Shown here piece after piece: positions 1 to 64,000 of a stretch of DNA of 64,000 nucleotides (its first letter is position 1; every line of letters begins with the position of its first letter). Source of the stretch: an uncultured Spirochaetales bacterium. Its GTDB lineage: Bacteria > Spirochaetota > Spirochaetia > Sphaerochaetales > Sphaerochaetaceae. The position numbers and the translations under genes are program-made. The notes beneath the pieces were generated by a model, which did no database searches, was not told where the DNA came from, and saw only the letters and a list, made by a program, of their open reading frames with translations. The DNA lies in the NCBI GenBank assembly GCA_944392695.1, contig CALXXN010000004.1, positions 62,001 to 126,000 of the forward strand. The letters are read 5' to 3'.

Positions 1-450
1 ACTTACGACATGGATGTGGCTGAGGACCTGGTCCAGGAGGCGTTTGAGCGTTTCTACCTGAAGAACATGGGCTTCCCCTCCGAGGATGATGCCAAGTACT
101 GGCTGATCCGGGTCGCGAAGAACCTGGCCCTCAACCATGTGCGGCGTTCCAAGAGGGAAGGCGCCATGGTCGACAAGGTCAAGGCCGCCGCTGTCACCAA
201 GCCTTCAGCAGGTCATGATGGTGAACGCCTGCTGATGGAAGGGGAGACGGTCAAGGAGGTCAGGGCGGCGATCAAGGCGCTGCCTGAGAACCTCAGGATG
301 GTGATCATACTCAAGGAGTATGGCCATCTTGACTACAAGGCGATTGGACGTGTCCTTGGCATCAGCGAGGGCAATGTGAAGATCCGGGTGCACCGGGCGC
401 GCAAGAAGCTCGAGGAGTCCCTGTCAGGAGATGAAGGCTATGTGTATTGA
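1..450 (+). CDS. ECF-type RNA polymerase sigma factor, 5' end outside window
   Basis: An alternative sigma factor that would direct RNA polymerase to a small regulon. The frame is open from base 1; the first visible residues (TYDMDVAEDLVQEAFERFY) are the region 2 segment expected 20-40 residues into an ECF protein, so the real start lies upstream and the ATG at 10 is internal. Region 2.4-like WLIRVAKNLALNHVRR follows, and region 4 is visible as a helix-turn-helix (DYKAIGRVLGISEGNVKIRVHRARKKL) near the C-terminus. The 3' end overlaps the anti-sigma gene, so the two are probably translationally coupled. The regulon and signal cannot be read from the sequence. Confidence 0.88.
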   Translation, partial: TYDMDVAEDLVQEAFERFYLKNMGFPSEDDAKYWLIRVAKNLALNHVRRSKREGAMVDKVKAAAVTKPSAGHDGERLLMEGETVKEVRAAIKALPENLRMVIILKEYGHLDYKAIGRVLGISEGNVKIRVHRARKKLEESLSGDEGYVY

Positions 451-973
451 TGAGGCTTTGTTGTCAACTTACCTGGATGGTGAACTGAAGGAGCCATACA
501 AGAGCCAGACCGAGGAGCACCTCTCCCATTGCGCCGCCTGCAGGGCACGCCTGGAGAAGCTCAAGGCGCTGGGACAGCTGCTTGAGGCGGACAGCATCGA
601 TGAGGTGGAGCTTTCACGCGCCAAGGAGAAGACAGCTGGCATACTTGAGGGCAAGTTCTTTGTCGAAGGTGGCAAGAAGCCATCCTTCCTGCGCCGCCGT
701 ATCGAGATGGGGCTTGGAAGCATGGTGACCGCAGCGGCAGGCCTTGTCGTCGTCTTCATCGGAGGCTTTGTACTCTTTGGCAGCTCGCGTGCCCAGACAA
801 GCGAGATCATACCCTCCTACACGGTCAATGCGGACAGCGCGAATGTGCACTTCGTATCGAGCCCACAGCAGGGTCTCGACGCCTATTCGCTTGAAGAGAT
901 ACTCAGCTATCTCGACAGCCGTGGCTACAATGTCGACATCTCCCTCAAGGGTGTGCAGCCCATAGGACAGTAA
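440..973 (+). CDS. Membrane anti-sigma factor with zinc-finger (zf-HC2) domain
   Basis: Predicted partner of the sigma factor upstream. The N-terminal 45 residues carry the anti-sigma zinc-finger signature (a Cys at residue 2 and H-x3-C-x2-C in EEHLSHCAAC), and one hydrophobic segment (about residues 92-114) is followed by an extracytoplasmic tail of about 60 residues. An earlier in-frame ATG at 431 abuts the AGGAG at 426-430. The ATG at 440 has a 9-nt spacer from that SD and is preferred, giving 177 residues and an 11-nt overlap with the sigma gene. The arrangement is the usual one in which a membrane protein holds an ECF factor until an envelope signal releases it. Confidence 0.8.
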   Translation: MCIDEALLSTYLDGELKEPYKSQTEEHLSHCAACRARLEKLKALGQLLEADSIDEVELSRAKEKTAGILEGKFFVEGGKKPSFLRRRIEMGLGSMVTAAAGLVVVFIGGFVLFGSSRAQTSEIIPSYTVNADSANVHFVSSPQQGLDAYSLEEILSYLDSRGYNVDISLKGVQPIGQ

Positions 974-1007
974 GACAGGTACGAGAGATTACAGCCTACG
1001 GCTTTTG

Positions 1008-1016
1008 TGTTATACT
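1008..1016 (+). promoter_or_regulatory. Extended -10 promoter (TGTTATACT)
   Basis: A perfect TGn extended -10 element lies directly upstream of the dihydroorotate-dehydrogenase-like gene. The only -35 candidate (TTACAG at 989-994, 16-bp spacer) is weak. The expected start, near 1023, falls in the loop of the hairpin described next. Confidence 0.55.
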
Positions 1017-1048
1017 CCTTCCAGAAACACGGAAGGAGTTTTTGTTTT
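1014..1048 (+). terminator. Hairpin plus T-tract between anti-sigma gene and next gene
   Basis: Perfect 9-bp arms ACTCCTTCC (1014-1022) and GGAAGGAGT (1031-1039) with an 8-nt loop are followed by TTTTTGTTTT. This looks like an intrinsic terminator for the sigma/anti-sigma transcript. Its right arm is also the Shine-Dalgarno sequence of the next gene, whose ATG is at 1049. Confidence 0.65.
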
Positions 1049-2029
1049 ATGGATTTGACATCGAAGTACCTGGGCCTCAGCCTAAGGAACCCCATCATAG
1101 CAGCATCCAGCCCCTTGACCCGTTCAATCGACGCCTTGAAGCGCTGTGAGGATGCCGGAGCTGGAGCCGTCGTCCTGAAATCCATCTTTGAGGAACAGAT
1201 CGAGGCCCAGACCGACCGTGACAGGGCGGCAAGCGAGGACTTCCTCAGCCATTCTGACGCAGCTGAGTACTTCGAAGCTGTCAGCAGGGATTATTATATC
1301 AACCAGTATCTCGAGCTTGTGAGGAAGGCCAAGTCCTCACTCTCGATCCCGGTGATCGCCTCGATCAACTGCGCTTCTCTTTCCTCCTGGACCGGATACA
1401 TCTCCTCATTCAGTGAGGCTGGTGCTGATGCGATCGAGCTCAACTACTACCCGATAGCGGCAGATGCTGACACAGAGGGCAGGACGGTGGACAAGCGCCT
1501 TATCGATTTCGCACTTGCGGCACGCAAGGCGACGGACACACCCATCGCGATCAAGATCGGCTACAAGTATTCATCACTTGCCAACATCATGCGCTCATTG
1601 GACAAGGCCGGCGTTGATGGCATCGTTATCTTCAACCGCTTCTTCCGCCCTGATATAGACATAGACACGATGAGCCTCTCAAAGGCCTCCAACCCGCTCT
1701 CTGACAGTGGGGAGTACGCGGAGAGCCTGCGCTGGACCGCCTTGATGAGCGCCGAGCTTGGTTGCGACATCTGCGCTTCCACGGGGATCCACGACGCCCA
1801 GACGGTGATCAAGCTGCTCCTCGCCGGGGCTGCCGCCTGCCAGGTCTGCTCTGCCGCGGTAAAAGACATCAACATCTTCGGCAAGATGGCCGATGGGCTT
1901 TCGTCATGGATGGAGGAGAAGGGCTTCTCTTCGATAGCCGGTTTCCGTGGCCGCTTGGCACAGGAGAGGATCGCTGATGGCGCCCTCTGGGAGAGGACAC
2001 AGTACGTCAAGGGACTGATGGAGGTTTGA
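1049..2029 (+). CDS. Dihydroorotate dehydrogenase-like flavoprotein
   Basis: A 326-residue TIM-barrel flavoenzyme of the PyrD/dihydropyrimidine-dehydrogenase superfamily. Seen: the N-terminal DLTSKYLGLSLRNPIIAAS (FMN-site start), the central ELNYY stretch at the position where family members have the substrate-binding Asn, IKIGYKYSS and GVDGIVIFNRF barrel strands, and the C-terminal GCDICASTGIHDAQTVIKLLLAGA phosphate-binding region. The usual catalytic Cys/Ser loop is not obvious, so this belongs to the PyrD-like group of uncertain substrate rather than proven PyrD. The ATG at 1049 is chosen over one further upstream because GGAAGGAG sits about 10 nt before it. The acyltransferase starts 2 nt after its stop. 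Confidence 0.75.
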   Translation: MDLTSKYLGLSLRNPIIAASSPLTRSIDALKRCEDAGAGAVVLKSIFEEQIEAQTDRDRAASEDFLSHSDAAEYFEAVSRDYYINQYLELVRKAKSSLSIPVIASINCASLSSWTGYISSFSEAGADAIELNYYPIAADADTEGRTVDKRLIDFALAARKATDTPIAIKIGYKYSSLANIMRSLDKAGVDGIVIFNRFFRPDIDIDTMSLSKASNPLSDSGEYAESLRWTALMSAELGCDICASTGIHDAQTVIKLLLAGAAACQVCSAAVKDINIFGKMADGLSSWMEEKGFSSIAGFRGRLAQERIADGALWERTQYVKGLMEV

Positions 2030-2030
2030 A

Positions 2031-3173
2031 ATGCTCGATAGGGACAAGTATGACGATATAGCACCATACAACCAGAAGGAGAGCGAGGAGGCCTGCCAGA
2101 GGATCAAGGAGCATCCTGAGTTCCTCTACGCCTTCGCCGCCGCGATGTTCCCGGAGACGGATGATGTGCATGAGAAGAGGAAGGCCTTTGTCCTTGGTGC
2201 GCTTTCCAGGCTTGACGATGTCCATTCCTACGATGACTTCCAGCGCATGATCACCTGTGACGTCTTCCTCAAGACAGTGCTCGACATCTCAGTGCCGCGC
2301 TTCAGCTTCTCAGGCCAGGAGGCCTTGGATCCGGGCCAGAGCTACCTCTTCATCTCCAACCACCGCGACATCATCCTCGACTGCGCCTTGACCGACTACG
2401 CACTCTACCTGAACGGGCTGCCGATTTGTGAGATGGCCATTGGGGACAACCTCCTGTCGAACCAGTTCATCCTGGACCTCTTCAAGCTCAACGGGGCGAT
2501 CATCGTCCACCGTGACCTGCCTGTCAGGGCGAAATACAATGAGACGATCCGCTTCTCCGAGTATCTTGTCGACAGGGTCATGAGCGGCAAGTCCGTCTGG
2601 CTTGCCCAGAAGAGCGGCCGTAGCAAGGATGGCCTTGATGTGACACATCCATCGATCATCAAGATGCTCCACTTGTCCAAGAAGAAGGAGGGTGTGGGTT
2701 TCTCACAGGTGATCCGCGACTGCAGGATCGTTCCTGTTGCTGTCAGCTACGAGCATGATCCCAATGATATCAGCAAGGCCAGGGAGGAGATCCTGACCAA
2801 GCGTAATGGTGGGCATTATGAGAAGTCCAAGCACGAGGACATGTTCTCCATGGTCCGTGGACTAAGGGAGTACAAGGGTGGTGTGCATATCGCTTTCGGC
2901 ACACCGCTCACCGACCGTGACTACATGACTCCAGACGAGGTCGCCACCGAGATCGACCGCCAGATCCACAGCTGCTACCACCTCTATCCAACGAACTGGT
3001 ATTGCTATGACTATCTCAACGGCAATCGCGACAACAGCGACAAGTACAAGGATTTCGATGCCGACCGCTTCATGCTCCGTTATGAGATCCTGGCACCGGA
3101 GGTCAAGACCTTCATACTTGAAAGCTACGCCAACCCTGTGAGGTCACAGCTTGCGGCACTTGCGCGCGCTTAG
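2031..3173 (+). CDS. Glycerolipid acyltransferase (PlsC/PlsB-like)
   Basis: A probable acyl transfer enzyme of phospholipid synthesis, acting at the inner membrane surface. The acyltransferase motif appears as FISNHRDIILD (about residues 110-120), a variant of the HX4D box found in a group of bacterial glycerol acyltransferases. Further blocks are LFKLNGAIIVHRDL and SVWLAQKSGRSKDGLD (substrate phosphate binding). The 380-residue length includes an N-terminal region of about 90 residues before the domain. The start has GGAGG 5-6 nt upstream and lies 2 nt after the preceding stop, so it is in an operon with the flavoprotein. Its 3' end overlaps the lipoprotein gene by 23 nt. Acceptor specificity (G3P or lyso-PA) is not resolved. 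Confidence 0.78.
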   Translation: MLDRDKYDDIAPYNQKESEEACQRIKEHPEFLYAFAAAMFPETDDVHEKRKAFVLGALSRLDDVHSYDDFQRMITCDVFLKTVLDISVPRFSFSGQEALDPGQSYLFISNHRDIILDCALTDYALYLNGLPICEMAIGDNLLSNQFILDLFKLNGAIIVHRDLPVRAKYNETIRFSEYLVDRVMSGKSVWLAQKSGRSKDGLDVTHPSIIKMLHLSKKKEGVGFSQVIRDCRIVPVAVSYEHDPNDISKAREEILTKRNGGHYEKSKHEDMFSMVRGLREYKGGVHIAFGTPLTDRDYMTPDEVATEIDRQIHSCYHLYPTNWYCYDYLNGNRDNSDKYKDFDADRFMLRYEILAPEVKTFILESYANPVRSQLAALARA

Positions 3174-3732
3174 CATCACTCTATTGCTGGTCACAGGCCT
3201 CCTTTCCTCTTGTGAGGAAGGAGGCTTCAGTGTCCAATCACCAAGCCTGGCCCAGGAAGTGGTGTATGACAGTGATGGTTCCTCGTCACGCCACCTGGTC
3301 TTCTCCGCTTCGATGAGCGTTGATGATTCCTATTCGCTCTCGCTCACAGGTCCTGATGGCCTTGTCTGGGAGGGCGCGCTCACGAACGAGCCCCCCTACT
3401 ACATTTCTGATGAGCTGATGCTTACAAGGGGGGCTTCCTTCAGTGAAGGGGATTATGGATGGCGCATCATGAACAGCCATGGGCGTGAAGTCACTGGCAC
3501 CATCAGCTGGCAGGAGGGTGATGTGGTCCTGCCAGGCATCAACCGCTATGGCTGGGTGGAGGCGGATGGACCCGTGCTGGTGCGTTCATCTGATGGCGCC
3601 CAAGCCAAGCTTCAACCAATGGAGGAGGTGCCTTTCACAGGCCCTGTGTCGCTGACTGTGCAGGATGGCCATGGCAACAGCTACACAGTCAATTCGTCCG
3701 TCCCACCATCAGCCTCAAGTCCTTCTCCTTGA
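3151..3732 (+). CDS. Putative lipoprotein of unknown function
   Basis: 193 residues starting at TTG 3151, with GTGAGGT about 6 nt upstream and inside the end of the acyltransferase gene. The N-terminus is a lipoprotein signal (basic MRHLR, hydrophobic SITLLLVTG, lipobox LSSC), so the mature protein would be lipidated and start CEEGGFSV. The rest is Ser/Gly-rich with alternating polar/hydrophobic stretches that suggest a beta-sandwich. I do not recognise a family. The last 44 nt overlap the 3' end of convergent mutL. Confidence 0.62.
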   Translation: MRHLRALSITLLLVTGLLSSCEEGGFSVQSPSLAQEVVYDSDGSSSRHLVFSASMSVDDSYSLSLTGPDGLVWEGALTNEPPYYISDELMLTRGASFSEGDYGWRIMNSHGREVTGTISWQEGDVVLPGINRYGWVEADGPVLVRSSDGAQAKLQPMEEVPFTGPVSLTVQDGHGNSYTVNSSVPPSASSPSP

Positions 3733-5521
3733 GCCGGATCACGAAGGTGCGTCCATGTGGGCAGCTGGGGTCCTCCAGGCGGAAGACGCCTTCAACCAGG
3801 GCCTTGGCCGCATGTTCATCGATCACATCCCCCGCCTTGATCGCCGCATGGCAGGCGACGATGGCGTAAAGACCAGCCTCGATCTCCTCCTCGCTTCCCA
3901 CGGCTTTCTGGATGAAGTCGACAAGCTTGTGCTCCTGTCCCTCACTACCATGTGGTATGCTGTCGAGTTCCCAGAGCTTGTCTGCCTTGCGTGTCAGCCC
4001 TATGCCGTACTGGGTGTAGATATAGGCGTTGCCCGAGAGGAAGTCATCGACATCGGCTTCTGTCTCGAACTCTATTGGGGTAAGCAAGGGCTGTACGTCG
4101 CGGCGTTGCCTGAGTTCATTGAAGATCAACCTCTCATGGGCTGCGTGCTGGTCGACAAGCCAGAGTTCATCACCACGCTCACACAGCAGGAAGAGCCTGA
4201 AGGCCTGTCCAATGTAGCGTATTGGCACTTCGCTGTCCTTCCAGACGGATGAGGTGGCTTCAGCTTCAAGCCTGTGCTGCGTGGGCTCTGGCTGTGGGGC
4301 TTTGGCCGGCCTGTCTTTGAAGAGCTCCTTCGCCTTCTCAAGCCAGGCTGTGTCACGTGGCTTCTCATTCACAGCCTCCACTTTGTGTGGAGTATATGAT
4401 GCCGAGGGTGACCTCAGCGCCCAGCTGAGGCGGTCCGCACTACGCCCTGGATCCTCCCAGCTTGTGCTGACAGCTGCCTGCAGTCCTGGAAGCCCAGGCT
4501 GTTCTCCTCCTGCCTTGAGGGTGGGGATCTGACGTGGCAGGCCTGCATGGATCAAGCTGTGTACCTCATGATGGACCTGGGCCTTGTTGCGTATCCTCAC
4601 CTCCCTCTTGGCAGGGTGGATGTTGAAGTCGACCAGTGAGCTGTCATCCTCAAGGAAGAGGACGGTGTAGGGGAAGGCGCCTCCCGGGAGGATCTCCCCA
4701 TAGCCATGGGTCACGGCCTGGACGAGTGAGAACTCATCGACAGGCCGTTTGTTGACGTAAATCTTGATCCGGCTCCTGTCGCTGCGTCTGAGTGCCGGCA
4801 GGGATGTGACAATCTTCAGCGAGAAGTCATCATAGCTCTTCTCGAGGTAGGTGAAGTCAGACCTCGAGACACCTTCCTCAAGGGTGAGTATGTCGAGGAC
4901 CCTGTCCTCAAGCTTCTCCCTCTTTGGAAGGTCGACACGCAGGATCCCGTCCTGACGGAAGGAGAAGTGCACAGAGGGGAAGGCCATGGCCTTGGCGACC
5001 AGTGTCGAGCGGCAAAGCCCTGCCTCGCTGGCTGGGCGTTTCAGGAAGCCCCTCCTCGCGGGGACTTCGGAAAAGAGGTCCTCAACAGTCACGATCGTGC
5101 CCTGGTCAGGGCCACCTTCGACGGCGTCGAAGACCCGGCCATTGTCAGCACGTATGGTCCAGGGCCGTCCTCCAAGGTAGGATGATGCGATTGATACCCT
5201 GCTGACAGCGGCCACCGAGTGCAATGCTTCTCCTCTGAAGCCCATCGTATGGATCTGGTACAGGTCATCCAGGCTGTGGATCTTGCTGGTCGCATACTGT
5301 GTCAGGGCAAGGGGGAGGTCCTCTTTTGACATGCCCTTGCCATTGTCCTGGACGACGATGCTGTCGATTCCACCGCCTATGACGGAGACTGAGACCTCGT
5401 CAGCACCTGCGTCGATCGCATTGTCCACAAGCTCCCTGACAACGCTCTGGGGACGCTCTATGACTTCGCCCGCCGCTATGCGGGCTGCGAGTATGTTATC
5501 AAGTAGTCTTATTTCCGACAT
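3689..5521 (-). CDS. mutL: DNA mismatch repair protein MutL
   Basis: GHKL ATPase that couples mismatch recognition to strand incision in repair. All N-terminal ATP-binding motifs are visible: LVDNAIDAGAD (the usual Glu before the Asn is Asp here), VQDNGKGM, TMGFRGEAL and the ATSKI loop. The C-terminal dimerisation domain contains LWLVDQHAAHERLIFNELR, ACHAAIKAGDVI and a terminal CPHGRTF segment like those of MutL endonucleases. A longer frame runs to 5572, but the conserved N-terminus begins at MSEIRLLD (5521). A TGTTATAAT element ends 7 nt before this ATG and no SD is usable, which predicts a leaderless mRNA. 610 residues is normal length. Confidence 0.95.
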   Translation of the reverse strand: MSEIRLLDNILAARIAAGEVIERPQSVVRELVDNAIDAGADEVSVSVIGGGIDSIVVQDNGKGMSKEDLPLALTQYATSKIHSLDDLYQIHTMGFRGEALHSVAAVSRVSIASSYLGGRPWTIRADNGRVFDAVEGGPDQGTIVTVEDLFSEVPARRGFLKRPASEAGLCRSTLVAKAMAFPSVHFSFRQDGILRVDLPKREKLEDRVLDILTLEEGVSRSDFTYLEKSYDDFSLKIVTSLPALRRSDRSRIKIYVNKRPVDEFSLVQAVTHGYGEILPGGAFPYTVLFLEDDSSLVDFNIHPAKREVRIRNKAQVHHEVHSLIHAGLPRQIPTLKAGGEQPGLPGLQAAVSTSWEDPGRSADRLSWALRSPSASYTPHKVEAVNEKPRDTAWLEKAKELFKDRPAKAPQPEPTQHRLEAEATSSVWKDSEVPIRYIGQAFRLFLLCERGDELWLVDQHAAHERLIFNELRQRRDVQPLLTPIEFETEADVDDFLSGNAYIYTQYGIGLTRKADKLWELDSIPHGSEGQEHKLVDFIQKAVGSEEEIEAGLYAIVACHAAIKAGDVIDEHAAKALVEGVFRLEDPSCPHGRTFVIRLKEKDLRLMVGRTN

Positions 5522-5528
5522 GTGGAGG

Positions 5529-5537
5529 ATTATAACA
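5529..5537 (-). promoter_or_regulatory. Extended -10 promoter of mutL, predicted leaderless
   Basis: On the minus strand TGTTATAAT is a perfect extended -10. Seven nucleotides separate TATAAT from the mutL ATG, so the expected transcription start coincides with or abuts the A of the start codon. Confidence 0.7.
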
Positions 5538-5586
5538 CCAAGGCGGGGTGGGGTGCACAGCAGGAGTGTCAATCCTACTGTCTCTG

Positions 5587-7980
5587 TCAGAATCGCAGCG
5601 TGCTTATGATTGAAAATCCCAGTGTCGAGGCTTCTCCATCCGCGATGACTACGTTGTCGTAATCCGGGTCTTCTGAAAGCGGGGCGCTTGAGAAGAGGGA
5701 GAAGTAGAAGCCAAGATGGCCGAAGGTCTTCTCAACAGAGAGGGAGAACACGTTGTCAGGCGAGAAGAAGAATGAGCCTGCATCCGTCCACTCCCTTATG
5801 CCACCGACAAGGTTGCGTCTCACCATCGCGGCGCTTATGTCCACATCATTGTAGGTGTAGCTCAGTGAGAGGGTGAGCTGGTCGCCGGAGCGTCCGCTGG
5901 CGAGGCTGGAGAAGTCAACGACCTCGTAGGAGACCTGTCCATTGAAGCGCTCCGCCTCGTAACCCAGTCCAAGTTGCAAGTATCCGGCAAGTCCTTCTAT
6001 CCAGGCTGTGTCCGCACACTCGCTGAGTCCAAGACGGGTGAAGGCGTCGAAGTGATGTTCCCTGGCGCGTCCTGTGGCCACGCCACCTGACAGGGGGATG
6101 GTGAAGCCTCCTATCCTGGCTTCCAACGCCAGTCCGGCCGCGAGTTCCTGGTCAGGTCCGAAGACATGCATCAGGAAGCTTGTCGGAGAGAACTCCATGA
6201 TCGTGCTCACATAGGTTGACAGGTCAAGCCTGCCATCAAGGAAGGTCTTGCCCATCGAGATCCTTGGTATGAGCAAGGCCTCGTAATCAAGCGCGTTGAA
6301 CTTCATGTCCATCGCCGCTTCGACTGTGACCTCGGGTCCGATGCTGCCCATGGGCAGTACTGATACGGAGAAGGACATGATACGAGGCCTCTCCAGGTTG
6401 TCGGCGAAGAGAGAGAGCGATGCCCTGGATGGAATCACCAGTAGGGCGTCCAGGCTGAGCGGGGCCTGGCGTCCATAGGAGCCATAGGAGGGGTCGAAGA
6501 AGGAAGGGGCTGGCACCCTGTCCTCACGGGAGAGGAAGAGGTGGGAGGATGTTACACTGCCGATGTTGATGGACTCGATCATCGTGGCGATGTCGGTGAA
6601 GAAGTCGTAGAGCAGGTCGAAGGTCGACCCTGACCCGATGCCGAAGTCGTACCATATGTCATCCTGCTCATTGCCGAAAGAGAGGTGTCCGTCGGAGGTG
6701 GAGAGTATGAAGGGGAAGCGCAGGGCGAAAGAGGAGTCCTCCAGGAGGAAGGTGAGCCGTGGCCTGATGAAGACCGAGGAGCTTGTCCCATAGCTGTAGC
6801 CGGTGTCCAATGCGACTTCGAGCCAGGATGGTGTTGTCGATAGGTGGCCTGTGTCAGGTGCGAAGATGGCACGGTAACCATCGACAGCGGCAGAGAAGGC
6901 GATCTCAGGTACGAGACCTTCGTTGAAGTAGACGGCCATGCGGGTCTCAATGGCCTCGTTCTGATAACCGAGGGCTATGAAGCCCTGGCCATGCTCGTCC
7001 CAGGCGTTTGTGGTATCTGTGACAAGACCCATCATGCGCACACCAGCCGCGAGGCTTATGTCGAAGAGCTCTCCTGAGAACTCGAATGAGAAGTAGTCCT
7101 CGCCTTCCACGATGCGTCCCGTGTTGTTCTCAAGCGGCAGCTGGAGGTCGATGATCAGGGAGAAGGGGTCCACGACATAGGAGGCACTTGAGTGGAACAT
7201 CAATGTGTTCCCGTTGTCACGTTCTGTGATGTAGCCGTTGAGGAACTGTCCATATTGCAGGCCGCCCACTGTCCAGGCGATGCCTGTGTCAAGGGAGAAG
7301 CGTCCCGCGGTGAGCGGCACGCTCACAGACATGCCCCAGCCGTCGACGGCCTGGTCGGATGCCAGGTCGAAGGCCATGGCTCCTGTGACCTGCAAGGCGA
7401 GGTCCACGACACTGCTTTCGATGAGTGGTGCGTAGACATGGGCCTCTGGGTAGAAGACGAGGTCCTTGAGCGCCTCATGGTCGACCTGGGTCAGCAAGGA
7501 GAGTCCGAAGCGCATGCCCTGCCCCGGGATGTTGTAGTTGGCGCTGTAGTTCAGGAAGCCTTCCTCTTCCTGCAAGGTGATGTCGCTGTAGCTGAGCGTA
7601 TGGGTGTACCAGGTCCCCTCGTAAGTGCTCAGGAGGGAGAGGCTGTCCGTCGTTGGTTTGAAGGAGTTCGTCAGGGCTGATGACACACCGAAGGGGTCGG
7701 CGGGGAGGATCAGCTTGCTGCCTATATTGAAGGTGAAACGCCCATCAAGGGCCTGCCAGTCGACTTCGCTGATATACCGGGTGATGTAGCTGACCCAGTC
7801 CCTCCATCCATCGGCCTCTGCTGCCGAAGGGATGTGGAAGGGGTCAAGGCTGAAACGTACAAGGAGATTGTCGAGTCTTATCTCCGGCTGGAAGGCGAAG
7901 GAGAGCACGGCCTCCTCACCTGCGCTCTGCGTCATGCTGGTGAGCAGCCTGATGTTGAACGCTGGTGGCTCCGCATCCAC
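5587..7980 (-). CDS. Outer-membrane beta-barrel protein, probably the 3' half of a frameshifted gene
   Basis: 797 residues from the first GTG of the frame (7980), composed of alternating hydrophobic/polar strands rich in aromatic and Gly residues, and ending STLRF. A C-terminal Phe after such strands is the BAM-recognised signature of outer-membrane barrels. It has no signal peptide and the GTG has no SD. The frame stays open upstream without a stop to the A9 run at 8086-8094 and beyond, encoding KKKPVGDSTSSDAAPVDW on the way. A -1 shift there would join it to the exported FecR-like protein encoded immediately upstream. I therefore regard it as the C-terminal domain of one surface protein. 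The barrel family is not identified. Confidence 0.7.
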   Translation of the reverse strand: MDAEPPAFNIRLLTSMTQSAGEEAVLSFAFQPEIRLDNLLVRFSLDPFHIPSAAEADGWRDWVSYITRYISEVDWQALDGRFTFNIGSKLILPADPFGVSSALTNSFKPTTDSLSLLSTYEGTWYTHTLSYSDITLQEEEGFLNYSANYNIPGQGMRFGLSLLTQVDHEALKDLVFYPEAHVYAPLIESSVVDLALQVTGAMAFDLASDQAVDGWGMSVSVPLTAGRFSLDTGIAWTVGGLQYGQFLNGYITERDNGNTLMFHSSASYVVDPFSLIIDLQLPLENNTGRIVEGEDYFSFEFSGELFDISLAAGVRMMGLVTDTTNAWDEHGQGFIALGYQNEAIETRMAVYFNEGLVPEIAFSAAVDGYRAIFAPDTGHLSTTPSWLEVALDTGYSYGTSSSVFIRPRLTFLLEDSSFALRFPFILSTSDGHLSFGNEQDDIWYDFGIGSGSTFDLLYDFFTDIATMIESINIGSVTSSHLFLSREDRVPAPSFFDPSYGSYGRQAPLSLDALLVIPSRASLSLFADNLERPRIMSFSVSVLPMGSIGPEVTVEAAMDMKFNALDYEALLIPRISMGKTFLDGRLDLSTYVSTIMEFSPTSFLMHVFGPDQELAAGLALEARIGGFTIPLSGGVATGRAREHHFDAFTRLGLSECADTAWIEGLAGYLQLGLGYEAERFNGQVSYEVVDFSSLASGRSGDQLTLSLSYTYNDVDISAAMVRRNLVGGIREWTDAGSFFFSPDNVFSLSVEKTFGHLGFYFSLFSSAPLSEDPDYDNVVIADGEASTLGFSIISTLRF

Positions 7981-8078
7981 CTCACTTGCAGGCTCCCCTG
8001 CAGGCCTTGGATACGCTACGACGCCAGTGACTGGTATGTTCCAATCGACTGGCGCCGCATCTGATGAGGTGGAATCAC

Positions 8079-9296
8079 CTACTGGTTTTTTTTTAGATCC
8101 TCGATATGTGACTCGTAGGTCGGCACTGCAGGAGCCGCAGGGACGGCGGCTTCTGTCAAGACCTCATGGAAGGCGGGGGCAGAAGGAACGCCTATGGCTG
8201 CATTGGTCGTGACAAGGGAGAAGGCAGGGGCTGCTGGTGTGGTCCCATCCTCCTGTGCATGGACGCTGATGATCTGTGGCGCTGCGGGGATGAAGATGCC
8301 AAGCAGGTACTGGTCAAGGAAGAATGTGACATCATCGACGACAAGCTCGATGTCATCAATCGTGTAAGTTCCAAGGTAGCTCAGCTCAAGTCCGCCATCG
8401 ACCTTCCTGTAGCTGACCTCATCCAGTCCAGGAAGGCTGGTGTAGGCGAGGTAGGCCTGGGCGAAGGCGGCAAGATCCGCATCGCCGACCAGGTCGGCAG
8501 GATAGCTCACACGGCCACTGCCGTTGTCGCTGAAGCGGTATGTGATCCTGATGCCATGGTTCTCATGACTGCCGCGGAGGACTTCCTCGACGATGGGTTC
8601 CACAGGTGTTGTGACAGGAGCCTCTGGAACGGTGAGGTCTTCCTCTTCAGTGGTCGTTATAGGCTCTTCCGGAGTTCCTGTCACGGCTGGGACCTCTTCC
8701 TCAGGGATGATCACAGGCTCCTCTCCAAGCTCCTGTGCCTCGGCAGGTGATGCGTAAAGAGGTACATTGAAAAGACCTGCGAGCAGGTCGCTGTAGTGTG
8801 CGGATGAAATCGTGCTCCCACCCCTGCGCAGTGCGTCGTAGAGGAGGACGTCACCACCATTCCAGTTTGTGAAACGGTCGCTTTCCGCAGTGTAGGAAGC
8901 TGTGTAGCTGCCGCTTCCAGGGATTGTGTAGCGGGAGGTCGGTGTGTAGAGGTTGAGCCCTTCGACAGCATTGACATCCAGTGTGACGGAACCATCAATC
9001 AGGTAGAGGCTGGGGCTCTCAAGGTTGTAGCCAGTGATTGCCAGGATCGTGCCATCACTGACTGTGATATCGCCGAAGACGGAGGTGAAGACGACGTCGC
9101 TTCCCGAAGTGCGGACAACATAGCCGTCCTGGGCTATGCCGCCAAGCGGATCCGCAGGCTGCCCGTCCGGTGTGTAGAGCATGACCGAATCCATGTTGCC
9201 TTCACAGAGGAAGAGCGGATCGGTTCCAGCCGCCAGGAGGGGGAGGGCCATCAGGGCCGTCAAGATAGCAAGTGCAAGTGTTTTCCGTCTTTTCAC
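8079..9296 (-). CDS. Exported FecR-like protein, probable 5' half of a split surface protein
   Basis: 405 residues from GTG 9296 (AAAGGGG 7-8 nt upstream). A clear signal peptide (KRRK, then LALAILTALMALPLLAAG) is followed by a beta-rich region with GDITVSDGTILAITG and SRYTIPGSGSYTA that resembles the FecR fold. Next come an acidic Pro/Thr/Glu linker (about residues 195-240), a second globular part, and an Ala/Pro-rich tail ending HIEDLKKNQ. The last codons lie in the A9 run, and the stop falls just after it. The lack of a membrane anchor, and the barrel downstream without a signal peptide, suggest the two form one protein of about 1,235 residues if the frame is corrected. FecR assignment is by pattern only. 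Confidence 0.68.
   Translation of the reverse strand: MKRRKTLALAILTALMALPLLAAGTDPLFLCEGNMDSVMLYTPDGQPADPLGGIAQDGYVVRTSGSDVVFTSVFGDITVSDGTILAITGYNLESPSLYLIDGSVTLDVNAVEGLNLYTPTSRYTIPGSGSYTASYTAESDRFTNWNGGDVLLYDALRRGGSTISSAHYSDLLAGLFNVPLYASPAEAQELGEEPVIIPEEEVPAVTGTPEEPITTTEEEDLTVPEAPVTTPVEPIVEEVLRGSHENHGIRITYRFSDNGSGRVSYPADLVGDADLAAFAQAYLAYTSLPGLDEVSYRKVDGGLELSYLGTYTIDDIELVVDDVTFFLDQYLLGIFIPAAPQIISVHAQEDGTTPAAPAFSLVTTNAAIGVPSAPAFHEVLTEAAVPAAPAVPTYESHIEDLKKNQ
8086..8094 (-). other. A9 homopolymer / potential -1 frameshift or phase-variation site
   Basis: On the coding strand the run reads CTAAAAAAAAACCAG. In the upstream frame it is decoded L-K-K-N-Q-stop. The -1 frame continues K-K-K-P-V-G into the barrel. 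The heptamers A-AAA-AAA and A-AAA-AAC both occur in slippery register, and gain of a single A would also fuse the frames. Confidence 0.75.
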
Positions 9297-9362
9297 AATT
9301 TCACCCCTTTCTGCTCAGGAGAGTCTTTCACCCCTCCATGATAATCCATTCTCAACATGATG

Positions 9363-10148
9363 TCATCTTTTTTCCCCACAGTCATGCACAGGCAGCGCGC
9401 AGTCGAAATGATGGGCGTTGTAGATGTGCTCCCGGGTCAGTCCATCGATGTGGCATAACTGGCCGACGATGGGTTTGAGCGAGGAGCGTATGTTCGTCTG
9501 GTCATGGGGACATACAGGTTTGACCGTTGGCAGGTCATAACGTTCTGAGAGCCGCCTTGTGACGCTCTCATGGGTCTCTATCAAGGGCCTTATGATATGC
9601 AATTTGCCATCGAAGAACTCCTGGACTGGCTTCATCGTCGAGAAGTCGGCGCGGAAGCAGAGGTTCATCAGGCTTGTCTCGACCAGGTCATCGAGGTGAT
9701 GTCCCATCGCGATCAGCCTGATCCCATGCCTGGCGGCGTACTCGAAGAGTATCCTCCTGCGGTTCCGTGAGCATAGGTAGCAGTTGAACTCACCCTTGAA
9801 GGATTCCGGGTACTGGGCTTCATCGACGATCTCGAATGGGATGGAGAGCGTGTCGAAGTAGCTTGCCAGCTTCGACCTGTATGCGACAGGTATGGGGTGT
9901 TCGTTCCAATCGATCATCAGCGCACGCAGCTTGTAGGACACAGGCAGCCAGCGCAGGCGCAGCGAGAGGGCGAGGGCCAGGGCCAGGCTGTCCTTGCCTC
10001 CTGAGACCGCCAGCAGGACCTCGTCACCTTCCTGGATCATGTGGTAGCGGTTGATCGTACGTCCAGCTCCTTTGATGAAGCGCATCACCCAGGGTGGGAT
10101 CGAACCTCCCACCAGGTCGGCGACAGGGAGCTTGTCAGAGGATTCCAT
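9363..10148 (-). CDS. ttcA: TtcA-like tRNA thiolation PP-loop ATPase
   Basis: A probable tRNA 2-thiocytidine synthetase: it adenylates C32 and transfers sulfur. The PP-loop LLAVSGGKDSLALA is at about residues 46-60. A CxxC (NCYLCSRNRRR) is at about residue 122, then MGHHLDDLVETSLMNLCF and a third Cys in KPVCPHD, matching the [4Fe-4S]-binding pattern of TtcA/TtuA proteins. 261 residues is close to the family length. The start overlaps the end of the HD gene by 14 nt, with AGGAGG 6 nt before the ATG, so the two are translationally coupled. TilS is less likely because of the paired cysteines. Confidence 0.82.
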   Translation of the reverse strand: MESSDKLPVADLVGGSIPPWVMRFIKGAGRTINRYHMIQEGDEVLLAVSGGKDSLALALALSLRLRWLPVSYKLRALMIDWNEHPIPVAYRSKLASYFDTLSIPFEIVDEAQYPESFKGEFNCYLCSRNRRRILFEYAARHGIRLIAMGHHLDDLVETSLMNLCFRADFSTMKPVQEFFDGKLHIIRPLIETHESVTRRLSERYDLPTVKPVCPHDQTNIRSSLKPIVGQLCHIDGLTREHIYNAHHFDCALPVHDCGEKR

Positions 10149-11391
10149 CGAGGACCTCCTGGACTTCAGCCGTACTCATGTATGAGGGTGTGTAGACAGA
10201 CAGGCTCCTCAGCGAGGCGGTGAAACGGGCTGCCGCATCACTTGAGAAGAGCTGTGTCAGTTCCTTGAAGGGGCGTGGCCCTTCCTGTGTCAGGATCATC
10301 GTGTCCGACTCGAAGGAAACAGGCTCCTGGATGTCGATCACGACCTCCCATTCCTCCAGCCCTGGATGTTTCCTTGAAAGCCCTTCATGGATCCTGGCCT
10401 CGACGTCTAGGCGCTTGAAGAGGTCGCCTGCGGCGATTTCGAGCTGTCCGTCCTTGTCATAGGGCTTGGTGTAGGTCCGGGTCAGCAGCTGGTTGTCGGC
10501 GACGCGCTTGATCAGCGAGAGCGCCTTGTAGCCTGGATGGTCGCTGGGGATGCGGTCGAACTCGAAGTCATCAATGAAATAGAGGTCCTCCATCTTCAGC
10601 ACACCATCGCGCAGCGCCATCAACAGCGCCTTCTTGATCATGCAGGTCGCACTGCGTACCGCCTTGTGCCAGTAGACGTTGCGGTACATCAGGTACTTCG
10701 ACGTCAGGATATGCTCAAGTGAGGACAGGGCTTCCCATTCCAGTGCGATCCTGTCCTCGTTGAGGCGCATCGATGAGATCACATAGCCGTTGTCCTGCAT
10801 GCCATAGGGCACGCCTGCGAAGAAGGCGTCCCTGTTGAGGTAGTCGAGCTTGTCAGGGTCGAGGGCGCCGGAGAGCATGTGACGGTAGATCAGGCATTCC
10901 CTGTCTGCGGGCAGCTTCTTGTTGATGATGGCCTTGACCATCCCAGGATCCGCACCTGCTTCTTTTATCGCGGTGTTGAGACGTTTGTCATCATCAACCA
11001 GGTCGCAGGCGAGCTCCTCGTGTTCCCTCATGCTCAGCTCCTTCAGGGAGTGGGCGTAGGGGAAGTGTCCGATGTCATGCAGCAGGCAGGCTGCCAGGAA
11101 TGAGCGCACCCCGGTCACAGTCAACGCATCCTGCTCGTCCCTTAGCAGGCGCAGCAACATGTTCCTGGCGACATGATAAACGCCAAGCGAGTGGGCGAGG
11201 CGGGTGTGCACCGCCCCTGGATATATATGGCAGGCAGGTCCATTCTGCCTTATCCTGTCCAGTTTCTGCACAGTCGGTGTCAGGAAGAGCTGCCTGTAAC
11301 CAGCATCCAATGCGATATCCTTCCATACAGGATCGCGGAAGCTGTGGTCGAAATGATCCGTGAGGGCTGAGAGAAGAGTCTTCCTATCCAT
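10135..11391 (-). CDS. HD-superfamily phosphohydrolase (dGTPase-like)
   Basis: A metal-dependent phosphohydrolase of the COG1078 type. HD motifs in order: HTRLAHSLGVYHVAR (first His), CLLHDIGHFPYAHSLK (HD pair) and DPDKLDYLNRD (final Asp region). 418 residues is normal. Substrate (dNTP or other phosphoester) is unknown. The ATG has GGAGG 6 nt upstream and is transcribed away from a small exported-protein gene, from a shared -10 at 11402-11410. ttcA overlaps its stop. Confidence 0.85.
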   Translation of the reverse strand: MDRKTLLSALTDHFDHSFRDPVWKDIALDAGYRQLFLTPTVQKLDRIRQNGPACHIYPGAVHTRLAHSLGVYHVARNMLLRLLRDEQDALTVTGVRSFLAACLLHDIGHFPYAHSLKELSMREHEELACDLVDDDKRLNTAIKEAGADPGMVKAIINKKLPADRECLIYRHMLSGALDPDKLDYLNRDAFFAGVPYGMQDNGYVISSMRLNEDRIALEWEALSSLEHILTSKYLMYRNVYWHKAVRSATCMIKKALLMALRDGVLKMEDLYFIDDFEFDRIPSDHPGYKALSLIKRVADNQLLTRTYTKPYDKDGQLEIAAGDLFKRLDVEARIHEGLSRKHPGLEEWEVVIDIQEPVSFESDTMILTQEGPRPFKELTQLFSSDAAARFTASLRSLSVYTPSYMSTAEVQEVLDGIL

Positions 11392-11401
11392 TGGTCCTCC
11401 G

Positions 11402-11410
11402 TGTTAGCAT
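11402..11410. promoter_or_regulatory. Near-symmetric divergent -10 element
   Basis: Plus strand TGTTAGCAT (extended -10, ending 8 nt before the ATG at 11419) overlaps minus strand TGCTAACAC (reading toward the HD gene at 11391). The shared core TGTTAGCA is the reverse complement of TGCTAACA, so one site can plausibly support initiation in both directions. Confidence 0.5.
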
Positions 11411-11418
11411 CCAGGGCC

Positions 11419-11784
11419 ATGAGGAAGCTCCTGGCCCTTTTCCTATTCTCCACATTGTCACTATCTGCCGCAAGCGCGGCCACCTATCCTGTTGATGATG
11501 TGATCGGCCATGTTAATGAAGGCGATTCCATGCTGCTCGAGGCCTTCAGCACGGCCTATGATGAGACCTGGCTTGAACGCTTCGCCTCACCCTCCATCCA
11601 GAAGGACCTCAACGCCATGCATGGCCAGAGGCTCCTGGCCATGCTCCCCCTTGATGACATCATCATGTCAGGTGAAGGAGGGCGTTACATGCTGCGTGAC
11701 AGGTCACGTGGCCTCGTCATCACCATCTGGCTCGACCAGGATGGGCTGGTCGAGGCCTTGTCATTCAGCGATCAAGGCCTCTAA
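11419..11784 (+). CDS. Small exported protein of unknown function
   Basis: 121 residues. The N-terminus MRKLLALFLFSTLSLSAASAATYP is a typical Sec signal peptide with cleavage near AASA. The mature part of about 100 residues has no recognised family. ATG 11419 is preferred over an upstream TTG because the signal peptide begins there and an extended -10 lies 8 nt upstream, leaving no room for an SD. Its last 24 nt overlap the 3' end of convergent pepF. Confidence 0.6.
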   Translation: MRKLLALFLFSTLSLSAASAATYPVDDVIGHVNEGDSMLLEAFSTAYDETWLERFASPSIQKDLNAMHGQRLLAMLPLDDIIMSGEGGRYMLRDRSRGLVITIWLDQDGLVEALSFSDQGL

Positions 11785-13518
11785 CTCGTCCATCATGACC
11801 TCGAAGCGCCTGACCGTGCTCTTGACAGGGGCCGGCGAGGCCATGTCGACACCAGCCTTCCTCAGTGATTCGACCGGGTAGGACGAACCACCGCTTGACA
11901 GGAAGCCAAGGTAGGCCTTCCTCTCCGCATCCCCTCCATCAAGCACCCTGTCCACAAGGGCGATGGCGGCTGAAAGCCCAGTCGCGTATTTGTAGACATA
12001 GAAGGCATTGTGGAAGTGGGGTATCCTCAGGCATTCGAGGCAGCTCTGGGCGGAGAACTCCACCTCTGGTCCGAAGTAGGCTTCCAGCAGGCCCTGGTAG
12101 GTGTTCTTCATGTAGTCCAGCGTCAGGGCGCCTGTTACCGCCTCCTCGTGGATCCTGAGTTCGAACTCAGCGAACATCGTCTGGCGGAAGAAGGTGGCGA
12201 CCATGTCATCCAGGCGCTGCGCCAGCAGTCCCGCCTTGAGGTCCTTGTCAGTGGCTTCCTCCTGCAACTTGCGGAAGAGGAGCTCCTCGTTGAAGGTCGA
12301 GGCGGTTTCGGCTTCGAAAATCGTGTATTCGTGGCTGAGGTAGGGGTTGGCCTTGGCACTGAGGAGCGAGTGCATCGAATGCCCACCTTCATGTATGAGG
12401 GTGAAGACACTGCCTATCATCCCTGGCTCATAATTGGTGAGTATGAAGGGCTTCGTCCCATAGGCCCCTGAGGAGAAGGCCCCTGAGCGCTTACCCTTCC
12501 TCGGATAACGATCGACCCATCTGTCTTCCCCAAGGCCCTTGACCAGGGTATCGCGGTATTCATCGCCAAGTGGTGCGATGGCGCGTGAGATCAGGCCAAG
12601 CGCCTCATCGTAGCTGATATCCGTACTGACGCTTGGCAGCATTGGCGTGTAGACATCCCAGTGGGCAAGCCTGTCCAGGCCCAGGAGCTTCTTGCGCAGC
12701 GCGTAGTAGCGCCTGAGCACGGGGAAGCCTTCATGTACGCTGTCGACCAGGTTGTGGTAGACGGCCACAGGGACCTGGTCCGGATCCAATGCGGCTTCCA
12801 GTGAGGACTTGTAGCCGCGGGCCTGTGCTTCGAAGACCGCCTGGTCCACACTGCCTGCGAGCAGGCGTGAGAAGACGTGCTGATGTGCCTCATAAGCATT
12901 GTAGAGCTTGTCGTAGGCCTCCTTTCTGACCGCCCTGTCCCCAGAGCGCATGAAAAGGCCATAGCTCGAATGTGTCAGCGCCTTTCCATCGACTTCGCCA
13001 AAGACCAGGTCCACGTCGTTCAAGTCCTGGAAGGCCTCCTGTCCAAGGGATGCCACCCTTGTCTGAAGTGAGAGCAGCCTCTCCTCCTTGTCAGAGAGGA
13101 CATGCTCCTTCATATGCAGGCTCTTCTTGATGAAGACCCTGTAAGCGTCGAAGGCGGGATCCTCCAGCCAGGAAGCAAGCCTTGCTTCTTCGATGGACAT
13201 CAGCTCCGGATCCCACCAGCTCATCGCTTCCGCAGCGCTGTTTTGCAAGGCATCGGCCTTGGCTGCCATCTCCCTTGCCTCCGGGTCGAGGCCGTCGGCC
13301 TCAAAGGAGAGCATGGCGTAGACACAGGTCTTCTCGAGCTTTTCGAGCATGGTGCTGAGGTCCTCAAGGGCTGCAAGGAGCTCCTCCTTGCTTTCCCCGA
13401 TACGGCCCTTGTGCCCGGCAAAGGATCCAATAAGCTTGCGGCACTCCTCAAGGGAGGCCTCCCATGCGGCCTTGTCCTCATAGACCGAGGCAAGGTCCCA
13501 TCTGTCTGTGTCCTTCAT
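11761..13518 (-). CDS. pepF: Oligoendopeptidase F (M3 family zinc peptidase)
   Basis: Cytosolic metallopeptidase that cleaves oligopeptides of roughly 7-17 residues. The gluzincin site is FTLIHEGGHSMHSLL (HExxH at about residue 390), with the third ligand in the following FEAETASTFNEELL helix. The C-terminal AYVYKYATG block is typical of PepF. 585 residues is normal. ATG 13518 overlaps the rdgB stop by 4 nt, and its SD (GGAGGAG) lies inside a perfect hairpin, suggesting that translation depends on ribosomes finishing rdgB. Confidence 0.93.
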   Translation of the reverse strand: MKDTDRWDLASVYEDKAAWEASLEECRKLIGSFAGHKGRIGESKEELLAALEDLSTMLEKLEKTCVYAMLSFEADGLDPEAREMAAKADALQNSAAEAMSWWDPELMSIEEARLASWLEDPAFDAYRVFIKKSLHMKEHVLSDKEERLLSLQTRVASLGQEAFQDLNDVDLVFGEVDGKALTHSSYGLFMRSGDRAVRKEAYDKLYNAYEAHQHVFSRLLAGSVDQAVFEAQARGYKSSLEAALDPDQVPVAVYHNLVDSVHEGFPVLRRYYALRKKLLGLDRLAHWDVYTPMLPSVSTDISYDEALGLISRAIAPLGDEYRDTLVKGLGEDRWVDRYPRKGKRSGAFSSGAYGTKPFILTNYEPGMIGSVFTLIHEGGHSMHSLLSAKANPYLSHEYTIFEAETASTFNEELLFRKLQEEATDKDLKAGLLAQRLDDMVATFFRQTMFAEFELRIHEEAVTGALTLDYMKNTYQGLLEAYFGPEVEFSAQSCLECLRIPHFHNAFYVYKYATGLSAAIALVDRVLDGGDAERKAYLGFLSSGGSSYPVESLRKAGVDMASPAPVKSTVRRFEVMMDELEALIAE

Positions 13519-14108
13519 TCCTCCTCCTTGAGGAGGAGTCCGATCCTCCTCATCGCGCGTCCCCTGTGTGAGACATCGTCCTTCTCCTCATCGCTGAGCT
13601 GGGCCATGCTGCGTCCACCCCCGCCAACAAGGAAGATGGGGTCGTAGCCAAAGCCATGCAGGCCTGCAGGGGCGGTGGCGATCCGCCCTTCGACACTTTC
13701 CTGTATGATGTGGATCCTGCTGGGGGAGAGCATCAACACACAGGCTGAGACGAAGCGTGCGCTCCTGTCTTGGACGCCTTCCATCTCCTTCAGCAGCAGC
13801 GTGTACTGCTCCTGGCTTGTCAGCTTGCGCCCATCCTCGCAACCATAGCGGGCCGTGTGTATGCCAGGGCGTCCTGAGAGGGCGTCGACACAGAGTCCCG
13901 AATCATCCGCGAGGACTGGAGCCTTGACGAGCTCGTACAAGGCCCTGGCCTTCAAAAGTGCGTTGTCTATGAAGCTTTCCCCATCCTCGACAGGGTCGAA
14001 GTCCAGGCCTGCTTCCTTTGGCAGGCGGATGATGGTGCCTGGCAGCAGGCGCTCCATCTCCGCTTTCTTATGACTGTTCGACGATGCGAACCAGATTGTC
14101 TTTCCCAT
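13515..14108 (-). CDS. rdgB: XTP/dITP diphosphatase (RdgB/HAM1 family)
   Basis: Removes non-canonical purine triphosphates (XTP, dITP), giving the monophosphate and pyrophosphate. Signature motifs: WFASSNSHKKAEM (N-terminal nucleotide loop), PVLADDSGLCVDALSGRPGIHTARYG, and GFGYDPIFLV near the C-terminus. 197 residues is standard. A longer frame exists to 14186, but homology begins at MGKTIWFA (14108), where TATACT ends 7 nt before the ATG. It overlaps pepF by 4 nt. Confidence 0.93.
   Translation of the reverse strand: MGKTIWFASSNSHKKAEMERLLPGTIIRLPKEAGLDFDPVEDGESFIDNALLKARALYELVKAPVLADDSGLCVDALSGRPGIHTARYGCEDGRKLTSQEQYTLLLKEMEGVQDRSARFVSACVLMLSPSRIHIIQESVEGRIATAPAGLHGFGYDPIFLVGGGGRSMAQLSDEEKDDVSHRGRAMRRIGLLLKEEE
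13521..13538 (-). promoter_or_regulatory. Hairpin sequestering the pepF Shine-Dalgarno
   Basis: Perfect 8-bp arms CTCCTCCT and AGGAGGAG are separated by only CA. The right arm is the pepF SD, 2 nt before its ATG, and the whole element is within the last codons of rdgB. Confidence 0.5.
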
Positions 14109-14115
14109 GTAGTTG

Positions 14116-14121
14116 AGTATA
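14116..14121 (-). promoter_or_regulatory. -10 element of rdgB, predicted leaderless
   Basis: TATACT on the minus strand with a 7-nt spacer to the rdgB ATG. No SD-like sequence fits between them. Confidence 0.6.
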
Positions 14122-14140
14122 GCCAAAAGGGAAGGGGTGG

Positions 14141-14911
14141 TCAGCACGGCCTTCGCCGGTGGCGCTTGATGAAGGAGGTGGCACACTTGGCGAAGTCCTC
14201 CGCGTTGCTGAGGATGGCGGGGTGTCCTCCCTGTGGGAACATATGGATTGTCACATCGTCCATCAAAGCTTCCAGCTCCCTGTAGCTTGCCTACATGTCA
14301 GGGCGGCACATGCTGTCTTCCTTCGATCCTGTGAGGAGGACAGGGCAGTGCAGGTCCTGCAGAGGGGCCACGAAGAGGTCCATCCCGCTTTCCGCACATT
14401 CGCACAGGGCCTTGGTGTCCATCTCAAGGATGTCCTGCCAATCACTGCCAAGACACCACTCGTAGAAGCCCCTTGCCGCCTCATCAGCCATGGCTGCCTG
14501 CCTCTCTGCCAACAGGCCTGGGACAAAGCCATCGTGCAGGCGGAGCCCATCAAAGGAATCTGCTACGACCGCGCTGATCCTCCCTGGCATCAGGAGGGCG
14601 GCGTTCAAGGCCACCCAGGCCCCTCCGCTTGTACCAATGAGTGCGACATCGTCGAGTCCAAGATGTCCGACCAGGGATGCGACCTGGCGTGCCTCGTAAA
14701 TCCACAGGTCGGCAGGGAAGTCCTCCAGCCTGTCGGAGTGACCGTGGCCCAGGAAGTCGATGAGGAGGCAGCGGAAGTGTTCCTGGTATAGTGGCATCAG
14801 GAATGAGAACATCTTCGAGGATGCGGTGTTTCCATGGCAGAAGATGACGGCCTGACCGCTTCCCAGATCTTCGTAGTGGATCTTCTTTCCTTCATAGGCG
14901 GATACAGGCAT
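14141..14911 (-). pseudogene. Alpha/beta hydrolase interrupted by an in-frame amber codon
   Basis: The first 206 codons give a hydrolase with the oxyanion segment FCHGNTASSKMF, the nucleophile elbow IGTSGGAW (Ser) and the acid-loop region VLLTGSKEDSM. TAG at 14291-14293 then stops translation. The same frame continues for 49 codons, including IHMFPQGGHPAIL, which supplies the catalytic His, and ends TGA at 14141. Without read-through the product lacks its general base. No frameshift is present. The promoter (14928-14956) and SD look intact, so inactivation may be recent. A sequencing error or suppressed amber cannot be excluded. Confidence 0.78.
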
Positions 14912-14927
14912 GGTCCCTCCTTCCTAC

Positions 14928-14956
14928 ATCCTAGGCCAGGTCCTGCCTGTTGCCAA
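14928..14956 (-). promoter_or_regulatory. Sigma-70-type promoter of the interrupted hydrolase gene
   Basis: Minus strand TTGGCA (14951-14956), a 17-bp spacer and TAGGAT (14928-14933), followed by an AGGAAGGAGG SD and the ATG at 14911. Confidence 0.6.
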
Positions 14957-14964
14957 CTGTGAGG

Positions 14965-16110
14965 TCATTGGCCACAGCAGGCCTGTATGGCCTTCCTGGC
15001 CTGGTTGACGCCACGTGAGACAGTCGTTGGTGAGCAATGGGTGAGCTGGGCCATCTGGCGTACGGAGAAGCTCCGTCGGAGGCCATTGAGCTCATCGCAT
15101 TTCGCCTTGAGCCGCTTCAGTGATACCTCCTGGAGGAAGCAGAGCTCTTCCTTCTTCCCGCTTTCGACTTCCCTCTCGAGGGAATTCGCGATGGCGGTGT
15201 AACGCACCCAGTGCCTGTTCCTGATGCGGTTGATTTCGTTTTCCCTGTCGATCAAGGCCTGCCTTGCCTCATGGCAGCAGCTGTCGAAGGCTGCCATGAG
15301 GGCAGGATCCACATCAAGGAGCAAGGCCATGTTCTCAACGGTGACAGGGTCGAGCCCTCCGCTGTCAGACATCAGCAGGAAGAGGAAGTCCCTCCTGTTC
15401 CTGAAGTCTGATAGGTAGCCATGCAGGGCCTTCAGCCTCTTGTCGGAGTAGGGGCAATGTCCTGATGGCTCATGATGTACGATCACCTGGAAATAGGTGT
15501 GGACCGCTTCAGGACTTGGATTTGTTGCCACAGCTCCTGCAAGTGCTTCAGCTTCAGCTTGTGAGCGCAACCAGGCATCCATGCCGGCCCTTGTCGGGCA
15601 TCCGCACTCCAGCCCTTTGGACCCATCGCCTTCCTTCCTTGCTGTCCCTGGCCCGTAGACCAGTTCGCGTTCAAAGGGGTGGTCGTCGAAGCGTGACACG
15701 GTGTAGGCGGGATCCTGACAGTGGACCTCTTCGAAAGAGAGGAGGGATTCGATCCGCATGTAACCATCCTCATAGGCCTTGTGCCTCCGCCTGTCTCGGT
15801 CAAGGCTTATCATCCTGAAGCGGACGACTCCCGCCAGGTAGTCCACATAGTTCGTGCAGCGTGTGATCCTGTAGGAGAAGATGATCTTGTCTATGAAGGG
15901 GTGCAGGCGTATGAAGACCTGGCCTGCCGTGTCCTCATCAGCCAGGAAGAGTTCTGTCGGGATCCTGTACAGGAGTTCCTCCGTGCGTTTCCTGATGTAT
16001 CTGTACTCCGCCATGTAGTCCTCACCAAGTGCCTTGAGTGAGAACATGAAGGTGAAACGCTGCCTGAGGTCATTGACCTCTGTCTTGTTGAGCAGTTCCT
16101 TCCGTTGCAT
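14965..16110 (-). CDS. Uncharacterised protein with C-terminal helix-turn-helix
   Basis: 381 residues from ATG 16110 (AGGAGG 9 nt upstream; a longer frame to 16161 is rejected because the SD fits this start). The last 40 residues, SVRQMAQLTHCSPTTVSRGVNQARKAI, look like a sigma region-4 or transposase-type HTH. The N-terminal half is helical and charged, with clustered Arg/Lys. The middle holds several Cys and His (CQDP, LECGCP, HHEPSGHCPY) that could bind metal. I do not recognise the family. A transcription factor is the obvious guess but unproven. A terminator of the upstream nrnA operon separates it from nrnA, so it has its own transcription unit. Confidence 0.6.
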   Translation of the reverse strand: MQRKELLNKTEVNDLRQRFTFMFSLKALGEDYMAEYRYIRKRTEELLYRIPTELFLADEDTAGQVFIRLHPFIDKIIFSYRITRCTNYVDYLAGVVRFRMISLDRDRRRHKAYEDGYMRIESLLSFEEVHCQDPAYTVSRFDDHPFERELVYGPGTARKEGDGSKGLECGCPTRAGMDAWLRSQAEAEALAGAVATNPSPEAVHTYFQVIVHHEPSGHCPYSDKRLKALHGYLSDFRNRRDFLFLLMSDSGGLDPVTVENMALLLDVDPALMAAFDSCCHEARQALIDRENEINRIRNRHWVRYTAIANSLEREVESGKKEELCFLQEVSLKRLKAKCDELNGLRRSFSVRQMAQLTHCSPTTVSRGVNQARKAIQACCGQ

Positions 16111-16145
16111 GATCCGTTCCTCCTTTCGCAATGGAAAAGGGGAAT

Positions 16146-16182
16146 GCAATAAAGATGCCAAGCCCTTGAAGGACCTGGCATC
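16146..16182 (-). terminator. Intrinsic terminator after nrnA
   Basis: On the minus strand GATGCCA ... TGGCATC form a 7-bp stem (extendable inside) followed by TTTATTGC. It lies 26 nt after the nrnA stop and ends the tig-clpP-clpX-nrnA operon. Confidence 0.65.
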
Positions 16183-16207
16183 CTGTCATGTCGGAAAGAA
16201 TTGCTTC

Positions 16208-17203
16208 TCACCCTCCAGCCTTGTCCACAAGTTGTCCAATGCCTTCGATGACAAGGGCCTTGACGTCATCCAGGCTGCCATCGACCTGGGCTCCAGCGGC
16301 ATAGCGGTGGCCACCTCCCCCCAGGGTGGCGGCGTAGGCACCGATATCGATGCCGCTTCCATTCTTGCTCCTCAGCCCACACTCGACGAAGCCCTCACGC
16401 TCCTTCAGGAAGACGACCACCTTGACGCCTGCCACCTGCAGCAGCTGGGCGTAGATGTCGTCGGCGGGCTTGCCATCGACCACTTCCGCCTTCCCCTGCC
16501 AGGTCATGAGGATGCGGCCTTCCTTGTAAGACTCCACCCTGTCGATGAATGAGGCGACAGCCTTGAAGTAGGCGAGGGGCCTGCCATCATGCATCTCATC
16601 GAAGACGTCATAGGGGGAGATCCCTTGGCCGACTATGGCGGCGATGCGGCGGAGTGTCTCCTCTCCATTGCGCTCATTGATGAAATGGAAGAAGCCGGTA
16701 TCCGTGGCGAAGCCCCGGTAGACGTGGTCTGCGAAGTCCCTGTCCAAGGGCAGTCCAAGGGCCTCACGCAGCACATCGATGATCATTGTCGTCGAAACCG
16801 AGGCCGGGACGATATATGTGAGTCCAGGGTCCGTGAAGGGGACTCCTGCGCTGTGATGGTCGAGGACGATCGTCTCATGGCCGAGCAGGGGCCTTATGCA
16901 TTCCCCTGGCCTGTCAGGTGTCGAGCAGTCGACAACTATGACCAGGGGGTTCTTCTCCAGGACCCCGGCAGGGCAGTTCTTCTTGAAGAGGGGTTCGAGC
17001 GCCTTGACCTCGTTCCTGGCGAAGGGACCGTCATTCAAGAGCGTGACCTTCTTGCCAAGCCTGGTGAGGATGTTGGCCGTGGCCAGCTGGGAGTGTATGC
17101 AGTCCCCATCGGGGTTGGAATGGCCTATTACGACGACATCCCCGGCCGCCTTGATGGCGTCGAGGATGCCGCTTGGGATTCCTGGATAAAGCTCACTTGC
17201 CAT
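16208..17203 (-). CDS. nrnA: DHH-family phosphoesterase NrnA (oligoribonuclease/pAp phosphatase)
   Basis: Degrades nanoRNA to mononucleotides and dephosphorylates pAp. DHH domain: [24 protein letters not shown] and VLDHHSAG. The C-terminal DHHA1 domain has [12 protein letters not shown]. 331 residues from ATG 17203 is typical. A TTG at 17230 is possible, but the family N-terminus fits the ATG. The gene overlaps the end of clpX by 11 nt and is the last gene of the operon. Confidence 0.88.
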
Positions 17204-18449
17204 AACCAAGCTTCTCTGTACGTCTCTCAATCAGTGGCTTGCCTGTACCTTTCACGCAGTCATCTGTGATCGTGACGCTCTTGATGTCGCTGTCGGATGG
17301 GACATCGTAGCTGACGCCAAGCATCAGGTTCTCGACAATTGAACGTATGCCACGGGCCCCTGTGTTCTGGTCGATCGCCTGCTGCGCGATCGCATCAATC
17401 GCCTCATCTGTGAACTTCAGTTCGACACCGTCGAGCGACATGCTGACGATGTACTGCTTCAGGATCGAGTTCTTAGGCTCTGTGATGATCCTTTTCAGAT
17501 CCTCCTTCGTCAGGTTGTTGAGGCTGACGTGGATGGGGAGGCGTCCGATGAACTCAGGAATCAGGCCGAACTTGACCAGGTCGTCTGGATGGAGTTCCTG
17601 GAAGAGCTCCTCGAAGCTCTTGTCCTCGAAAGAGCGCACATCAGCACCAAAGCCCATGGCCTGGTTGCTTACCCGCTTCTCGATGATCTTGTCCAGACCC
17701 ACGAAGGCACCACCGCAGATGAAGAGTATGTTGCGGGTGTCGATCTTCAACATCTCCTGGTTGGGATGCTTGCGTCCTCCCTGGGGAGGGACTGAGGCGA
17801 CAGTGCCCTCGATGATCTTCAGCAGGGCCTGCTGGACACCTTCACCTGAGACATCACGTGTGATTGATACGTTCTCACCCTTCTTGGAGATCTTGTCGAT
17901 CTCATCGATGAAGATGATGCCTCGTTCAGCCTTGGCGATGTCGTCATCTGCCGCTTGTATCAGCTTGAGGAGGATGTTCTCGACATCCTCACCGACATAA
18001 CCCGCCTCTGTCAGCGTCGTCGCATCCGCGATGGCGAAGGGGACGTTCAGCTTCTTGGCGAGTGTGCGTGCAAGCAAGGTCTTGCCGGTTCCTGTCGGTC
18101 CGATCAGGAGGACGTTTGACTTGTCGATCTCGATATCAGCTTCGGCGATCTTGTCAGCGTACTTGACCCTCTTGTAGTGGTTGTATACGGCGACGGAGAG
18201 CACCTTCTTCGCCGTCTCCTGACCTACGACATACTCATCAAGGTATTCCTTGATCTCACGCGGGGTAGGGATTTCTCCGATGTCATCGGCCGCTTCGGAT
18301 GAGCTGGCACTGGCCGTGCTCTTGAGGATCTCCTGGCAGGTCTTGACGCATTCGCTGCAGATGGAGACATTGCCAGGACCGTGGATCAGGCGCTCGACCT
18401 GGCTGGCGTCGCGTCCGCAGAATGAACAGGTGCGGTAGTTCCTTGCCAT
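17193..18449 (-). CDS. clpX: ClpX, ATPase subunit of the ClpXP protease
   Basis: AAA+ unfoldase that feeds substrates to ClpP. The N-terminal C4 zinc domain is CSFCGRD ... CSECVKTC. Walker A is [14 protein letters not shown], Walker B is [10 protein letters not shown], and the ClpP-binding IGF loop appears as [10 protein letters not shown]. Sensor 2 is [10 protein letters not shown]. 418 residues is normal. The ATG at 18449 shares a base with the clpP stop (TGATG), with GAGG upstream in the clpP tail, so clpP and clpX are translationally coupled. Confidence 0.97.
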
Positions 18450-19063
18450 CACTTCTTCCTCATGATGCGGTCGACGAGGCCGAAGGCGACAGCTTCCTCG
18501 GCATCCATGTAGTGGTCGCGCTCAATCAGTGCGGCGACTTCCTCTGTGCTGCGTGAGCAGTGCTGGGCAAGCAGGCCTGTGGTCAGGTCCTTGATCCTCT
18601 GCAGCTCCCTGCTGGAGACCAGGATGTCGCTTGCCTGGCCCTCGGCGCCACCTGAGGGCTGGTGGATCATCACCCTGGCATGTGGGAGGATGGAACGTTT
18701 GCCTTCGCTTCCCGCTGCGAGGATGATGGCGGCCATGGAGCAGGCCTGGCCCATGCAAATCGTGGCGACAGGGCAGCTGATGTACTGCATCGTGTCGTAA
18801 ATCGCCAGACCTGCCGTCACGGATCCGCCTGGCGAGTTGATGTAAAGGCTGATGTCCTTGCGTGGGTTCTCGCTCTCAAGGAAGACGAGCTGGGCGACCA
18901 GGAGGTCGGCCATGTCATCACGGATCTCCCCATCGAGGAAGACAATCCTGTCCTTGAGCAGGCGGGAGAAGATGTCATATGACCTCTCTCCCGCTCCTGA
19001 CTGTTCCACGACATAGGGCACCAATGTGTTGAGTCTTATGTCAGAAGACACTCTTGTGCTCAC
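18449..19063 (-). CDS. clpP: ClpP, ATP-dependent Clp protease proteolytic subunit
   Basis: Serine peptidase forming the tetradecameric chamber used with ClpX. The nucleophile Ser is in MGQACSMAA, the His in VMIHQPSGG, and the Asp in the later [10 protein letters not shown] helix region. 204 residues is normal. The frame begins at GTG 19063, which overlaps the tig stop. Its SD AAGGAG is only 1-2 nt away, so GTG at codon 5 (SD spacer about 10 nt) is a credible alternative start that loses only four residues. Confidence 0.97.
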
Positions 19064-20472
19064 TCCTTGTCAGAGCCATCGGCAGCTTCAGCTGCTTCCT
19101 CCCCGGTCGCGCCGTCAAGCTTGGACATCTTGTCGTAGTAAGCCTCTGTGTAGGCCTCCATGCCCAGCTTGCTGCCAGTGGCCTTGAATGTGTTGTTGTC
19201 GAGGATGTAGCGGGGGACCTTCGAGAATTCGAGCTGGTCCTTGACGAGCTCCTCGACACGCTTCTTCGTATCCTCGTCCATCTGGTCGTTGACCTGCTTC
19301 TCAAGCTCTGCCTTCAGCTCGTCCTCCGGGACGGTGATGACACCGCTCTTCTGGATGGCCTCAAGGATGACCTGCTGCTCGATATTGGCCTTCGCCCTGT
19401 CCTGGACCATGGCCATGATGTACTGGGCCATCGGATCTCCGTTCTTGATCAGGCGGTCGATCTCGTCAGCACTCCGTCCGACCTGGCGGAGGTAGTCGCG
19501 TGTCTCGTTCTCGACTGCGAAGCGGACGAGTGAGGCAGGCAGCTCGTACTTTGACGTCTTGCGGATCTGGTTGTAGGCCATCATGAAGGCTTCGTTGTCC
19601 CTCATGTCCTTCATCTGCTTCTCAAGGTCTTCCCTGATATGCTTCTTCAGGTCATCGACGGTCTTGTACTCTTCCTTGATGTCCTGGGCGAACTCGTCAT
19701 CGACCTCTGGAAGCACGCGCTCCTTCAATGCTGTGAGCTTGACGTGGATCTTGACAGTGCGGCCACGGAGGGCGTCATTGGTCTCGTCATCACCATAGGT
19801 CTTCTCGACATCCTTCTCCTGGCCTGCTTCCATGCCGACAACCTCGTCGTCGATCTTGTAGTAGTTGTAAGAGGAGCCGAGGGTGAAGGTGAAGTCCTCC
19901 CTCTTGGTGTCTTCAACGACCTTGCCGTCATCCCCGACCTCTGCGAAGTCAAGGGTGGCGATGTCACCAAGGGCGGCGGCGCCCTCCTTTGTCATGACGG
20001 TTGAGTTCTGCTCCCTCAGCTTTTCAATCTCAGCATCGACATCGGCATCGCTGACAGCTGCGTCGAGGACCTCGAATTCCATTCCCGTGACGGGGCCGAG
20101 CTCGACAGAGGGGAAGACATCATAAACAACTGTGAACTCGATGTCCTTGCCATGCTCGAATTTCAGCTCATCCTCGTTCTGCAGTACAGGTGTTGAGAAG
20201 CTCAGGGGCTGCTTGTCCTTGTCAAGTCCTTCAATGGTCTCACCAACGGTCTTCTCCATCACATCGTAGGAGACCTCGCTGAGTATAGCCTCGCCCAGCT
20301 GGCGCTCAACGACAGGGAGTGGGGCCTTGCCCTTGCGGAAGCCCTTGAGTGTGAGCTCCTTCGCATACTTGGCGAGCCTGGCAGCGTACTCTGCCTGGAC
20401 GACATCAGCCTTGACCGTCATGGTCAGTGCCATCTGGGATCCTTCCCTAGCTTCAAGTTTGAAGTCTGCCAT
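19060..20472 (-). CDS. tig: Trigger factor, ribosome-associated chaperone
   Basis: Binds near the ribosomal exit tunnel and shields nascent chains. The ribosome-docking signature is [19 protein letters not shown] (about residues 42-60). The central FKBP-like domain (about residues 160-245) and a long helical C-terminal arm follow. 470 residues is slightly longer than average, with an acidic Ala/Glu-rich tail. The order tig-clpP-clpX is the classic proteostasis operon. Promoter at 20519-20546. Confidence 0.95.
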
Positions 20473-20518
20473 AATATTCCATCCTATAAGTATTCTTTCT
20501 GTTGGGACAGCTTATTGA

Positions 20519-20546
20519 ATATAACAGATCAGCGCCCCTTTGTCAC
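20519..20546 (-). promoter_or_regulatory. Promoter of the tig-clpP-clpX-nrnA operon
   Basis: Minus strand GTGACA (20541-20546), a 16-bp spacer and TTATAT (20519-20524) preceded by TG. The -35 overlaps the final codons of ddc. The leader would be about 40 nt with AGGATGG before the tig ATG. Confidence 0.55.
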
Positions 20547-21989
20547 GAGGTCGCCTTCAGCCTTGACAAGAGCCACCAGCCTGTCCAGCCCGGCCTCATC
20601 GAGGGCAGGGTTCAGCAGTGTCGCCTTGAGCATGACACGTCCATCCATGACAGTCTGTCCAAGCACCGTCCCCTTGGCCAGCAGGCGGCGCCTGACAGCC
20701 TTGTTGACCTCGTCTCCCGCCTTGAGCGCGAAGACGACCGAACTCAGCGTGGGCTTCACCGGGCAGATGAAGGAGTCGTCAGCGGAGAGCACGGCATAGA
20801 GGTGTCCTGCGTTGCTGATTACATGGTCGATGATCCTGGCATAGCCATCACGTCCCCGGGTCAGGAATGACAAGAGGACCTTTATGGCATCCGCCCTGCG
20901 GGTCGTCTGCATGCTCTTGCCTACGAGGTTGACGTAGCCGTCCTCCTCATCCTCCTCCCTGTTCAGGTAGTCGGCATGGAGTTCGAAGCACCCGAGCAAG
21001 GAGGCGTCCTTGACAAGTATCGCAGAGCAGCTGATTGGCAGCAGGAACATCTTGTGGAAGTCGACTGTGATCGAGTCTGCAAGCGAGAGGTCTCCGATCC
21101 TGTCTCGGTAGGCCCTGCTCATGATGGCTCCAGAGCCATAGGCCGCATCCGCGTGGAGGTGGCAGCCGTATTCATCGGCAAGGTCCCTCAAGGCTGCGAT
21201 GTCATCGACAGAGCCGAAGTCCGTCGTGCCGACCGTCGCGACAATGCAGAAGGGCAGGAGTCCTGCCTGCCTGTCGGCTTCCAGCTGCTGGCGGGCACGG
21301 CCGATGTCGATCCTTGCCTGGCTGTCGACGGGCAGCTTCACGACCGCATCATAGCCAAGGCCGAGCATGTGGCAGCTCTTCTCCATTGAGAAGTGCGAGA
21401 TCTCCGATGTGTATAAGCGGAGGCGCTTGTAACAGCCAGGATTCCCTTTCTTCTTGACATCCCAGCCCAGCTTCCTCATGCACCAGGCATCACGGGCTGC
21501 GACTATGGCTGAGAGGTTTGACTGGCTGCCACCTGAGGTGAAGACACCATCAGCCTTGGCCGGATCATAGCCGAAGAGCTCAAGGAGCTTCCTCACCACT
21601 ATGAGTTCGACCTCTGTCGCGGCAGGCGACTGGTCCCAGCTGTCCATGGAGTTGTTGTAAGTGCTGATGATCAGCTCAGCGGCCAGGGACTCTGTGAGGG
21701 CAGGTGAGTGCAGGTGTGGCATGTAGGAGGTCGACCAGGTGCGCAGCATGTGCGGCAGGACTTCCTTTGAGATGAGTGAGAGGGCCTGGTCGTAACCAAG
21801 GCCCTCATCGGGGAGCACATTGATGCCCGACATCTCCTCCCGGAGGGCGACAGGGTCGATGCCTGAGAAGGCCGATTCATCGCTGTAGGATGCCATCACG
21901 GCGCGCCAGGCGGCAGAGAGCTCCCTCTCCGCCCTTTCCCTGCTTTCCTTGCTGGCTGTGAGTACAGTTGTCTCAGCGTGCTCCACCAT
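20529..21989 (-). CDS. ddc: PLP-dependent decarboxylase, probable L-2,4-diaminobutyrate decarboxylase
   Basis: Group II PLP decarboxylase. Seen: the substrate/PLP region GVFTSGGSQSNLSAI, the PLP-stacking His region SEISHFSMEKS, HADAAYGSG (Asp to the pyridine N), and the Schiff-base Lys in ITVDFHKMFLLP. 486 residues fits. Substrate is assigned from its neighbour, a diaminobutyrate-type aminotransferase overlapping it by 17 nt; the pair corresponds to dat-ddc, which converts aspartate semialdehyde to 1,3-diaminopropane. Glutamate or aromatic substrates are possible from the enzyme alone. AAGGAGG lies 4-5 nt before the ATG. Confidence 0.82.
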   Translation of the reverse strand: MVEHAETTVLTASKESRERAERELSAAWRAVMASYSDESAFSGIDPVALREEMSGINVLPDEGLGYDQALSLISKEVLPHMLRTWSTSYMPHLHSPALTESLAAELIISTYNNSMDSWDQSPAATEVELIVVRKLLELFGYDPAKADGVFTSGGSQSNLSAIVAARDAWCMRKLGWDVKKKGNPGCYKRLRLYTSEISHFSMEKSCHMLGLGYDAVVKLPVDSQARIDIGRARQQLEADRQAGLLPFCIVATVGTTDFGSVDDIAALRDLADEYGCHLHADAAYGSGAIMSRAYRDRIGDLSLADSITVDFHKMFLLPISCSAILVKDASLLGCFELHADYLNREEDEEDGYVNLVGKSMQTTRRADAIKVLLSFLTRGRDGYARIIDHVISNAGHLYAVLSADDSFICPVKPTLSSVVFALKAGDEVNKAVRRRLLAKGTVLGQTVMDGRVMLKATLLNPALDEAGLDRLVALVKAEGDLVTKGR

Positions 21990-23406
21990 CGACCTCCTTG
22001 ACGACGGATTTGAAGATGGAGAGCATCGTGTCGATTTCCTCCCTTGTCACATTGAGCGCGCACAGGCAGCGCATGACAGAGCCATCACGTCCTCCCTTCT
22101 CCATGATCAGGTGACGTTCGAAGCAGAGGTGCTGGACAGTGGCGGCGATCTTCCCACTGGGCATCGGATGGCCCATGATGTCGACAGGGCCAGCGGGGTC
22201 GATGAACTCGATGCCAAGCATCAGGCCACGTCCGCGGACATCGCCGATGATCGAGACCTCGTCCTTCAGTTTATCAAGCTCCGCCTTGAGGTAGGCTCCC
22301 TTCTCCTGGACATCCTTGAGGAAGCCGGGCTGGCTGACACGCTCAAGCACGATGGTGCCTGCCGCCATGGCGAGCTGGTTGCCACGGAAGGTGCCAGCAT
22401 GGGCGCCTGCCTTCCACTTGTCGAGCTTCTCATCATAGATGACGATGGACAGGGGCTGGCTGCCACCAATGGCCTTGCTGACCAGGATCACATCTGGTTC
22501 GATCCCCGCCTCTTCGAAGGCGAAGAGCTGGCCACTGCGGCCCATGCCGCACTGGATCTCATCACAGATGAGTGGGATGTCGAGTTCCTTCGTCACACGG
22601 CGTACCGCCTGGAGGAAGCTTGCTGGAGCTGGGACGACACCACCTTCACCCTGGATGGGCTCGATGATGACAGCCGCAGGTCTTGTCACACCACTTTCAG
22701 GATCCTTGAGCATGCGCTCGAAGTAAGCGGCAGCGGCCTTGGCCCCGGCTTCTCCACCAAGTCCGAAGGGGCAGCGGTATGAGTAGGGATAGGGCATGAA
22801 CTGGACCCCGGGCATCAGGTTTGCCACAGGGGTCTTGGCTCCCAGGTTGCCGGTGAGTGCCATCGCCCCATGGCCCATGCCATGGTAGCCGCCGGAGAAG
22901 GCGATCACGCTGCCACGTCCAGTGGCTGTCTTGCAGAGCTTGATTGCCGCATCAGTGGCATCAGTGCCGGAGGGAGAGCAGAACTGGATCCTCATGTGGC
23001 TTCCCATTCCGAAGGGCAGGTGTGAGAGCACGCTCTGTGTGAAGCGGTCCTTGACAGGGGTCGTCAGGTCAAGCGTGTGGAGCGGGGCTCCGCTGCTGAT
23101 GAGCTCGATCATCGCCTTGTTCACTTCCGGGTCGTTGTGCCCGAGGGCCAATGTGCCGGCACCACAGAGGAAGTCAAGATACCTTCCACCTTCGACATCC
23201 TCGACCCAGCTCCCCTGGGCCTTCGCAAGGGCAAGTGGGAACTTGCGTGGATAGCTGCGGGCAGAAGACTCGAAGTCGTTCTGACGATCGATGAAGTACT
23301 GGTTTGTCAAATGCTTTCCTTCCATCTCTCTTTGTTTCCTTACATATGATGACAACATGTCAGCTCCGGGGTCCTCCAGCATGGAACCGCCGACGGCGGG
23401 AGCCAT
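21973..23406 (-). CDS. dat: Class III aminotransferase, probable diaminobutyrate-2-oxoglutarate transaminase
   Basis: PLP enzyme predicted to form L-2,4-diaminobutyrate from aspartate semialdehyde and glutamate. Motifs: FLCGAGTLALGHNDP, FSGGYHGMGHGAMALTG, IIEPIQGEGGVVPA, LICDEIQCGMGRSG and the PLP Lys in LVSKAIGGSQPLS. 477 residues. ATG 23406 has AGGAG at 6 nt and an extended -10 just upstream, but adds about 27 poorly conserved residues before MEGKHLTNQYF. A start at 23325 is the alternative. Followed by ddc. Confidence 0.83.
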   Translation of the reverse strand: MAPAVGGSMLEDPGADMLSSYVRKQREMEGKHLTNQYFIDRQNDFESSARSYPRKFPLALAKAQGSWVEDVEGGRYLDFLCGAGTLALGHNDPEVNKAMIELISSGAPLHTLDLTTPVKDRFTQSVLSHLPFGMGSHMRIQFCSPSGTDATDAAIKLCKTATGRGSVIAFSGGYHGMGHGAMALTGNLGAKTPVANLMPGVQFMPYPYSYRCPFGLGGEAGAKAAAAYFERMLKDPESGVTRPAAVIIEPIQGEGGVVPAPASFLQAVRRVTKELDIPLICDEIQCGMGRSGQLFAFEEAGIEPDVILVSKAIGGSQPLSIVIYDEKLDKWKAGAHAGTFRGNQLAMAAGTIVLERVSQPGFLKDVQEKGAYLKAELDKLKDEVSIIGDVRGRGLMLGIEFIDPAGPVDIMGHPMPSGKIAATVQHLCFERHLIMEKGGRDGSVMRCLCALNVTREEIDTMLSIFKSVVKEVDGGAR

Positions 23407-23427
23407 GCCCGGCTCCTGAGCGGCCCT

Positions 23428-23436
23428 ATATTAACA
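23428..23436 (-). promoter_or_regulatory. Extended -10 promoter of dat-ddc
   Basis: TGTTAATAT on the minus strand. The expected start at about 23421 gives a leader of roughly 15 nt that consists mainly of the AGGAG SD for the ATG at 23406. Confidence 0.5.
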
Positions 23437-23556
23437 GTGATTGGCAAGCAATGCCATAGAAAAGCCATTATTTCCTTGTTTTTGTGCATCTTCTTGCCTT
23501 GAATGGAGATCTCCTGCGCCATTCTGTCATTTCCCATTGCTGTGTCAAAAATGGTC

Positions 23557-23602
23557 TTGATGGATAGGGCGGTCATCCTGTATTAGTTAGCCAACGCTAA
23601 CT
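23557..23602 (+). promoter_or_regulatory. Promoter overlapped by an 18-bp perfect palindromic operator
   Basis: TTGATG (23557-23562), an 18-bp spacer and TATTAG (23581-23586). AGTTAGC-CAAC-GCTAACT (23585-23602) overlaps the -10 and the start site. A metal-responsive DtxR/MntR-like or Fur-type repressor would fit the downstream flavodoxin (inference). ATG of the first gene is at 23686. Confidence 0.6.
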
Positions 23603-23685
23603 CACTGGATGGCCAGACACTCCTTCATCTCAGACCATCGCATGCCATCCAGGGGTGGGCGGGAAACGAGGATAGGAGGTTGGCA

Positions 23686-24225
23686 ATGACACCCGAACGC
23701 CTGGTCGTGACACATGCGGCGCCGACACTCGCAGGAGTGAAATGCGCCTCGCTGATCTGCCTGAAGGGCATCGCATTCTCCCTGGACGAAGTCAAGTCGC
23801 GTCTCAGGCTGAAGGGTGTCGGCTTCCGCTCCTACAAGACTGCCACAGGCTGCCCACTGCTCCTGGCTTACAGGCCATGGCCTCTCAAGACGGCCTTGGA
23901 GGAAGAGGTCGCACGGACTCATCTTGAGCCTCTAGGCTACAAGGTGGACGACCTCTCCCAATGCCTGGACCGGTTGGGTTCGAGACTTCTTGACGGGCCT
24001 TCCTTCCCACATGAGGTCGGTTTCTTCCTTGGCTATCCATGCAAGGACGTCGCCGCGTTCATGGCAACGGGAGGGCAGGGCTTTGTCGAGAGCGGCATGT
24101 GGAAGATTTACCATGATGTGGATGAGGGCAGGGCCTTGTGCCAGTCGTACAGGGAGTGCACGAAGCGCTACCTCGACGCCCTCTCGCTTGGATGCGCCCT
24201 GGAGGAGCTTTGCCAGAGCGCCTGA
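23686..24225 (+). CDS. DUF3793 family protein
   Basis: 179 residues. The diagnostic DUF3793 blocks are FPHEVGFFLGYPCKDVAAFM (central) and the C-terminal WKIYHDVDEGRALCQSYREC, followed by KRYLDALSLGCAL. Several Cys suggest metal or redox contact, but the biochemical role of the family is unknown. It is commonly found beside flavodoxin genes and iron-uptake genes, and here a flavodoxin follows 12 nt after its stop. ATG 23686 is chosen for the AGGAGG 6 nt upstream. The operator at 23585-23602 probably controls both genes. Confidence 0.75.
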   Translation: MTPERLVVTHAAPTLAGVKCASLICLKGIAFSLDEVKSRLRLKGVGFRSYKTATGCPLLLAYRPWPLKTALEEEVARTHLEPLGYKVDDLSQCLDRLGSRLLDGPSFPHEVGFFLGYPCKDVAAFMATGGQGFVESGMWKIYHDVDEGRALCQSYRECTKRYLDALSLGCALEELCQSA

Positions 24226-24237
24226 CACGGAGGAGAC

Positions 24238-24660
24238 ATGAAGAAGGTCGCATTGGTCTTCATCTCATTGACAGGCAACACAGAGGCCATGGCTGACGTG
24301 CTTGCCGCTGCACTCAAGGACAAGGTCGACTTGGATGTATATGACATCCAGGCCACGCCTTTCACCGACCCCTCATCCTATGATGGACTCGTCTTCGGCT
24401 GCCCAGCCATGGGGGATGAAGTCCTGGAGGAGGATTCTTTCGAGCCGATGTTCAGCTCAATCGAGACTTCCCTCGCCGGCAAGGATGTCGCGCTTTTCGG
24501 CTCCTATGGCTGGGGTGATGGACAGTGGATGAGGGATTGGCAGGACAGGGTCGAGGCCGCAGGTGGCAGGCTTGTCGCTGATCCTGTCATCGCACAGGGC
24601 GCTCCTGATGACGATGCCACAGCCCAGCTCGAGGCCCTTGCCACTGCCGTCGCCTCCTGA
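24238..24660 (+). CDS. Flavodoxin
   Basis: 140-residue FMN electron carrier that typically substitutes for ferredoxin when iron is short. The phosphate-binding loop is SLTGNTEAMA at residues 9-18. The FMN-flanking loops are FGCPAMGDEVLEED and LFGSYGWGDGQWM. The SD GGAGGAG is 4-5 nt upstream. Cotranscribed with the DUF3793 gene from an operator-containing promoter, and closed by the terminator at 24681-24735. Confidence 0.92.
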   Translation: MKKVALVFISLTGNTEAMADVLAAALKDKVDLDVYDIQATPFTDPSSYDGLVFGCPAMGDEVLEEDSFEPMFSSIETSLAGKDVALFGSYGWGDGQWMRDWQDRVEAAGGRLVADPVIAQGAPDDDATAQLEALATAVAS

Positions 24661-24680
24661 TGACAGAGACCTCTTTTTTT

Positions 24681-24735
24681 GAAGACCGGGCCGCCCATCC
24701 TTCTGCCCGGTCTTCCTTCTTTTGTCTTTTCCTAC
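24681..24735 (+). terminator. Intrinsic terminator after flavodoxin
   Basis: Perfect 11-bp stem GAAGACCGGGC (24681-24691) and GCCCGGTCTTC (24705-24715), followed by a T-rich stretch (CTTCTTTTGTCTTTT). Confidence 0.85.
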
Positions 24736-24750
24736 TATATTTCCCTTGCC

Positions 24751-24834
24751 GCCCGGATGGCGGAATTGGTAGACGCAAGGGACTTAAAATCCCTCAGACG
24801 TGAGTCTATACGGGTTCGAAACCCGTTCCGGGCA
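24751..24834 (+). tRNA. tRNA-Leu (UAA)
   Basis: Acceptor GCCCGGA pairs with TCCGGGC and the discriminator is A. The D-arm contains GGTAGACGC, the anticodon loop CTTAAAA gives UAA, there is a long class II variable arm, and the T-loop is GGGTTCGAAACCC. CCA is not encoded. Confidence 0.95.
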
Positions 24835-25184
24835 TAGTTTGGGGTTTTCGACTCTTCCTGGATTGGAGATTCTCCCTGTTTGCAACCCAAAGCTGCAACC
24901 GGATGCTTTGTAAGCCTCCTTGGTGAAGGCAGCTACGGTTTGTGAAGTTTCCTCCCTATTGGAACCTGGATTGGAAAGCTTGATAGCCGCCAGTCCAGCC
25001 AGCAAATCAAATCCTCAACCCGCGGCCTATGACCCAACCTATGACGATGTGCCGTCAATACTACAGCAGCATGCGAGAGGCCAGCGAGAAGACGGGCATA
25101 TCGTGTCAGAGTTGGATATGCTCCTCGGACAAGGCCGCCTGTTCATTTCGATGATGCATTCTGACCGGAGGATGATGACTGATA
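24835..25184. other. Non-coding stretch downstream of tRNA-Leu
   Basis: About 350 bp without a convincing gene. It contains two direct copies of CCTGGATTGGA (24857-24867 and 24965-24975). Short open frames on both strands have no SD and no recognisable motif. Together with the orphan antitoxin that follows, it looks like a decayed accessory insertion beside a tRNA, but no duplicated tRNA 3' end was found. Confidence 0.4.
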
Positions 25185-25487
25185 TCAGCCCCAGTTGTAT
25201 ACAGGCAGGGATTCCGTCTCCTTGAGGAAGAGGTCGCTGTTGTTCCTGAACTCGTACCCGGCTTGCATGTTGATGAAGAAGTCCGGGCTTGTGCTGAAGT
25301 ACCTGGCCAGCCGCCAGCATGTGTCATTGCCCAGGTTGTTACGACTCGCAAGGAACTTGCCAATGGCCGCAGGGCTTATCCCAAGGTCGTTTGCAAGCTT
25401 GTACTTCGTGAGGCCGAGTGGCTCCATCCACTCCTCCTTGATGTAGTCTGCGAACGAGCCAAGTTCGATCTTGTAGGTATCATTCAT
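25185..25487 (-). CDS. HigA/VapI-type antitoxin-like XRE protein without visible toxin
   Basis: 100 residues. The XRE helix-turn-helix reads WMEPLGLTKYKLANDLGISPAAIGKFL, followed by the HigA hallmark DTCWRLARYFSTSPDFFINMQAGYEF. HigA proteins bind their own operator and neutralise the HigB RNase. No HigB-like frame is present on either side, so this is an orphan regulator or a remnant of a toxin-antitoxin pair. GAGGAACAAGAC precedes the ATG. A plausible promoter (TTCACA, 17 bp, TAATAC) lies about 25 nt further upstream. Confidence 0.8.
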   Translation of the reverse strand: MNDTYKIELGSFADYIKEEWMEPLGLTKYKLANDLGISPAAIGKFLASRNNLGNDTCWRLARYFSTSPDFFINMQAGYEFRNNSDLFLKETESLPVYNWG

Positions 25488-25722
25488 GTCTTGTTCCTCA
25501 TCGGCGTAACATTCAGAGTATTAAACCTGTGGTTGTCCAATGTGAATCCTTTGCTTGTCCTTTTCATTCTTTGTCTTGTATCTTGTCTCTTGCCACGTGT
25601 TTTCATTGCTGTACGTGGTAGGGCACAGAACTGGTAAGGACGTTTGAATCCCATCGGTCGTAAGACTAGGCGGATCCGGCACCAATCCTGCCTATGCCCA
25701 ACATCAAATACCTGGAGGGGTG

Positions 25723-26664
25723 ATGCACATCGTCGTCCTTGATGCCCAGGCCCTGGCGCCTGGCGACCTCACTTTTGATTCCTTCTCGACCTTTGGACAG
25801 CTTGATGTCTACCAGGAGAGCCGCCCTGATGAGGTGCTCAGCCGCTGTGCTGACGCCGATGTGGTCATCACGAACAAGGTCCCCTTCAACAGGGCCCGGA
25901 TCGAAGCCCTGCCAAGGCTCAAGTACATTGGAGTCAGCGCGACAGGGCATGACATCATAGACAAGGAGGCGGCAGCCGCCCATGGCGTCGCTGTCACGAA
26001 CGTGCCTTCCTACAGTACTGATGCGGTCGCCCAGCATGTCTTCGCCTTCATACTCTCCCTTGCCAATTCTGTGGACCTCCATGACAGGAGCGTCAAGGAA
26101 GGACGTTGGGAGGAATCCACCTGCTTCTGTTACTGGGAGCGTCCTTTGTTCGAGCTCAAAGGACGGACTCTTGGCATCGTTGGGCTGGGCTCGATTGGCC
26201 GCCGTGTCGCCCAGATTGCCACGGCCTTCGGCATGGAGGTGATATATACATCTCCTCATTCAAGGCTTGATGGCAGGGAGCCTGTCAGCCTAGACAGACT
26301 GATGGAAGCGTCTGATATCATCACGCTGCATTGCCCCCTGACCTCTGACACAAGGGCGATGATCAGCCGCGATACGCTTTCGCTTGTCAAGAGTGGCGCC
26401 ATCCTGGTCAACGCATCCCGCGGTCCGCTTGTCGATGAGGATGCCGTGATAGAGGCCTTGGACAGCGGCCGTCTCGCCTGGTACTGTGCGGACGTCCTGT
26501 CATCAGAGCCTCCACGCGGCAACAAGCTCTCAAAGCACCCACGCACCTTGATCACCCCTCATATCGCATGGGCGCCGATAGAGACGCGCCGCCGCTTGAT
26601 GGGCATCCTGGCCTCCAACCTTGAAAGCTATATCCAAGGGGGGATGCAGAACCGTATAGTGTGA
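25723..26664 (+). CDS. D-isomer-specific 2-hydroxyacid dehydrogenase
   Basis: NAD-dependent reductase/dehydrogenase of the glycerate/hydroxypyruvate type. The Rossmann signature is LGIVGLGSIGRRVAQIATAFG (about residues 147-167). Catalytic residues lie in NASRGPLVDEDAV (Arg), DVLSSEPP (Glu) and LITPHIAWAP (His). The substrate-binding loop is VPSYSTDAVAQHVF. 313 residues is standard. A GTG precedes the ATG, but GGAGG is 5-6 nt before ATG 25723. It stands alone between the antitoxin and the tRNA array; glycerate dehydrogenase is the likeliest specific role. Confidence 0.88.
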   Translation: MHIVVLDAQALAPGDLTFDSFSTFGQLDVYQESRPDEVLSRCADADVVITNKVPFNRARIEALPRLKYIGVSATGHDIIDKEAAAAHGVAVTNVPSYSTDAVAQHVFAFILSLANSVDLHDRSVKEGRWEESTCFCYWERPLFELKGRTLGIVGLGSIGRRVAQIATAFGMEVIYTSPHSRLDGREPVSLDRLMEASDIITLHCPLTSDTRAMISRDTLSLVKSGAILVNASRGPLVDEDAVIEALDSGRLAWYCADVLSSEPPRGNKLSKHPRTLITPHIAWAPIETRRRLMGILASNLESYIQGGMQNRIV

Positions 26665-26724
26665 GGTATAAGTCTTTGTCAAGCAATGAATAGTAAAAAT
26701 GATGAAAAATTCTTCAGATTCTTG

Positions 26725-26766
26725 TTGACAAAAGGAAGGCTTTCTGCAATATTAACCAACGTTGAT
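26725..26766 (+). promoter_or_regulatory. tRNA-array promoter with an operator-like dyad
   Basis: TTGACA (26725-26730), a 17-bp spacer and AATATT (26748-26753). The start region carries ATTAAC-CAAC-GTTGAT (26751-26766), which matches the flavodoxin operator core TTAGCCAACGCTAA at 11 of 14 positions. Confidence 0.55.
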
Positions 26767-26797
26767 TGCGTAGGTTCCACACCGGACGCTTTCGCAT

Positions 26798-26870
26798 GGT
26801 GGAAGTAGTTCAGTGGTAGAGCGCCAGATTGTGGATCTGGTTGTCGAGGGTTCGAATCCCTTCTTCCACC
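26798..26870 (+). tRNA. tRNA-His (GUG)
   Basis: Anticodon loop TTGTGGA within CCAGA/TCTGG. The acceptor GTGGAAG is preceded by the extra G-1 opposite C73, the identity element of tRNA-His. Confidence 0.95.
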
Positions 26871-26878
26871 CGACCTAA

Positions 26879-26951
26879 GCGCTCGTAGCTCAACGGATAG
26901 AGCGTCGGACTTCGAATCCGCAGGTTGCAGGTTCGAGTCCTGCCGGGCGCA
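26879..26951 (+). tRNA. tRNA-Arg (UCG)
   Basis: Acceptor GCGCTCG/CGGGCGC with discriminator A. Anticodon loop CTTCGAA gives UCG. T-loop GGTTCGAGTCC. Confidence 0.93.
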
Positions 26952-26958
26952 AAAACAC

Positions 26959-27031
26959 GGGCCGCTAGCTCAGCTGGTAGAGCAGCAGACTCTTAATCTG
27001 CGGGTCAAAGGTTCGATCCCTTTGCGGCTCA
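26959..27031 (+). tRNA. tRNA-Lys (CUU)
   Basis: Acceptor GGGCCGC/GCGGCTC (one G-U pair), anticodon loop CTCTTAA within GCAGA/TCTGC, discriminator A. Confidence 0.94.
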
Positions 27032-27040
27032 TGACCCATC

Positions 27041-27121
27041 GCGAGAGTGGTGGAATTGGCAGACACGCTAGATTTAGGTTCTAGTATCGTAGATGTGCGG
27101 GTTCAAGTCCCGCCTCTCGCA
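27041..27121 (+). tRNA. tRNA-Leu (UAG)
   Basis: Acceptor GCGAGAG/CTCTCGC, anticodon loop TTTAGGT within CTAGA/TCTAG, class II variable arm, discriminator A. Confidence 0.95.
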
Positions 27122-27157
27122 AATGCGGAATGTGAGTCTAACGACCATACGCCAAAT

Positions 27158-27229
27158 GCGAAAGTAGCTCAGTGGTAGAGCTCCACCTTGCCAAGGTGGA
27201 TGTCGCGGGTTCAAGTCCCGTCTTTCGCT
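27158..27229 (+). tRNA. tRNA-Gly (GCC)
   Basis: Acceptor GCGAAAG/CTTTCGC, anticodon loop TTGCCAA within CCACC/GGTGG. Last gene of the five-tRNA array. Confidence 0.95.
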
Positions 27230-27238
27230 TGATGATGA

Positions 27239-27272
27239 CAGGGCATCTCAGGAGAGGTGCCCTGTTTCATTG
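27239..27272 (+). terminator. Intrinsic terminator after the tRNA array
   Basis: 11-bp stem CAGGGCATCTC / GAGGTGCCCTG (one G-T pair) with loop AGGA, followed by TTTCATTGT. Confidence 0.75.
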
Positions 27273-27312
27273 TATCCCCTCTGGCGTCGAGCTTTCCTGG
27301 CTTGGCCCAATC

Positions 27313-27348
27313 TGCTAATATGTGACAAAGTCACTTGCCCATATGGGC
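27313..27348 (+). promoter_or_regulatory. Promoter with two adjacent palindromes upstream of the superoxide reductase operon
   Basis: TGCTAATAT (27313-27321) is a perfect extended -10. GTGAC-AAA-GTCAC (27322-27334) covers the expected start site, and GCCCATATGGGC (27337-27348) follows. A second -10-like TATCTT lies at 27359-27364 with a very short leader. Confidence 0.5.
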
Positions 27349-27381
27349 TTGTGGTGACTATCTTCAGGACAGGAGGCATGA

Positions 27382-27870
27382 ATGGCAAATTTCCTCTATG
27401 GGCTCTTGGCAGGGCTTGCTGTGGCGCTGGTCATCTTCATCGTCATGGCTGTCCGTTCCTCAAAAGAAAGGAAGGCCGTCAAGGAGAAGGAGGACCGCCT
27501 CCGTCAGATGTTGACTGACCGCATGGAGCTTGAGAGCGATGGGCTCACAAAACTCAAGAAGGAAGTTGAGGATCTGAAGAAGATGAACGAGAACCTCAGG
27601 ATCAGTATGCAGACCTACGCCCAAAAGCCAGGACGTAAGGAGCTGCAGAGGCTTACGGTATATCAGACCGCAGTCGACCGCCTGATCATCAACAGCCCTG
27701 GCTTCGGTGCCGCCTGGCAGGCCGCGTTGAAGGAGAGCGAAGAGGAGTTCGAGAAGACCTATGTGGGTGTCCAGGCCTTCATCAGGAAGGTGATTCCAAT
27801 GAAGACTGATGCCCAGGTTATAACAGAGATAGAGGAATCCAAGGATTCCCCGACAAGGAGCATGACATGA
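27382..27870 (+). CDS. Membrane-anchored coiled-coil protein of unknown function
   Basis: 162 residues: one N-terminal transmembrane helix (FLYGLLAGLAVALVIFIVMAV, residues 4-24), then a charged coiled-coil (about residues 28-78, heptads with KLKKEVEDLKKMNENL) and a compact C-terminal region. No catalytic motif is visible. AGGAGG lies 5 nt before ATG 27382; an ATG 4 nt earlier is out of frame. The stop overlaps the superoxide reductase start (ATGA), so both are expressed together, which hints at an envelope or redox-stress role without proving one. Confidence 0.68.
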   Translation: MANFLYGLLAGLAVALVIFIVMAVRSSKERKAVKEKEDRLRQMLTDRMELESDGLTKLKKEVEDLKKMNENLRISMQTYAQKPGRKELQRLTVYQTAVDRLIINSPGFGAAWQAALKESEEEFEKTYVGVQAFIRKVIPMKTDAQVITEIEESKDSPTRSMT

Positions 27871-28241
27871 AATTCTACATCTGCAGGCATTGTGGCAACA
27901 TCATCGGCAAGGTCAAGGACGCAGGAGTCCCAGTCGTCTGCTGTGGGCAGAAGATGGAGGAGCTGATTCCCGGTTCTGTTGATGCCGCTACTGAGAAGCA
28001 CGTCCCCGTCGTCAATGTCGAGGGCAATATCGTGAACGTGAGGATTGGTTCAGTCGACCATCCGATGACTGAAGAGCATCTGATCGAGTGGGTCTACCTC
28101 GAGACTGCGGAAGGCGGTCAGAAGAAGGTCCTCAAGGCTGGAGACGCACCTGCACTCAGCTTCGCCCTCACCGAGGGTGACAAGGCCAAGGCCGTCTACG
28201 CCTACTGCAACCTCCACGGACTGTGGAAGACAGAGCTCTAA
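27867..28241 (+). CDS. dfx: Desulfoferrodoxin (superoxide reductase)
   Basis: Reduces superoxide to peroxide without releasing oxygen, as in anaerobes. The N-terminal desulforedoxin-type rubredoxin-like centre is CRHCGN ... VVCCGQKM. The catalytic Fe(His)4Cys site is supplied by EKHVPV, SVDHPMTEEHLIEW and the C-terminal AYCNLHGLW. 124 residues is the two-centre (2Fe) form. It overlaps the upstream coiled-coil gene by 4 nt and is followed by a strong terminator. Confidence 0.95.
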   Translation: MKFYICRHCGNIIGKVKDAGVPVVCCGQKMEELIPGSVDAATEKHVPVVNVEGNIVNVRIGSVDHPMTEEHLIEWVYLETAEGGQKKVLKAGDAPALSFALTEGDKAKAVYAYCNLHGLWKTEL

Positions 28242-28262
28242 GCCTAGGTCGTGATTGATGAG

Positions 28263-28295
28263 AGGCCTCCTGCCATGTGGTGGGAGGCCTTTTCT
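28263..28295 (+). terminator. Intrinsic terminator after dfx
   Basis: 8-bp perfect stem AGGCCTCC (28263-28270) / GGAGGCCT (28283-28290) followed by TTTTC. Confidence 0.8.
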
Positions 28296-28335
28296 GTGTC
28301 ACAGGATTCTTCTGTCATAATGCAGGAAGCAATGC

Positions 28336-29643
28336 CTATAAGAATGCCGCCATGAAGAGGGGTAGTGTTGTGATTTTATCTGCTTTCCCGCAAGATGACT
28401 CCGTCATTTTCAGTCCTCTGGGAATATCTGACATTGTTAGAAGTTTTGATAATGACGTAGCCCTGTTGTTTCCGCTTTTCACTTCTATTGGTAATAATGC
28501 TTCATCTGTTTCGATTATGAAATCGATTTCCATCTTTTGTGGGATGTCGTAATAATAGAGCTCATGTCCTGCCTTATGTAATAAGTCTGCAGCTAAAGCC
28601 TCATAAAACGTTCCTTTTGCGGCTCCTTTCCGGTTATCTGCAAGTATTGTATTGCGCAACAAAGTGCTGTTATTTGAGACCATGCTGAAGAACATTCCAA
28701 TGTCATAAAGATAGAACCTGGAAGTGCCTTCTTCCATATACATGGAAAGCGGAATATCGACTCGTGTCAGCGAGGAAGAAGGGTATATGATCTGAGCTTT
28801 CACCAACCATTCAACTGCAGGCATATAGTCTCTTGCCCGTGAACGTCCTCTTTCGATTTTCGCATAGCTGAATGCTTTCTTACCATCGCCTGCCTGCCCG
28901 ACAACACTATACAATGCAAGGCGGATTCTTTCCCTGTCCGAGCCCTTGCTATACTTTTCTATATCTTGCAAATTGAGTCTGAGTATGTTCTCCTGTTCTG
29001 CTCTCACGTCTTCCCAAGAGCTGCTTTCAAGCGATGTCTTAACTACTCCAGGCATTCCCCCTACCATCATGTAGTCAAGCAATAATGAGTTGTATTGCGA
29101 AATCAGACCTTTATCCAGCATTGATGGATCTGTCAGTGCTTCTGACATGATACTTGCAACATTTTCGTCATATCCCCTTGCCCATAGGTACTCTTCAAAA
29201 GAAAGAGGATACATCATTATTTCTTTCTCGTAACCAACAGGCAGTGATGGTACATCCTGTGACATCAATGTAATCAATGAGCCTGATGCTATAACATCGA
29301 AGCGATGGTCAGTTGCAAGGAATTTCAGTGCTGTTCTTGCATTTGGACACTGTTGGATTTCATCAAGGAAAATCAGAGTGTTTCCGTCAATTATCTTAAA
29401 TCCTGGAATCCTCAACCCAAGCAATTTTATGACGGTTTCACTGTCTAGTGCTTTGTCGAATGCCGTGGCCATCATTGGAGATTCAATGAAGTTAATTTCA
29501 TAAAAAGCTTTGTAATGCTTTTTCCCAAATTGTCGGATTGAGAACGTTTTCCCAATCTGCCTTGCTCCATTCACAAGCAGGCATTCATCTCCATGTTCTT
29601 TTTTCCAATTCATGAGAACGGAATCGATTTTTCGCTTCAGCAT
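28336..29643 (-). CDS. AAA ATPase with DUF4143 domain
   Basis: 435 residues of the AAA_14/DUF4143 type, common in gut bacteria and archaea and of unresolved function. Walker A is LLVNGARQIGKTFSI, Walker B is TLIFLDEIQQCP, and sensor-like VIASGSLI follows. The C-terminal DUF4143 domain ends with the PD-(D/E)xK-like FYEALAADLL ... EIDFIIETDEALLPIEVKSG. The gene is clearly more AT-rich than its surroundings, uses A/T-ending codons, and is flanked on its 5' side by a periodic repeat array, so recent acquisition is likely. No clear SD precedes the ATG at 29643. Confidence 0.88.
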   Translation of the reverse strand: MLKRKIDSVLMNWKKEHGDECLLVNGARQIGKTFSIRQFGKKHYKAFYEINFIESPMMATAFDKALDSETVIKLLGLRIPGFKIIDGNTLIFLDEIQQCPNARTALKFLATDHRFDVIASGSLITLMSQDVPSLPVGYEKEIMMYPLSFEEYLWARGYDENVASIMSEALTDPSMLDKGLISQYNSLLLDYMMVGGMPGVVKTSLESSSWEDVRAEQENILRLNLQDIEKYSKGSDRERIRLALYSVVGQAGDGKKAFSYAKIERGRSRARDYMPAVEWLVKAQIIYPSSSLTRVDIPLSMYMEEGTSRFYLYDIGMFFSMVSNNSTLLRNTILADNRKGAAKGTFYEALAADLLHKAGHELYYYDIPQKMEIDFIIETDEALLPIEVKSGNNRATSLSKLLTMSDIPRGLKMTESSCGKADKITTLPLFMAAFL

Positions 29644-29663
29644 ACCTTGATATTAATATGAGA

Positions 29664-29779
29664 ATTTCGTATTTTCAACCAAGATTGCTGTAATTGGGTT
29701 GTAAATAGAGCCAGAAAACACCTGAAGTTGGTCGTAAATAGAACCAAAATCCAGTGGTTTCTGGTTGTAAATACGACCA
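29664..29779. repeat. Array of four 16-17 bp dyad-like repeats with 33-bp period
   Basis: Copies: GGTTGTAAATAGAGCCA (29697-29713), GGTCGTAAATAGAACCA (29730-29746), GGTTGTAAATACGACCA (29763-29779), and a diverged opposite-strand copy GGTTGAAAATACGAAAT occupying 29664-29680. Successive left edges are exactly 33 bp apart. The third copy is nearly palindromic (GGTTGTA-AA-TACGACC). The array lies between the ABC-F stop and the ATPase start, i.e. upstream of the ATPase gene. Confidence 0.85.
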
Positions 29780-29785
29780 AGTATC

Positions 29786-31639
29786 TCACATGCGCTCTGC
29801 CAGGGAGAAGTAGCGTCCGCTTTTTTCATCAATGAGCCTGCTCACTTCATCATAACGTCTTGTACGCTCAGGAAGGGTGGCGAGTGAGGATGGGGAGCTG
29901 TCGCTGAATGAGGCTTCGAGCTGGGCTTTCTCGTCTTCGAGTTCCTCTATCTCGGTTTCTAGTGACTCGAGTTCCCTCTGCTCCTTCCAGCTGAGTCCCT
30001 TCTTCGCCTCCCTCTGCCTGGTGTCCTGTCTAGGCTTCTGGCTTGGTGCCTGTTCTTTCGTGGCTGCGGCTTCTTCCTTCTTCCAAGAGCTGTAGGTTGT
30101 CGGCAGGTTGTGGACAGCCCCGTCCTTGATCAGGAAGAGCGAGGTGCAGGTCACATCTAGGAAGGCCCTGTCGTGTGAGACCGTCAGCACACAACCAGGG
30201 AAAGAGGCAAGGTAGTCCTCCAGGTTCTCCATCGTCGCTATGTCGAGATCGTTCGTCGGCTCATCGAGGACCAGGAAGTTTGGATTCGTCACAAGTACTG
30301 ATACCAGTTGCAAGCGCCGTTTCTCCCCGCCGGAGAGCACGCTTATAGGCAGCCTCTGGCGTGGACGGGCGAAGCCGAAGAGCTCAAGCAGGCGCTCTGG
30401 GGAGACCTCGTTTCCGGCGAAGAGTATGCGGGTGCCTATGTCACTGATGAAGTCCAGCGCGCTCTTTGAGGGAGGCAGGGTGCGGCTGAGCTGGTCATGG
30501 TAGCCGATGAAGGTGTTCACGCCACGTTCTATCGAGCCTGCATCTGGCTCCCTTGAACCAGCCACCAGGTCGAGCAGGGTGGACTTGCCGGACCCATTGT
30601 CTCCGATGACACCAATTCTGTCTCCTTTCTTGAACTCATAGTTGAAGCCCTTGAAGAGCCAGCGTCCATCGTAGGCTGCGCCCACATCGTTGATTTCAAG
30701 TATGCTTTTGCCGAGGCGGCGTTCAAGCGAGCTGAAGGCGGTCTGTGGCTTCTCTGACACATCACGGACCTGTCCCAGCATGGATTCAATGCGCTCCTTC
30801 CTGTTCTTGTCCTTGCCCGTCCTGGCCTTGGGTGCGCGCGATAGCCATACGAGTTCACGGCGTAGGATCGAAGCCATCCTGTCCTGTTCCTTCTGCAGCA
30901 TGGCATGACGTTCAGCGCGGCGGCTGAGATAGACATCGAAGGAACCCGGATGGCGGTAGATCCTTCCATCCTCGACCTCCCAGATCGTGTCACATACTTC
31001 CTCTAATATATAGCGGTCATGTGTGACCATGATCACAGAGGCGCTGGTGGAGCCGATTTCATCCTCAAGCGCCTCGACGGTCCTGATGTCCAGGTGGTTG
31101 GTCGGCTCGTCAAGCAGCATTATGTCTGGCTTGAGGGCGAAGAGCCTGGCGATCGCGGCCTTGCGCTGCTCACCCCCGGAGAGGCTTGCCATGGAACGGG
31201 TGAGTATGGAAGATGGCAGTCCCAGCCTGTCGAGCCAGGCTGCGTAGGAGGTCCTCACTGACCATGAATCCTCTTTCTCTATTATCGCAAGAAGGCGTTC
31301 ATAGTCCTTGTCGTCCCCCCTCGCGATCGCCTGGTTGTAGGCGTGGAGGACCTGTGTGGCACGACAAGGCGCCTGATAGAGGAAGTCTTCGACACTGGAG
31401 CCTTCTTCATAACTGATCCTCTGGGAGAGATAGCCGACCTCGAGCCCTGACTTGATGCTCACATGGCCATTGTCAGGTACGCGCCTGCCTGCGATCACAT
31501 CCAGCAGGCTGGTCTTTCCAGAGCCATTGCGGCCAACGACACCGACATGTCCACCCTCGTCGAGTCCGAGGGATACATCAGAAAACAGGACCCTGTCATC
31601 GACGCTCAGCGCCAGGTCAGTCAGTGAGAGCACATTCAT
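29786..31639 (-). CDS. uup: ABC-F family ATPase (Uup-like)
   Basis: Soluble tandem ABC ATPase of the translation/ribosome-associated ABC-F group. ABC1: Walker A GVVGRNGSGKTSLL, signature SLSGGEQRKAAIARL, Walker B IMLLDEPTNHLD. ABC2: Walker A GVIGDNGSGKSTLL, signature VLSGGEKRRLQLV, Walker B FLVLDEPTNDLD. The C-terminal coiled coil (ELESLETEIEELEDEKAQLE) is typical of Uup. 617 residues from ATG 31639. A longer frame to 32044 runs antisense to the FAD gene and is rejected. TGCTATGAT ends 7 nt before the ATG, so the mRNA is predicted to be leaderless. Confidence 0.92.
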   Translation of the reverse strand: MNVLSLTDLALSVDDRVLFSDVSLGLDEGGHVGVVGRNGSGKTSLLDVIAGRRVPDNGHVSIKSGLEVGYLSQRISYEEGSSVEDFLYQAPCRATQVLHAYNQAIARGDDKDYERLLAIIEKEDSWSVRTSYAAWLDRLGLPSSILTRSMASLSGGEQRKAAIARLFALKPDIMLLDEPTNHLDIRTVEALEDEIGSTSASVIMVTHDRYILEEVCDTIWEVEDGRIYRHPGSFDVYLSRRAERHAMLQKEQDRMASILRRELVWLSRAPKARTGKDKNRKERIESMLGQVRDVSEKPQTAFSSLERRLGKSILEINDVGAAYDGRWLFKGFNYEFKKGDRIGVIGDNGSGKSTLLDLVAGSREPDAGSIERGVNTFIGYHDQLSRTLPPSKSALDFISDIGTRILFAGNEVSPERLLELFGFARPRQRLPISVLSGGEKRRLQLVSVLVTNPNFLVLDEPTNDLDIATMENLEDYLASFPGCVLTVSHDRAFLDVTCTSLFLIKDGAVHNLPTTYSSWKKEEAAATKEQAPSQKPRQDTRQREAKKGLSWKEQRELESLETEIEELEDEKAQLEASFSDSSPSSLATLPERTRRYDEVSRLIDEKSGRYFSLAERM

Positions 31640-31646
31640 GGGCGGC

Positions 31647-31655
31647 ATCATAGCA
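31647..31655 (-). promoter_or_regulatory. Extended -10 promoter of the ABC-F gene, predicted leaderless
   Basis: Minus strand TGCTATGAT, then GCCGCCC, then ATG. No SD fits. Confidence 0.68.
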
Positions 31656-31678
31656 CCTTCACGAGCCTCTTGTAATCC

Positions 31679-31696
31679 TGTAACCTCTTTGCCATG
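31679..31696 (+). promoter_or_regulatory. -10-like element and start-codon palindrome of the FAD oxidoreductase gene
   Basis: TGTAACCT (31679-31686) is followed by 7 nt and the ATG at 31694, the same geometry as the divergent ABC-F gene. The start codon lies in the perfect 16-bp palindrome CTTTGCCATGGCAAAG (31687-31702). Confidence 0.45.
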
Positions 31697-33235
31697 GCAA
31701 AGGACATCGAACTCAGCCTCTCTCCTGAAGAGGCCGCCCATCTGGAACAGGTCAAGGCAAAGGCTGCTAAAGCCCTGCGTGTCAGGCGTGATGAGGTCAC
31801 AGGCCTGCGTTTCATCCGACGCTCGATCGACTCGAGGCGTTCGGAGGTCAGGATCCGCTGTCTTGCAAGGGCCTACCTTGACGGGGAGGCCATGGAAGAC
31901 CTTCCTGTGACAAGTTTCCAGATAGGTGATGAGTCCAAGCCTGTCATCATCGTCGGCGCAGGCCCTGCCGGACTCTTCGCAGCGCTCAAGTGTCTTGAGC
32001 TTGGCATGAAGCCCATCATCCTTGAACGCGGCAAGGACAGCCATGAACGCAAGAAGGACATAGCACGCCTGTACAGGGAAGGACTTGTCGATCCGGACTC
32101 GAACTATGCCTTCGGACTAGGAGGTGCGGGTGCCTTCTCCGATGGCAAGCTCTACACGCGTTCCGTGAAGCGTGGTGACGTGGGTCATGTGCTCTCCCTC
32201 CTTGTACAGCATGGAGCCTCATCTGACATCCTTGTCGATGCCCAGCCCCATATTGGGTCTGACAAGCTGCCCGCCATACTTGAGGCCATCACTGATACGA
32301 TCCGCGCCCATGGTGGTGAGGTCCATTACTCCACCAAGGTCACAGGCCTGGTCAGGGAAGGGGAGTCTGTCATTGGTGCGGACAGCACAGGTGGCATCTT
32401 CATGGGCCCTGTCATCCTGGCCACAGGACATAGTGCCAAGGATGTCTACCACTTCCTTGATGATGAAGGCTTCGTCCTTGAAGCCAAGGACACAGCCATA
32501 GGGGTGCGCCTGGAACATCCCCAGGATCTGATCGACAGGATGCAGTACCACTCCTCGGCGGGCCGTGGCCCCTGGCTTCCCGCCGCATCCTACCGCTTCG
32601 TCACCCAGGTCGGAGGCCGCGGTGTCTATTCCTTCTGCATGTGCCCTGGTGGGATCATCGTCCCGACAGTGACGGAGGAGGGCTCCCTCAGCGTCAATGG
32701 CATGTCACCGTCCTCCCGTGCGCTCCCCCGTGCCAACAGTGGCATGGTCGTACAGCTACGCAAGGATGATGTGGATGGGGATGACGCCTTCGCCATGCTG
32801 CGTTACGTCGAAGCGGTCGAGAGGATGTGCCATGTGAGGGGCTTGGTTGCTCCTGCCCAGAGGATGACGGACTTCCTTTCCCATAAGCCTTCATCCAGCC
32901 TGCCACGCTCTTCTTACATCCCAGGTCTTGAGGCCCGGGAGATGGATGAGGTCCTGCCTGCCCTGGTCGCCTCTTCGCTCCGCGAGGGGCTTTCCGCCTT
33001 CGTTGATATGACACGTGGCCGTTTCCTCTGCCAGGACGCCCTCCTGATCGCTCCTGAGACCCGCACGAGCTCACCTGTCAAGGTGCCGCGCAACGATGAA
33101 CTCTGGCAGTGTCCTGGGTTCTATCCCTGTGGAGAGGGGGCGGGGCATGCGGGTGGCATCGTCTCCGCGGCACTTGACGGCATCGCAACGGCACAATCTG
33201 TTTTTGTTGCGTACGCTTGCAACAAAAACTTGTAA
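31694..33235 (+). CDS. FAD-dependent oxidoreductase (COG2509 type)
   Basis: 513 residues. The dinucleotide-binding fold is VIIVGAGPAGLFAALKCLE at about residues 78-96, after an N-terminal domain of about 75 residues that is typical of this uncharacterised flavoprotein family. Further blocks are ERGKDSHERKKDIARL, NYAFGLGGAGAFSDGKLYTR, CMCPGG and the FAD-contacting GEGAGHAGGIVSAALDGI. Substrate unknown. The final codons (VAYACNKNL) are encoded by an inverted repeat that may belong to a termination structure. Start as annotated fits MAKDIELSLSPEE. Confidence 0.82.
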   Translation: MAKDIELSLSPEEAAHLEQVKAKAAKALRVRRDEVTGLRFIRRSIDSRRSEVRIRCLARAYLDGEAMEDLPVTSFQIGDESKPVIIVGAGPAGLFAALKCLELGMKPIILERGKDSHERKKDIARLYREGLVDPDSNYAFGLGGAGAFSDGKLYTRSVKRGDVGHVLSLLVQHGASSDILVDAQPHIGSDKLPAILEAITDTIRAHGGEVHYSTKVTGLVREGESVIGADSTGGIFMGPVILATGHSAKDVYHFLDDEGFVLEAKDTAIGVRLEHPQDLIDRMQYHSSAGRGPWLPAASYRFVTQVGGRGVYSFCMCPGGIIVPTVTEEGSLSVNGMSPSSRALPRANSGMVVQLRKDDVDGDDAFAMLRYVEAVERMCHVRGLVAPAQRMTDFLSHKPSSSLPRSSYIPGLEAREMDEVLPALVASSLREGLSAFVDMTRGRFLCQDALLIAPETRTSSPVKVPRNDELWQCPGFYPCGEGAGHAGGIVSAALDGIATAQSVFVAYACNKNL

Positions 33236-33272
33236 ATTTAAGTAAACATCAAGTTTTATTGTTGCATTTTTA
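33200..33272 (+). terminator. Overlapping alternative hairpins ending in a T-tract
   Basis: GTTTTTGTTGC (33200-33210) pairs perfectly with GCAACAAAAAC (33219-33229). The latter can instead pair, with a small bulge, with AAGTTTTATTGTTGC (33251-33265), which is followed by ATTTTTAG. The second fold is a plausible terminator and the first its competitor. Confidence 0.5.
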
Positions 33273-33325
33273 GTGATTCCTAAATAGTGATGTCTCAGGA
33301 TTGAGTGTTTTTGTCAACATTCCTT

Positions 33326-33355
33326 TTGACATAAATCCCAATCCGCCGTCATAAT
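33326..33355 (+). promoter_or_regulatory. Promoter of the BMP-type ABC transporter operon
   Basis: Consensus TTGACA (33326-33331), an 18-bp spacer and CATAAT (33350-33355). Expected start near 33362, giving a structured leader of about 97 nt with GGCCCC/GGGGCC and a hairpin at 33410-33446 between AAGGAGG (33401-33407) and the ATG. Confidence 0.7.
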
Positions 33356-33458
33356 GTAGACACACACGTACCGGGCCCCTGGGGCCTTGGTGTGGTTTTC
33401 AAGGAGGAAGCAGGGGAGCAGTCCCAGTCACAGCTGTTTCTCCTGCAGAAAAAAAAAC

Positions 33459-34484
33459 ATGAAGAAAGCTCTCTCTATCGCAGCTCTCCTCGTCCTCTGC
33501 CTGGCCACTGTCTTTGCAAGTGGCAGCGCTGAGGAAGCGGCCACGGCAGCTTCTGACGAAGGTCAGTACAAGGTCGCCCTGATCATCGAGAACACCATTG
33601 ACGACAGGGGCTGGTGCCAGGCCATGCATGAAGGCATCCTCGGTGCCATGGAGCAGCTGCCTGGGAAGATCCACTACGAGTACTCCGAAAGGATGACGAC
33701 AGTCGACAGCGAGTCGATCGCCCGCCAGTACATCGCAGATGGCTTCGACCTGATCATCGCACATGGTTCCCAGTACAGGAACATGGTCAGTGACCTCTCC
33801 GCCGAGTTCCCAGATGTCTCCTTCGCCTTTGGTACGAGCTCTGACATCATCGGTGACAATGTCTTCACCTACATGCCGGAGAGTGAGGAGACCGGTTACC
33901 TCTCAGGCCTTCTCGCAGGCATGCTGACCAAGACAAACAACATCGGCCTTGTCGGCCCTGTCGACAGTGGTGACGCCGCCCGCTACAACAGGGGCTTCAT
34001 CCTTGGTGTCGAGGCTGTCAATCCTGATGCCACGGTCAATGTCGCCTACACGGGTTCCTTCTCTGACTATGTCCGCTCTGGTGAGCTGGCCACGACCCAG
34101 ATCCTGGCTGGTGCTGATGTCCTGACAGGTTCTTCACAGCAGGCAATCGGTGCCCTCCGCGCCTGTGCTGAGTACGAGGATGTCCTCTGGCTCGGTCAGG
34201 ACCTCGCCCAGCTCGACACACCTGAGGGCCAGGCCAAGTGCGTCGCAGCCTCTGCCTACAATTACACGGCTGTCGTCGTCGGCCTGATCGAGAGTCTTGA
34301 TGCAGGTGTCACTGGTGGTGTCTGCATCCCGATGAACTTCAACAACGATGGTTTCATCTTCGACTACAACTCCGCACTCGCGGATGTCGTGACAGATGAG
34401 ATGCGCCAGACCGTCGATGAGGCGATTGCAAGCTTCCGTGCCTCAGCTGGAGTGCTTTCCAACTGGGCGGATGTCCAGATCTGA
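33459..34484 (+). CDS. BMP family substrate-binding protein (nucleoside-type)
   Basis: Periplasmic binding protein of the Bmp/PnrA/Med family, which usually binds purine nucleosides. A signal peptide (MKKALSIAALLVLCLATVFA) is followed by SGSAEEAATAA; a small-residue segment of this kind without a lipobox Cys is common in spirochaete binding proteins. Family motifs are IENTIDDRGWCQAMHEGI, DLIIAHGSQYRNMV, FGTSSDIIGDNVFTYMPESEE and GLVGPVDSGDAARYNRGFILG. 341 residues from ATG 33459. There is an A9 run but no SD immediately upstream. ABC genes follow. Confidence 0.88.
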   Translation: MKKALSIAALLVLCLATVFASGSAEEAATAASDEGQYKVALIIENTIDDRGWCQAMHEGILGAMEQLPGKIHYEYSERMTTVDSESIARQYIADGFDLIIAHGSQYRNMVSDLSAEFPDVSFAFGTSSDIIGDNVFTYMPESEETGYLSGLLAGMLTKTNNIGLVGPVDSGDAARYNRGFILGVEAVNPDATVNVAYTGSFSDYVRSGELATTQILAGADVLTGSSQQAIGALRACAEYEDVLWLGQDLAQLDTPEGQAKCVAASAYNYTAVVVGLIESLDAGVTGGVCIPMNFNNDGFIFDYNSALADVVTDEMRQTVDEAIASFRASAGVLSNWADVQI

Positions 34485-34499
34485 TTCCACTAGATGCGT

Positions 34500-34518
34500 G
34501 GGGCGCGTTCTGCGCCCC
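34500..34518 (+). other. Intercistronic GC hairpin
   Basis: GGGGCGC-GTTCT-GCGCCCC directly after the binding-protein stop and not followed by Ts. Such a hairpin could protect the upstream message and help keep the binding protein in excess over the membrane components. Confidence 0.55.
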
Positions 34519-34540
34519 CGCGTCGTATCCAGGGGGTACG

Positions 34541-36070
34541 ATGTCAGAAAAGATCACATCCTTGAGGATGGAACACATAACAAAGCGCTTCCCAGGCGTC
34601 CTGGCAGGTGATGACATCTCACTTGAGGTCGGGGAGGGCGAGATCCTGGCCCTGGTGGGTGAGAACGGTGCCGGGAAGACGACGCTTATGAATATCCTGA
34701 TGGGTATCTACCAGCCGGATGAGGGCAGGATATTCATAAACGGCAATGAAGTGCGCTTCCGCGGTCCGGAGGATGCCTTCAAGGTGGGCCTTGGCATGGT
34801 CCACCAGCAGTACATGCTGGTAGGGGACATGACTGTCACTGAGAACGTGGCCCTGGGTTACAAGCAGGCCTGGAAGCCGATGAAGCTGGACCTTGACGAG
34901 GTGAGGCGCCGGGTCGTGGAGGTCAGCGACCGCCATGGGCTCGCAGTCAACCCTGATGCTTATATCTGGCAGCTTTCGGTTGGTGAGCAGCAGCGTGTCG
35001 AATTGGTCAAGACGCTCTGCCTTGGAGCCCGCTTCCTGATCCTGGACGAGCCAACGAGCGCACTGACACCTCAGGAGACGGAGGAGCTTGTCGATCTGTT
35101 GAAGAAGATGAAGGAGGAGCTTTCAATCATCTTCATCTCCCACAAGCTCAACGAGGTCAAGGCCGTCTCTGACAAGATCGCCATCCTCCGTCATGGACGC
35201 ATCGTCTTCACTGGTGATACTGCAGACCACTCATCCAGTTCGATCGCGGCACTGATGACAGGCCATGAGATCGAGCTTCCAGAAAACAAGGAAGCAGACA
35301 TGCATGGTGGCTTGGCGCTCTCGATCAAGGACCTCTGCGTCCGCTCGGACCGTGGCAACCTCGCCCTCGACCACTTCAGCCTTGATATAAGGGAAGGGGA
35401 GGTCGTCGGACTCGCCGGTGTATCCGGCAATGGCCAGAGGGAGCTTGCCGAGGCGGTCAACGGACTGCGCGCCGTCGAGTCTGGATCGATCAGCTTCTTT
35501 GGTGAGGAATGCGCAGGACGGGGCGCCCACCAGATGATCGAGGCCGGCATGGGTTACATCCCGGAAGAGCGCAACATCGAAGGCATAGTCCCCGCTTTCT
35601 CAATCAAGGAGAACCTGATCTTGAAGGACAGCGAGAACCCTCGTTTCTCGAAACACCACCTCATGAAACGCAAGGCGGTCATGGAGAATGCCGAACGTCT
35701 GAGGAAGGACTTCGACATACGCTGCCCTGGCGTGGATACTGCGGCAGGCAGCCTTTCCGGTGGCAATATCCAGAAGGTCATCCTGGCACGGGAGCTGACC
35801 CGTTCCCCGCGCTTCCTTGTCGCTGTCTATCCGACACGTGGCCTCGACATGGGGGCGGTCGAATCAATCCACAAGGAGCTTCTTGCCAAGCGTAAGGAAG
35901 GCATAGGCATACTCCTGATCAGCGAGGAGCTTGATGAGATCATGAACCTTTCAGACAGGATCGCGGTCATCTACAAGGGACGTGTGCAATGTGTCATGAA
36001 ACATGGTGAAGCTGACAAGAGGCGTCTGGGCATCCACATGGCCGGACTCGAGGAGGGCTCTGATGAATAG
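34541..36070 (+). CDS. ABC transporter ATP-binding protein (double ABC, nucleoside/sugar type)
   Basis: 509 residues with two ABC domains. Domain 1: Walker A LVGENGAGKTTLM, signature QLSVGEQQRVEL, Walker B FLILDEPTSAL. Domain 2: degenerate Walker A VAGVSGNGQREL-type (GLAGVSGNGQ), signature SLSGGNIQKVIL and a Walker B replaced by VAVYPTRGLD, as is normal for the second half of RbsA-like ATPases. Energises the two permeases that follow. AGGGGG lies 5 nt before the ATG. The stop overlaps the first permease start. Confidence 0.93.
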   Translation: MSEKITSLRMEHITKRFPGVLAGDDISLEVGEGEILALVGENGAGKTTLMNILMGIYQPDEGRIFINGNEVRFRGPEDAFKVGLGMVHQQYMLVGDMTVTENVALGYKQAWKPMKLDLDEVRRRVVEVSDRHGLAVNPDAYIWQLSVGEQQRVELVKTLCLGARFLILDEPTSALTPQETEELVDLLKKMKEELSIIFISHKLNEVKAVSDKIAILRHGRIVFTGDTADHSSSSIAALMTGHEIELPENKEADMHGGLALSIKDLCVRSDRGNLALDHFSLDIREGEVVGLAGVSGNGQRELAEAVNGLRAVESGSISFFGEECAGRGAHQMIEAGMGYIPEERNIEGIVPAFSIKENLILKDSENPRFSKHHLMKRKAVMENAERLRKDFDIRCPGVDTAAGSLSGGNIQKVILARELTRSPRFLVAVYPTRGLDMGAVESIHKELLAKRKEGIGILLISEELDEIMNLSDRIAVIYKGRVQCVMKHGEADKRRLGIHMAGLEEGSDE

Positions 36071-37151
36071 GAACTTCAAACTTGTCTACAAGAGCCTGGT
36101 CATATTGGCAGCCATCATCGTCACACTGGCCATCAGCTCCCTGATCCTGGTCGTCCTCGGTGCCGACATCCTGCGCACCTTCGAGACGATCATCATAACA
36201 CCGCTCACAAGGGTTGGTCATATCACAGAGGTCTTCGTGCGTGCCGTGCCGCTGTGCATCATCGCTCTTGGTGTCGCAGTCGCCTACCGCTCGGGTATTG
36301 TCAACATCGGTGCGGAAGGCCAGATGGCCATGGGCGTCCTTGGCTTCACCGCCACCGCGCTGGCACTTCCCGACCTCCCAAAGCCCATCCTTCTTCCGAT
36401 GGCCTTGATCGCAGGTGTGCTCTCTGGTGGCTTGTGGGGCTTCATCCCTGGCATCCTCAAGTCAAAACTCGAGGTCTCCGAGCTCCTGTCGACCGTCATG
36501 CTCAACTACATCGCTGCGCAGTTCTACTCCTTCTGCCTCCGTGTCCCGATGATGGACCCTGCTGAGGCGCTTTCTGGAGCAGGCACCCCGCAATCAGCCC
36601 GCCTGACGACGAACATCGAGATCGGACGTATCACCGGCCGCCTCCATTATGGGCTCTTCATCGCCTTGGCGCTGGCCGTGATTGTCTACCTCTTCCTGTG
36701 GAAGACGAGTTATGGCTACAAGATGCGTGCCAGTGGCTCGCAACCCAGGGCCGCCCGCTATGGAGGCATCGCGGTCTCCCGCTATGTCACCCTGGCCATG
36801 GTGATCAGTGGTGCCTTCGCAGGTCTTGCTGGTGGCATCGAGATCGCCGCCGTGCACAGGCGGGCGATCGAGGGTGTGACGAACAACTACGGCTTCTCCG
36901 CCGTCGTCGTAGCGCTCTTCGGCATGCTGCATCCCTTCGGCATCGTTCCAGCGAGCTTCTTCTTCGCACTCCTGATCTATGGATCGACCCTGACACCAAG
37001 GGCTGTTGGCGTTCCAGCCAACATCGTCGATGTCATGCAGGGCCTGATCATCATGACGATAGTCACAACCCAGATGATATTGCAGAACGACTACCTGATG
37101 GACCGTGTCTGGCACTGGTGGTGTTCGAAACGCAAGGCAAAGGAGGCTTGA
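36063..37151 (+). CDS. ABC transporter permease 1 (BMP/nucleoside type)
   Basis: 362-residue inner-membrane protein, about ten transmembrane helices. The conserved loop YRSGIVNIGAEGQMAMGVLG and the later EAA-like SGAFAGLAGGIEIAAVHRR are typical of YufP-like nucleoside permeases. ATG 36063 overlaps the ATPase stop by 8 nt and has GAGGAGGG 6 nt upstream. An earlier in-frame start at 36003 would add 20 polar residues inside the ATPase gene and is rejected. Confidence 0.9.
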   Translation: MNRNFKLVYKSLVILAAIIVTLAISSLILVVLGADILRTFETIIITPLTRVGHITEVFVRAVPLCIIALGVAVAYRSGIVNIGAEGQMAMGVLGFTATALALPDLPKPILLPMALIAGVLSGGLWGFIPGILKSKLEVSELLSTVMLNYIAAQFYSFCLRVPMMDPAEALSGAGTPQSARLTTNIEIGRITGRLHYGLFIALALAVIVYLFLWKTSYGYKMRASGSQPRAARYGGIAVSRYVTLAMVISGAFAGLAGGIEIAAVHRRAIEGVTNNYGFSAVVVALFGMLHPFGIVPASFFFALLIYGSTLTPRAVGVPANIVDVMQGLIIMTIVTTQMILQNDYLMDRVWHWWCSKRKAKEA

Positions 37152-37152
37152 G

Positions 37153-38097
37153 ATGGACATCTTGATCAACATCCTATCGATGACAGTCCCCTTCTCGGTG
37201 GCCCTCCTCCTGGCGAGCCTCGGTGAGATGTTCAACCAGCGCAGTGGTGTCTTCAACCTCGGTTGCGAGGGCATCATGGCTGTGGGTGCCTTCATCGGCA
37301 TGCTCGTGCCATTCTCCGTCGGACAGGGTGGGGCGGTTGCAGGGGGCTGGAACTGGCTTGGACTCCTCCTGGCCTGTGTGGCAGGCGCCCTGCTCGGACT
37401 TCTCTTCGGCCTGGTCGTCGTCACCTTCCGCGCCCCTCAGGGTATCGCAGGTATTGGCCTGCAGATGTTCGGCGTCGGTGTCGCTGGAACGCTCTTCCGC
37501 CACTTTGTAGGTGGCACCCAGTCGATTCCAGGCATGTCCACGACTCCAATCCCACTGCTGTCCAAGATTCCCGTGATCGGACGGATCTTCTTCTCCCATA
37601 GCATCATCGTCTACCTGGCCTTCCTTTTCGTACCGCTGGCCTGGTACATCCTATTCAAGACACCTTGGGGGCTCAGGGTGCGTGCGGTCGGCACACATCC
37701 CCGTGCCGCTGACAGCATGGGCATCAATGTCAACAGGACGCGTTATGAGGCGCTCGCTGTCGGAGGTGCCCTGGCTGGCCTCGCCGGAGCCTACCTCTCG
37801 GTCTGCCAGGTCAAGATGTTCTCCGATGAGCTGATCGCAGGTCGTGGCTTCATCGCAGTAGCCTTGGTCTACTTTGGTCATTGGAATCCGGTGAAGATCA
37901 TGCTTGGCGCCCTCCTGTTCTCCTTTGCACAGACGATCCAGTACAACGTCCAGGGGCTTGGCATGAACGTACCCTATGAGTTCTTCGTCATGCTGCCCTA
38001 TGTCGTGGTCGTGGTCGTCCTGGCCTTCACAAGCCGCAATCAGAAGACAGGCCCCGCCGCACTGGGCAAGCCTTTCAACAGGGAGATGCGTACATGA
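37153..38097 (+). CDS. ABC transporter permease 2 (BMP/nucleoside type)
   Basis: 314 residues, mostly hydrophobic. The signature FNQRSGVFNLGCEGIMAVGAFIG matches the YufQ-type second permease, and ALAGLAGAYLSV is its coupling-helix region. It starts 1 nt after the first permease stop with AAGGAGG upstream. Its stop overlaps the oxidoreductase start (ATGA). Confidence 0.9.
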   Translation: MDILINILSMTVPFSVALLLASLGEMFNQRSGVFNLGCEGIMAVGAFIGMLVPFSVGQGGAVAGGWNWLGLLLACVAGALLGLLFGLVVVTFRAPQGIAGIGLQMFGVGVAGTLFRHFVGGTQSIPGMSTTPIPLLSKIPVIGRIFFSHSIIVYLAFLFVPLAWYILFKTPWGLRVRAVGTHPRAADSMGINVNRTRYEALAVGGALAGLAGAYLSVCQVKMFSDELIAGRGFIAVALVYFGHWNPVKIMLGALLFSFAQTIQYNVQGLGMNVPYEFFVMLPYVVVVVVLAFTSRNQKTGPAALGKPFNREMRT

Positions 38098-39107
38098 GCT
38101 ATTCGGTTGGAATAGTAGGAACGGGGGCCATAGCCGCTGTGCATGCGGCTGCGGCCCGTGAAAGTGGCAAGACCTTCTTGAAGGCGGTCTACAACCACAA
38201 TGAGGCAAAGGGCCGCGCCTTTGCCAGCAGCTGGGGCGTGGACTACTGCGCCACGCTTGATGAGCTGTGCTCGTCTGTCGACATCGTCTGTGTGACGACA
38301 CCCTCTGGCGCCCATCTAGACCCTGTCATGTGCGCCATCGCCCATGGGGTCAAGGCGGTCTTCGTCGAGAAGCCAATCGAGATCACCCCTGGGCGTTGTG
38401 ACCAGATGATCAAGGCCGCACGTGATGCAGGTGTCGTCATCGCAGGTGTCTTCCAGTCACGCTTCTATCCAGCGGCGAAGCTGGTCAAGCAGGCGATTGA
38501 TGAAGGACGCTTTGGACGTGTGACCCTGCTGGAGGCCCAGTTCAAGTGGTACCGCAGCCAGGAATACTATTCGGACAGCCCTTGGCATGGCACCAAGGCC
38601 CTCGATGGGGGTGGGGTCTTGATGAACCAGGGCATACATGCGATCGACCTCCTGAGGTGGTTCGGAGGACCCGTGGAATCCCTGTCCTCATTCTGCTCCG
38701 CCTTGGGACATGAAGGCATCGAAGTCGAGGATACCGCTGTCGCATCATTGCGCTTTGAATCAGGGGCGCTTGGCGTGATCCAGGGGACCACCGCCTCCTG
38801 GCCTGGCTTCAAGAAGCGCATCGAGGTCTGTGGCACCCGAGGTTCAGCGATCCTCGAGGAGGATGCCCTCCTTGCCTGGGAGTTCCAGGACGCCCGTCCT
38901 GAGGATGAGGAGGTCAGGAAGCGCTTCCAGCCCTCCAGCGGACAGGGTGGGGCTGCCGACCCGATGGCGATCTCCTCCTTCGGCCACATCGCTGCGATGA
39001 AGGACCTGGCTGACGCCTTGGACGAGGGCAGGGAGCCCTTCATCAATGGCGAGGAGGCGGCCAAGGCCGTCGAGCTTGTCGACAGCATCTACAAGGCCGC
39101 CCGATGA
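38094..39107 (+). CDS. Gfo/Idh/MocA family oxidoreductase
   Basis: NAD(P)-dependent sugar/polyol oxidoreductase family, 337 residues. The Rossmann motif is VGIVGTGAIAAVHA at residues 5-18, the family EKP appears in VFVEKPIEI, and the catalytic-region motif is GGGVLMNQGIHAIDLLRWFGG. It is the last gene of the ABC transporter operon (4-nt overlap), which suggests that the imported compound has a sugar part that this enzyme oxidises or epimerises. Substrate not predictable. Confidence 0.88.
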   Translation: MSYSVGIVGTGAIAAVHAAAARESGKTFLKAVYNHNEAKGRAFASSWGVDYCATLDELCSSVDIVCVTTPSGAHLDPVMCAIAHGVKAVFVEKPIEITPGRCDQMIKAARDAGVVIAGVFQSRFYPAAKLVKQAIDEGRFGRVTLLEAQFKWYRSQEYYSDSPWHGTKALDGGGVLMNQGIHAIDLLRWFGGPVESLSSFCSALGHEGIEVEDTAVASLRFESGALGVIQGTTASWPGFKKRIEVCGTRGSAILEEDALLAWEFQDARPEDEEVRKRFQPSSGQGGAADPMAISSFGHIAAMKDLADALDEGREPFINGEEAAKAVELVDSIYKAAR

Positions 39108-39206
39108 GGACTGTGGACTGATTTCATCAGTGAGGTCCTGGGAGACTGGAATGAACCCTTCAAGTTGGACTGGTAACCAATTTGGAGGGTTTGTTCATCA
39201 AGGCAG

Positions 39207-39400
39207 GTGAGGCAAACATGTTGGAAACAGCGATGGCATGGCTGCTTACACAGCCCGGTCCTCCTGATCCATGGCAGCGCTGATTCCATCGTACCCGTCT
39301 CTTACTCAAGGCGTCTTGCAAGCGTACTGGATGATGTGGACATTAAATCCAAGGTGCAGGTCATGGTTTCATTTGCACAGGCTGTTGAGGGAACACAGAA
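39207..39400 (+). pseudogene. Decayed fragment of an alpha/beta hydrolase
   Basis: The short frame contains SPVLLIHGSADSIVPVSYSRRLA, which matches the acid-loop region near the C-terminus of esterase-type hydrolases (HGxxDxxVP). Upstream, NEPFKLDW is followed by a stop in the same region. No nucleophile elbow or N-terminal domain remains, so this is the relic of a gene that once followed the ABC operon. Confidence 0.55.
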
Positions 39401-39417
39401 CCTGAGTGGATGCAATA

Positions 39418-39439
39418 AGGCCCCGGTCGCCCGGGGCCT
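39418..39439. terminator. Hairpin between convergent units
   Basis: AGGCCCCGG-TCGC-CCGGGGCCT, a perfect 9-bp stem between the hydrolase relic (+) and the FKBP gene (-). On the minus strand it is followed by TATTG; T-tracts are poor on both sides. Confidence 0.5.
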
Positions 39440-39461
39440 CATCATGTAAGTCGTATTTCCC

Positions 39462-40796
39462 TTACTCCGCAGTTGCCTCTGCCTCAGCTGTAGTATCGAC
39501 AATGCCATTCAGCGTGATGTCGAAGACGAGCAGGGAGTTGGGCCCGATTGAACCAGCCCCATCCTCACCATAACCCAGCGAGGGGTGGATGTAGGCGATG
39601 ACCTCACCACCGGCCTGGATCTGCTGGACTGCTTCGGCGAAACCAGGGATCAGGCCTGAGAGTGAGAACTCGATGTTGTCATTCGACTCGATCAGGTTGC
39701 CATCGATGTCACGCAGTGTGTAGTTGACGTTGACCGTGTCCTCGGCTGTAGGCGTGTCACCATCGCCCTGGCTGATGACCTCGTACTGGAGGCCGCTGTC
39801 GGTGGTGACGATGCCCTCTGCTGTGGCGTTCTCCTCGAGGAAGGCCTCGGCACGGGCGAGGTTGTCAGCGGCGAGCTGGGCGAGCGCCTCCTCATACTGC
39901 TGGGAGAGCATGTCGACATAGTCGAGGCTGACCTGGGCACGCTCCTCTCCTGTCAGCAGGGGCTCGAGGCCGAAGATGGCGGTAAGCGCGCCTTCGACAT
40001 AGCTTTCCCCATCGATTGACAGGCCATAGTAGTAATCCTGGAAGGCGTTGACGAAACCATAAGCGTAGCTGAAGCGCTCGGAGAGGTCGTGGCACTCTGT
40101 GATCGCCATGATCTCATCTATGCTGTGCGGGGCTTCACCCGTGGTCTCTGCCACGCCTGGCGTGTAGACCGTGTTGATGTACTCATCGACGTGGCCCGAC
40201 ATCTCCTCGATTGGGATCAGGAGCTCCGTGGCCCCGTTCCAGAAGTCGAGTGTGCCACGTGCGAAGTAGGAGCCACGGAAGATCAGGCCCTGGCTGGTGT
40301 AGCTTGAGAGCGTGTCATAAGCATAGGCATAGCTGAAGCGCCCTGTCAGGTCGTCAGACAGCGTGATGTCCCACAGCGTCGTCTGGGTGTCAGGCGAGGT
40401 GATTATTCCAAGGTCCTGCACAGGGGCGAAGCTGATCGCATCACCGTAGGCGCCGAGGTTGTAGGCGAGGGTGATGTCGCGGATCCCTGTCGCCCACATC
40501 TGGGGTGGTATGCTCATGGTCATGATGCCACTGTCCTTGACTGCGAGCACAGAGCCTTCCTGGACCTGGTCGAAGGGGACGGAGTGCGTGGTCTGCTCTT
40601 CGCTTGCGCGGTAGATCACGAGGCTGCCATCCATCTTCTGGGCCGTGTACTTGTAGACTCCGTCCTCCTCCAGTTCGACCTGGATGACGCGGATCACTGT
40701 ATCATCACTGGTGACTTCGCTCACGCCATTGGCGGAGAGCGTCGCTGCGACGAGGACCAGCAAAAGGGCTGCAAGGCTGATTGTCTTCTTTCTCAT
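39462..40796 (-). CDS. Exported FKBP-type peptidyl-prolyl isomerase
   Basis: 444 residues. Signal peptide MRKKTISLAALLLVLVAATLSANG, then a region of about 310 residues with repeated FSYAYAYDTL/FSYAYGFVNA blocks, a helical linker, and a C-terminal FKBP domain (SGLQYEVISQGDGDTP, VNVNYTLRDIDGNLIESN, LIPGFAEAVQQIQAGG, YIHPSLGYGEDGAG, LVFDITL). Predicted envelope folding catalyst. ATG 40796 is preferred over a frame extension of 12 residues because the signal peptide starts there and AAAGGA is 6 nt upstream. The duplicated FSYAY segments suggest an internal repeat resembling FkpA-type N-domains. Confidence 0.85.
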   Translation of the reverse strand: MRKKTISLAALLLVLVAATLSANGVSEVTSDDTVIRVIQVELEEDGVYKYTAQKMDGSLVIYRASEEQTTHSVPFDQVQEGSVLAVKDSGIMTMSIPPQMWATGIRDITLAYNLGAYGDAISFAPVQDLGIITSPDTQTTLWDITLSDDLTGRFSYAYAYDTLSSYTSQGLIFRGSYFARGTLDFWNGATELLIPIEEMSGHVDEYINTVYTPGVAETTGEAPHSIDEIMAITECHDLSERFSYAYGFVNAFQDYYYGLSIDGESYVEGALTAIFGLEPLLTGEERAQVSLDYVDMLSQQYEEALAQLAADNLARAEAFLEENATAEGIVTTDSGLQYEVISQGDGDTPTAEDTVNVNYTLRDIDGNLIESNDNIEFSLSGLIPGFAEAVQQIQAGGEVIAYIHPSLGYGEDGAGSIGPNSLLVFDITLNGIVDTTAEAEATAE

Positions 40797-40969
40797 TTCA
40801 AATCCTTTTTCCGTGCCCGATGGGGCACACACGTCAAGGTAGCCAGCCCGGAGGCCGGCGTCAAGGCGCTGTTGTCCTGTGTAATGGGGGTTGGACCAGT
40901 GATGGCCTTTCTGTGGAAGGTCTTAGTGTTTTTTTGTATTTGCTGTGTATTTCATCTTCCGTCCACTTC

Positions 40970-40978
40970 TGCTAGTCT
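40970..40978 (+). promoter_or_regulatory. Extended -10 promoter of the deaminase operon
   Basis: TGCTAGTCT is followed by a leader of about 20 nt with AAGGAGG before the ATG at 41006. A CTCCT anti-SD motif (40980-40984) lies just before the expected start. Confidence 0.55.
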
Positions 40979-41005
40979 TCTCCTGTCAAGGCAAGGAGGC
41001 TGGCG

Positions 41006-41512
41006 ATGGGACAGGTAATCGAAGACAGGATCACGGAGCGCGACATGGAGTACCTGGAGCAGTGCGCCGGGCTTGCCCTGTTGTCGAGGAAGGAGGGCAA
41101 CCATCCCTTCGCGGCCATGCTGGTCGATGAGGAGGGTTGTGTCCTCCTGAGCCAGACGAACGCCTTCAAGGAAGGTGGCTCGAGTTACCACGCCGAGACC
41201 CTGCTCACACTGAAAGCCGCGGCGAAGTGGCCTCCTGAGAAGCTTGCCAAGTGCACGCTCTACACGAACTTCGAACCCTGTGTCATGTGCACTGGGGCGG
41301 TCTATTGGGCAGGCATAGGACGCATCGTCTATGGGGCATCGGAGAAGGACCTGCTGGCCCTCACCGGGGACAATGAGGAGAATCCGACCTTCTCGCTCTC
41401 CTGCCGTGATGTGATAAAAGCAGGTCAGAAGGATGTCGTCATCGCAGGTCCGCTCGGGGACTGTCCACTTAAGGAGGGTATCCTCGCCGCCCATGAGGGC
41501 TTCTGGTCGTGA
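41006..41512 (+). CDS. Cytidine/deoxycytidylate deaminase-fold nucleoside or base deaminase
   Basis: 168 residues. The zinc site is SSYHAETLLTL (HAE) and NFEPCVMCTGAVYWAGIGRIVYG (PCxxC), as in guanine deaminase, TadA and cytosine deaminase. The Gly/Ala-rich region and the C-terminal LKEGILAAHEGFW resemble guanine/nucleobase deaminases more than TadA, but specificity is not certain. It is the first gene of a tightly overlapped three-gene operon with an MtnA-like isomerase and an MTA-phosphorylase-like enzyme, so a purine-containing nucleoside or base is the likely substrate. Confidence 0.8.
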   Translation: MGQVIEDRITERDMEYLEQCAGLALLSRKEGNHPFAAMLVDEEGCVLLSQTNAFKEGGSSYHAETLLTLKAAAKWPPEKLAKCTLYTNFEPCVMCTGAVYWAGIGRIVYGASEKDLLALTGDNEENPTFSLSCRDVIKAGQKDVVIAGPLGDCPLKEGILAAHEGFWS

Positions 41513-42486
41513 GAAACGACAAGCGTCTTCCTTATTCTTTGCAGCATGATGTGATCGCACGCCTTGATGGTACGGTGCTCCTGGTTGGTGACAGGAGACG
41601 TCTTCCCTTCGAGCGTGTGCAGCTGCCTTGCGTTGATGCTTATGAGGCCGCAGCCGCCATAAGAGGCATGGTCACACAGGGAGGAGGGCCTTTGGAGGTA
41701 TCGCTATGGGCCCTGGTGCAGACTGCGAGGATCAATGGCTGTGACATCGATGAGATGCGCCGGGCTGCCGATGCCTTGTCCTCAGCACGCCCTACGAACA
41801 CGGCTGTGCGCAAGGAGCTTGAGTACATCCTGCCCTTGATCGAGGACTTCCAGCCTTCGTCCTTCGCATCTGATGTCGAGGACCTGGTCATGACCCGCCT
41901 GGACTATTACGATGCCTGCTACGATGCGATGGCCCATCATGGGGCGGCCTTGATTGAAGATGGTGATGGCCTGTTGACGACCTGCTTCCCTGAGCATTCA
42001 TTCTTCCTTTCCTTGTACCATGCGAGGGAGGAGGGCAAGACCTTCAAGGTCTATGCGATGGAGACCCGTCCCTGGCTGCAGGGAGCCCATCTTACCGCAC
42101 CTGGTCTTGCTGAGCTGGGTTATGACAGCTACCTCATCACTGACAACATGGCACCCGCCCTGGTCTCGATGGGCCTTGTGACGAAGTACATGAGTGCAAG
42201 CGACAGGGCTGCAGCCTCCCACTGGGTCATAAACAAGCTTGGGACATTGTCTGCCGCCATGGCCTGTCATGAGAAGGGTGTTCCTTACTACGCCTTCAGC
42301 CTGGCTCCTGACATGACAGGGCCAGACCCCGCTTGGTCTGATGTGGAGATCAGGGATCCTTCGGAGGTCCTCTCCTGCCAGGGCATGAAGACCACATCTG
42401 ATTCCGTCAGGGGTTTCTACCCCTGCTTCGACCTAGTACCGCCACGCTATGTGACGGCTGTTGTGACAAAGGAGGGCCTGCTGTGA
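41509..42486 (+). CDS. Divergent MtnA / eIF2B-like sugar-phosphate isomerase
   Basis: 325 residues. Motifs align with methylthioribose-1-phosphate isomerase but are altered: TQGGGPLEV in place of RGAPAIGI, SSARPTNTAV, LLTTCFPEH in place of LTHCNAG (the catalytic Cys is kept), METRPWLQGAHLTAPGL (conserved), LITDNMAPALVS (catalytic Asp kept) and VINKLGT. The chemistry is therefore probably a ribose-1-phosphate-type aldose/ketose isomerisation on a related substrate. GTG 41509 overlaps the deaminase stop and its own end overlaps the phosphorylase by 4 nt. Confidence 0.75.
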   Translation: MRNDKRLPYSLQHDVIARLDGTVLLVGDRRRLPFERVQLPCVDAYEAAAAIRGMVTQGGGPLEVSLWALVQTARINGCDIDEMRRAADALSSARPTNTAVRKELEYILPLIEDFQPSSFASDVEDLVMTRLDYYDACYDAMAHHGAALIEDGDGLLTTCFPEHSFFLSLYHAREEGKTFKVYAMETRPWLQGAHLTAPGLAELGYDSYLITDNMAPALVSMGLVTKYMSASDRAAASHWVINKLGTLSAAMACHEKGVPYYAFSLAPDMTGPDPAWSDVEIRDPSEVLSCQGMKTTSDSVRGFYPCFDLVPPRYVTAVVTKEGLL

Positions 42487-43196
42487 AGGCCGTGATTGCT
42501 GGAACCGGTGTCGACCGCCTGCTTTGTGGGCTCACCCGTGCATCGGTCGATACGAAATACTCGATGGGGGAGGTCGAGTACTTCATCAAGGACGGTATTG
42601 TCATACTCCCCCGCCATAAGGCCGACCACTCGGTCTCGCCAAGCCTGATCAACTACAAGGCGAACATCTGGGCACTCAAGGAGCTCGGGGTCACTGATGT
42701 CATCGGACTTTATGCTGTCGGATCGATCACCAGCCGCCTGACACCAGGTTCCTTCGGCCTTGTCGCCGACTACATCGATTTCTCCGGGCGCGGGCTGACC
42801 TTCTTCGATGGGCTTGACAACCCACTGCGCCATGCAGGCATGGTGAATATCTTCGACCCGGCCTTGCAGCAGCGTTTCTCAAGCGCCGCCTTCAAGCGTG
42901 GTGAGAAGAGGATCGGCATAGGCAATGTCTATGTGACGACAGCAGGACCCAGGCTTGAGACCGCGGCTGAGATCCGCGCCTTCCGCAGCCTTGGTGCTGA
43001 CATTGTCGGCATGACGCTTGCAAGCGAGGCCAGCCTGCTCGCGGAGATCGGAATGCGTTTCTGCCCGGTCGCCTTCTCAATCAACTGGGCGGCAGGCCTG
43101 GACGAGGAAGGGGTCTCCTTCCTTGAGGACGAGTCGGTCGAGCGCCTCTCAAGGAAGCTCCTGGAGATCTCGATCGACGCGCTCTCATCCCTCTAG
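42483..43196 (+). CDS. MTA/purine nucleoside phosphorylase family protein
   Basis: 237 residues, PNP/MTAP family II. Motifs: PRHKADHSVSPSLINYKANIWALKELGV, LYAVGSI, TTAGPRLETAAEIRAFRSLGADIVGMTLASEASLLAE. Expected to split a purine nucleoside such as MTA or methylthioinosine into base and (thio)ribose-1-phosphate, which would be the substrate of the preceding MtnA-like enzyme. The canonical N-terminal GIIGGSG loop appears as AVIAGTGVD. GTG start overlapping the upstream stop. The 3' end overlaps convergent potD by 4 nt. Confidence 0.82.
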   Translation: MKAVIAGTGVDRLLCGLTRASVDTKYSMGEVEYFIKDGIVILPRHKADHSVSPSLINYKANIWALKELGVTDVIGLYAVGSITSRLTPGSFGLVADYIDFSGRGLTFFDGLDNPLRHAGMVNIFDPALQQRFSSAAFKRGEKRIGIGNVYVTTAGPRLETAAEIRAFRSLGADIVGMTLASEASLLAEIGMRFCPVAFSINWAAGLDEEGVSFLEDESVERLSRKLLEISIDALSSL

Positions 43197-44230
43197 TCCA
43201 TATAGCGGATTGGCTCCCAGAGCTTGTTGTACATGTCGAGGTCCTCTCCAAGGTCGGCAATCACCTCATAGCCTTCAAGGTCCTCTGCCGTATAGAGGGG
43301 TGTGGTCTCCATGTAGGCTGCTGCTGCTGTGTTCGTCGTCGGTGGGAAGCTGAACTCGTCAAGGAAGATGGCGTAGTTCTCCGGCTCATGTATGAAGTTG
43401 ATGAACTGGTGGGCCAGCTCCTTCTCCGGTGCGTCCTTCAGGATGACCATGTTGTCGATGTACATCGACCCACCTGTCTCTGGAAGGAAGAAGTCGACCT
43501 TCTCCAGCTCCTCGGCGCTCATCTCCGCGATGATGTTCTCCGCATAGCAGTGCACGACGGCGAACTCACCACGGGCGAAGGACTTCGCGAAGCTCTCTGC
43601 ATCGAACTTCACGATATTTGGCTTCCACTCATCCGCCACCAGCCTGGCCGCTTCCTGCACCTCGTCAGGGGAGGTGCTGTTGTTCGAGTAGCCCAGTGTC
43701 TTCAAGGCATCCCCCATGACCTCCCTCATGTCATCAAGGAGTGTCATGCGCCCTGCAAGGCGTTCATCAGCGAAGATCATCCAGCTGCGCTCGTAGTCTG
43801 GAGGCGCGAGGGTGGTGTTGACTGCGATGCCAGCGGCCCCCATGAAGTAGGGGACGCTGTACTCCATGCCAGGGTCATAGGTCGCGACCTGTTTCACGAT
43901 GTCTGGGATGTACTGGAGGTTTGGTATCATGGCATGGTCGATTGGTGCGAGCATGCCGAGCTTGATCATGATGCTCGTGTAGTCGGCAGAGGGGAACACG
44001 ATGTCATAACCACGTCCTCCACCGGCCTGTAGTTTTGCGAACATCTCCTCGTTGGAGGAGAAGTAGTCGATCACTACATCGCAATCGTATTCCTCCTCGA
44101 AGGCCGTGATGACCTCATCAGGCATGTAGTAGGTCCAGTTGTAGATGTGCAGCGTCCTGGTCCCATCACCTCCACAGGAGGAGAGGAGGGTGAGTGCTGC
44201 TGCCAATACGAGTGAGAGGATTCTTGTCAT
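43193..44230 (-). CDS. potD: PotD, spermidine/putrescine-binding lipoprotein
   Basis: 345 residues with a lipobox (LTLLSSC). The mature start is followed by LHIYNWTYYMPDEVITAFEEEY, the PotD/PotF hallmark, and then GYDIVFPSADYTSIMI, YSVPYFMGAAGIAVN and AYMETTPLY. It captures polyamines for the PotABC importer. It lies 10 nt downstream of potC and is the last gene of potABCD. Which polyamine is bound cannot be told from the sequence. Confidence 0.92.
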   Translation of the reverse strand: MTRILSLVLAAALTLLSSCGGDGTRTLHIYNWTYYMPDEVITAFEEEYDCDVVIDYFSSNEEMFAKLQAGGGRGYDIVFPSADYTSIMIKLGMLAPIDHAMIPNLQYIPDIVKQVATYDPGMEYSVPYFMGAAGIAVNTTLAPPDYERSWMIFADERLAGRMTLLDDMREVMGDALKTLGYSNNSTSPDEVQEAARLVADEWKPNIVKFDAESFAKSFARGEFAVVHCYAENIIAEMSAEELEKVDFFLPETGGSMYIDNMVILKDAPEKELAHQFINFIHEPENYAIFLDEFSFPPTTNTAAAAYMETTPLYTAEDLEGYEVIADLGEDLDMYNKLWEPIRYMD

Positions 44231-44240
44231 GTACGACTCC

Positions 44241-45029
44241 TTAGGCTGAGGCCGCGAAGGACTTCAGGAAACGGCGGAAGATGAAGGCCAGGGCCATGCT
44301 GGCAAGGATCAGTATGAGGGAGAGCGCGTTGATCACAGGGCTCACCCCATAGCGGATGGAAGAGTAGACATAGAGTGGCAGTGTGGCGCTTCCCGGACCT
44401 GAGACGAAGAAGGTGATCACGAAGTCCTCTATGCTCATCGTGATGGCCATCAGGAAGCCGGACAGGACACCTGGCATGATGGAGGGGACCACGACGCGTA
44501 GCATGGCGCCCTTCCTGTCCTCACCGAGGTCCCGGGCCGCCTCTATTGTCGAGAAGTCGAACTCATCGAGCCTTGAGTCGACCAGGAGGTAGGTGAAGGG
44601 GAGGTTGAATGTCGTGTGGGCCGCATAAATCGTGAACATGCCAAGTGGTAGGTTGATGCTTGAGAAGAAGATCAGCATCGAGATGCCGATGATCACATCA
44701 GGCAGGATCATTGGCAGGTAGGTCGCCACCTTGATGTAGCCAGAGAGTTTGAACGACCACCACTTCAAGCCTATCGCGGCAGCCGATCCGATCACTGTGG
44801 CTGTAAGCGATGAGGTGAGTGCTATGATGATGCTGTTCCAGAAGGCCCTCCACAGGTCATGTGATGAGGTGAAGAGTTCTTCGTACCACTGCAGGGAGAA
44901 GCCCTGCCAGGTCATGCCGTGTCCGCTGTTGAACGAATAGGCGGCGACGACGATCAGTGGCATGAACAGGAAAAGCATGACGAAGAAGAGGCAGAGCTGG
45001 GAGAAGCGGGGTGCGTGGACCTTCCTCAT
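44241..45029 (-). CDS. potC: PotC, polyamine ABC transporter permease
   Basis: 262-residue membrane protein, six predicted helices, with the EAA loop EAARDLGEDRKGAMLRVVVPSIMPG that contacts PotA. ATG 45029 overlaps the potB stop (ATGA). The frame stays open far upstream through potB, but that part is a shadow with no membrane or permease signature. Confidence 0.93.
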   Translation of the reverse strand: MRKVHAPRFSQLCLFFVMLFLFMPLIVVAAYSFNSGHGMTWQGFSLQWYEELFTSSHDLWRAFWNSIIIALTSSLTATVIGSAAAIGLKWWSFKLSGYIKVATYLPMILPDVIIGISMLIFFSSINLPLGMFTIYAAHTTFNLPFTYLLVDSRLDEFDFSTIEAARDLGEDRKGAMLRVVVPSIMPGVLSGFLMAITMSIEDFVITFFVSGPGSATLPLYVYSSIRYGVSPVINALSLILILASMALAFIFRRFLKSFAASA

Positions 45030-45886
45030 GTCCTCACCTCCTTGGACTTCTTGTCCTTCCTCCCGCCTCGGAGCACTGTGAGGACGCCAATCAATGATAC
45101 CAGGGTGAGTATGACTGAGAAAGCGCTTGCAAGTGGCCAGTTGCGTGTCTTCTGGACTTGGTCGACGATGATGTTGCCCACCATGGTGCTGCCCATGCCT
45201 CCGACGAGGAGTGGTACGGTGTAAGCACCGAAGACCGGGATGGCGGTGAAGACCAGTGCTGTCGTGATACCACTGCGTACCGATGGGAGCATGATGCGCA
45301 CCAAGGCGCCAAGCTTGGATGAACCAAGGTCGCGTGCCGCATCGACAAGGGTGAAGTCGAAGCGGTCGAAGGCGGTGAAGAGGGGGAGTATGGCGAAGGG
45401 CAGGTACATGTAGACCAGCACGAGGATGACTGCGAAGAGGTTGTAGATCAGGTGCAGCGGTTCCTTGATGATGCCAAGCGCCAGGAGGATGTTGTTGACC
45501 AGCCCCTCTGTGGAGAGGAGGTTGATCCAGGCGTAGATCCGGATCAGGCTGCTCGTCCAGAAGGGTATGATCGTCAGGAAGAGGAAGAGCGTCTGGTGGC
45601 GGGAGCGTGCGATCGCATAGGCCGTGGGCAAGGCGAGGGCGAGGCAGGTCAGTGTGGCGAGGATGCTGGTCCAGAGGGTGCGCAGTGTGACTGCGATGAA
45701 GTCCGGGTCCAGGACCTGGCGGTATGCGTCGAAGGAGGGCTCCCATTCGACACCGCCGTAGAGCCCCTTCTTGAGGAAGGAGTATGTGACGATGATCAGC
45801 AATGGCACGGCGAAGAAGAGCGTGACCCAGAGGCCCATCGGGGCGGCGAGCATGATACCTGCCTTGTCCTTCCTAGGTTTCCTCAT
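45026..45886 (-). CDS. potB: PotB, polyamine ABC transporter permease
   Basis: 286 residues, six helices, EAA loop DAARDLGSSKLGALVRIMLPSVRSG. ATG 45886 lies inside the end of potA (14-nt overlap) with GAGGAG upstream. Pairs with PotC in the membrane. Confidence 0.93.
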   Translation of the reverse strand: MRKPRKDKAGIMLAAPMGLWVTLFFAVPLLIIVTYSFLKKGLYGGVEWEPSFDAYRQVLDPDFIAVTLRTLWTSILATLTCLALALPTAYAIARSRHQTLFLFLTIIPFWTSSLIRIYAWINLLSTEGLVNNILLALGIIKEPLHLIYNLFAVILVLVYMYLPFAILPLFTAFDRFDFTLVDAARDLGSSKLGALVRIMLPSVRSGITTALVFTAIPVFGAYTVPLLVGGMGSTMVGNIIVDQVQKTRNWPLASAFSVILTLVSLIGVLTVLRGGRKDKKSKEVRT

Positions 45887-47009
45887 GCCACTCCTCCTTG
45901 ACTAGGTAGCCGTCGGCAGGACGCCAGATGACAGAGACCCTGTCCTTCCATTCGATCCCAGGACCTTCCTCAAGGTAGGTCGTATGACTCTTCAGCACCC
46001 GGATCGTGGCGCCTTCATCTGTCTTCACATAGAACTTGCTCTGGTAGCCTGCGTAGACAGGTTCATCCACAATGCCATGGAAACATCCTGGCCCCAGGTC
46101 GACATCCCCTGCCACGATGCGCACCTTCTCAGGCCTGATGCTGAAGTAGAGTCGGCGTCCGTCTTCCACAGGGCCCCAGTCCGTCACCTCGAGTGTGCGT
46201 CCCAGGGCGGGTACGTCAACAGTGATGATCCATTCATCATCCTCCTCATCCCAGCGGCTGGACAGTGCGGTGCAGGGGAAGATGTTGCCTTCTCCTATGA
46301 AGGAAGCGGTGAAGAGCGTGCTTGGTGATTCGTAAATCTCATAGGGCGTCCCTGCCTGCAACAGCCGGCCTTCATTGAAGATCGCCATATGGTCGGAGAC
46401 CGAGAGCGCCTCACCTTGGTCATGGGTGACATAGATGAAGGTGATCCCGACCTTGTCATGGATCTCATCGAGTTCCACAAGGAGGCTCTGTCTGAGCTTC
46501 GCATCCAATGCGGACAGTGGTTCGTCCAAGAGCAGGACATCTGGCTCACAGGCCAGGGCGCGGGCGATCGCCACACGTTGTTTCTGGCCTCCTGAGAGCT
46601 GGCCAGGCTTCTTGTTGTCATGACCTGTGAGCTCTACGAAGCGTATGAGCTCGTCGACACGTTCCTCACGCTCCTCCTTGCCCAGGCCCTTCCGCTTCAG
46701 CGGGAAGGCTATGTTCCCCCTGACCGAGAGGTGGGGGAAGAGGGCGAAGTTCTGGAAGACCATGTTGCAGGGCCTCTTCTCAGGCGGCAGCCGCAGGACC
46801 GAGGTCCCATCGAAGAGCACCTCTCCTTGGTCGGGTTCCTCGAAGCCTGCGATGATCCTCAAGAGCGTCGTCTTGCCACAACCCGAAGGACCCAGCAGCG
46901 AGAAGAACTCCCCTGGGGCGATGTCGAGGCTGACATCATCAAGCGCCTTGAAAGAACCGAAGCTTTTTGTGATGTGTTGTATTGAGATGGCACTGCCCTT
47001 GCCCTGCAA
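45873..47009 (-). CDS. potA: PotA, polyamine ABC transporter ATPase
   Basis: 378 residues. Walker A LLGPSGCGKTTLL, signature QLSGGQKQRVAIARA, Walker B VLLLDEPLSALD, H-loop YVTHDQGEAL, and a C-terminal TOBE regulatory domain (SIRPEKVRIV region). Starts at TTG 47009 with GGAGG about 9 nt upstream; no ATG precedes the first conserved strand. First gene of the pot operon; promoter TGTTACACT at 47035-47043. Confidence 0.94.
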   Translation of the reverse strand: MQGKGSAISIQHITKSFGSFKALDDVSLDIAPGEFFSLLGPSGCGKTTLLRIIAGFEEPDQGEVLFDGTSVLRLPPEKRPCNMVFQNFALFPHLSVRGNIAFPLKRKGLGKEEREERVDELIRFVELTGHDNKKPGQLSGGQKQRVAIARALACEPDVLLLDEPLSALDAKLRQSLLVELDEIHDKVGITFIYVTHDQGEALSVSDHMAIFNEGRLLQAGTPYEIYESPSTLFTASFIGEGNIFPCTALSSRWDEEDDEWIITVDVPALGRTLEVTDWGPVEDGRRLYFSIRPEKVRIVAGDVDLGPGCFHGIVDEPVYAGYQSKFYVKTDEGATIRVLKSHTTYLEEGPGIEWKDRVSVIWRPADGYLVKEEWHEET

Positions 47010-47034
47010 GTCCTTACGCCTCCTTCTTATTGGA

Positions 47035-47043
47035 AGTGTAACA
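47035..47043 (-). promoter_or_regulatory. Extended -10 promoter of potABCD
   Basis: Minus strand TGTTACACT about 25 nt upstream of the potA TTG. It is 31 bp from the divergent -10 at 47075-47083. Confidence 0.55.
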
Positions 47044-47074
47044 CAGTCCTGACCTGTTTCCAGTCCTCAGTTTC

Positions 47075-47083
47075 TGTTAGGAT
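47075..47083 (+). promoter_or_regulatory. Extended -10, predicted leaderless promoter
   Basis: TGTTAGGAT, a 6-nt spacer, then the ATG at 47090. Confidence 0.62.
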
Positions 47084-47089
47084 AGGCTC

Positions 47090-47656
47090 ATGCTCCATTC
47101 TTTCACACATTGGCTTTCAGAGAACCCCTCATTCATCGGACCACTTGCCGGCATCGGCTCATACCACAGGGTGCTTGCCGCAGGCCCCTTCTCGTTGCCC
47201 GCAGCCGCCACCATGGCCCTCGACAGGCCGGCATCGGAGGTCCAGGCGCTGTGCGCAGATGAAGGACTCAGGGCGGACTTCAGGTCTTCCTTCGACCCAG
47301 AGGGCAAGGTTGTCTTCACCGAGGTGCTATCTGGAACCTATGACCTCGTCTATGCCCCGTTGTATCCTTCCTTCATCGGCAAGAGGGAGCTGACAGGCTT
47401 CCTTTTCGATGTCCATGACAGCCTTGAGAAGAAGGGCTCCTTCATCTTCTCCTTCCTCGACAGCCCACGTGTCCAATTGGAATCAGAAAGCCTGCCGCTC
47501 TGGTTCGATGATTCGATCAAGCTCCCTGTGAGGCGTTACACGGTGGATGACATGCTGCGCTCCCTGCTGACGATAGGCCTTGGCATAAGGAGCATTGATG
47601 AAACCAGTGTGGAAGGTCTTGGACATGTGATCGACCTTGAATGCACAAGACTGTAG
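47090..47656 (+). CDS. Hypothetical protein, weakly methyltransferase-like
   Basis: 188 residues. The segment YDLVYAPLYPSFIGKRELTGFLFDVHDSLEKKGSFIFSFLDS resembles strands 4-5 of a class I methyltransferase fold, and the first 60 residues contain GPLAGIGSYHRVLAAGPFSLPAA. The canonical SAM-binding GxGxG is not present, so catalysis is doubtful. It sits divergently from potA and has a predicted leaderless start. No other family recognised. Confidence 0.55.
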   Translation: MLHSFTHWLSENPSFIGPLAGIGSYHRVLAAGPFSLPAAATMALDRPASEVQALCADEGLRADFRSSFDPEGKVVFTEVLSGTYDLVYAPLYPSFIGKRELTGFLFDVHDSLEKKGSFIFSFLDSPRVQLESESLPLWFDDSIKLPVRRYTVDDMLRSLLTIGLGIRSIDETSVEGLGHVIDLECTRL

Positions 47657-47682
47657 TTTGTGTGGAGTCCTTGTGAACCATA

Positions 47683-47710
47683 TTGCAAAAAGCCATCAAT
47701 CCGATACATT
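47683..47710 (+). promoter_or_regulatory. Promoter of the 47736 membrane-protein gene
   Basis: TTGCAA (47683-47688), a 16-bp spacer and TACATT (47705-47710). Confidence 0.5.
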
Positions 47711-47735
47711 AGCCTCAGTGACAGGAGGAAATCTC

Positions 47736-48170
47736 ATGAGGAAAAGCACAATAGCGACACTGATCGTTGCAATATGTCTGATCGCGCTAGGCTTCATCCT
47801 GGTTGGAGCCGGCGTTGCCGCAAGTTATGACAAGACGGAGTACCACTTTGGTCCTTCCATATACTTCGAGTCGACTTTCACGACCCATACATTGCACTCA
47901 AGGCTCCTGACGACCTTTGGCCAGATGAGCTTCCTGCTCGGCATAGCAGGTGTCTTCCTTTTCGCCTATCTCGCGATCCGCAATCCAAAGGAACGCAATG
48001 ACAAGAAGGTTGATGCTGGAGATGCCCGTGAAGCCAGGCAGGAGCGTCCGTATGAACCTGTGAGGCCACGCCCCTCAAGGGCTGAAGAGCCCATCGATGT
48101 CGAGGAGAAGGTTCCCGAGGCCCCCCAGCCTGAGGAGACGGCTACCAAGACAGACGACCAGCAAGCCTGA
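47736..48170 (+). CDS. Two-helix membrane protein with charged tail, unknown function
   Basis: 144 residues. Helix 1 is TIATLIVAICLIALGFILVGAGVA and helix 2 is MSFLLGIAGVFLFAYLAI. A cytoplasmic tail of about 55 residues rich in Glu, Arg and Pro follows. ATG 47736 has AGGAGG 8 nt upstream; a longer frame from 47637 is rejected. No family recognised. Confidence 0.65.
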   Translation: MRKSTIATLIVAICLIALGFILVGAGVAASYDKTEYHFGPSIYFESTFTTHTLHSRLLTTFGQMSFLLGIAGVFLFAYLAIRNPKERNDKKVDAGDAREARQERPYEPVRPRPSRAEEPIDVEEKVPEAPQPEETATKTDDQQA

Positions 48171-48181
48171 CACCAACTCAA

Positions 48182-48203
48182 GTGGCCCCAGCGATGGGGC
48201 CAC
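48182..48203 (+). terminator. Strong hairpin after the membrane-protein gene
   Basis: GTGGCCCCA-GCGA-TGGGGCCAC, a perfect 9-bp stem. The following GATTGTAT is only weakly T-rich. Confidence 0.5.
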
Positions 48204-48226
48204 GATTGTATCCAACGGTGTTCACA

Positions 48227-48262
48227 TCCTCCCTGCAAAGTTCGTATCCTTCATGCGGAGGA
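48227..48262 (+). promoter_or_regulatory. Anti-SD/SD inverted repeat flanking a -10 element
   Basis: TCCTCC (48227-48232) and GGAGGA (48257-48262) are inverted repeats. TATCCT (48245-48250) lies between them, so transcription would begin at about the SD, leaving out the left arm. Confidence 0.4.
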
Positions 48263-48266
48263 GCTT

Positions 48267-49274
48267 ATGACAAGGATCCCTTACAGTGAGATGCACTCCC
48301 TCTTCAGGGAGGTCTTCATACAGCGTGGTCTTGATGATGAGAGGGCCACGCGTCTGGCGACCATCATCGCCGACAACAGCCGTGATGGTGTCTACACCCA
48401 TGGTCTGCACCGCTTCGCCCGTACTGTCCATGAGATCGAGGATGGTGTCATCGACAAGGAGGCGAGGCCTGCGGTGGTCTCGTCCTTTGGCTCCATCGAG
48501 TGCTGGGATGGTGGTTTCGGCATCGGACCACTTGGTGCCTGGGATGCGATGGCCAGGGCTGTGGAGCTTGCCCACCAGCATGGCGTAGGTCTTGTCGCCA
48601 TCGGCCGCAACAACCACTGGCTCCGTGGAGGCACATATGGCCTTGAAGCTGCTGATGCCGGCTGTATCTCGATCTGCTGGTCGAACACGAAGCCGAACAT
48701 GCCTGTCTGGGGTGGGGCCACTCCCCTTGTCGGAAACAACCCACTGATCATCTCCGTACCAAAGGATGATGGCGCCCACTTCGTCTTTGATGCGGCCATG
48801 AGCCAGTACTCCTACGGCAAGCTGGAGGAGTACAGGTTGAAGGGAGAGGACCTGCCTTTCCCCGGCGGATTCGACAAGGATGGCAAGCTCACCGTGAAGC
48901 CTGCCGACATCGAGGAGACGGGCCGTGTCCTTCCAATTGGTTACTGGAAGGGCAGTGGACTTTCCCTCGCCCTCGACCTGGTCGCAACCGCACTGTCAGG
49001 TGGCCTCTCAGTCACAGAGATTGGAAAAGAGGGCGCGGAGCGTGGACTGACCCAGGTCATGATCGCCATCGACCCGGCGAAGCTTCGTAGCAAGGAAGCC
49101 GTTGAAGCCCTCGTCGGGCCCATCCTCAAGTCAGTCACAGAATCCAGGAGTCTTGATGGAAGGGCTGTCCGCTACCCAGGCCAGAGGCTCTTCACCACAC
49201 GACGTAAGAACCTTGAGAACGGCGTGCCAGTGGTCGACCAGGTCTGGCAGGAGGCCCTTGCCTTGAGGCGTTGA
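48267..49274 (+). CDS. Malate/lactate/ureidoglycolate dehydrogenase family (YiaK-like)
   Basis: 335 residues of the Ldh_2 family, NAD(P)-dependent reductases of 2-keto acids. Motifs: NSRDGVYTHGLHRF (catalytic His), AIGRNNHWLRGGTYG, NTKPNMPVWGGATPLVGNNP and GYWKGSGLSLALDLVATALSGG. The closest pattern is 2,3-diketo-L-gulonate reductase (YiaK/DlgD). A YhcH/YiaL-type protein encoded two genes downstream supports a sugar-acid catabolic setting. GGAGGAG precedes ATG 48267. Confidence 0.85.
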   Translation: MTRIPYSEMHSLFREVFIQRGLDDERATRLATIIADNSRDGVYTHGLHRFARTVHEIEDGVIDKEARPAVVSSFGSIECWDGGFGIGPLGAWDAMARAVELAHQHGVGLVAIGRNNHWLRGGTYGLEAADAGCISICWSNTKPNMPVWGGATPLVGNNPLIISVPKDDGAHFVFDAAMSQYSYGKLEEYRLKGEDLPFPGGFDKDGKLTVKPADIEETGRVLPIGYWKGSGLSLALDLVATALSGGLSVTEIGKEGAERGLTQVMIAIDPAKLRSKEAVEALVGPILKSVTESRSLDGRAVRYPGQRLFTTRRKNLENGVPVVDQVWQEALALRR

Positions 49275-49308
49275 GGTGCAAAGTGTGCTAAAAAACATCT
49301 TTCATCCG

Positions 49309-49340
49309 TCCTCCTGTGGGTTATAATCAAAACAGGAGGA
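49309..49340 (+). promoter_or_regulatory. Promoter inside the loop of an SD-masking inverted repeat
   Basis: TCCTCCTGT (49309-49317) and ACAGGAGGA (49332-49340) are perfect inverted repeats. TATAAT (49322-49327) lies in the 14-nt loop. The right arm is the SD for the ATG at 49347. Confidence 0.6.
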
Positions 49341-49346
49341 ACGCTA

Positions 49347-49991
49347 ATGGAGAAAAGCAAGATCATCTACACCATCGGACGCCAGTTTGGAAGTGGAGGC
49401 CGCAAGGTCGGACGGACCCTGGCTGAGCGTCTTGGCATACCTTATTACGACAAGGAGCTCCTGGCCATCGCCGCCAAGGACAGCGGACTGAGCGAGTCCT
49501 TGTTCCAGAACGCTGATGAGAAGCCGACCTCGTCGCTCCTCTATTCCCTCGTCATGGGCAACTACCCAATGGCCTCAGGTGCCATTGGCTTCAATGAAAT
49601 GCCCCTCAACGACCAGCTCTTCCTGATCCAGTCCAAGACGATCAAGAAGCTGGCTGACGCAGGCAGCTGCGTCATGATCGGACGCTGCGCCGACTATGTC
49701 CTGCGTGACAAGGCTGATGTGATCTCCATCTTCATCCATGCCCCACTCGAAGCCCGTGTCCACCGTGCGGTCAATGTCTACGAGGTCCCCAAGGACAAGG
49801 CGGAGGACATCTGCCTCAAGAACGACAAGACCAGGGCCAACTTCTACAACTACTACTCTGACAAGAAGTGGGGCATGTGCCGCACTTACGACCTCTCCCT
49901 CGATTCCTCGGTGCTTGGCATCAATGGCTGTGTCGACCAGATCCTCGCCTTCACCGAAGCCGCCTGCGCCCACAAGGGGGATGACATTTGA
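49347..49991 (+). CDS. Cytidylate kinase-like family protein
   Basis: 214 residues. The P-loop variant is YTIGRQFGSGGRKVGRTLAERLG, followed by PYYDKELLAIAAKDSG, CVMIGRCADYVLRD and HAPLEARVHRAVNVY with a lid-like KNDKTRANFYNYYSDKKWG. This matches the uncharacterised cytidylate_kin2 family found widely in anaerobes rather than true Cmk. AGGAGGA lies 6 nt before the ATG. The YhcH-like gene overlaps the stop. Confidence 0.82.
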   Translation: MEKSKIIYTIGRQFGSGGRKVGRTLAERLGIPYYDKELLAIAAKDSGLSESLFQNADEKPTSSLLYSLVMGNYPMASGAIGFNEMPLNDQLFLIQSKTIKKLADAGSCVMIGRCADYVLRDKADVISIFIHAPLEARVHRAVNVYEVPKDKAEDICLKNDKTRANFYNYYSDKKWGMCRTYDLSLDSSVLGINGCVDQILAFTEAACAHKGDDI

Positions 49992-50380
49992 CCCTTTTTG
50001 ACACCTTGGGCCAGTTGGAGACCTACGTGCCAGCCTTTCCTGCGCTGGCACGCATCATCTCCGTGATGGACCGCAGCCTGCCATACGATCAGGAAGATGG
50101 GACATACAGCTGCCCTGAAGACGACTCGGTGACCTACCTGGTGACGAGTGCGACCTCATCGCCCCATGGGCATCCATTCTCAGTGAAGGATGGCACGCTC
50201 TCCATGATAGTCGCCCTTGATGGTGAGGAGATCGTATCCAACCTCGACTCCACATCTGTCTTCACGATGATCGAGGGGCGTTTCCTGATCCTCGGTCCCG
50301 GTGATTACAAGCGGGGTGTGATGACCAACCTTCCTGCCCACTTCAGAGATGTGAGGTTCACATTTCCAGAAAGAACCTAG
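49988..50380 (+). CDS. YhcH/YjgK/YiaL family protein (DUF386)
   Basis: 130 residues from TTG 49988, which overlaps the kinase-like stop with AAGGGGG about 8 nt upstream. The cupin-like beta pattern is visible (GTYSCPEDDSVTYLVTS, MIVALDGEEIV, FTMIEGRFLILGPGDYKRG), with the C-terminal pattern seen in YiaL-type proteins. It is shorter than usual (about 150) and the common metal-binding EVHR segment is replaced by SSPHGHPFSV, so the assignment is moderate. Association with YiaK-like dehydrogenase suggests sugar-acid metabolism. Confidence 0.55.
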   Translation: MTLFDTLGQLETYVPAFPALARIISVMDRSLPYDQEDGTYSCPEDDSVTYLVTSATSSPHGHPFSVKDGTLSMIVALDGEEIVSNLDSTSVFTMIEGRFLILGPGDYKRGVMTNLPAHFRDVRFTFPERT

Positions 50381-50786
50381 TCCTTGGTCTGGTTTTTGTG
50401 GGGAGGGGAAAGCAGTGTGTGCTTCATATGGCTGAGGGCTTTTACTGCAGATGCATGTAGGATGATGGGCGGCCCGCGTATTCAACCCATCCCGCGTCAG
50501 TGGATGCGCTACCTGCTTCATGTACTGTAAAGTCCCATGAACCAGATGGTGGCTGGAGTAGCATTGGCCATGCCTGATACAAACTCCTGTTGGGTTGCGG
50601 GTTTGATGGCATCACCATCCAAGACTTTCATATCCTGCTGGTAGCACGCCGATCCTGCTCTTTTTCAAAAAGGCGTGATTTGCATGAAGGAAAGGAAAAT
50701 GGTTGTGAGACGGATATGTTGACAGGTGGAAATATTGCCCAAATAATAAATCCAAGGTCTGCAAATGTATTCGCCAGGGAGGGAGA
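50381..50786 (+). other. Intergenic region with promoter for the TM2 gene
   Basis: No gene seen in about 400 bp. TTGACA (50719-50724), a 17-bp spacer and AATAAT (50742-50747) form a good promoter. The leader of about 33 nt is purine-rich with AGGGAGGG before the ATG. The first 300 bp show no repeat or RNA motif that I recognise. Confidence 0.55.
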
Positions 50787-51257
50787 ATGGCAAGGATAAT
50801 AAAGGTCGAAGAGGATAAAGTCCTTATCGGCACAGATGGTGGAGGAATCAAGGAAGTCACCATGGATGCCTTTGATTTCATACCAGGGATAGGTGATGAA
50901 GTCGATATCTTCGAAAATGACAACAGGACTGTCATCCTGAAGAAGGAAAAGCCAAATGCAGGAGCCCAGCCATCTGCGGCAAACGGCATAAACATCAATG
51001 TGAATAATTCAATTGGTGGGCAGACGGCCACCTATGCCTCTGGACGACCGACCAAGGTGGTCAACAAGGTCGCTTACTGTCTTCTTGCTCTTTTCCTTGG
51101 TGGGATTGGTATCCATAAGTTCTATGCAGGAAAGACGGTTGCTGGAATACTCTATATACTGTTTTGTTGGACTTTCATCCCAGCCATCATCGCCTTCTTC
51201 GAATTCATAATTGGCTTATGCAAGCATGCGGATTCGAATGGGAACATAGCAGTTTGA
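50787..51257 (+). CDS. TM2 domain membrane protein
   Basis: 156 residues. An N-terminal soluble region of about 60 residues (ARIIKVEEDKVLIGTDGGGIKEV, beta-rich) is followed by an Asn/Ser linker and a TM2 domain: VAYCLLALFLGGIGIHKFYAGKTVAGILYILFCW, a second helix, and a short acidic tail. The LGGIGIHKFYAGK hairpin is the TM2 hallmark. Function of the family in bacteria is unknown. Confidence 0.88.
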   Translation: MARIIKVEEDKVLIGTDGGGIKEVTMDAFDFIPGIGDEVDIFENDNRTVILKKEKPNAGAQPSAANGININVNNSIGGQTATYASGRPTKVVNKVAYCLLALFLGGIGIHKFYAGKTVAGILYILFCWTFIPAIIAFFEFIIGLCKHADSNGNIAV

Positions 51258-51312
51258 GCTAAGTAGTCTTTGCCCAGGATATGCTTTCCTGGACAAAGGC
51301 ATCCTTTCATCC

Positions 51313-51342
51313 TTGACACGGGTCGCCCTTAGCGTCTAGAGT
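51313..51342 (+). promoter_or_regulatory. Promoter of the zinc-ribbon gene
   Basis: Consensus TTGACA (51313-51318), an 18-bp spacer and TAGAGT (51337-51342), about 40 nt before ATG 51381. Confidence 0.65.
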
Positions 51343-51380
51343 GATGGTCGCGCAATTCAAACACCTATAGGAGTAAGAGA

Positions 51381-51545
51381 ATGTCAAAAGCACATAGGGG
51401 CACAGGGATCCGCGAGATGGCCAATCAGGGACGTGCCACCTGCCCGGTCTGCAAGAGGGAGGCTGTCAAGTGCCTCTACGAGGTCGAGCTGGATGGAGCC
51501 AAGGTCAACGTCTGCAAGCCCTGCAACGCAAAGCTCAAGAAGTAA
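51381..51545 (+). CDS. Small zinc-ribbon protein
   Basis: 54 residues: MSKAHRGTGIREMANQGRAT then CPVCKRE ... VNVCKPCNAKLKK, two CxxC pairs 22 residues apart that should bind one zinc. Strongly basic ends suggest RNA or ribosome contact. TAGGAG is 8-9 nt upstream and the promoter (51313-51342) and terminator (51563-51593) make it a single-gene unit. I recall similar small proteins in treponemes. No function known. Confidence 0.75.
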   Translation: MSKAHRGTGIREMANQGRATCPVCKREAVKCLYEVELDGAKVNVCKPCNAKLKK

Positions 51546-51562
51546 GCTGTCTCAACAGCAAG

Positions 51563-51593
51563 AACCGGGTTGTTAACGCATCCCGGTTTTTTT
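51563..51593 (+). terminator. Intrinsic terminator fused to the next promoter
   Basis: AACCGGG (51563-51569) / CCCGGTT (51582-51588) followed by seven Ts (51587-51593). The last T begins the TATACT -10 of the Mur ligase gene. Confidence 0.8.
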
Positions 51594-51598
51594 ATACT
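51593..51598 (+). promoter_or_regulatory. -10 element of murC, predicted leaderless
   Basis: TATACT, then 8 nt, then the ATG at 51607. No SD. Confidence 0.6.
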
Positions 51599-51606
51599 CT
51601 TTTCCT

Positions 51607-53001
51607 ATGCACCATCATCTCATCGGCATCAAAGGAACAGGGCTGTCACACTTGGCTTCCTATCTCAGGAAGGGTGGGGATGTCGTCACCGGCTGTGATG
51701 TCGATACTGATTTCTTCACAGCGCCTTTGCTTGAAGGGATGGATGTCCTTCCCATGGATGCCCCCTTGCCACCAGAGGTGGATGATGTCATCTACTCAAG
51801 TGCTTATGGGAAGAGGATGCCACGCGCCTTGAAGGAAGCCCAGGAGCGGGGTGTCAGGTGCATGAGCTATCCTGAGGCACTTGCCTGGTTGTGTGCTGGC
51901 AGGACCACTGTCGGAATCGCAGGGACGCATGGGAAGACCACGACCTGTGCCGCAGCCACGCACGCCGCTTCCTCGATGGGCATGGACGCAGGTTCTGTCT
52001 ATGGTTCATTCCTGCAGGGTACAGGTTCTGCCTGGCGCTCAGGCTACAGGGGGCTCATCCTGGAAGCCTGCGAGTACCAGGACCACTTCCTGTTGTATGA
52101 CCTGGACATCCTGGTGATCACATCAATCGAGTTCGACCATCCTGATTATTTCGAGGATCTTGCCGCTGTCAGGAAGAGCTTCAGGAAGCGCATCGTCACC
52201 ATGCCACAGGGGGCTGTGGTGATCTACCATGATGCCCTTGCCCGCATCGCAAAGGACTGGGAGGCCGAGCGTCCCGACCTGGCCTATGTGCCCTATGGCC
52301 CGAAGGGGAGGTTCTCTCTTTCCCCCATCGGTGATGGCGAGTGGCTCTGCCCTGGTGTGGGGGCGCGTTTCCACAGCCCTGTCACGAACAGGGTGATCAT
52401 GTATGACCTTGTCGCAGGGGCCTTGGCTGCTGTGGCGCTTGAACTCAGCTTGCAAGGCCACATGATTGATGAAGCCTCGCTTTCAGCACGCTTTGCCGAG
52501 GTCCTGCCCATGATGGGCACCTTCCCCGGTGTGACAGCCCGGCAGGAGGTCATGGCTGATGGCGATGTGACGATCATCGATGACTATGCGCATCATCCAA
52601 CAGAGATCCGGACACTGCTCGATGAGCTTCACAAGCGCTACAGGGGACGGCGGATCGTCTTCCTCTTCGCCCCTCATACGGCAAGTAGGACACGGATGCT
52701 GATGAAGGACTTCGTCAATGTCCTTTCGAGGGCTGATGCCGTATTCATCCAGGACCTATATTCATCGGCACGTTCCGATGATGACGCATCTGCCGCAGAT
52801 GAACTCTACCGCTTGCTTGACCGTCATCTGACGAGGACCTTCTATGGCAGGATGGGTACTGTGGCAAGGGTGAGGGGGGATGATGAGGCCGCATCCCGGG
52901 TGGCATCCTTCCTGATGCCAGGAGATGTCCTCGTCACGCTTGGTGCAGGTGACAACAGGCGTCTTGTGGACAAGATAACGAAGTTTAGGAGTATGGTATG
53001 A
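51607..53001 (+). CDS. murC: Mur ligase, UDP-N-acetylmuramate-L-alanine ligase (MurC/Mpl family)
   Basis: 464 residues. Nucleotide/UDP fold HLIGIKGTGLSHLASYLR, ATP loop VGIAGTHGKTTTCAA, then EACEYQDHFL and ITSIEFDHPDYF (carbamylated-Lys/Mg region), and the C-terminal IDDYAHHPTEIRTLL with FLFAPHTASRTR. Adds L-Ala to UDP-MurNAc in peptidoglycan precursor synthesis; the related recycling ligase Mpl is the alternative, since the N-terminal loop is not fully typical of MurC. yicC overlaps the stop (ATGA). Confidence 0.82.
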   Translation: MHHHLIGIKGTGLSHLASYLRKGGDVVTGCDVDTDFFTAPLLEGMDVLPMDAPLPPEVDDVIYSSAYGKRMPRALKEAQERGVRCMSYPEALAWLCAGRTTVGIAGTHGKTTTCAAATHAASSMGMDAGSVYGSFLQGTGSAWRSGYRGLILEACEYQDHFLLYDLDILVITSIEFDHPDYFEDLAAVRKSFRKRIVTMPQGAVVIYHDALARIAKDWEAERPDLAYVPYGPKGRFSLSPIGDGEWLCPGVGARFHSPVTNRVIMYDLVAGALAAVALELSLQGHMIDEASLSARFAEVLPMMGTFPGVTARQEVMADGDVTIIDDYAHHPTEIRTLLDELHKRYRGRRIVFLFAPHTASRTRMLMKDFVNVLSRADAVFIQDLYSSARSDDDASAADELYRLLDRHLTRTFYGRMGTVARVRGDDEAASRVASFLMPGDVLVTLGAGDNRRLVDKITKFRSMV

Positions 53002-53867
53002 GGAGCATGACAGCCTATGGCTATGCGGTTGAGCGCAGTGACGGGTATGTGCTCGAAGTCGAGCTGAAGAGCGTCAACAACCGCTATCTGGAATTCAACA
53101 CGAACATCAACAGCAACCTCGCGATGTACGAGAACCACATACTCTCCAGGATCAAGGAGGTCGCCAAGCGTGGCAAGGTCGATGTGACCGTCCGCCTCCG
53201 TGTCCTCGAGGGTAATGGCTCCGTCCATGTCGATGAGGGCCTGCTGGGCCAGTACCTGAAGGCCTTCGAGGAGGTCGGCTCGAAGCATGGCCTCCTTTTG
53301 TCGCTTGATGCCCAGTCCTTGCTCTCCTTGCCAGATGTGCTCACCGTCTCATCCTCCATCGATGGTGGACTCTACGGTGAGGCCTTGGACCGCTGCCTGG
53401 ATCAGGCGCTTGCCTCCTTCGATGAGGCCAAGTCAAGGGAAGGGGAGGCGACGAAGGCCGACCTGATGAGGCTTGGCAGGTCGCTTGAGGAGGCGAACAA
53501 CAGGATAGGTGCCCTGGTTGGTTCTTATGAGGGTTATTTCCGTGACCGCCTGGTCGAGCGCTACAAGGAGCTTGATCTTGACGGACGCTTCGATGAGACG
53601 AAGCTGATGCAGGAGGTCGGGGCCCTCCTGGTGAAGTACTCGATCAATGAGGAGCAGCAGAGGTTGAAGACCCACCTGGCCGAGTACTTCCGCTGCCTGG
53701 AATCCTCAGAGCCCGTGGGCAAGAAGCTCGATTTCCTTTGTCAGGAGATGAACAGGGAGACGAATACGACGGCATCCAAGAGCCAGAGTGTGGAGATCAC
53801 CATGCTCACCGTTGGCATGAAGGATAACATTGAAGACATACGTGAACAGATAAGGAACATAGAATGA
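52998..53867 (+). CDS. yicC: YicC family endoribonuclease
   Basis: 289 residues. N-terminal RSMTAYGYAVERSDGYVLEVELKSVNNRYLEFN and C-terminal KKLDFLCQEMNRETNTTASKSQSVEITMLTVGMKDNIEDIREQIRNIE are the invariant blocks of YicC/YloC, a family with reported RNase activity involved in sRNA turnover. 4-nt overlaps on both sides put it in a murC-yicC-kinase operon. Confidence 0.93.
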   Translation: MRSMTAYGYAVERSDGYVLEVELKSVNNRYLEFNTNINSNLAMYENHILSRIKEVAKRGKVDVTVRLRVLEGNGSVHVDEGLLGQYLKAFEEVGSKHGLLLSLDAQSLLSLPDVLTVSSSIDGGLYGEALDRCLDQALASFDEAKSREGEATKADLMRLGRSLEEANNRIGALVGSYEGYFRDRLVERYKELDLDGRFDETKLMQEVGALLVKYSINEEQQRLKTHLAEYFRCLESSEPVGKKLDFLCQEMNRETNTTASKSQSVEITMLTVGMKDNIEDIREQIRNIE

Positions 53868-54385
53868 GGATCGCGATCAGCTCTTTGTCAGGTTGTGGCA
53901 ACACGACAGTGAGCGGGATGCTGGCCCAGAGGCTGGGTTACCCGCTTATCAATTTCACCTTCCGCCAGATGGCTGCGGAGCGAGGTGTGGATTTCTGGGA
54001 TTTCTGCCGCATGGCGGAGGAGGATGACGATGTCGACCGTGAGCTCGACCGCCGCCAGGTCGAGATGGCCATGGCCCAGGAGGATTGTGTGCTTGGCAGC
54101 CGTCTTGCGATCTGGATGCTCAAGGAGGCGGACCTCAAGGTGTATCTGAAGGCTTCCAGCCGCACCAGGGCGGAGCGCATCCACAAGAGGGAGGGTGGCT
54201 CGCTTGAGGAGAGGATCGCCCAGACCGAGTCCCGTGATGCCCATGACAGCGCGCGCTACCTGAGGATCTATGGCATAGACAACAGGGATGTCGATGCTGT
54301 GGCCGACCTTGTGATCGAGACGGATGACAAGAGTCCTGAGGAGATTGTCGACATCATTGCATCCGAAGTGTCTAAACGGCTATAA
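53864..54385 (+). CDS. Cytidylate kinase-like P-loop kinase
   Basis: 173 residues. P-loop ISSLSGCGNTTVSGMLAQRLGY, then DRRQVEMAMAQEDCVLGSRLAIWML and a lid HKREGGSLEERIAQTESRDAHDSARYLRIYGIDN, resembling the short archaeal/spirochaetal cytidylate kinase type. A role in CMP/dCMP phosphorylation is plausible. Overlaps yicC by 4 nt. Its stop codon lies inside the TATAAT of the rpoZ promoter. Confidence 0.75.
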   Translation: MRIAISSLSGCGNTTVSGMLAQRLGYPLINFTFRQMAAERGVDFWDFCRMAEEDDDVDRELDRRQVEMAMAQEDCVLGSRLAIWMLKEADLKVYLKASSRTRAERIHKREGGSLEERIAQTESRDAHDSARYLRIYGIDNRDVDAVADLVIETDDKSPEEIVDIIASEVSKRL

Positions 54386-54386
54386 T
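54357..54386 (+). promoter_or_regulatory. Promoter of rpoZ-miaA
   Basis: TTGCAT (54357-54362), an 18-bp spacer and consensus TATAAT (54381-54386). The leader of about 60 nt ends in AAGGAG before ATG 54455. Confidence 0.65.
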
Positions 54387-54454
54387 CCCTTTGCGGCGCT
54401 ATTGCTGAAGTCCTGCTCCATGGTTTATCCTTATGGGGCTTTCAAGGAGACATA

Positions 54455-54652
54455 ATGAGCATCTTACTAGACAAGCTGATCGACAAGGAAGGAAACATTT
54501 ACGAGATGACCTGTGTCGCCATCAAGGAGGCCAACCTGATCCAGGGGACGAACCTCAAGGATGAGATCGAGCGTGAAGGTGAGAAGGTCACGACCCATGT
54601 CCTCGACCAAGTCCTGAACGATGAGATCAAGTACACAATCTCTGAAGACTGA
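54455..54652 (+). CDS. rpoZ: RNA polymerase omega subunit-like protein
   Basis: 65 residues. LDKLIDKEGNIYEMTCVAIKEANLI matches the N-terminal helix of omega (RPxLDKLI...NRYELVxxAAKRA), and VLDQVLNDEIKYTI its C-terminal part. Omega helps assemble the polymerase by holding beta-prime. AAGGAG lies 6 nt upstream. miaA starts inside the 3' end. Confidence 0.8.
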   Translation: MSILLDKLIDKEGNIYEMTCVAIKEANLIQGTNLKDEIEREGEKVTTHVLDQVLNDEIKYTISED

Positions 54653-55562
54653 GCCAATCATCTTCCTATTCGGACCTACGGCTAGCGGCAAGACAGCCCT
54701 GGTCGAGGGTCTGTTCAATTCCGGCTATGAAGTCATCAACGCGGACTCCGTGCAGGTGTATAGACACCTTGACATAGGGTCCGCGAAGCCGTCTTCAGAG
54801 CTGATGGCCAGGATTCCCCACCACCTGGTCGATGTGAGGGATCCCTGGGAGGGTTTCAGCGTAGGAGACTTCATCCACATGGCTGACGAGGCGGCCTCGC
54901 AGATCAGGTCGAGGGGCAATATCCCGCTGGTCACCGGGGGGACAGCCTTCTATTTCAAGCACTTCCTCTATGGCCTTTCACAGGCGCCGACTGCAGATGC
55001 CTCTGTCAGGGCCTCCGTCGCCAAGGAGATGGAGGAGCGTGGCAATGAGGCCATGCATGACTACCTCGCCTCTGTGGACCCTGTCAGCGCTGCAAGGATC
55101 AACGTCAACGATGGCTATAGGATCTCACGCGCCATCGAGGTCTACAGGCAGAGCGGTCGTCCGCTTTCCTCTTTCGCGCTTCCTGACAAGCCTAGGAAGG
55201 GCATGAGGCCTTTGCTGCTGAACATCGTCCGGGAGCGTTCCGTGCTGGCCCGGCGGATTGGGCTGCGTGTGGATGAGATGTTCTCGATGGGGCTTGTCGA
55301 TGAGGTCCGCTCCATCGTGAGGATGGGGGGCCAGGCATCCTGGCCTGGCCTGCAGGGCATTGGCTACTCAGAGTTCTTCCGCGCCTTCGACGAAGGTTGC
55401 TGGAGCTTGGATGATATCAAAAAGGCCATCTGCCTTGACAGCCGGCGTTATGCCAAGCGGCAGATGACCTTCTTCCGTTCATTCAAGGATGTCATCGATA
55501 TCGATGCGGATGACATCCCCTCTGTGCGTTCAATTGTCGACAGCTACCTCAGCACTTTCTGA
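54621..55562 (+). CDS. miaA: tRNA dimethylallyltransferase MiaA
   Basis: Transfers a dimethylallyl group to A37 of tRNAs reading UNN codons. P-loop IFLFGPTASGKTALVEGL, then EVINADSVQVYRHLDIGSAKPS, HHLVDVRDPWEGFSVGDF, PLVTGGTAFYFKHFLYGL and the C-terminal LQGIGYSEF and SRRYAKRQMTFFR. 313 residues is normal. ATG 54621 overlaps rpoZ by 32 nt; no better start exists. The last 33 nt overlap the convergent membrane-protein gene. Confidence 0.94.
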   Translation: MRSSTQSLKTEPIIFLFGPTASGKTALVEGLFNSGYEVINADSVQVYRHLDIGSAKPSSELMARIPHHLVDVRDPWEGFSVGDFIHMADEAASQIRSRGNIPLVTGGTAFYFKHFLYGLSQAPTADASVRASVAKEMEERGNEAMHDYLASVDPVSAARINVNDGYRISRAIEVYRQSGRPLSSFALPDKPRKGMRPLLLNIVRERSVLARRIGLRVDEMFSMGLVDEVRSIVRMGGQASWPGLQGIGYSEFFRAFDEGCWSLDDIKKAICLDSRRYAKRQMTFFRSFKDVIDIDADDIPSVRSIVDSYLSTF

Positions 55563-57077
55563 GCCCCCATCCGTGGCCGGCACATTGCCAAGGACCATGT
55601 CGTTCGTGACCGCATAGGTGTCGATCCACTCCACTCCGCGGTATGTGACATGGATGTCAGACACATCTGTGATGTTCCACCAGCCCCTGTTGTTCCATTC
55701 GAAGCTGAAATCCTGCCACATGTCATAGACATAGACGATGCTCTTTCCGGATGCTGCGACCTCCTCGTCAGGGATCCTCTCCTCCTCGGTGTAGGGGTAG
55801 GGTGTGTAATAGCTTCCAGTGACATGGTACTGGTTGTCGGCGACCTGGGTGATCTCAAGGTCGGTGATGCCATAGACATAAGCCGTGTCTGGAATCGCGG
55901 GACGGCCCTGTGCGATCCAATCGGCCACCTCGATGTGCGGATCCATCATCTCATAAGCAAGTCTTGTCTGTCGGCTTACGAAGAGGTTGATCACCTCTGT
56001 GGACTGTGGGGCGCCGCAGCCCTTGAGGGCGTCTTCAAGCCTGTCAACGTCAAGGTCGTTCTGGGCCTCATAGAAGGCCTCGATGACCTGCACCTGGTCC
56101 ATGTCCCTTGTGTAAGGTGGTTCCAGGAGGTTGACAAGGTAGTCAGCCGACAGGGCGGCTACGATCACAGCGACGACAGCGATGGCTCCAATCATCGCAC
56201 CACGCTGGCGCCAGAACGTGCGGCGCTTCGCCTTCTTGGCGATGTCCGCCATCAGGGACTGCACACGCTCTGTGGAGGCGATCGCCGTGGCCTTTGCGGC
56301 AAGCTCCTCTGTCGAGAACGAGGGTACGTCCCAGCTGAGTCCTGAACTCTTGTCCAGGAACCAGGCGAGGTTCTCATCAGCCCGCCTGTTCCCCATGATA
56401 TCGCGCTGCTCACGTTCCCTGGCATGCAGGGTGAAGCTGACGAAGCCTTCGGTCTTCTCATCAAGTGTCGGGAAGAGCTCCTCCCTGTAGATGGATAGCG
56501 GGACCTCATGGAAGCCTGATGCGCGCACATCAGCGTTCCCATATGGCTTCACTCCAGTGAGTGCGTAGTAGAGGAGCTGGCCCATCTGACGGATCAGGCT
56601 GAAGCCTGCTTCAGTGTTTGAACGCATGTAGGCCCCATGCCCTTCGAAGCGTTCCTCCTCGCTCATGTATGTGCTGACCAGGTCCCCAAGGTCGGGTGGC
56701 AGGGCGAGGATGCCACGGCCATCGACGATGTAGAAACGCCACATCGTCACAAGTCCGACGAGCGGCGATGTGAAGGCTTCACCATGTTTCAAGAGGAGCC
56801 CTGCCAGGTCGCGAACGAAGTCCAAGGCCTTGTCACGGTGGACACCAGCGATTGAGTCAAAGGGTTCGAGCGCGAGCTTGTCGAAGTAGACATAGCGCTG
56901 CCCCTCGATCGTGCAAAGGCCCTCCCAGCTCCAGAGGTCCTCCTTTCCATCGATGAGGATGTAGCCAGGTTCCTTCTCCCCCTGCATCATGTGCTTCGGA
57001 GGCTGCAGGTCCTCGCTTCCAAGGAGTATGCAGGTCTTCTCAACCCCATCGATGATGTGATTCCTGATTCTTTCCAT
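55530..57077 (-). CDS. Membrane protein with pseudokinase-like cytosolic domain
   Basis: 515 residues from ATG 57077; a frame extension to 57233 lies inside the Memo gene and is rejected. The first 310 residues are soluble; MGQLLYYALTGVKPYGN and SIYREELFPTLDEKTEGFVSFTLHAREREQR resemble the C-lobe of Ser/Thr kinases, but no HRD or DFG motif is visible. A single helix (GAMIGAIAVVAVIVAALSADYLV, about residues 320-342) leads to an extracytoplasmic domain of about 170 residues. Topology matches a sensor. Last gene of the folC-rqcH-memo unit. Family not recognised. Confidence 0.6.
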   Translation of the reverse strand: MERIRNHIIDGVEKTCILLGSEDLQPPKHMMQGEKEPGYILIDGKEDLWSWEGLCTIEGQRYVYFDKLALEPFDSIAGVHRDKALDFVRDLAGLLLKHGEAFTSPLVGLVTMWRFYIVDGRGILALPPDLGDLVSTYMSEEERFEGHGAYMRSNTEAGFSLIRQMGQLLYYALTGVKPYGNADVRASGFHEVPLSIYREELFPTLDEKTEGFVSFTLHAREREQRDIMGNRRADENLAWFLDKSSGLSWDVPSFSTEELAAKATAIASTERVQSLMADIAKKAKRRTFWRQRGAMIGAIAVVAVIVAALSADYLVNLLEPPYTRDMDQVQVIEAFYEAQNDLDVDRLEDALKGCGAPQSTEVINLFVSRQTRLAYEMMDPHIEVADWIAQGRPAIPDTAYVYGITDLEITQVADNQYHVTGSYYTPYPYTEEERIPDEEVAASGKSIVYVYDMWQDFSFEWNNRGWWNITDVSDIHVTYRGVEWIDTYAVTNDMVLGNVPATDGGSESAEVAVDN

Positions 57078-57085
57078 TTGTTTGT

Positions 57086-57856
57086 TCAGTCCTTTATCGC
57101 AAAGACCTGCCAGATGCGTCCATCCGCATCCTGGCTGATCGTATCTCCATAGTAAGCACCACAGCGTGCCTTGATCACCCTGAAGTGTCCGGGGAAGGCC
57201 GTGCGGGCAGCTTCCAGCATCCGCCAGGCACAACCTGAGATCCTTCCCTTGCCTCCAGCATCGAGGAGGGGCGCGTTGTTCTCCAACAGCTCGTTCAAGG
57301 TCTTCGCCATCTGGTTGACCTGGCGGCCATCCGCCATGGCGGTGAAGTTGCCTGAGATGATGAAGAGGGTGTCGTTGTCTTCCTTCTTCAAGCGGACCAT
57401 GACCCGGGTCAGGGCCTGGATGTCCTCCTTTGTGGATAGGCTGGCGAAGATGGGCATCAGCACGCTTTCTGGACAGTTCAGCGCCACATAGGGTGCCAGG
57501 ATCTCCAGTGCATACTCCTCCTCGGCGTAGGAATCGTTGACCTTGAGCCCCTCGACCGCCTGGATCTTGACAGGGCCGAGAGGGGTCTCCATGTCATCAC
57601 TTGTCAAGGTGAAAAGCGAGGATGAGGCATCGTCCTCCATCTTTTCTCCATGGATGGCGCTCAAGAGGACGATGCGGCGCGGGGAATGGATCCGGGCGAA
57701 GGCTTCCCTGTAGAGCCCACCGACGAAGTCCAGTCCCGCGTGTGGCAGGAGGACCAGGGCAGGTGTGTGGCCTTCAAGTGGCGTCACTGAGCAAAGCTTC
57801 TCCAGCTCCTGCCTGTCGGAAGGATAGTACATGTCGGAAAAAAAAGTGTTCTTCAA
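57086..57856 (-). CDS. AmmeMemoRadiSam system protein B (Memo family)
   Basis: 256 residues. VLLPHAGLDFVGGLYREAFARI and the following RIVLLSAIHG, with later IISGNFTAM, match Memo/AMMECR-linked dioxygenase-like proteins that bind a metal via His. The usual first motif GAIVPHAGYxYSG appears as LLPHAGLDFVGG. Starts at TTG 57856 overlapping the rqcH stop, with GGAGG about 8 nt upstream. Codons 4-7 contain a T8 run that could slip. Memo function in bacteria is undefined. Confidence 0.72.
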   Translation of the reverse strand: MKNTFFSDMYYPSDRQELEKLCSVTPLEGHTPALVLLPHAGLDFVGGLYREAFARIHSPRRIVLLSAIHGEKMEDDASSSLFTLTSDDMETPLGPVKIQAVEGLKVNDSYAEEEYALEILAPYVALNCPESVLMPIFASLSTKEDIQALTRVMVRLKKEDNDTLFIISGNFTAMADGRQVNQMAKTLNELLENNAPLLDAGGKGRISGCAWRMLEAARTAFPGHFRVIKARCGAYYGDTISQDADGRIWQVFAIKD

Positions 57857-59253
57857 TGGAAAGCCTCCTTCTGCAAAAGTAATCCAGAGAGCCGGGACTC
57901 GTCCACCACGACATGGAGGTTTTTCTCCTGTGTAGGTGTGACCAGCCCTGTCTTGCCATCCTTGATCCTGCGCAGGAACTTGACCTGGGTGTAGTACAGG
58001 TCAGCCCGGCCTTGGCTCTTCGCCTTGGAATAATGGATTGCAAGGTTGCCTGCATCCAAGAGGACGTCAAGTGGAACGCTCTTGCCCTTGAGGGCCTTGA
58101 TGATCACATAGCCACCTGCATGGTCGCGTGTGTGCATCCACAGGTCGTTCGAGCGGCAGTGGTGGCGCAGCAGCTCATCGTTCTCCTTCGCATTGCGACC
58201 GACAAGCAGCTCGAAGCCATGACTTGTGAAGCGTAGTCCTGGGATTGCCTTCTGCTGGGCCTTTGGTGCGTCCTGCTTGACCAGGGCCTTGCGCAGCGTG
58301 CCAAGCTCCGCCCGTGCCAGTACCTCATCGTAGTAGGCCGTGCGCCTTGCCAGCTGCCCATTGAGCGCTTCCAGTTCCTCAAGTGCCGCCTGGTGGATCC
58401 TCTGCTGCCTCTTGTACTTCTGATAAAATGCGTTGATGTTCTCGCTTGGAGAGAGGGATGAATCGAGGGAGATCACGACCTCGTTTCCATCGAAGTCGTA
58501 CACGTGGGCTTCGCTCATGCCCTTCTTCAGTGCCCAGGCATTGGCGGAGAGTATGTCACCAGTCATCTTCAACGACTCACTGTCCTTGCTCTGCTCCACA
58601 CGGCGGGTGACATCACGGACCTGGCTGCGTAGCGCGGCCAGTTCCTTGTCGCGTTGCACTGTAAGCTTTGCAAGCGCGTCCCCTGTCAGCTCCCTCTTGG
58701 CCTCATCCGAATACCACTCGTCGATGAATGCGTTGAACGAAGGACCTTCCCACTGCCTCACAGGGAAGCGTTCCTCATCCCATGGACGTCCTTCCGGACA
58801 GTCCAGGTGACCTCCCTTGCTCTCATCCCTCTGAGGCCGCCTCATCTGGGCTTCCAGGATGTATCCATCGCTGTCCGTGATGAAGACATTGGAACCAGGA
58901 CCGGAGAAGAAGCGGAGCCATAGGAGGAGCAGCACGCCATCATGGGCCAGTGTGAGCCTGACAGTCCTGTCTCCTGGCACCTGCCAGACTTCCTGGATCC
59001 TGCTTCCGACCAGGTTGGAACGCATGTACTGGGTGAAGCGCTGTGCCTTGGGGCTCTTCCTCCTCATCACTCCTGTCCGACAGAAATGCTGGTACTTCGT
59101 TCCTGTCTCGACATAGAGGAGCCAGGCCTTCTCCTCCCTGTGGAAGAGGGAGAGTGTGAATGAGTGGATATCATGTTCAGTGACCTTCTGTATGAAGGAA
59201 CCCTCCAAGGGGAGTTCTGAAAGCAGGAGCCGGATCTCATTGCTGTTCAGCAT
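57853..59253 (-). CDS. rqcH: RqcH / NFACT ribosome-quality-control protein
   Basis: 466 residues. NFACT-N is followed by a coiled-coil middle (about residues 195-320) and the NFACT-R domain SHGFELLVGRNAKENDELLRHHCRSNDLWMHTRDHAGGYVIIKAL. RqcH binds obstructed 50S subunits and adds C-terminal alanine tails. The domain order and the DLWMH signature make this secure, though it is shorter than the roughly 570-residue Bacillus protein. ATG 59253 has GGAGG 6 nt upstream and overlaps folC. Confidence 0.9.
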   Translation of the reverse strand: MLNSNEIRLLLSELPLEGSFIQKVTEHDIHSFTLSLFHREEKAWLLYVETGTKYQHFCRTGVMRRKSPKAQRFTQYMRSNLVGSRIQEVWQVPGDRTVRLTLAHDGVLLLLWLRFFSGPGSNVFITDSDGYILEAQMRRPQRDESKGGHLDCPEGRPWDEERFPVRQWEGPSFNAFIDEWYSDEAKRELTGDALAKLTVQRDKELAALRSQVRDVTRRVEQSKDSESLKMTGDILSANAWALKKGMSEAHVYDFDGNEVVISLDSSLSPSENINAFYQKYKRQQRIHQAALEELEALNGQLARRTAYYDEVLARAELGTLRKALVKQDAPKAQQKAIPGLRFTSHGFELLVGRNAKENDELLRHHCRSNDLWMHTRDHAGGYVIIKALKGKSVPLDVLLDAGNLAIHYSKAKSQGRADLYYTQVKFLRRIKDGKTGLVTPTQEKNLHVVVDESRLSGLLLQKEAFH

Positions 59254-60565
59254 CAAGGACCTCCTCGATCAAGCTTGCAAGATAGAAGGATCCAGCGACG
59301 AGGATGGCATCCGCATCCTTGACCGCGGCATCCAGCGCATCCCTGGCCCCGGGCTGGTGGCTGAGTTCCGCCCCGTGGGTGTTGAGGCGCCTGGCAAGGG
59401 AGTAGGTCGCCGCGCTGTCGCTCTTCTTGAAGGACGAAGGCCTGCTTATGACCACGCGGGGGAAGGCTGGAAGCAGGACCTCGAGCATGCGCTCCACGTC
59501 CTTTCCTTCGATGCAGGAGAAAACGCAGGCGGTCTTCCTGTCCTTGTAGAGCGCATTGAAGGACGAGACCGTATGGGAGAGTGAGAGCGGTGTGTGGGAC
59601 ACATCGATGATCAGGTCACGGCCTTTGTACACATGGTGCTCGAAGCGTCCTGGCAGTGTGGCCTTTGAAAGGGCCGCCTCGCTGAGCCCGTCATGATGGA
59701 AGCCCAGGTGGCGCGAGACGAGGAGGGCGAGGGCCGCGTTCTGCACCTGCACCCCACCCCTCATCGCAAGGACGAGCTGCTTGTCATAACCATCCTCGAA
59801 GGCTATGTGGCAGTGTTCCCCATCAAGCCGGGTCTCGGTCTCTAGGCATACGCACTCCCTGGCCAGCGAGTAGAGTGGTACACCCTTGTCATAGGCCTCC
59901 CTCATCATGATGCCCTGGGCCTCAGGGCGCAGGAAACCTGTGAAGGCAGATCCTGATGACTTGATGATCTTGCTTTTCTCAATGGCGATCTTCTCAATCG
60001 TGTCGCCAAGGATCTTCGTGTGCTCAAGTTCTATCGGGGTGATCACCGCGGCAGCGCTCTCAAGCGTGTTCGTCGCATCAAGGCGCCCTCCAAGTCCTGT
60101 CTCTATGACCGCCCAGGTGCAGCCATGGGCGGCGAAGAGGAGGTAGGCGAAGGCGGTGTAAAGCTCGAAAGTCGTTGGGAACGAAGGGCCTATCGAGGCA
60201 GGTAGCGTCAAATCGGCGACGATTCCTGACAATGCCTCGGCACACTCCAGCATCAGATCGTCATCAAAGGTCTTGCCATCAAGGGTGAAGCGCTCCCTGT
60301 GGTCGACAAGGTGGGGGGAGAGGTAGAGCCCCGTCTCCTCACCTGCGGCGCTGAGGATGGCTGAGAGGAAGCGGCTTGTGGACCCCTTGCCCTTGCTTCC
60401 TGCGACATGTATGGACTTGAAAGCCTCTTCAGGGTTGCCAAGACGTGATAACAAGAGGCCCATCCTCTCCAGGCGCGCATCCCTCACCAGGCCAGGCCTG
60501 CCGTCCTGGGCCGGGATGAAGGAATCCATCCAGTTGAAGAAGTCCTCACAAGATTCAAAACGCAT
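59237..60565 (-). CDS. folC: Folylpolyglutamate synthase / dihydrofolate synthase
   Basis: 442 residues. ATP loop HVAGSKGKGSTSRFLSAIL, then YLSPHLVDHRERFTLDGK, WAVIETGLGGRLDATN and ITPIELEHTKILGDTIEKIAIEKSKI. Adds Glu to folates (and possibly to dihydropteroate). TAAACT ends 7 nt before ATG 60565 and no SD is seen, suggesting a leaderless mRNA. First gene of the unit with rqcH, memo and the membrane protein. Confidence 0.93.
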   Translation of the reverse strand: MRFESCEDFFNWMDSFIPAQDGRPGLVRDARLERMGLLLSRLGNPEEAFKSIHVAGSKGKGSTSRFLSAILSAAGEETGLYLSPHLVDHRERFTLDGKTFDDDLMLECAEALSGIVADLTLPASIGPSFPTTFELYTAFAYLLFAAHGCTWAVIETGLGGRLDATNTLESAAAVITPIELEHTKILGDTIEKIAIEKSKIIKSSGSAFTGFLRPEAQGIMMREAYDKGVPLYSLARECVCLETETRLDGEHCHIAFEDGYDKQLVLAMRGGVQVQNAALALLVSRHLGFHHDGLSEAALSKATLPGRFEHHVYKGRDLIIDVSHTPLSLSHTVSSFNALYKDRKTACVFSCIEGKDVERMLEVLLPAFPRVVISRPSSFKKSDSAATYSLARRLNTHGAELSHQPGARDALDAAVKDADAILVAGSFYLASLIEEVLDAEQQ

Positions 60566-60572
60566 GATGCCA

Positions 60573-60578
60573 AGTTTA
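60573..60578 (-). promoter_or_regulatory. -10 element of folC, predicted leaderless
   Basis: Minus strand TAAACT, a 7-nt spacer, then ATG at 60565. Confidence 0.5.
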
Positions 60579-60642
60579 AATAATGGACGGGTGGTCTGTC
60601 ACCATGTCTGATCTTGACTCTTTGACGCAATGCGGAATGTTG

Positions 60643-60681
60643 TCATGAATGCTTGCTGATTGTTCATGAATGGAATAAGAT
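60643..60681 (+). promoter_or_regulatory. fadD promoter with 21-bp-spaced direct repeats
   Basis: TTGCTG (60653-60658), a 17-bp spacer and TAAGAT (60676-60681). TCATGAATG occurs at 60643-60651 and 60664-60672, on both sides of the -35, two helical turns apart. Likely regulator half-sites. Confidence 0.55.
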
Positions 60682-60704
60682 GTGTCCATATGGAGATTTG
60701 ACAG

Positions 60705-62441
60705 ATGGCATTCAAAGCACCAAATCCTGACGCTTACGCCTTCCTCGACCAGTACCGTGGCACAGTCTTCAATGGCACCTGGCCAACTGTTGTCGAGATG
60801 TTCGAGATATCATGCAGCCGTTTCGGCTCGCGGCCCTGCTTCCGCTCTATCCATCCAAAGGATTTCACATTGACCTATGACGAGGTCAGGGAGAAGGTCC
60901 TCCAGATCAGCAACTACCTCCTGTCCACAGGTGTCAGGAAGGGTGACAAGATCGCCGTCAGCGGCAAGAACAGCCCTGAGTGGGCTGTCGCCTACCTGGC
61001 CATCCTCTACGCTGGTGCGATCGTGGTCCCACTCGACATCACCTACAATGACACCGACATGGAGACCTTGATGGCCTTCGGCGGGGTGAGCCGCATCTTC
61101 ATAGATGCCGACAGGATCGATGGCATTGGCACCAAGACAGGCAAGCTCAACCTCGTTGAGAAGTACTGCCTCGAAGAGAAGAGCTCATACAGCTATCTCT
61201 TCGACCTCAAGGCCGATGGCACCTTCCAGGCGGAGAAGGCCGTGGAGGATGATGTCGCCGCCATACTCTTCACCAGTGGTACGACCGGAGTGCCAAAGGG
61301 AGTCCAGCTGACACATCGCAACCTGGTCTCCGACTGCTACCTGGCCCAGTGCCTCATGAAGCTCTATCCAGAGGATGTCTTTTATGCGATCCTTCCGCTG
61401 CACCATGCCTACACGATGCTGGCGGTCTTCTTCGAGACGATTTCCGTCGGTGCTTCCTGTGTCTTCGGCAAGCGCCTGATCGTCCCCCAGGTCCTCAAGG
61501 AGCTCAAGGTCGGCAAGGTCACGATGTTCCTCGCCGTCCCCCTGCTTTTCAACAAGCTGCTGTCAGCACTCATGGATGGTGTCAGGAAGAAGGGCATCCT
61601 GGTCTATGGCTTGATCCGCGCCCTGATGGGGCTTTCCGGCTTCCTGAAGAAGGTCTTCCATGTCAATGTCGGTAAGAAGTGGTTCGGCTTCCTGTTGAAG
61701 AACCTCTCACTTGAGAACGCAAGGATCTGCATCTGTGGAGGTGGTCCTCTTCCGCCTTCGACCTTCAAGATGTACAACGAGCTAGGCATCGACTTCGTCC
61801 AGGGCTATGGCCTGACTGAGACAAGTCCGATCACCCACCTCAACCCGGTCGAGGCCTACAACGAGGAGTCTGTCGGACACAACATCCCTGGTGTCGAAGT
61901 CAGGATCGTCGACCCGGACAGCGATGGCAATGGCGTCATCCATGTGCGTGGCAGTGTCGTCATGAAGGGGTATTACAACAACGAGGAGGCGACACGCGAG
62001 GTCCTCTCAGAGGATGGCTGGCTGAACACCGGCGATGTCGGGCATGAGAAGGATGGCTACCTCTTCCTGACAGGACGTGCGAAGAACGTCATCGTCACAG
62101 GTGGCGGCAAGAATGTCTTCCCGGAAGAGGTGGAGGACCACTTCCAGCTGCATTACGATGTCGACCAGATCTGTGTCTGTGGTTACCGCAACGACCCCAA
62201 GGACCGCAGCGAGGAGATCGCTGCCGTCATCTATCCTTCCGCAGATGCCTTGAAGGCACATCCTTCTGACATCGAGGACCATATCAATTCGATTGTCAGC
62301 GAGGTCAACAAGGAGCTGCAGAGCTACAAGAAGATCACACGTGTCGTGATCGCCAAGGAGCCGCTTCCGATGACAAGTACGAAGAAGATCAAGCGCTTCG
62401 AAGTCGAGAAGCTGTACAAGAAGGAACTTGGCAAGGATTGA
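60705..62441 (+). CDS. fadD: Long-chain acyl-CoA synthetase (AMP-forming)
   Basis: Activates fatty acids to acyl-CoA through an acyl-adenylate. A3 AMP-binding motif LFTSGTTGVPKGVQLTHRN, A5 QGYGLTETSPITHLNP, A7 LNTGDVGHEKDGYLFLTGRAKNVIVTGGGKNVFPEEVE, and A10 Lys in MTSTKKIKRFEVEKL. 578 residues is normal. Expressed alone from a promoter with direct repeats and ended by the terminator at 62449-62476. Confidence 0.93.
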   Translation: MAFKAPNPDAYAFLDQYRGTVFNGTWPTVVEMFEISCSRFGSRPCFRSIHPKDFTLTYDEVREKVLQISNYLLSTGVRKGDKIAVSGKNSPEWAVAYLAILYAGAIVVPLDITYNDTDMETLMAFGGVSRIFIDADRIDGIGTKTGKLNLVEKYCLEEKSSYSYLFDLKADGTFQAEKAVEDDVAAILFTSGTTGVPKGVQLTHRNLVSDCYLAQCLMKLYPEDVFYAILPLHHAYTMLAVFFETISVGASCVFGKRLIVPQVLKELKVGKVTMFLAVPLLFNKLLSALMDGVRKKGILVYGLIRALMGLSGFLKKVFHVNVGKKWFGFLLKNLSLENARICICGGGPLPPSTFKMYNELGIDFVQGYGLTETSPITHLNPVEAYNEESVGHNIPGVEVRIVDPDSDGNGVIHVRGSVVMKGYYNNEEATREVLSEDGWLNTGDVGHEKDGYLFLTGRAKNVIVTGGGKNVFPEEVEDHFQLHYDVDQICVCGYRNDPKDRSEEIAAVIYPSADALKAHPSDIEDHINSIVSEVNKELQSYKKITRVVIAKEPLPMTSTKKIKRFEVEKLYKKELGKD

Positions 62442-62448
62442 CCCATGC

Positions 62449-62476
62449 AAGGCCCGTCACAATGGCGGGCCTTTTC
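62449..62476 (+). terminator. Intrinsic terminator after fadD, overlapping the yhbY -35
   Basis: AAGGCCCG (62449-62456) / CGGGCCTT (62466-62473) then TTC. TTTTCA (62472-62477) is the likely -35 of the next promoter. Confidence 0.8.
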
Positions 62477-62495
62477 AATACAGCCACTTGTGTCC

Positions 62496-62501
62496 TATGA
62501 T
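62496..62501 (+). promoter_or_regulatory. -10 element of yhbY, predicted leaderless
   Basis: TATGAT, a 7-nt spacer (TGCCGGC), then ATG 62509. -35 TTTTCA with an 18-bp spacer lies in the terminator T-tract. Confidence 0.6.
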
Positions 62502-62508
62502 TGCCGGC

Positions 62509-62820
62509 ATGGAAATCACAAGCCAGCAGAGGGCCTTCCTCCGTGGATGCGCCCAGACAATCGATCCCATAGTGATGGTTGGCAAGGAAGGTCTCACCAC
62601 GGCTGTCTGCACAGCCTTGGATGAGGCCCTCTCCCACCATGAACTCGTCAAGCTCCGTTTCCAGAACCACAAGGATGAGGTCAGACAGATCTCCGACAAG
62701 CTGGCAGAGGCGACCAGGTCGCTTTGTGTCGCTGTCACCGGGTTCACGGCTGTCTTCTACCGTGAGGCACAGAAGCCCGAGGACAGGCGCTTCAACCTCC
62801 GCACCCTGTCAATGAGATGA
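62509..62820 (+). CDS. yhbY: YhbY family RNA-binding protein (CRM domain)
   Basis: 103 residues. MEITSQQRAFLRGCAQTIDPIVMVGKEGLTTAVCTALDEAL and HELVKLRF are the conserved core of YhbY, a 50S-associated assembly factor with the CRM fold. The GxxG loop is VGKEG. The true start is 62509; the frame is open to 62428, but that part covers a terminator and promoter. It overlaps the next gene by 4 nt. Confidence 0.9.
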   Translation: MEITSQQRAFLRGCAQTIDPIVMVGKEGLTTAVCTALDEALSHHELVKLRFQNHKDEVRQISDKLAEATRSLCVAVTGFTAVFYREAQKPEDRRFNLRTLSMR

Positions 62821-63218
62821 ACAAGGAACAGTTGATCCGGAAGTGCACCTCCGCCATGGATGAGATCGTCCGCCGTGAGGGCAGTGTGACCCCTGTCGAT
62901 GTCCTCCTCGCAACAGGCCTTCTCGATAAGAAGAACTATGAGGCCTGGCGTGAGGGCCGCATCACCGAGCTCGAGGCTGCCTGTTCTGCCAACATGGACA
63001 CGCTTGCCACTGTCAACAAGGTGGTGCGCACCCATGCCCAGGAGATGGGTCTCAAGAAGGCCTACGAGCCTTATTACAAAGCAGGTAAGGGCAGGGTGAA
63101 GCTGCGTTTCACCCGGAGTGGCAGGGATGACCTTGAACGGCATTACTCGACACGCTATGTGGACACGCTCTTCCGCACGGAGAAGGAAGCCAGGGCGGAG
63201 CTGGAGGATGAGGGATGA
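62817..63218 (+). CDS. Conserved hypothetical protein
   Basis: 133 residues, mixed alpha with a basic C-terminus. MNKEQLIRKCTSAMDEIVRREGSVTPVDVLLATGLLDKKNYEAWREGRITELEA and KLRFTRSGRDDLERHYSTRYV recall a family of small uncharacterised proteins in anaerobes. No catalytic motif. It overlaps yhbY and the next gene by 4 nt each, so all three are coupled. Confidence 0.7.
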   Translation: MNKEQLIRKCTSAMDEIVRREGSVTPVDVLLATGLLDKKNYEAWREGRITELEAACSANMDTLATVNKVVRTHAQEMGLKKAYEPYYKAGKGRVKLRFTRSGRDDLERHYSTRYVDTLFRTEKEARAELEDEG

Positions 63219-63568
63219 AGCGGCTCCTCTTCCCCTTGAGTTTCATAATCCCCGCCATCATCGCGCTTCCAGGTCTTTTCATGGACCTGGGGGAAGGCTA
63301 TTACAGCCTGATGAAGCTCATCTACATCTTCTCCGCCTGTTACACCGCCATACTCTACCGCCTGATGAAGGCACTGGGCACGCTTGGCCCGGTCCAGGTC
63401 GCGGGGACTGCCGTCACTTTCGCCCTTGCCATCCTCGCCTTGCTTGAACAGTTGATGTCCCCAGCTATCATCCCCATCTACAGGACGGTGGCACTCGTCA
63501 TCTACTTCCTCTGCTTCTCCGCCATGGCCTTCATAGTGACCAGGGCTTGGAATAATGCGGATGACTAA
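63215..63568 (+). CDS. Small membrane protein of unknown function
   Basis: 117 residues with four predicted transmembrane helices (FPLSFIIPAIIALPGLFM; LIYIFSACYTAILYRLM; VQVAGTAVTFALAILALLEQL; TVALVIYFLCFSAMAFIVT). No family recognised. Translationally coupled to the gene before it. Confidence 0.65.
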   Translation: MKRLLFPLSFIIPAIIALPGLFMDLGEGYYSLMKLIYIFSACYTAILYRLMKALGTLGPVQVAGTAVTFALAILALLEQLMSPAIIPIYRTVALVIYFLCFSAMAFIVTRAWNNADD

Positions 63569-63602
63569 CTAAATCAAACACGTTGCAATCAAAGTAAATA
63601 AA

Positions 63603-63636
63603 CAAGGCCACCATGGATTCCTCCACAGTGGCCTTG
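63603..63636 (-). terminator. Intrinsic terminator of pfp
   Basis: CAAGGCCAC (63603-63611) / GTGGCCTTG (63628-63636), a perfect 9-bp stem. On the minus strand TTTATTTACTTT follows. Confidence 0.75.
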
Positions 63637-63654
63637 ATGCTTTGCAGGCCTTGC

Positions 63655-64000
63655 TTACGCCTGCTCGAGTGCGAGGGTGCGTGTCGTGATGTCGCAGACC
63701 TCTTCTGGACCGTAGTACTGGATGGCACCAGGGAAGGTGTAGCAGGTCTCACGCTCCCACTGGGCCCTCTTGGAAGCAAAATAGGTGAAGGGCTTTCCAT
63801 CGAGTTCGACAAGGGCCTTGCGGATGACAGGCTTGTCTTCTCCATGGCGGCGCTCGACGTTCATCATCTTCGTGATCGGGATGCCACCTGCGTTCCAAGC
63901 CGCAGGTCCCTTGCTGAGGCCGTTGACGACCGACATGTAACCAGTCAGGCCATTGGCGATCAGGAGGAAGGCGTTGTAGCCGAGCGAGTAGCAGTAGTCT
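63655..64000 (-). CDS. pfp: Pyrophosphate-fructose-6-phosphate 1-phosphotransferase, 5' end outside window
   Basis: C-terminal 114 residues. Seen: SLGYNAFLLIANGLTGYMSVVNGLSKGPAAWNAGGIPITKMMNVERRHGEDKPVIRKALVELDG and GPIQYYGP-like GAIQYYGPEE, typical of the long PPi-dependent phosphofructokinases. It uses pyrophosphate instead of ATP in glycolysis, reversibly. The frame is open to base 64000, so the start is beyond the window. Ends at TAA 63655-63657, followed by a terminator. Confidence 0.9.
   Translation of the reverse strand, partial: DYCYSLGYNAFLLIANGLTGYMSVVNGLSKGPAAWNAGGIPITKMMNVERRHGEDKPVIRKALVELDGKPFTYFASKRAQWERETCYTFPGAIQYYGPEEVCDITTRTLALEQA

Follow-up and report, generated by a model that had tools for sequence, protein, structure and literature searches.

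A probable programmed -1 frameshift would join a FecR-like protein to a predicted outer-membrane barrel in Sphaerochaetaceae

A gene upstream of mutL in an uncultured Spirochaetales bacterium very probably uses a programmed -1 frameshift to make both a FecR-like protein (405 aa) and a FecR-barrel fusion (about 1,236 aa). The two reading frames lie in a 64,000-nucleotide stretch of DNA (the window). The split arrangement is conserved in related species, always with the same direction of shift, with one of two types of shift site and with no separate start for the barrel; other relatives carry a single ORF or the FecR-like protein alone. From these sequences we infer that slippage occurs, and likewise its rate, its mechanism and the function of both products. 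The features of the locus are as follows.

9363..10148, minus strand: TtcA-like (PP-loop) gene, next gene upstream, marking the orthologous locus; named TtcA from its motifs
8079..9296, minus strand: upstream 0-frame ORF with a GTG start, predicted exported FecR-like protein of 405 aa (N-terminal hydrophobic stretch; N-terminal helix 4-22 in the model)
9228..9296, minus strand: signal-peptide-like N-terminus, residues 1-23, VKRRKTLALAILTALMALPLLAA (mean hydropathy 2.7 over 12 residues, judged without a dedicated predictor)
8736..9131, minus strand: predicted FecR-fold domain, residues 56-187 of the upstream ORF (model pLDDT mostly 93-98)
8086..8094, minus strand: putative A9 shift site, CTA AAA AAA AAC, with in-phase heptamers A_AAA_AAA and A_AAA_AAC (A9 kept in 16 split species)
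8079-8081, minus strand: stop codon TAG of the upstream ORF (from the sequence)
8017..8059, minus strand: hairpin 27-69 nt past A9 (folding compared with shuffles)
5587..8094, minus strand: -1-frame (trans-frame) part of 833 residues, stop at 5587-5589 (from the sequence)
5590..7959, minus strand: predicted outer-membrane beta-barrel with many amphipathic strands and a C-terminal Phe (AlphaFold2 mean pLDDT 67; Foldseek and VIA-align)
3689..5572, minus strand: mutL, next gene downstream, marking the orthologous locus (ORF and neighbourhood comparison)

The run appears as T9 on the plus strand at 8086-8094, which is A9 on the coding minus strand, and the upstream ORF ends CAT ATC GAG GAT CTA AAA AAA AAC CAG TAG. 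An earlier sequence-only reading had placed nine As at the end of an ORF with a signal peptide and a FecR-like region, and re-reading the sequence confirmed both its coordinates and its description. It had also seen that the -1 frame is open from upstream of the run into a 797-codon barrel with a terminal Phe and no signal peptide of its own. This holds: the frame is open beginning 85 nt 5' of the upstream stop, measures 797 aa when counted from its first start-like codon (7980) to its end at 5587, and has the C-terminus ...ISTLRF. A shift within A9 would give a fusion of about 1,236 aa (403 upstream and 833 downstream residues), in agreement with the roughly 1,235 residues estimated earlier. 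The predicted trans-frame peptide in the window species is ...IEDLKKKPVGDSTSSDAAPVDW..., with KKKPVGDSTSS as the string across the site. Standard decoding would yield an exported FecR-like protein that ends just past the slippery site, while a fraction of the products would slip into the -1 frame, giving a single protein that combines the signal peptide with the FecR domain and the barrel. Frameshifting would be the only evident route for export of the barrel.

Predicted structures support a FecR/PupR-type periplasmic fold for the upstream protein. The model of the N-terminal part has a mean pLDDT of 84.5, and residues 56-187 align by VIA-align with PupR (6ovk; Z 15.4, 123 residues, 2.4 A) and with the putative anti-sigma factor BDI_1681 (Z 14.2), with 119-123 residues and 2.2-2.4 A across both matches. 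Foldseek matches the FecR-like part to 4m0h (E 2.9e-4). The proteins of the window have no family match in Pfam or NCBIfam; PF04773 does not match the window protein and weakly matches 1/39 relatives (best E 0.004). The FecR-like region proposed by the sequence-only reading therefore lacks Pfam support in the window protein, but its predicted fold agrees. A cytoplasmic anti-sigma domain before a membrane helix is absent, as the protein begins with the signal-peptide-like helix and nothing precedes it. A second small alpha/beta domain follows the FecR fold (residues 236-330 of the upstream ORF, window ~8307-8591), with a likeness in fold only to part of K. lactis urea carboxylase and to the KipI N-terminal domain (Z 8.8 and 6.4).

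The -1-frame part is predicted, with moderate confidence, to be a large outer-membrane beta-barrel. Its AlphaFold2 model is strand-rich at a mean pLDDT of 67, with closure of the whole barrel not confidently modelled, and the matches listed by Foldseek and VIA-align are membrane barrels, including LptD, AlgE and porins. Fold comparison thus bears out the barrel that had been proposed from sequence. LptD is the top Foldseek match (E 1.5e-8), but we do not identify the barrel as LptD given a TM of 0.14 and 9% identity on a model of pLDDT 67. The barrel of the window protein has no TonB-receptor match in Pfam.

A family-wide profile search for the barrel covered 139 genomes (an order-level search covered the same 139) and found it in 61 of them; we fetched these loci and compared their reading frames. 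A contig scan with the protein alone had given no match, and one with an alignment recovered the genus of the window. One weak profile match (L101) gave no ORF match and is not counted among the scored loci. Within the genus of the window, g1, which is Candidatus Aphodenecus by one named member (Candidatus Aphodenecus pullistercoris), 10 of the 16 genomes encode the barrel, and in none is the FecR part in the same frame. Here the -1-frame barrels share 32-39% identity with the window over ~830 residues, with 68 invariant columns. Together with 11 species of genus g10, these 10 species make up 21 split orthologues. In all 21 the barrel lies in the -1 frame, and the two ORFs overlap by 16-175 nt. 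The other scorable barrel-bearing relatives each have one uninterrupted ORF, with the same N-terminus where it was fetched; these are the single-ORF homologues that the sequence-only reading had suggested searching for, and their unbroken frames led us to reject the idea that the fused relatives are pseudogenes. That reading had also held that close relatives with two separately started genes, each with its own SD and signal peptide, would speak against a joined product; we looked for such relatives and found none.

Every barrel locus directly precedes mutL, and a ttcA-like gene lies 5' of it in most loci where the fetched DNA extends that far. The FecR-like protein also occurs before mutL with the barrel absent, in five g1 genomes (G001, G003, G004, G006 and G007; the G003 contig stops short of the upstream gene) and five g10 genomes (G030, G031, G032, G047 and G057), at loci L128, L129, L130, L131, L133, L134, L135, L136, L137 and L140. 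The locus therefore occurs in three states: FecR alone, fusion alone, and a frameshift arrangement that would give both.

Two types of site are found in the overlaps. A run of exactly nine As is present in 16 of the 21 split species, with no A8, A10 or longer run seen; each species is represented by one genome, in most cases a MAG, and run length is therefore compared between species. Its codon phase differs between the genera, being NNA AAA AAA AAC in g1 and GAA/CAA AAA AAA ACN in g10, which places both A_AAA_AAA and A_AAA_AAC in phase in g1 and A_AAA_AAA in g10. The 0-frame stop follows within about seven codons of A9. In L058, L059 and L071-L073 the -1 frame has a TGA immediately 5' of the run, and in L006/L008 it has one two codons 5' of it; the shift is therefore pinned to A9 in these species. 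The remaining five species, all in g1 (L003, L004, L005, L010 and L011), have no A run in the overlap and no homopolymer longer than C5. All five carry C_CCT_TTC, the sole in-phase slippery heptamer in their overlaps, 40-70 nt 5' of the 0-frame stop in a P-x-P/A-P-F motif. An X_XXY_YYZ heptamer in the 0-frame phase is thus present in the split orthologues, and besides A9 and C_CCT_TTC the only other one in the 21 overlaps is AAATTTG, in L065/L068. To our knowledge, cellular bacterial genes seldom use C_CCT_TTC as a heptamer. One of the C-type species, L005, has six As at and after its 0-frame TGA (L005:1444-1500), where its sisters have A9; this is likely a remnant or precursor of A9, and possibly an intermediate in an exchange of sites.

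The A9 run in the ORF overlap is not a product of chance. The 2.31-Mb, 39-contig assembly holds 11 runs of exactly A9 on both strands, and the one at 8086-8094 is the only one inside an overlap of two long same-strand ORFs. An A9 at an xKKN string is expected in ~0.2% of cases under the codon use of the window, because AAA makes up 13% of Lys codons and A-ending codons 13% of all codons. Nor does the protein sequence account for the run: in g1 its first A comes from a codon for L, I or A that nonetheless always ends in A, although A-ending codons make up just 11-23% in the five A9 genomes of this genus, and in the window Lys is seldom encoded by AAA. Similarly, NNC CCT TTC is expected at 5-11% of Pro-Phe pairs per C-type genome and is present in 5/5. 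We also considered the other A9 runs of the genome as further shift sites and rejected them, as each is found outside any overlap of long ORFs on one strand. A second exact A9 in the window, at 33449-33457 (CTGCAGAAAAAAAAACATGAAG), lies immediately 5' of a possible ATG start.

In a tree of MutL and TtcA, the single-ORF genera fall outside, and the split forms occupy two clades, g1 and g10. The 21 split species are thus not independent of one another. The tree needs either two origins of the split form or one origin followed by loss, with two origins apparent. Within g1, species with A9 and species with C_CCT_TTC are intermixed on the tree, which means that the site type has changed within the genus, although support is only moderate at several of the relevant forks. 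Beside the split g10 clade stands an in-frame member, L079 (G065), which keeps A9 in its linker; with one more A, its protein would end after KKKLLFS. The linkers of the other fused g10 homologues have no A run of at least 7, and a few A7/A8 runs occur in distant genera.

The sequence-only reading had left three options for the split: a programmed shift (by ribosome or transcript slippage), phase variation or an assembly error. The 21 split orthologues strongly support the first and all but exclude the last. Homopolymers are error-prone and these are MAG data, but a sequencing or assembly error, or a pseudogene, would have to recur at the orthologous place in 21 species, always as a -1 shift and always before a conserved barrel; the nine-A run turns up in 16 species that were assembled separately, and five more reach the -1 split by another site, so we regard this explanation as practically dismissed. 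Phase variation, in which replication slippage would turn the surface protein on (A10, A7) or off (A9) between cells, is suggested by a homopolymer lying where the two parts of a predicted surface protein meet, a kind of locus known to vary (PMC3711429). We nevertheless consider it very unlikely: the run is exactly A9 in 16/16 A-type split species, five sisters have the same -1 split with no homopolymer longer than C5 in the overlap, and A9 persists in L079, the sole in-frame neighbour of the split g10 clade.

Short overlaps such as these are also typical of translational coupling, and the barrel could be a second gene, translated separately or by re-initiation inside the overlap. This seems less probable still, because start codons in the downstream frames are absent or distant: many species have no -1-frame start near the stop, with none in 120 codons in L059 and others 7-106 codons in, and in the five loci with an adjacent TGA the -1 frame opens only at the run. 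The -1 ORFs of the split species also have no signal-peptide-like or hydrophobic N-terminal stretch, and the barrel could not be exported if it lacked a signal peptide. A programmed -1 frameshift remains much the best explanation.

How the shift would be performed at A9 is more finely balanced. RNA polymerase could slip on the nine As to give A10 messages, or the ribosome could slip on A_AAA_AAA or A_AAA_AAC. Given a programmed frameshift, we slightly favour polymerase slippage, because there are nine As in either codon phase and the conserved length of the run matches a published criterion: purposeful transcriptional slippage is marked by a nine-A run whose length is conserved among homologues (PMC1088944). 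By this measure (about nine A/T, conserved length), the 16 A-type split species and L079 qualify, and the five C-type species do not. Ribosomal slippage at A9 is nearly as likely, because the sites hold heptamers in phase and ribosomal shifting is required in the C-type sisters. At the C_CCT_TTC sites of these five species, ribosomal slippage is the most likely mechanism; by the rules published for E. coli, a heptamer whose X and Z are pyrimidines only and which puts UUC in the A site is prone to shift (PMC4066793).

It is also possible that A9 works purely by -1 ribosomal frameshifting, as C_CCT_TTC probably does, with only the machine differing, and we put this a little short of an even chance. 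The A heptamers are in phase in g1 (both) and in g10 (A_AAA_AAA), the 0-frame stop lies within about seven codons of the run, and the family already requires ribosomal shifting, since the heptamer that the sisters use in this gene is not a homopolymer. Against it, there are nine As in two codon phases though seven suffice for a heptamer, A_AAA_AAC is inefficient in E. coli (PMC4066793), and we found no conserved stimulator. Simple folding of the split loci found no conserved downstream hairpin at the usual distance, strong folds being scattered, and no conserved upstream SD-like stimulator was found, with GAGG/GGAG in some split loci only. The 80 nt past A9 in the window fold at -35.2 kcal/mol, compared with -17.8 in shuffles (z -5.9); the hairpin in this stretch, at 27-69 nt, is farther than usual frameshift stimulators and is not shared by relatives. 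Our tentative proposal, which we hold to be not far from an even call, is that programmed frameshifting arose twice and determines how much FecR protein is soluble relative to how much is barrel-anchored, and that the slip site was swapped between polymerase (A9) and ribosomal (C_CCT_TTC) slippage.

We know of few conserved programmed frameshifts in cellular bacterial genes beyond dnaX, prfB and transposases. Among the closest known cases is A9 transcriptional slippage in Thermus thermophilus dnaX (PMC1088944), which likewise has exactly nine As in a cellular gene and slippage that leads to two products with a common N-terminus. There, however, it is the short product that needs slippage, the long one coming from standard decoding, while here the long product would need the slip; L079 is dnaX-like by comparison. 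The present case also differs in concerning an envelope protein and in having sister species that replace A9 by C_CCT_TTC. The machinery also differs between species for dnaX itself: in some the polymerase slips, in others the ribosome shifts (PMC1088944; PMC3711429). As in the -1 ribosomal frameshifting of E. coli dnaX and the IS1/IS3 families (PMC4066793, PMC5009743), an in-phase X_XXY_YYZ lies shortly 5' of the 0-frame stop and leads to a -1 product, although here no conserved SD-like or stem-loop stimulator was found. In Shigella mxiE, homopolymer slippage also fuses two ORFs and is needed for the longer protein (PMC1088944), but mxiE encodes a transcription activator and slips on a U run, whereas here the run is of As and the added part is a predicted outer-membrane barrel. 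The pairing of a periplasmic FecR fold with an outer-membrane barrel recalls FecR/PupR and their FecA-type barrels (PMC9249621; PDB 6ovk, 4m0h). Those proteins, however, are inner-membrane anti-sigma factors with a separate TonB-dependent receptor, while here the FecR domain follows a signal peptide and would be part of the same polypeptide as the barrel.

Slippage and -1 ribosomal shifting are known kinds of recoding. What is new, as far as the open-licence literature shows, is the product (FecR that is either soluble or joined to the barrel), together with what appear to be two origins and with site types that were exchanged between relatives; we found no report there of a frameshift deciding whether an exported domain is soluble or joined to a barrel. 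Since FecR alone, plain fusion and frameshift all occur at one locus, comparing them offers a test of what the shift is for. The exchange between A9 and C_CCT_TTC suggests that it is frameshifting itself that is kept and, if true, would provide a natural experiment in which a shift is selected while the machinery performing it changes. Annotation pipelines would call such loci two genes or a pseudogene, and similar cases have probably been overlooked.

Two further forms occur among the relatives. L080, L084, L085, L086 and L087 are single-ORF forms of 741-848 aa at the same locus, which match mostly the second half of the barrel profile. In genus g15, the single-ORF homologue L093 (1,562 aa; 14.1 bits to PF04773 over its full length, under the cut-off of 24) has a 5'-nucleotidase/UshA/SoxB-like segment between the FecR-like part and the barrel, at residues ~266-592 (best E 2.3e-22, NCBIfam). 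Other genera may hold different inserts at this position.

Follow-up and report, generated by a model that had tools for sequence, protein, structure and literature searches.

A conserved trio of deaminase, MtnA-like isomerase and phosphorylase genes in Sphaerochaetaceae as a possible upper part of kinase-free purine-nucleoside breakdown

Three overlapping genes lie on the forward strand of the analysed window, a 64,000-nucleotide stretch on contig C4 of the genome of an uncultured Spirochaetales bacterium (2.3 Mb in 39 contigs, 96.5% complete). The first (41006..41512) encodes a 168-aa, Msd-like deaminase of the CDA fold, with HAE at 41189-41197 and PCVMC at 41276-41290; the second (41509..42486) encodes a 325-aa MtnA-like isomerase of a clade here called group A, with TQGGG starting at 41674, Cys159 at 41983-41985, Asp232 at 42202-42204 and Asn242-Lys243 at 42232-42237; and the third (42483..43196) encodes a 237-aa MTAP/MTIP-like phosphorylase, with the base-site residue Asn201 at 43083-43085. 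Both junctions are four-base GTGA stop/start overlaps, read directly at 41509..41512 (deaminase/isomerase) and 42483..42486 (isomerase/phosphorylase), and a ribosome-binding-site-like AAGGAGG (40994..41000, forward strand) stands just 5′ of the deaminase ATG; no sigma-70-type promoter match was found in 40700-43400. The three-gene operon with GTGA overlaps described in an initial annotation was thereby confirmed in coordinates, frames and overlaps, and the Pfam families of its products are far from chance, with E-values of 3.4e-18 for PF00383 (deaminase), 1.4e-35 for PF01008 (isomerase) and 1.6e-25 for PF01048 (phosphorylase).

At the level of superfamilies the assignments are clear: the deaminase scores 65.8 bits against PF00383 (cut-off 25) and carries the HAE and PCxxC zinc site, the isomerase 123.3 bits against PF01008, the IF-2B/MtnA superfamily (cut-off 22.4), and the phosphorylase 90.3 bits against PF01048. 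None of the three proteins reaches an NCBIfam equivalog cut-off. The isomerase falls below all those for MtnA and ribose-1,5-bisphosphate (R15P) isomerase, with 128.4 bits against TIGR00512 for MtnA (cut-off 279) and 106.7 bits against TIGR00511 for R15P isomerase (cut-off 314.1), and the best-scoring models for the phosphorylase, MTAP TIGR01694 and MTIP PRK09136, give 158.9 and 153.2 bits against cut-offs of 274.85 and 223.

Upstream stands a divergent FKBP-type prolyl isomerase gene (39462..40832, reverse strand), a conserved neighbour that is not thought to be part of the pathway. Behind the trio, the genes of the PotD, PotC, PotB and PotA spermidine/putrescine importer (43193..47009, reverse strand; best match of PotD, PRK09501) are placed tail-to-tail with it, an arrangement on the opposite strand that recurs in many genera. 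The claim that polyamine genes flank the trio accordingly holds for one side only, the upstream neighbour being the FKBP gene, and the polyamine/MTA setting drawn from it was not borne out: the search for spermidine synthase SpeE gave no hit in any of the 139 family genomes, which, together with the Pot genes lying on the other strand, makes MTA from spermidine synthesis an unlikely substrate, and polyamine-derived MTA was rejected as the nucleoside source. Farther upstream, at 33459-39107 of the window, genes for a BMP-type receptor, an ATPase, two permeases and a Gfo/Idh oxidoreductase were seen; the ATPase and permeases match putative B6 transporter models with scores below the cut-offs, and this transporter set is near the trio in the same genus only.

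The conservation of the trio was followed in a family set of 139 genomes, 120 of which gave MtnA-family matches, and 78 of about 91 trio-type genomes were read, with two duplicate loci (L015, L026) removed before counting. Synteny was counted by tblastn, because simple ORF calling overlooked some deaminase genes where the GC content is high. Among the sequences read, the trio-type isomerases carry TQGGG and CF[AP]E and are without RGAPAIG and NxGALATG. Of 76 testable loci, 75 have the phosphorylase gene directly 3′ of the isomerase gene, and 58 of 77 have the deaminase gene directly 5′ of it, so the co-occurrence elsewhere that had been put forward as a test of the operon was observed. For a second set, a single-sequence contig scan found no relatives and an alignment scan gave 128; in the best 80 of these, whose nearest named members are Bullifex porci, Candidatus Aphodenecus and uncultured Spirochaetales, the counts were 76/78 for the phosphorylase and 45/76 for the deaminase, in a collection that shares assemblies with the 139 genomes and is not independent of them. 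At ten checked loci out of the 19/77 group-A loci that miss the deaminase gene, an FKBP gene is close by in eight (gap 86-549 bases) and two are without one; with the FKBP gene so near in eight of the ten, the absence looks real, and the deaminase appears dispensable. In two loci (L048, L050), a run of symporter-, epimerase- and amidohydrolase-like genes, assigned by eye, precedes the group-A and phosphorylase genes on the same strand, with no CDA deaminase.

The isomerase has the fold of MtnA, its predicted model (pLDDT 93.1) aligning with T. maritima MtnA 1t9k at TM 0.84. As in canonical MtnA, the catalytic Cys and Asp, the Asn-Lys pair, Arg94 and Gln191 are kept, and C159, D232, N242, K243, R94 and Q191 are invariant in 46/46 group-A sequences. 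Unlike canonical MtnA, group A has TQGGGP in place of VRGAPAIG and CF[AP]E[HT] in place of HCNxGALATG; the RGAPAIG motif and the HCN[AT]G loop are replaced, with a four-residue deletion, in 80 group-A rows. The initial description of a divergent MtnA-like protein with retained catalytic residues and changed substrate motifs is supported by these data. The loop after Cys159, four residues shorter than in MtnA, has the length seen in the R15P isomerases of T. kodakarensis and P. horikoshii, which belong to the same superfamily. In the part of the R15P-isomerase account that lists ligands (PMC5789824), the 1-phosphate is held by Arg22, Arg65, Gln166 and Lys215, the sugar by Asp204, Asn214 and Lys215, and the 5-phosphate by Ser137, Lys240 and backbone amides. 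Aligned with these positions, group A keeps the sugar residues, including Asn242, and three of the four side chains that bind the 1-phosphate (R94, Q191, K243), whereas the ligand Arg22 is replaced by Gln57 in 46/46 sequences, Ser137 by Ala/Pro161, and Lys138 by Glu162, which is itself invariant (46/46) and followed by His or Thr at residue 163. Such residues would fit catalysis on an aldose 1-phosphate whose C5 group is probably neither a phosphate nor held in the manner of MtnA.

A 56-row tree gives support of 100/99 to group A, whose 27 rows include Chloroflexota, a Desulfuromonadales MAG and a Verrucomicrobiota MAG, and the same support to group B with its 12 rows; A and B join at 99/97, and the two sequences of group D fall just outside A+B. 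A long branch separates all three groups from canonical MtnA. The reference for R15P isomerase has a long branch of its own, which leaves its exact place unsure. Judged by sequence, the MtnA-like trio protein is not MtnA and belongs to a separate clade, sister to group B. That group A might be catalytically dead or act on some other sugar phosphate, the trio being a regulatory or detoxification unit, is suggested by the swap of a 1-phosphate ligand from Arg to Gln and by the eIF2B subunits of the same superfamily, which are described as being without the 1-phosphate ligands in the passage of PMC5789824 that treats them. We consider this very unlikely, as it sits badly with the six invariant active-site residues and with a phosphorylase gene that is nearly always adjacent.

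The phosphorylase carries Asn201 in 36/36 and Ala203 in 33/36 sequences, the Asn-x-Ala arrangement of a 6-oxopurine site; the same positions are Asp220/Asp222 in human MTAP and Asn/Ala in P. aeruginosa MTIP (3ozb), and Asn at position 201 is common to PNPs too. The site therefore predicts 6-oxopurine nucleosides as substrates, and with them a deaminase acting upstream. Residue 216, which may face the 5′ group, is Asp in 22/36 and Glu in 7/36 sequences, at a point where the alignment to human MTAP is insecure.

In the deaminase, H62, A63, E64, P91, C92, C95, H163 and W167 are invariant in 37/37 sequences. Its predicted model (pLDDT 93.6) is nearest in fold to Msd (Msmeg3575), a CDA-superfamily member, with Z about 25 and 32% identity, followed by guanosine deaminase, TadA and guanine deaminase at Z about 18-19. 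The aligned motif of Msd is HPE in place of HAE, and the trio deaminase is further set apart from Msd by its place in a nucleoside cassette. Only three PF00383 genes were found in the 96.5% complete host genome, a dCMP-deaminase-like gene, a HAD-cytidine deaminase fusion and the trio deaminase, and none of the three is a TadA-scoring gene. The fusion, on contig C1 (L268:757-1890), joins a HAD-type phosphatase to a cytidine deaminase that scores 119.7 bits against TIGR01354, over the cut-off of 113.65. With no other candidate found, the trio deaminase could be the TadA of the cell, a tRNA wobble deaminase unrelated to the other two genes; this is highly improbable given 49.8 bits against TadA NF008113 (cut-off 150), a fold nearer to Msd (Z 25) than to TadA (about 18.5), and the absence of the gene from 19/77 group-A loci.

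The same structural neighbours bear on a reading in which guanosine or a modified purine nucleoside is cleaved first and the free base is deaminated afterwards, for example guanine to xanthine. Msd, the nearest solved relative, has a structure with the free bases 5-azacytosine and ammeline, the guanosine and guanine deaminases come next, level with TadA, a dispensable last step would suit the loci that lack the deaminase, and Asn201 suits guanosine equally. We nevertheless hold such base-level deamination to be improbable in view of the distant cassettes, in which a deaminase from a family that includes nucleoside deaminases appears to take the same role.

These cassettes, in which group A is again combined with a phosphorylase, are found in Anaerolineae and in other spirochaetes, and 21 such loci were hand-picked from the best 80 of 128 relatives by their lack of Sphaerochaetaceae neighbours. 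ECF ATPase, ECF T component and QueT-family S component genes are present in 15 loci each, an amidohydrolase deaminase in 14, and a class II aldolase and an RpiR regulator in eight each. The best-scoring models for the deaminase of the Anaerolineae cassette are TRZ/ATZ and 5′-deoxyadenosine deaminase. One locus (L197) has a classical PNP, non-adjacent, as its phosphorylase and an aldolase gene on the opposite strand. Genes resembling methionine gamma-lyase or cystathionine gamma-synthase, assigned by eye, stand beside the group-A cassette at L192:8836-10038 and L197:10161-11348, a hint of sulfur-containing substrates there. When an amidohydrolase was counted only on the same strand and within 6 kb, under thresholds stricter than those of the 21-locus count, 46 of the best 80 of 128 loci had the CDA deaminase only, 13 the amidohydrolase only, 21 neither and none both (Fisher p 3e-6, confounded by phylogeny). 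As the amidohydrolase family includes nucleoside deaminases, this mutual exclusion suggests one shared role.

Among 20 group-B loci, a class II aldolase was found in 10, a PNP in eight, a BMP-type receptor in seven and an amidohydrolase in six, with the PNPs of two loci over the general PNP cut-off; nine of the 20 had none of these four in the stretch read. The MtnA-like proteins of the two group-D loci (L092, L103) have the motifs IQGAPP and TICFAG, and their genes adjoin QueT, ECF and MTAP-like genes, in a third variant of the cassette.

In the host genome, a canonical MtnA (408.6 bits against TIGR00512) is encoded on the same contig as the trio, a gene unnoticed in the initial annotation, directly after an MTA/5′-deoxyadenosine-deaminase-like amidohydrolase gene (C4:9391-12027). 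Such an amidohydrolase neighbour was found at 7/11 canonical MtnA loci read, with no phosphorylase gene seen at those seven. The genome also encodes an adenosine deaminase, a PNP and a uridine phosphorylase, and three class II aldolase-family proteins, one AraD-like, one RhaD-like and one of 208 aa at C20 that matches no family above cut-off. The phosphopentomutase DeoB was not found in it and is over cut-off in 3/139 family genomes; MtnK, whose absence had been noted near the trio, was found nowhere in the genome; no MTA/SAH nucleosidase was detected at E 1e-15; and neither an aldolase nor an importer adjoins the trio.

Against this background, the strongest rival reads the trio as a version of the DHAP shunt that includes deamination, wherein 5′-deoxyadenosine or MTA is deaminated and group A is a diverged MtnA with unchanged substrate. 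The best scores of the phosphorylase with MTAP and MTIP, those of the Anaerolineae deaminase with TRZ/ATZ and 5′-deoxyadenosine deaminase, the lack of a detected MTA/SAH nucleosidase, and the DHAP-shunt chemistry described for MtnA, DrdI and class II aldolases in the relevant parts of PMC6079011, PMC10986504 and PMC6302742 all speak for it. However, the canonical MtnA and its amidohydrolase deaminase could serve such salvage in the same genome, group A is a separate long-branch clade with an altered C5-side loop, SpeE was detected in none of the 139 family genomes, and MTA/SAH nucleosidase is over cut-off in 38/139 family genomes, several of which carry the trio; on balance we judge this rival somewhat unlikely. 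A link between the trio and loss of the nucleosidase was dropped, as the 38 genomes include ones with and without the trio and no clear pattern was seen by eye.

We propose instead, with about an even chance of being right, that the trio constitutes the upper part of a kinase-free route of purine-nucleoside breakdown, and from the observed gene order, its conservation, the clade and the residues we infer every reaction of it. First, the CDA-fold deaminase would yield a 6-oxopurine nucleoside, doing the job of the MtaD/DadD-type amidohydrolase in the Anaerolineae cassette. Second, the MTIP-like phosphorylase would release the 6-oxopurine base and a (5-substituted) ribose 1-phosphate, which the group-A enzyme could then turn into ribulose 1-phosphate via its conserved Cys and Asp. 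Finally, a class II aldolase whose gene lies in another part of the genome may give DHAP and an aldehyde. The sequence of deamination, phosphorolysis and isomerization suggested initially is thus backed, as to order, by the synteny, the Asn/Ala base site and the second kind of deaminase in distant cassettes, its activities being predicted ones; and for the other exit that the product was said to need, the class II aldolase of 8/21 distant loci is a candidate, with none beside the trio here. The pathway is also favoured by the importer and aldolase genes of the distant cassettes, by the mutual exclusion of the two kinds of deaminase, and by the PNP, class II aldolase, amidohydrolase and BMP-type importer genes beside part of sister group B. 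The absence of an adjoining aldolase or importer, the C20 aldolase with its lack of a family match above cut-off, the dispensability of the deaminase and the free-base structures of Msd count against the proposed pathway, as does the replacement of the ligand Arg22 by Gln57.

As to the sugar, we lean slightly towards ribose 1-phosphate, followed by 5-deoxy- or methylthioribose 1-phosphate; that group A acts on plain ribose 1-phosphate, and would hence be a ribose-1-phosphate isomerase, is a tentative reading that we place below an even chance. With DeoB missing, ribose 1-phosphate lacks the exit it usually takes, which favours ribose, and in the same direction count the short loop of R15P-isomerase length with its conserved Glu162, unlike MtnA, and the canonical MtnA already present beside a deaminase. 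On the other hand, the MTAP-like character of the phosphorylase speaks against ribose, and the adenosine deaminase and PNP of the genome argue against ribose nucleosides as the only substrate of the trio.

The known routes that come closest include the DHAP shunt (PMC6079011, PMC10986504) and the MTI route reviewed in PMC6302742, as far as the portions consulted describe them. The DHAP shunt and 5-deoxyribose disposal (MtnN-MtnK-MtnA-Ald2; DrdKIA) share an MtnA-type isomerase with the trio and a class II aldolase with related loci, but in the trio a deaminase and a phosphorylase come first, no aldolase gene is adjacent, and the genome is without a detected MtnK. With the MTA deaminase and MTI phosphorylase of P. 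aeruginosa the trio shares deamination before phosphorolysis and the Asn/Ala base site; the P. aeruginosa deaminase is an amidohydrolase, whereas that of the trio has the CDA fold, and the trio phosphorylase is under the MTIP cut-off. In the haloarchaeal non-carboxylating pentose bisphosphate pathway, as outlined in part of PMC9700705, guanosine is converted via ribose 1-phosphate and ribulose 1-phosphate into DHAP and glycolaldehyde by a FucA-type aldolase, and three enzymes, R1P kinase, R15P isomerase and RuBP phosphatase, lead to ribulose 1-phosphate. The group-A cassette showed no R1P kinase, and a search of CC-licensed PMC papers turned up none that describes a ribose-1-phosphate isomerase.

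Taken further, groups A and B may both be ribose-1-phosphate isomerases that, with an aldolase, lead purine nucleosides without a kinase to DHAP and glycolaldehyde in bacteria lacking DeoB, the CDA protein having replaced the amidohydrolase deaminase in Sphaerochaetaceae, a proposal that we likewise regard as possible though short of probable. The subfamily is close enough to MtnA to bear its name, yet it branches as a clade of its own and differs in the active-site loops, and its cassette offers a cleanly testable case of an apparent deaminase-fold swap. If this proposal is true, one isomerase would replace three steps of the haloarchaeal pathway in a short route, and the ribose-1-phosphate isomerases would close a gap in the use of nucleoside ribose by anaerobes without phosphopentomutase.
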